Source of the DNA: Candidatus Saganbacteria bacterium
GTDB taxonomy: Bacteria > Margulisbacteria > WOR-1 > O2-12-FULL-45-9 > XYB2-FULL-48-7
Direction of reading: 5' to 3'
Length of the DNA: 10,085 bases
Assembly (NCBI GenBank): GCA_020051815.1
Contig: JAGVQF010000180.1
Coordinates: 1 to 10,085, forward strand
In this document: one piece after another, positions 1-10,085 of the stretch
Position numbering within the stretch: position 1 is the first letter of the stretch
Layout of the letters: each line of letters starts with the position of its first letter
Notes under the pieces: generated by a model
Told to the model about the DNA's origin: nothing
Database searches by the model: none
What the model saw: the letters and a program-made list of their open reading frames with translations, nothing else
Position numbers and translations under genes: made by a program

Positions 1-1293
1 AATAAATTCGACGCGATAGTGGTCGGTGCCGGTCCGGCGGGAACGTCGGCCGCGCTGGTCATGGCGCAGAGCGGCCTCAACGTGGCGCTGGTCGAGCGGG
101 GCGACTTTCCCGGCTCAAAGAATGTCATGGGCGGCCAGATCTACAGCAAGAGCTTGAACGAGATCGTCCCCGAATTCTGGAAAGAGGCGCCGCTCGAGCG
201 CATTGTGGCCGAAAAGCGCTTCTGGTTCCTGTCAAAAGATTCCAAGGTCTCGATCTCGCACAAGACGCCCAAGTTCGCCCAGCCGCCTTACAATAGCTGT
301 ACCGTCCTGCGGGCCAAGTTCGACAAGTGGTTCGTCGGCAAGGCGATCGAAAAGGGAGCGTTCTATATCCCCGAGACACTGGTCGAAGATATTATCCGAG
401 ATCAAAAAGGCCGGATCGTCGGCGTTAAAACGGGCAGGGCTGACGGCGAGCTCTATGCCCCGGTCGTTCTGGCCGCTGACGGCGTCAATTCACTTTTATC
501 AAAAGCCGCCGGTTTCCATGCCGAGCTTTCTCCCCAGAATGTGGCGCTGGCTGTCAAAGAAATTATCGCTATGCCGAAGAATCGCATCCAGGACCTCTTT
601 GACCTGGAAGGTGACCAGGGCTTGACGATCGAGATCGCCGGCGAGATCACCAAGGGGATGGTTGGTGTCGGCTTTATCTATACGAACAAGACGACCATCT
701 CGGTCGGGGTCGGCTGTATCCTCTCCGACTGGGTCAATTACAAGATGAGCCCCTACGACCTGATCGAAGAGATGAAGAACCATCCGGTCGTAAAACCTTT
801 GCTTGAGGGCGGCCAGATCCGCGAATACCTGGCGCATCTTATTCCCGAGGGCGGCTACAACGCTATGCCGCCGCTCGTGAGCGATGGTTTTCTGGTCGCC
901 GGCGACGCCGGCATGATGGTCAATGGTCTGCATCAGGAAGGCTCGAACCTGGCCATGACCTCGGGCAAGATGGCGGCCGAGACGATCATCGAGGCGCACA
1001 AAAAAGGCGATTTTTCGGCCCGTTTCCTTTCATTATATAAGAGGAAGCTGGATGAGAGCTACGTCATCAAGGACCTCAAAAAATACCGTAACAGCTACTC
1101 GTATCTGGAGGGCAATCGGCAGCTATTGACCACCTATCCGGAGATTATTAACGAAGCGGCCACCGAGTTTTTGTCAGTCGACGGCGTGCCAAAATGGGAG
1201 AAGCAAAAGAAGATATTCCGCTCGACTTTAAAAAAGCGCAGCCTTTGGGGCCTGATCAAAGACGCGTTCTCGGCCTGGCGAGCGTTCGGATAG
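1..1293 (+). CDS. fixC: FixC, electron transfer flavoprotein:quinone oxidoreductase (5' partial)
   Basis: FAD-containing membrane-associated oxidoreductase of the FixABCX complex, which takes electrons from the FixAB flavoprotein and passes them towards quinone and, through FixX, ferredoxin. The reading frame is open from base 1, so the true start lies just left of the window; only a few residues should be missing because the GAGPAG dinucleotide-binding motif is already at visible residues 9-14. Further FAD-site motifs are ERGDFPGSKN at about residue 34 and the C-terminal GDAGMMVNGLHQEGSNLAM block around residue 301. About 430 residues are visible, the normal FixC length. The protein lacks the C-terminal iron-sulfur domain of mitochondrial ETF-QO, which is supplied here by the next gene. 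fixX follows after 9 nt with a GGAG site touching the fixC stop, so the two are co-transcribed. fixA and fixB are expected upstream but cannot be seen. A GTG at base 19 is an internal codon, not the start. Confidence 0.95.
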   Translation, partial: NKFDAIVVGAGPAGTSAALVMAQSGLNVALVERGDFPGSKNVMGGQIYSKSLNEIVPEFWKEAPLERIVAEKRFWFLSKDSKVSISHKTPKFAQPPYNSCTVLRAKFDKWFVGKAIEKGAFYIPETLVEDIIRDQKGRIVGVKTGRADGELYAPVVLAADGVNSLLSKAAGFHAELSPQNVALAVKEIIAMPKNRIQDLFDLEGDQGLTIEIAGEITKGMVGVGFIYTNKTTISVGVGCILSDWVNYKMSPYDLIEEMKNHPVVKPLLEGGQIREYLAHLIPEGGYNAMPPLVSDGFLVAGDAGMMVNGLHQEGSNLAMTSGKMAAETIIEAHKKGDFSARFLSLYKRKLDESYVIKDLKKYRNSYSYLEGNRQLLTTYPEIINEAATEFLSVDGVPKWEKQKKIFRSTLKKRSLWGLIKDAFSAWRAFG

Positions 1294-1302
1294 GAGAAAA
1301 AA

Positions 1303-1572
1303 ATGAAACTCGAAGATAAATTATTTCTTGATCGGTATGTCGTCGACAGCATCCCGCATCTTAAGATCAAAGATCCGAATAAATGCGTCATGTGCCAGAA
1401 GAAGCAGTGCCTCTACACCTGCCCGGCGCAGGTCTATAAGCAGGAGGAAGGCAAGATCGTTGTTTCCTACGAGGGTTGTGTCGAGTGCGGCACCTGCCGG
1501 ATCATTTGCAGCGAAAATCTGGAATGGAAATATCCGCGCGGCGGGTTCGGGGTTTCGTACAAGTTTGGCTAA
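1303..1572 (+). CDS. fixX: FixX, ferredoxin-like iron-sulfur protein
   Basis: Small (89 aa) iron-sulfur partner of FixC in the FixABCX electron-transfer complex. Eight cysteines fall in two groups: C28, C31, C36 and C40 followed by Pro, and C59, C62, C65 and C69 in CxxCxxCxxxC spacing. This fits two [4Fe-4S] clusters, as known for the family. The C-terminal YPRGGFGVSYKFG ending is typical of FixX. The ATG is preceded by GGAG at 1293-1296 with a 6-nt spacer, and the gene lies 9 nt after fixC. No clear terminator follows; the next strong signal is a promoter beginning 8 nt after the stop codon, so readthrough from fix into the cytochrome genes is possible. Confidence 0.96.
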   Translation: MKLEDKLFLDRYVVDSIPHLKIKDPNKCVMCQKKQCLYTCPAQVYKQEEGKIVVSYEGCVECGTCRIICSENLEWKYPRGGFGVSYKFG

Positions 1573-1579
1573 ATACGCC

Positions 1580-1608
1580 TTGACAGGCCCAGGTGGTTTT
1601 GTGATAAT
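1580..1608 (+). promoter_or_regulatory. sigma70-type promoter for the cytochrome/porin operon
   Basis: TTGACA at 1580-1585 matches the -35 consensus exactly. After a 17-bp spacer comes GATAAT at 1603-1608, one mismatch from TATAAT and preceded by TGT, giving an extended -10. Transcription would start near 1615, leaving a 5' leader of about 37 nt with GGAGGG at 1640-1645 before the cytochrome start. This is the best promoter-like sequence noticed in the window and separates the cytochrome genes from fixCX. It is a sequence match only. Confidence 0.75.
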
Positions 1609-1651
1609 CTCGCTATCTAAGAATATCGAGTAAAATATCGGAGGGATTTGA

Positions 1652-2725
1652 ATGCGAAAGAACTTAGTCGTTTTATGTCTGATCTTTTCCGGCCTCATGC
1701 TGGTCGGTTTGATCGGCTGTACCACGACGACCACCACCGCCACTGGCAACGGCGTGACGGACCCTTCGCATGCCCCCTCAAATAACGATCTTTCGGCCGC
1801 TTCATATGTCGGCTCTCTCACCTGTAAAGAATGCCATGGCCCTGGCAATGATGATGGCAATGAAGATGTGTATACGCCGTGGAAAAACAGTGCGCACGCC
1901 AGTGTCATCGGCAGCGGCGCCTCCAGCAACCCATCTTCTGGCTGTGGCTTCTGCCATGCAACCGGCTATAAACAGACCGGCGGGTATAGCATAACCAGCA
2001 ACAGCACAACGGAAGCCGGCATGTATACCGTCCAGTGCGAAATGTGCCATGGACCGGGGAGTTTGCATACGCCTGAAGCGGCGGCAAAAAGCGCCACGAT
2101 CAATAAAGTTCCGGATGCAATCGCAACCTGCGGCCGCTGCCACCGCGGCCGGCCGTTTGTTGTTAAAGACGCTAATGGCCGATACGATTCATTGGTCGAT
2201 ATGGATAACAAGACTGCGGTTAATGCCTCGATCGAAGCGGTCCGGGGAACCAGCGGCACTTTGACCCGGCATCCGATCCATTATCGGCCCAATCTGCCGG
2301 TCTTTAAGGGGACAGGCGGCTATGAATACAGCGGCAGTACTTATACAAGTTCATTCCATACGTCCGGTATCTCCAATGCCTGCGTTGTTTGCCATTTGCA
2401 GTTTGGCACAGATAAACACGACCTTGAACCGGATCTGGCCGCTTGCAATTCTTGTCACACCGGGGTCATTACATTTGATGTTGACGGCAAAAACACGGAG
2501 ATATTGGGCTTGCTTCAGACCTTAGGGGCGGAACTCGGCAGTTATGAGGCCGCCGTAACCAGATCGGCCAGAACAGCCGAGTCCTACACCAAAGCGTTAT
2601 GGAATTTTTACCTGATCACCAGAGAAACGGACGCGGGCAAAGCCTGCGCCGGTGTCCATAACTATCGATACGCCAAGCAATTATTGCAGGATGCGATCAA
2701 TAATTTTGACCCGGCCGATCGATAA
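1652..2725 (+). CDS. Hexaheme cytochrome c, c554-type, predicted lipoprotein
   Basis: Exported multiheme c-type cytochrome of 357 aa. The N-terminus has a positively charged start, a hydrophobic stretch and a lipobox (Leu-Ile-Gly-Cys) with lipidation at C23, followed by a Thr-rich linker. Six CxxCH heme sites start at C58, C98, C129, C160, C244 and C265. The order CKECH, then CGFCHATGY, then CEMCHGPGS resembles the cytochrome c554 family (Cytochrome_C554). A C-terminal helical tail of about 75 residues has no heme motif and contains GVHNYRYAKQLL, a pattern also found in NrfA/octaheme-related cytochromes. The start is supported by GGAGGG at 1640-1645. The barrel gene follows after 9 nt. Likely role: surface or outer-membrane electron transfer with the next two genes. 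A soluble-substrate reductase cannot be excluded, though there is no CxxCK active-site heme. Family assignment is secure; the function is inferred. Confidence 0.9.
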   Translation: MRKNLVVLCLIFSGLMLVGLIGCTTTTTTATGNGVTDPSHAPSNNDLSAASYVGSLTCKECHGPGNDDGNEDVYTPWKNSAHASVIGSGASSNPSSGCGFCHATGYKQTGGYSITSNSTTEAGMYTVQCEMCHGPGSLHTPEAAAKSATINKVPDAIATCGRCHRGRPFVVKDANGRYDSLVDMDNKTAVNASIEAVRGTSGTLTRHPIHYRPNLPVFKGTGGYEYSGSTYTSSFHTSGISNACVVCHLQFGTDKHDLEPDLAACNSCHTGVITFDVDGKNTEILGLLQTLGAELGSYEAAVTRSARTAESYTKALWNFYLITRETDAGKACAGVHNYRYAKQLLQDAINNFDPADR

Positions 2726-2734
2726 GGAGGCATC

Positions 2735-3925
2735 ATGAGAATTAAACAGGCTGTTCTTTTATTTATTTTCACGCTTGGGGTGAGTGCTGTCTATGGCCTT
2801 GGCTTTTCAAACAGCAGCGCCACCACGCTGATGCGCCGGACGAGCTACGATATCTTTGGCAGCCAGGGGTCTTATTCGCCGGTTTACGAGCTGGTCCAAT
2901 TTGACTGGCAGGGGAAAGAGGACCTGGGCGGCTCCGTTTATATGCGGGGCCGGACGGGGAATGTTTACTACAGCAATGCCTCGTCGGATCTCTTGGTCTA
3001 TGCCGCTTACGCGGATTGGAAAGCCAACGACAACCTGGTACTGCGCGGCGGCCGGCAGACCATTTACCAGGACATCAGGATCTTCTCTCTCGACGGCTTA
3101 AAAGTCGATATCCCGACGTTCTTCCGTCCCAATGTCGCGGTCTCCGCTTATCTGGGCAAACCGGCCGAGCTCTACGCGACGGATCCGGGGACAAACATGC
3201 TGGGTTTTCGCACCTCGATCGCCGTAAGGGATAACGCCAGCCTCGCTTTCGATTACCAAACGGAGCAGAAGAGCGGGAACGCCTTGACCAGCATCGGCGG
3301 CGTGCGGGGCAGCGCGACGCTCGGACAGGTTGATGTGGCGGCGTTGGCCAATTACGACCTGGCCAGGTCGGTGGTCAAGAACTATAAAGTTGATGCCTCC
3401 TTGCCGGTCAGGAAAGGGCTGGTTTTGCAGGGAAAATATGACGCGCAAACCCCTGATTTTGATCCCCAATCGGTCTATTCGGTTTTTAATTACGCCTACC
3501 AGCAGGTCCAGCATGCCTCGGCCGGCGTCGATTACGGCCTGGACGAAGATACCAACGTCTACGCCTGGCTGGGCACTATTACCCAGGACCAATCAAAAGG
3601 CTTTGACTGGCGCCTTGGCGTCGGCAACAAGGGCGGGCTTTTGGGCTATGATACTTCTTTTGATTATTACAAAACCCAGGGCCTGGACGGCGACCGCGAA
3701 GACCTCTCCTGTTCGGCCTCGAAGAACGTGACCGATAAATTCGTCCTGTCCGGGCGGCTGAACTATGGCGTGGCCGGTGGGGATAAAATGCTGATCGGCG
3801 GCGTGGCGGCGACAGTTAAGCCGAGGGACAACGTTGACCTCTCGATCAACTGGCAATCGGTCATGGGCGGCTTTACCCCTAATTCAAAGCTGATGGCTTC
3901 GGCCAGTATCAATTTAGGTGAATAA
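2735..3925 (+). CDS. Outer-membrane beta-barrel (porin-like) protein between multiheme cytochromes
   Basis: The 396-aa product has a cleavable signal peptide (RIKQAVLLFIFTLGVSAVYG, cleavage probably near residue 22) and then successive stretches with alternating polar and hydrophobic residues, many aromatic, separated by Gly/Asn/Asp turns, as expected for beta-strands of a barrel. A segment with LRGGRQTIYQDIRIFSLDG at about residues 105-123 resembles the GRQ...DG pattern of many bacterial porins. The last residues are Leu-Gly-Glu, not the classic terminal Phe. The gene has a strong SD (AAGGAGG, 2724-2730) overlapping the stop of the upstream cytochrome, and the next cytochrome starts 3 nt after its stop, so all three are one operon. 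By position it is the candidate porin of a trans-outer-membrane conduit. I could not assign it to the MtrB/PioB or OmbB families by eye. Confidence 0.8.
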   Translation: MRIKQAVLLFIFTLGVSAVYGLGFSNSSATTLMRRTSYDIFGSQGSYSPVYELVQFDWQGKEDLGGSVYMRGRTGNVYYSNASSDLLVYAAYADWKANDNLVLRGGRQTIYQDIRIFSLDGLKVDIPTFFRPNVAVSAYLGKPAELYATDPGTNMLGFRTSIAVRDNASLAFDYQTEQKSGNALTSIGGVRGSATLGQVDVAALANYDLARSVVKNYKVDASLPVRKGLVLQGKYDAQTPDFDPQSVYSVFNYAYQQVQHASAGVDYGLDEDTNVYAWLGTITQDQSKGFDWRLGVGNKGGLLGYDTSFDYYKTQGLDGDREDLSCSASKNVTDKFVLSGRLNYGVAGGDKMLIGGVAATVKPRDNVDLSINWQSVMGGFTPNSKLMASASINLGE

Positions 3926-3928
3926 GAA

Positions 3929-4558
3929 ATGAAAAAATATATTTTTGTCTGGCTGGCCCTGATCCTGACGGCGACGGTAGTTTGCGCCGACAAGCCGGAA
4001 TCTCACGATAAAATGTGGCAATATACCCACGGCATGAAAGCCAAGCAGGATATCGCCTCCTGCACGGTCTGCCATACTAATGAGAAGACCTGCCTTGACT
4101 GCCATAAAGTGACTTTCGATTCCAAATCTAAACCGCGTTCGCATAATGGCGATTACACGATCGTGCACCGGCTCGATGCCAAGCGCGACGCCTCGGTCTG
4201 CTCGACCTGCCATGAGCGGGGCGGCGATTATTGCAATAAATGCCACCAGTCGTTGAATAAAGCAGTTTCTACCACCAATGCTTCCCCGACCCAGCCGCAA
4301 AGCCACGACGCGGCCAACTGGCGGACCGCTCTGCACGGCGCTTACGCTAAGCGAAACCTGTCGGCCTGCCAGGCCTGCCATCCTGATCTATATACTGTCA
4401 GTCCCTGCACGCTCTGCCACGGCGGAGCAACTAATATCGCGGGCAGTCCCCATCCGGCGAACTTTAAGGCCAGCCAATTTAAGGACCTGACCGTTTGCTA
4501 CAAATGCCACGGCACGGGGACGTCGGCCGGGCCTTCGGCCGGCCCGCTCACGCTTTGA
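3929..4558 (+). CDS. Heptaheme exported cytochrome c with triplicated diheme module
   Basis: The 209-aa product has a signal peptide with likely cleavage after VCA (residue 20), which would place the protein in the periplasm. Seven CxxCH sites start at C45, C55, C91, C102, C147, C160 and C190. The first six form three tandem diheme modules (about residues 26-60, 72-107 and 126-165). Each begins with a His, has a second His about 8-10 residues later, then an Ala-Lys-x-(Asp/Asn) turn and a close CxxCH pair; the seventh heme stands alone. The repeats look like paired-CxxCH (cytochrome c3/c7-like) units. The start has AGGTGA at 3915-3920, 8 nt upstream, and follows the barrel gene by 3 nt. It probably shuttles electrons to the barrel/lipoprotein cytochrome conduit. 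The C-terminal SAGPSAGP tail is low complexity and encoded by a GC-rich inverted repeat. Confidence 0.92.
   Translation: MKKYIFVWLALILTATVVCADKPESHDKMWQYTHGMKAKQDIASCTVCHTNEKTCLDCHKVTFDSKSKPRSHNGDYTIVHRLDAKRDASVCSTCHERGGDYCNKCHQSLNKAVSTTNASPTQPQSHDAANWRTALHGAYAKRNLSACQACHPDLYTVSPCTLCHGGATNIAGSPHPANFKASQFKDLTVCYKCHGTGTSAGPSAGPLTL
4525..4544. repeat. GC-rich imperfect inverted repeat at the end of the heptaheme cytochrome gene
   Basis: Two GGCC-rich arms of 9 and 8 nt flank a TTC loop and can pair over 8 GC pairs with one bulged G. The element lies inside the last codons of the cytochrome gene, about 11 nt before its stop, and is not followed by a T-run. It could slow or partly end transcription, but it does not meet the usual criteria for an intrinsic terminator. 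The octamer TCGGCCGG also occurs twice here as a direct repeat (4523-4530 and 4535-4542). Confidence 0.4.
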
Positions 4559-4582
4559 TTCCATTCTTAAATTTGATATAAT
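4555..4582 (+). promoter_or_regulatory. Extended -10 promoter for the molybdenum cofactor operon
   Basis: TATAAT at 4577-4582 is a perfect -10 and is preceded by TGA, giving an extended -10. A weak -35, TTGATT at 4555-4560, lies 16 bp upstream and overlaps the stop codon of the heptaheme cytochrome. The start of transcription would be near 4589, giving a leader of about 95 nt before mobA. It is a sequence match only. Confidence 0.65.
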
Positions 4583-4589
4583 AGAGTTC

Positions 4590-4683
4590 TCCGATCCGCC
4601 CGGCCTAGATCTTTTTAGATGGCTTAGCGGACGTTAGGGTGTAGTTCGAAAGGATTGCGCCTCCCATTTTGGAAAGGAGAAAT
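4590..4683 (+). promoter_or_regulatory. Structured 5' leader of the moco operon, possible riboswitch or RBS-masking element
   Basis: The leader can form a hairpin with stacked helices TCCGC/GCGGA (4595-4599 with 4627-4631), GCC/GGC (4603-4605 with 4621-4623) and ATCT/AGAT (4609-4612 with 4617-4620), a TTTT loop and asymmetric internal loops. Further down, CTCC at 4661-4664 is complementary to the GGAG (4676-4679) of the mobA ribosome binding site, so a second hairpin could hide it. Moco/Tuco RNA riboswitches are known upstream of molybdopterin synthesis genes, which makes this a reasonable candidate. I could not match it to the Moco RNA consensus by eye, so the riboswitch label is an inference. 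Confidence 0.4.
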
Positions 4684-5253
4684 ATGAACGGCATCATTCT
4701 CGCCGGCGGGAAAAGTTCGCGCTTTGGCGAAAACAAAGCATTGGCTAAGATCGAAGATCAGCCGCTGATCGAGAGAACGGCTTTCCTCCTTGGACAGTTT
4801 TTCCCCAAGGTCTACATCATCGCCAACACCCCTGACGATTACCAATATTTGGGCCTTGAGATCAGGGCCGATATTATTAAAGACCGCGGGCCTCTCGGGG
4901 GCATTCACGCCGGCCTGACGGCTTCCACCGATTTTTCTAATTTTGTCACCGCCTGTGACATGCCTTTTCTCAATCAGGATCTCGTCCGCTATCTTTCAGT
5001 GAACTCGGCCGGTTTTGACCTGGTCGTGCCGCGCTTTTTCGGCCGGCTCCAGCCGCTGTGCGCCGTTTACTCAAAGGCCTGCCTTCCCCAAATCGAGCGG
5101 CAGTTGGCTGAAGGGGATTTGAGATTGACCGGCCTGATCGAAGCGGTGCATTCAAAGGTGATCGAAGAAGATGAGATCACGGCGATCGACCATACAGGGC
5201 GATCTTTTGCCAACATCAATACCAGGGAAGATTATGCGGCCATTAGCCGATAA
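4684..5253 (+). CDS. mobA: MobA, molybdenum cofactor guanylyltransferase
   Basis: Cytoplasmic enzyme that attaches GMP from GTP to molybdenum-molybdopterin, giving (bis-)MGD for enzymes of the DMSO reductase superfamily. The 189-aa product has the nucleotide-binding LAGGKSSRFGENKAL at residues 6-20, RGPLGGIHAGL around residue 70 and the metal-binding ACDMPFL with D92. Length and motifs are standard for MobA. I chose the ATG at 4684 because it follows AAAGGAG (4673-4679) and gives the usual MNGIILAGG start; an in-frame TTG at 4669 would place the ribosome binding site inside the gene. It is the first gene of the moco operon and its 3' end overlaps moaA by 20 nt. Confidence 0.94.
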   Translation: MNGIILAGGKSSRFGENKALAKIEDQPLIERTAFLLGQFFPKVYIIANTPDDYQYLGLEIRADIIKDRGPLGGIHAGLTASTDFSNFVTACDMPFLNQDLVRYLSVNSAGFDLVVPRFFGRLQPLCAVYSKACLPQIERQLAEGDLRLTGLIEAVHSKVIEEDEITAIDHTGRSFANINTREDYAAISR

Positions 5254-6052
5254 GTTCGGACGAGCCATTAATTATTTACGTATTTCGGTCACCGACCGCT
5301 GCAACCTGCGCTGCACCTACTGCATGCCGGCAGAAGGGATCGCCCTGAAAACGCACGCTGAAATTCTCTCCTATGAAGAGATCGTCGAGATCTGCCAAAC
5401 GGCGGTCGGCCTCGGCATCAACAAGATCAGGCTGACCGGCGGCGAGCCGCTGGTGCGCCGCGATATCTGCGAGCTGGTCTCTGGTATTGCAAAAATACCC
5501 GGACTGCAAGACCTGGCTTTGACGACCAACGGGGTCCATCTGAAAGCTCTGGCTTTTAATCTGAAAAAAGCGGGTTTGAGGCGCGTAAATATCAGCCTGG
5601 ATTCCCTTGACCCGTTAAAATATCAGCGGATCACAAGGGGCGGCAATTTGTCCGACGTTTTGCAGGGGATCGAAGCGGCGCTGGCGGCGGGGCTTGCCCC
5701 GGTTAAGATCAACATTGTCCTGCAATCGGGTTTTAATGACGATGAGGTTGAGGCATTCATGAGTTATGCCGCTCGCCTGGGGATCAAACTCCAGTTCATC
5801 CGGCAGATGTCGTTGTCACAGGGGAAGCCGGCAGTCCCGGCGGATAATGTCTGCACCAGGCCGCCCGACTGCCGCCAGTGCAACCGTATTCGTCTGACGG
5901 CCGACGGCAAATTCAAACCCTGCCTTTTTTCCGACCTCGAGATCGATGCCCGAACCGTGGGCGCCGAACGGGCCCTGCGGCTGGCGGTCGAAGGCAAGCC
6001 GGAGGCGGGGCAGGCGTGTTATAAAAGGGAAATGGTGCAAATTGGCGGTTAA
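5234..6052 (+). CDS. moaA: MoaA, GTP 3',8-cyclase (compact form)
   Basis: Radical SAM enzyme that, with MoaC, converts GTP to cyclic pyranopterin monophosphate. The SAM cluster motif CxxxCxxC is C23, C27 and C30 within ISVTDRCNLRCTYC. LTGGEPLVR follows at about residues 69-77. The C-terminal cluster motif CxxC-x13-C is C213, C216 and C230 within CRQCNRIRLTADGKFKPC, which also carries the Arg residues that contact GTP in the family. The protein ends in the conserved Gly-Gly tail. At 272 aa it is about 50 residues shorter than typical MoaA (about 320-340); the missing part is the linker between the last barrel strand (QFIRQM) and the C-terminal cluster, and no frame disruption is visible there. 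The ATG at 5234 gives the normal DKFGR start; a longer upstream extension would lie inside mobA. Confidence 0.93.
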   Translation: MRPLADKFGRAINYLRISVTDRCNLRCTYCMPAEGIALKTHAEILSYEEIVEICQTAVGLGINKIRLTGGEPLVRRDICELVSGIAKIPGLQDLALTTNGVHLKALAFNLKKAGLRRVNISLDSLDPLKYQRITRGGNLSDVLQGIEAALAAGLAPVKINIVLQSGFNDDEVEAFMSYAARLGIKLQFIRQMSLSQGKPAVPADNVCTRPPDCRQCNRIRLTADGKFKPCLFSDLEIDARTVGAERALRLAVEGKPEAGQACYKREMVQIGG

Positions 6053-6500
6053 AAAATTTAGTCATGTCGATAGGTCCGGTAAAGCAAAGATGGTGGATGT
6101 GGGGGATAAGCCGGTGGTTAAGAGAGTTGCAGTTGCCAGAGGTTTTATTTATTTAGCGAAAGAAACAATTAAACTGATCAAGGCCAATCAATTAAAAAAA
6201 GGGGATGTGTTAGCGGTCGCCAGGATCGCCGGGATCCAGGCGGCCAAAAAGACGAGCGAATTGATCCCGCTCTGCCATCCCCTGGCCATTGATGTGATCG
6301 ATCTCGATCTGCAATATCAACAAAAAGGGCTGGCGATCGAAGCGACCGTAAGATCGACCGGCAAAACCGGGGTAGAGATGGAAGCGCTGACCGCGGTTTC
6401 GGTTGCGGCGCTCACTATCTATGACATGTGCAAAGCGGTCGATAAAAAGATGCGCATCGGGGAGATCTATTTATGGCAAAAATCAAAGCGGTCTGTTTGA
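6042..6500 (+). CDS. moaC: MoaC, cyclic pyranopterin monophosphate synthase
   Basis: Second enzyme of cofactor synthesis, converting the 3',8-cyclo-GTP made by MoaA into cPMP. The 152-aa product has KTSELIPLCHPL at residues 70-81 and GVEMEALTAVSVAALTIYDM at 110-129, followed by CKAVDK. D128 and K131 match the known catalytic positions of the family, even in numbering. I chose TTG at 6042 as start because it leaves the FSHVDRSGKAKMVDV leader expected for MoaC; the next in-frame ATG (6090) would remove this conserved part. It overlaps moaA by 11 nt; a weak GGGA at 6027-6030 lies 11 nt upstream, suggesting translational coupling. The C-terminus ends in WQKSKRSV and lacks the usual Gly-Gly-Lys-Ser-Gly tail. 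Its end overlaps the MOSC gene by 28 nt. Confidence 0.93.
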   Translation: MAVKKFSHVDRSGKAKMVDVGDKPVVKRVAVARGFIYLAKETIKLIKANQLKKGDVLAVARIAGIQAAKKTSELIPLCHPLAIDVIDLDLQYQQKGLAIEATVRSTGKTGVEMEALTAVSVAALTIYDMCKAVDKKMRIGEIYLWQKSKRSV

Positions 6501-6898
6501 GCCGGGACAAAGGCCGGAAGGCCGAGGTGGGAGAAGCCGAGCTCGTGGCCGGGTCAGGGGCGTTGGGCGATTTTCACGCCGGTTCGAAGAGGCAGGTGAG
6601 CCTGCTGGCCGAAGAGAGCATAAACATTATGAGAGAAAAGGGGCTGCGGTTGAAACCGGGCGATTTTGGCGAGAACATCGTGACTGAAGGGATCGACCTG
6701 AAAGCTTTGGGCCTCGGGACAAAATTATCGCTCGGCCGGGAAATTGAACTGGAGATAACCGAGATCGGCAAAGTTTGCCCCGAGCGGTGCGCCATATATT
6801 ACCAGGCCGGCGACTGCATCATGCCGCGGGAAGGCGTTTTTGGCAAGGTCTTAAGAGGAGGGCTGATCAAAATTGGAGACGAGATCAGGCAGATTTAA
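6473..6898 (+). CDS. MOSC domain protein in the molybdenum cofactor operon
   Basis: The 141-aa product is a stand-alone MOSC domain, the fold found at the C-terminus of Moco sulfurases and in YiiM/YcbX-like proteins that bind molybdenum cofactor. Visible family features are RQVSLLAEES at about residues 40-49, PGDFGENIVTEGIDL at 62-76 and cysteines C102, C106 and C115 in VCPERC and GDCIMPREGVFG; C115 would be the candidate functional Cys. GGGGAG at about 6458-6463 supports the ATG. The gene overlaps moaC by 28 nt and mogA by 26 nt. MOSC domains are often next to or fused with MogA, which suggests a joint role in handling or modifying the adenylylated or finished cofactor. The exact reaction is not known for this subgroup. 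Confidence 0.88.
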   Translation: MAKIKAVCLSRDKGRKAEVGEAELVAGSGALGDFHAGSKRQVSLLAEESINIMREKGLRLKPGDFGENIVTEGIDLKALGLGTKLSLGREIELEITEIGKVCPERCAIYYQAGDCIMPREGVFGKVLRGGLIKIGDEIRQI

Positions 6899-7367
6899 GG
6901 CGGCGGTCTTAACGACCAGCGACAAGGGCTCAAAAGGCGAGCGGGAGGACAAGTCGGGCAAGATCATCATTGATCTGCTCAAGACCGCTCCTTTTGAGAT
7001 CGTCCACTACGAGATGATCCCGGATGACCTTGAGACGATCAAGGAGCGTTTGATCAAGTTCTGCGACGAATTGAAGGTTGACCTGGTTTTGACCACGGGC
7101 GGCACCGGGTTCTCCGGGCGCGATAATACTCCCGAGGCCACCAGAGCAGTGATCGAAAAAGAAGTTCCGGGGATCCCCGAGGCCATGCGTTTTGAGGGGT
7201 GGAAAAAGACGAAGCGGGCCATGCTCTCGCGCGGGATCGCGGGTCTGCGCGGGCAGACCCTGATCATTAATTTGCCGGGCAGTTCAAGGGGGGCGCGGGA
7301 GTCGCTGGAAGCGATAATCGATGAACTGCCGCACGGGCTGGAAATGTTCGAAGGACGCGAGCATTGA
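6873..7367 (+). CDS. mogA: MogA/MoaB, molybdopterin adenylyltransferase
   Basis: Activates molybdopterin by adenylylation before metal insertion by MoeA. The 164-aa product has VLTTSDKGSKGEREDKSG at residues 12-29, TTGGTGFSGRDNTPEAT starting at 74, with D84 in the position of the catalytic Asp, and RGIAGLRGQTLIINLPGSS near residue 115. The only usable start is TTG at 6873, since a stop codon in this frame lies just upstream (6864-6866). AGGAGG at 6856-6861 is 11 nt before it, rather far. It overlaps the MOSC gene by 26 nt and shares TGATG with the next gene. MogA and MoaB cannot be told apart reliably by eye. Confidence 0.92.
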   Translation: METRSGRFKAAVLTTSDKGSKGEREDKSGKIIIDLLKTAPFEIVHYEMIPDDLETIKERLIKFCDELKVDLVLTTGGTGFSGRDNTPEATRAVIEKEVPGIPEAMRFEGWKKTKRAMLSRGIAGLRGQTLIINLPGSSRGARESLEAIIDELPHGLEMFEGREH

Positions 7368-7888
7368 TGATCTTATTTGACCTGTTCTTTGCTTTTTTCA
7401 AGATCGGCCTGTTCGCGGTCGGCGGCGCCTATTCTTTCCTGCCGCTGATCGAAAAAGAAGTGGTCGAGAATTACCGGTGGCTGACCAAACCGGAATTCCT
7501 GGATGTCCTGGGAGCGATCCAGATCTTTCCCGGCGCCATTTCCATTAAATACGCCACATATACGGGCTATAAATTGGCTGGTATCCCCGGGGCGATCGCG
7601 GCCAATCTCGGCAATTTTGTCGCGCCGGCCGCCCTGATTATGGCCGCCGCGGCCCTCTACATTAAATATAAGGAATTTCCGCCGCTTAAAAACTCTTTTG
7701 CCATGATACAGTTAGTTGTCTTTGCCATGATACTGGCCGTCGCTTTCCGGGCCGTCGAAATGAAGGCGCTGCTGCAATTCCGGGGATTATTGGTGGCGGC
7801 GATCGCGTTCGTCTTGTTCGCTTTCACAAAAGTTCACCCGGCATTTATAATCGTTGGCGCCGGGATACTGGGGGCTTTGGGACTGTAA
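7367..7888 (+). CDS. Short ChrA-family (CHR) membrane transporter, possible oxyanion transporter
   Basis: The 173-aa product is a half-size member of the chromate transporter (CHR) family. It is hydrophobic throughout, with about five or six membrane segments. The family signature is clear near the N-terminus: FFKIGLFAVGGAYSFLPLIE, then a Trp-Leu-Thr, EFLDVLGAIQIFPGAISIKY and TGYKLAGIPGAIAANLG. I chose the ATG at 7367, which overlaps the mogA stop as TGATG; the in-frame TTG at 7364 is less likely. AAGGA at 7351-7355 lies upstream. Half-size CHR proteins usually occur as adjacent pairs; only one is present here, inserted between mogA and moeA. In this context the substrate may be molybdate, tungstate or another sulfate-like anion. 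That is inference, since the named family activity is chromate efflux. Confidence 0.88.
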   Translation: MILFDLFFAFFKIGLFAVGGAYSFLPLIEKEVVENYRWLTKPEFLDVLGAIQIFPGAISIKYATYTGYKLAGIPGAIAANLGNFVAPAALIMAAAALYIKYKEFPPLKNSFAMIQLVVFAMILAVAFRAVEMKALLQFRGLLVAAIAFVLFAFTKVHPAFIIVGAGILGALGL

Positions 7889-7889
7889 T

Positions 7890-9098
7890 ATGCTCTCGAT
7901 CGATAAAGCCAGACAGGTCATATTAAACAACGTTAAAGAGACGCCGGCCGTGACGGTTGATCTCATGTCAGCCGCGGGAGCGTGTTTGGCCAAAGATATT
8001 TATTCCCCCCTGCCGATCCCGCTCTTTGACAACTCCGCTATGGACGGCTACGCGGTCAGGGCGGCCGACCTCCGGGGGGCTTCGCAAAAAAAATCGATCC
8101 GCCTTAAGATAATCGAAGAGATCCCGGCCGGACATATCCCGCGGCAACGGATAAAGAGAGGCGAGGCCGCTTTGATCATGACGGGAGCGATGTTCCCGGC
8201 CGGCGCGGATACCGTGGTTGTGGTTGAAGCCACAAAGCGGGAAGGCAAGTGGGTCCAGGTCTTTTGTGAAACGGGCAAGGGAGAAAATATCCGGAAAAAA
8301 GGCGAAGTTATACGGCGGGGAGAGCGGCTGCTTAAGGCCTGCACATTGATCCGCCCGCCGGAAGCCGCTCTGCTGGCGACGGTCAACAAAAAGATGGTTT
8401 CAGTTTACCGCCGGCCGAGGGTGGCACTCATTTCGACCGGCAGTGAAGTCGTGCCGCTGGGCCGGCGGCTCGGGCCGGGCCAAATCGTCGACAGTAACCG
8501 GTATGGGGTGATGCTGCAGTTAAAAGCTTGCGGGGCGGACGTGATCGATCTGGGGCTCGTGAGGGATGACCGAGAGGCGATAAAGAGAAAACTGATCAAA
8601 GGGATTAGGCGGGCCGATGTGGTCATTACGATTGGTGGCGTTTCGGTCGGGCAATGGGATTTTGTTAAAGAGGCCGTTGCAGGGCTGGGCCGGATTATTT
8701 TCTGGAAGGTCAAGATGAAGCCAGGCGGGCCGCTGACCTTTGGCAAGATCAGGGATAAATTGTATTTTGGCCTGCCGGGTAACCCGGTCTCGACGCTGGT
8801 GGTTTTCGAACAAATGGTCCGCCCGGCGCTCTTAAAGATGAGCGGCCGCCGGGATTACTTAAAACCGGTTTTTACCGCCGTGTTGGAGAGAGATTATCAC
8901 GGCCAGGCGGGGAAAGTCCGGTTGGAGAGAATATTTCTTAGATATAAAAACGGCAAATATTTTGCCCGGCCGATGCGCTCGCTCGGCTCGGGCGATATGC
9001 GCTCTCTCACGGCGGCCAACGGGCTGATGATCGTGCCGGCCAATATTTCGCGCCTGCGTAAGGGGCAGCTCGTGTCGGCGCAGTTTATTGGCATATAA
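7890..9098 (+). CDS. moeA: MoeA, molybdopterin molybdenumtransferase
   Basis: Inserts molybdate into adenylylated molybdopterin made by MogA. The 402-aa product has the usual full length. Motifs in order are PLFDNSAMDGYAV at residues 44-56, GEAALIMTGAMFPAGADTVV at 91-110, ALISTGSEV at 179-187, TIGGVSVGQWDF at 247-258, MKPGGPLTFG at 276-285 and GLPGNPVSTLVVFEQMVRPA starting at 294. D257 lies in the metal/cofactor site of the third domain. The ATG at 7890 starts 1 nt after the ChrA stop, with no strong SD, so translation is probably coupled; an upstream in-frame start at 7854 would lie within the transporter gene. It is the last gene of the operon and is followed by an oppositely oriented gene. 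Confidence 0.95.
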   Translation: MLSIDKARQVILNNVKETPAVTVDLMSAAGACLAKDIYSPLPIPLFDNSAMDGYAVRAADLRGASQKKSIRLKIIEEIPAGHIPRQRIKRGEAALIMTGAMFPAGADTVVVVEATKREGKWVQVFCETGKGENIRKKGEVIRRGERLLKACTLIRPPEAALLATVNKKMVSVYRRPRVALISTGSEVVPLGRRLGPGQIVDSNRYGVMLQLKACGADVIDLGLVRDDREAIKRKLIKGIRRADVVITIGGVSVGQWDFVKEAVAGLGRIIFWKVKMKPGGPLTFGKIRDKLYFGLPGNPVSTLVVFEQMVRPALLKMSGRRDYLKPVFTAVLERDYHGQAGKVRLERIFLRYKNGKYFARPMRSLGSGDMRSLTAANGLMIVPANISRLRKGQLVSAQFIGI

Positions 9099-9109
9099 GT
9101 TAAACTTAT
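9095..9109. repeat. Short AT-rich palindrome at the end of moeA
   Basis: A perfect 15-nt inverted repeat (ATAAGTTAAACTTAT) includes the moeA stop codon. Its six or seven pairs are almost all A-T and it is not directly followed by a T-run (the nearest, TTTTT, is about 24 nt away), so it is a poor terminator. It lies in the 105-nt AT-rich space between convergent genes, where no clear terminator is visible in either direction. Confidence 0.35.
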
Positions 9110-9188
9110 AGTGAATAATAATTTTAAATGTTTTTATAACTACCGCGATCAGAAGACTGGGCGCGAGACCTTTTACATATTTATTCAT
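9099..9188 (-). other. Possible small membrane-protein gene or fragment downstream of the P-type ATPase
   Basis: On the minus strand an ATG at 9188, 15 nt after the ATPase stop, begins MNKYVKGLAPSLLIAVVIK, followed by a further hydrophobic and basic stretch. It reads like a genuine short protein with one membrane helix. A purine-rich AGAAGAAAAA sequence upstream could serve as a weak ribosome binding site. The frame stays open to 8859, but from 9098 onward it is antisense to moeA and turns into Arg/His-rich, shadow-like sequence. Either the real gene extends into that overlap, or only a 5' fragment survives at a rearrangement junction. I do not recognise a family, and chance is possible. Confidence 0.3.
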
Positions 9189-9203
9189 ATCGATTTTTCT
9201 TCT

Positions 9204-10085
9204 TTACCTTAAAAGTCTTAGGCCATTAATGATGACCAGTAATCCTCCTATCTCATTGATCAAAAGGCCGGGCACAAGCCCTATCCGGCCGAGAAGCGCC
9301 ATGGGAACGAGAAAGCCAATTATCAAAAGTGAAATAAATATATTCCCCCTGATGTTGAGTACAGTTCTTCTGCCCAGGTCTATGACGTAAGGTATTTTCA
9401 AAAGATTATCCGACATAAGGATGATATCCCCTGTCTCAATGGCGACATCGGTCCCGGCGGCGCCCATCGCAATACCGAGGTCTGATGCGACCATGGCGGG
9501 CGCGTCATTCACGCCATCTCCTACCATAGCGGTTATTCCGTGGCGGCCTTTAATATTTTTGATCGCGCCAACCTTTTCTTCAGGCAGAAGCTGAGCCATG
9601 TATTCGTCAATGCCTGCTTCAGCCGCCATAACTTTTGCCACCTGCATATTGTCGCCCGTCAGCATAACCGTTGTTCTTATTCCGGCCTGTTTCAGTTTCC
9701 TCAAGGCATCCCGGGCCTCCGGCCTCAACTCATCTCTGGCGGCAATTATGCCCATTATCCGGCTTTTGCCGGTTAGGGCAATGACCGTCTTGCCTTCTTC
9801 TTCAAGCGCTTTGATCCTGTTTTCAGCCTCAGCGGAAAGAATGCCGAGCCGGCCGCACATGGTTTTGCTCCCAACGCGATAAATTTCATTGTTTATCTTA
9901 GCGGTAGCTCCTTGTCCCGGGATCGCCGCAAAATCTTCCAACTCTTGAATAGGGATATTTCTTTCTTTTGCTTTGTTTAAGACTGCCTCCGCCAGGATAT
10001 GTTCGGAGCGGCTCTCTATGGACGCGGCCATGGACAGAAGCTCGTTTTCTTTTAACTCTCCCAGTGGGATCACATCCGTCACCAC
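9204..10085 (-). CDS. Heavy-metal translocating P1B-type ATPase, C-terminal half (partial)
   Basis: C-terminal 293 residues of a membrane pump that moves metal ions using ATP. The frame runs off the right edge, so the first membrane segments, any metal-binding domain and the DKTGT phosphorylation site are not seen; the GTG at the edge is not a start. Visible parts are the nucleotide-binding domain with SRSEHILAEA at about residues 25-34, GQGATAKINNEIYRVGS, the P-domain TGDN and MVGDGVNDAPAMVASDLGIA, and the last two membrane helices ending in NEIGGLLVIINGLRLLR. The HP-locus Pro is replaced by Ile (SEHI, not SEHP), and the last helix has NEIGG where related pumps have HEGGT or ADMGV, so the metal cannot be assigned. 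It is convergent with moeA and less GC-rich than the genes to its left, suggesting separate origin. Confidence 0.93.
   Translation of the reverse strand: MVTDVIPLGELKENELLSMAASIESRSEHILAEAVLNKAKERNIPIQELEDFAAIPGQGATAKINNEIYRVGSKTMCGRLGILSAEAENRIKALEEEGKTVIALTGKSRIMGIIAARDELRPEARDALRKLKQAGIRTTVMLTGDNMQVAKVMAAEAGIDEYMAQLLPEEKVGAIKNIKGRHGITAMVGDGVNDAPAMVASDLGIAMGAAGTDVAIETGDIILMSDNLLKIPYVIDLGRRTVLNIRGNIFISLLIIGFLVPMALLGRIGLVPGLLINEIGGLLVIINGLRLLR

Follow-up and report, generated by a model that had tools for sequence, protein, structure and literature searches.

The window analysed here is a stretch of 10,085 nucleotides in which three closely spaced genes, encoding two multiheme c-type cytochromes and a predicted outer-membrane barrel, lie between fix-type genes and a molybdopterin operon, all on the forward strand. 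It opens with a fixC-like gene (positions 1-1293, the start lost at the contig end) for a flavoprotein of the electron-transfer-flavoprotein:quinone oxidoreductase type, which scores below cut-off with both NCBIfam PRK10015 (357 bits, cut-off 466) and the FixC model PRK10157 (345 bits, cut-off 610), and whose product is 95% identical to its counterpart in a sister species (genome G001). The fixX-like ferredoxin gene that follows (1303-1572) matches the NCBIfam FixX model at E=6.5e-17 (61.5 bits, below the cut-off of 166) and Pfam Fer4_ETF_QO above cut-off, with 92% identity to the G001 protein. Next comes a sigma-70-type promoter (TTGACA-17-GATAAT, with TG before the -10 element; 1580-1608) that agrees with 11 of 12 consensus positions and is the best of six sites found, the mean in shuffles being 2.9. 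Behind it stand gene 1, for a hexaheme lipoprotein of 357 aa (1652-2725); gene 2, for a 396-aa barrel protein of no known family (2735-3925); and gene 3, for an exported heptaheme cytochrome of 209 aa (3929-4558). They are separated by 9 and 3 nt. This is the arrangement of three adjacent genes behind one strong promoter that the preliminary description had reported, and it carries 13 hemes in total. The trio fills the interval between fixX and the next operon, which starts with a molybdenum/tungsten cofactor (Moco) riboswitch (RF01055; 4577-4695; 71 bits, gathering score 36) and has as its first gene what we take, from sequence alone, to be mobA (4684-5253; product 85% identical to the G001 protein).

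The gene 1 product contains six CxxCH motifs, compared with a mean of 0.02 and a maximum of 2 in 10,000 residue shuffles, and begins with a lipobox (...LVGLIGC-TTT, read by eye) whose cysteine is Cys23. Across all seven aligned hexaheme sequences, query included, this cysteine is invariant and six CxxCH motifs are present, confirming the protein as a six-motif lipoprotein. Its earlier assignment to the c554 type is borne out by Pfam, where PF13435 (Cytochrome_C554) reaches 36.3 bits against a cut-off of 20.8 and PF14522 also exceeds its cut-off. In contrast, the OmcA/MtrC family is not matched, since TIGR03507 reaches 22.7 bits against 209.3 and PF22113 falls just under its threshold (29.0 against 30). 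When the hexaheme profile was compared with the PDB, the best solved relative was 6i5b (E=1.2e-22), which we take to be OcwA of Thermincola potens; cytochrome c554 (E=4.3e-9) and MccA (E=1.8e-6) were matched as well. The alignment of the gene 1 product to 6i5b runs through four segments, the C-terminal tail among them, and the Cytochrome_C554 domain together with this tail places the protein among the c554/OcwA-type multiheme cytochromes. In excerpts of its published description, OcwA is a cell-surface terminal reductase whose fold is said to resemble cytochromes of the nitrogen and sulfur cycles (PMC6703420); it has nine hemes rather than six and belongs to a Gram-positive cell, in which no outer-membrane barrel is therefore expected. 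The hexaheme family additionally has seven invariant spare histidines for its six hemes, so that none of the hemes has to serve as an open active site.

The signal-peptide barrel protein of the preliminary description also stands, the signal peptide of ordinary type having been read by eye and the barrel being suggested by a structural model of low confidence. Although three homologues were found (51-71%), the gene 2 barrel has no Pfam or NCBIfam match at E<=1 and no meaningful sequence match in the PDB. Pfam includes an MtrB_PioB model; neither the gene 2 barrel nor the proteins P0002-P0004 gave any Pfam match at E<=1, in keeping with the earlier remark that the barrel does not obviously match MtrB. 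The AlphaFold2 model (pLDDT 48.9) places 15 strands within residues 153-394 and was used as evidence for a barrel fold only, not for the lumen or the exact strand count. By eye, about 20 strands are estimated in total, the model not resolving the N-terminal part; a barrel of 16 or more strands, named earlier as support, is likely rather than firmly demonstrated. With this model, Foldseek returned 14 matches at E<=0.001, namely PelBC and 13 porins, OmpT/OmpU or VDAC chains, all at low TM-scores (0.32-0.49).

The gene 3 product likewise agrees with its earlier portrayal as an exported protein with seven CxxCH motifs (mean 0.07 and maximum 2 in 10,000 residue shuffles), its signal peptide, read by eye, being of ordinary type. 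In all six members of its family 14 of 14 histidines are invariant, i.e. seven in the heme motifs and seven possible distal ligands. With seven motifs it is not a decaheme periplasmic protein of the MtrA type, and among the 12 PDB sequences that its profile matched at E<=1 (best 0.027) there was no MtrA-like chain. The profile does match 11-heme proteins of two other bacteria, G021 and RI_285, with hhalign probabilities of 97.0 and 97.5%, and in both the 11-heme gene lies directly 3' of a barrel-like gene. An AlphaFold2 model of the heptaheme protein was discarded (pLDDT 37.6).

In an excerpted definition, a three-part conduit consists of a multiheme periplasmic cytochrome, an integral outer-membrane beta protein and a redox lipoprotein (PMC6148476), and the trio contains all three in one cluster, with the periplasmic location of the heptaheme protein and the outer-face placement of the hexaheme protein being predicted. 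Published porin-cytochrome (Pcc) systems have 5-14 periplasmic hemes, 1-15 outer hemes and 18-22 strands, with 28 predicted strands reported for MtrB (PMC4245776). The heme count of the trio is therefore unexceptional; the trio has fewer hemes than MtrCAB or OmcB, as had been supposed, but it is not small among Pcc systems at large. Compared by description rather than by sequence, the Geobacter systems (OmbB-OmaB-OmcB, ExtABCD and ExtEFG) share the clustered barrel, periplasmic multiheme cytochrome and redox lipoprotein, and the heme numbers and estimated strand number of the trio fall within the published Pcc range; however, the trio begins with the outer cytochrome, which is c554/OcwA-like, and its barrel belongs to an uncatalogued family. 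MtrCAB and PioAB have in common with it the overall plan of a barrel and a periplasmic multiheme cytochrome. Direct membership in MtrCAB was rejected on the barrel, decaheme and MtrC/OmcA searches, the trio having a 396-aa barrel without a Pfam match in place of one with 28 predicted strands, and 7 hemes rather than 10. Judging from sequence, the trio has the plan of a known kind of conduit built from unusual parts, namely its barrel family and its outer cytochrome, and the earlier proposal of an analogous porin-cytochrome conduit is thus supported by gene content.

Across the phylum the parts are rare, with the full hexaheme protein in one of 74 genomes (absent from 73), the heptaheme type in 2 of 74, and the gene 2 barrel in one of the 57 genomes searched (absent from 56). 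Homologues of all three proteins occur in other public assemblies, close relatives among them. For a gene 1 homologue (P0010) and a gene 3 homologue (P0061), the longest contig reported has one and the same length, 134,315 bases, and this 134-kb length is reported for none of the barrel homologues found. RI_285 shows a similar order, from outer-type cytochromes through a barrel-like gene to a multiheme gene, so the conserved synteny named earlier as support is mixed: the absences within the phylum count against it, and the homologues elsewhere and the RI_285 order in its favour. The barrel-like proteins of G021 and RI_285 are so called by appearance (no Pfam match in the former, OMP_b-brl below cut-off in the latter), and their hhalign probabilities with the gene 2 barrel, 3.8 and 1.2%, are not significant. 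In G021, neither the barrel-like nor the 11-heme frame has a signal peptide at its first start codon, which makes export there less certain and slightly lowers confidence in a conduit. Among 26 loci of distant hexaheme relatives inspected (of 80 fetched), one, L006, has by eye a barrel-like gene beside multiheme genes. An alternation score for barrels flagged nothing over these 26 loci; the score could not separate reference barrels (0.13-0.30 for four reference proteins, up to 0.38 for other ORFs), and its silence therefore means little.

By blastn, positions 1-1304, 1299-1570 and 4567-9085 of the window align to G001 at 85, 82 and 89% identity, whereas the interval that carries the trio and its promoter (1571-4566) has no alignment inside it except 3 bases of a 40-base match at 1534-1573. 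Since both flanks align in order, misassembly of the window was rejected. Base composition gives no sign that the cassette is foreign, its GC of 0.546 comparing with 0.546 and 0.548 in the flanks. In the sister species the same interval holds a Cyc2-like monoheme gene, with two other genes intervening, and G021 has a homologue of it immediately after fixX. Of the eight genomes with a strong fixX match, just three, G001 among them, have a possible conduit between fixX and the operon that follows, which counts against the conduit reading. By excerpted criteria, Cyc2 is a fused porin of at least 365 aa with AXPXFAR[Q/K][T/Y] before a single CxxCH (PMC8406198). The proteins of G001, G011 and G021 have 397-398 aa and one CxxCH, and their motif, A-I-[TS]-A-W-[AS]-R-K-Y, is a near match in which P and F are replaced; the G001 protein has no Pfam match at E<=0.1 and no NCBIfam match at E<=0.01. 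Cyc2 is one fused monoheme protein, in contrast to the three proteins here, and no similarity to the trio was found. A contig (C96) of the window's genome, G000, carries genes for CcsA-type cytochrome assembly, NrfD, a 3-heme cytochrome and FixAB-like proteins, and by comparison with G001 it should abut the window. Iron-sulfur and multiheme partners of an NrfD-type module occur in the sister species. On another contig of the same genome (C78), selenocysteine in a two-heme protein was rejected, since the TGA is a normal stop codon shortly ahead of the following gene.

Combining these observations, the trio is probably a Pcc-type conduit that carries electrons outward from the quinone pool. The barrel would span the outer membrane; from the periplasmic side the heptaheme protein would thread or dock into it, acting as a heme wire with bis-histidine ligation throughout; and the hexaheme protein, held by its lipid anchor, would cap the barrel on the outer face and pass electrons to an external acceptor. 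The quinone pool would be reduced by FixABCX and oxidized by the NrfD-type module, which would feed the trio, with outward flow in anaerobic respiration being most likely. The same conduit could instead run in reverse: the quinone pool would take up electrons supplied from outside, e.g. by a partner cell or by Fe(II), and FixABCX would draw on quinol and ferredoxin to form NADH. The Cyc2-like gene in the G001 interval, its homologue directly after fixX in G021 and the oxidation of Fe(II) by a characterized Cyc2, as excerpted from PMC8406198, speak for such a reversal; however, the match to the Cyc2 motif is inexact, OcwA is described as a terminal reductase, and we regard reversed flow as unlikely. 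Still less probable, and only a slight chance in our estimation, is that gene 2 encodes an ordinary porin for substrates and that the cytochromes are a reductase of a soluble nitrogen or sulfur compound and its electron donor, a view favoured by the likening of the OcwA fold to nitrogen- and sulfur-cycle cytochromes, the MccA match and the mostly porin and VDAC matches of the weak barrel model, but opposed by the spare histidines of the hexaheme family and by the 11-heme genes 3' of barrel-like genes in two other bacteria.

As an outward conduit, the trio would be a compact 13-heme system whose barrel family escapes current models, and systems of this kind may therefore go unnoticed in further uncultured bacteria. 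Comparison with the sister species suggests that one respiratory locus can be served by different types of conduit. More tentatively, the position after fixABCX may be an exchange site at which a single gene for a Cyc2-like cytochrome-porin and an unrelated conduit of three genes replace one another, a possibility we consider less likely than not. If true, a flavin-based electron-bifurcating quinone reductase would be directly coupled to extracellular electron transfer, and conduit types would be interchangeable modules. Within the class, FixX and PF14522 (Cytochrome_C7) matches fall in the same five of 31 genomes (Fisher p=5.9e-6, uncorrected for kinship), a co-occurrence suggesting that electrons may pass from NADH, by way of bifurcation, to acceptors outside the cell.

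The three genes of the trio are read directly from the + strand, with frames at 1652-2725 (gene 1, a hexaheme lipoprotein), 2735-3925 (gene 2, a beta-barrel protein) and 3929-4558 (gene 3, an exported heptaheme cytochrome), and the gaps of 9 and 3 nt are those of the preliminary description. The CxxCH motif occurs 6 times in the gene 1 protein and 7 times in the gene 3 protein, the maximum in 10,000 residue shuffles being 2. A promoter-like site with 11 of 12 consensus positions lies at 1580-1608, and a Moco riboswitch at 4577-4695 gives the operon 3' of the trio its own start. The trio belongs by plan with the porin-cytochrome conduits (Pcc), because the same three parts define a conduit in an excerpt of PMC6148476, with the ranges in an excerpt of the Pcc survey PMC4245776 (18-22 strands, 5-14 periplasmic hemes and 1-15 outer hemes) serving as comparison; the latter excerpt also describes the outer cytochromes of Pcc as extremely diverse in sequence. 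The Geobacter Pcc are likened to the trio by plan only, and the trio lacks the features of MtrCAB for which it was tested. Our verdict is that the trio is an outer-membrane electron conduit whose parts are new and whose plan is ordinary. We infer that its products form a complex and are placed at the membrane accordingly, and electrons would probably flow outward, fed from the quinone pool. No title or abstract opening among the top-ranked papers describes the trio or a possible exchange at this locus, which is no proof of absence.

In Pfam, the gene 1 protein matches Cytochrome_C554 and Cytochrome_C7 over their cut-offs, while the MtrC/MtrF domain model, at 29.0 bits, falls just under its cut-off of 30. 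Besides the query's own, 50 proteins were found at E<=1e-3, six of which are 42-79 % identical to the query over 97-100 % of its length. The 7 aligned hexaheme sequences (query included) all have in common the lipobox Cys, 6 CxxCH and 7 further His. The profile of these sequences matched four PDB sequences at E<=0.01, namely 6i5b (E=1.2e-22), cytochrome c554 (4.3e-9), multiheme cytochrome cf (1.2e-7) and MccA (1.8e-6). Although 6i5b is named 'Uncharacterized protein' in its PDB file, it is presumed here to be OcwA on the ground that PMC6703420 contains the string 6I5B one time. That paper describes OcwA as a cell-surface terminal reductase with a fold like nitrogen- and sulfur-cycle cytochromes, and sets its structure beside c554 and MccA, both of which are among the PDB matches of gene 1. 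Five homologues of the gene 3 protein were found (65-80 %), one of which, P0057, is short of one CxxCH through loss. The gene 3 protein has 14 His, all of them invariant in the six sequences, 7 within heme motifs and 7 elsewhere, and the latter would be just enough for bis-histidine ligation of all hemes; a pattern allowing such ligation of every heme speaks for an electron wire and not for a catalyst.

Neither Pfam nor NCBIfam has a model that matches the gene 2 protein at E<=1, and its search against PDB sequences returned one antibody chain only (E=0.11 with the single sequence, 0.94 with the profile). Three homologues, at 71, 67 and 51 %, were found by a protein search that scored the 7,999 candidates with most shared words. 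The AF2 model is weak (mean pLDDT 48.9, residues 1-163 under 50), with ten-residue blocks from 191 to 340 at 59-83 but those at 241-260 at 39-51. It contains 15 strands within residues 153-394, which, with about five judged by eye for residues 49-141, would make about 20. Foldseek of the model gave 14 matches at E<=0.001, comprising PelBC and 13 porin, OmpT/OmpU or VDAC chains, with TM-scores of 0.32-0.49. A motif conserved in the four barrel sequences, TPxFDPQSVxxVF, sits in the longest modelled loop of its half of the barrel, and a role in cytochrome docking is a guess. Cys326 (3710-3712) is a lone Cys in a modelled beta strand, invariant in 4/4 barrel sequences.

The same interval has different content in the sister species (G001). 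By blastn, 1-1304, 1299-1570 and 4567-9085 align with that genome, and 1571-4566 has no alignment save 3 bases of a 40-base match; in place of the trio are two genes, of AAA/DUF4143 and LysR type, and a third whose 398-aa product carries a single CxxCH close to the N-terminus. The DUF4143/AAA_14 gene (L129:17828-19060) comes after fixX, and 40 bases that match the 3' end of fixX (1534-1573 here) are repeated on the far side of this gene, which thus looks as though it was inserted with a duplication. The 398-aa protein may be called Cyc2-like: it is similar in size to Cyc2, as portrayed in part of PMC8406198, likewise has a single heme at the N-terminus, and nearly matches the Cyc2 motif, from which it differs at two residues. 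A protein 66 % identical to it is encoded about 80 nt 3' of fixX in G021, another genome of the class, and one 68 % identical lies elsewhere in G011, adjoining a LysR gene; the window's own genome (G000) has a weak C-terminal match only.

In single-sequence searches of 57 genomes, each trio protein was found in G000, and the heptaheme protein alone also matched G021 (E=3e-7). Across the 74 genomes of the phylum, the hexaheme profile found the full protein in G000 only, with three weak partial matches elsewhere, and the heptaheme profile found its type in G000 and G021; the barrel search covered 57 of the 74. A contig scan, from which records very near the window's genome were perhaps excluded, gave no close hexaheme relative among the best 80 of 180 loci (top-ranked locus, 31 % identity; best short segment, 44 %), and the close relatives therefore belong to other assemblies, probably metagenomes (sources ena, lgn, jgi, ncbi). 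Since P0010 and P0061, homologues of genes 1 and 3, share a longest-contig figure of 134,315, it is suggested that these genes stay together; none of the gene 2 homologues found has that figure.

In G021 and in another bacterium, RI_285, an 11-heme gene lies directly 3' of a barrel-like gene (~404 and ~464 aa, respectively). The heptaheme profile aligns with these 11-heme proteins at 97.0 % (G021) and 97.5 % (RI_285) probability, and the window's barrel shows no significant similarity to either barrel-like protein. That of G021 has no Pfam match, and that of RI_285 matches OMP_b-brl below the cut-off. In RI_285, 9-heme and 4-heme genes, matching the hexaheme profile at E=3e-15 and 4e-23, precede the barrel-like gene; in G021, the 11-heme gene is followed by a 17-heme gene whose start is lipobox-like, and no signal peptide was seen at the first start codons of the barrel-like and 11-heme frames. 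The whole G021 stretch (L089:4426-12572), in which the barrel-like, 11-heme and 17-heme lipoprotein-like genes come after a module of tetraheme, iron-sulfur, NrfD and 11-heme genes, is a candidate for a larger conduit within the same taxonomic class. A second multiheme cluster, possibly a second conduit, is present in G000 (L127, contig C99), G021 (L089:12573-17974) and G011 (L133:1-5939). It encodes a 544-545 aa barrel-looking protein, cut short and with no Pfam match in G000, and a 4-heme protein, plus an 8- or 11-heme protein in G011 and G021; nearby are a 9-heme protein (G000) and a 7-heme protein (G011).

The window's first base falls inside fixC, and by comparison with G001 it should lie about 140 nt from contig C96 of the same genome. 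C96 encodes a partial NrfD, CcsA, a 3-heme cytochrome, a ResB-like protein assigned by position, and a FixB-like protein whose frame reaches past the contig end, as well as what is presumably, from its sequence, a FixA-like protein. In G001, NrfD is additionally accompanied by an iron-sulfur protein, a tetraheme protein and an 11-heme protein whose start is NrfH-like. Nine of the 74 genomes gave a FixX match at E<=1e-6 (8 at E<1e-30), and 28 gave Cytochrome_C7 matches. A candidate conduit gene is directly 3' of fixX in G000 and G021 and follows two intervening genes in G001, and none was seen in the stretches after fixX in G011, G013, G037, G042 and G047. The fix genes are tied to cytochromes more strongly than to the position after fixX, because within the class (G000-G030, 31 genomes) FixX and Cytochrome_C7 matches are confined to one and the same set of five genomes (co-occurrence, Fisher p=5.9e-6, ignoring kinship and genome incompleteness), and a conduit candidate was seen after fixX in three genomes. 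A molybdopterin oxidoreductase (L128:1517-6866 and L130:6004-11266) has tetrathionate-reductase TtrA as its nearest model, at 481 bits, far under the cut-off of 1750; its neighbours are an iron-sulfur protein, a diheme protein and one of 325-331 aa, and in G001 it lies 3' of a moeA-like gene. On the - strand of the window, 9204-10085 encodes the C-terminal portion of a heavy-metal-translocating P-type ATPase (271 bits with TIGR01525, under the cut-off of 346), interrupted by the contig end.
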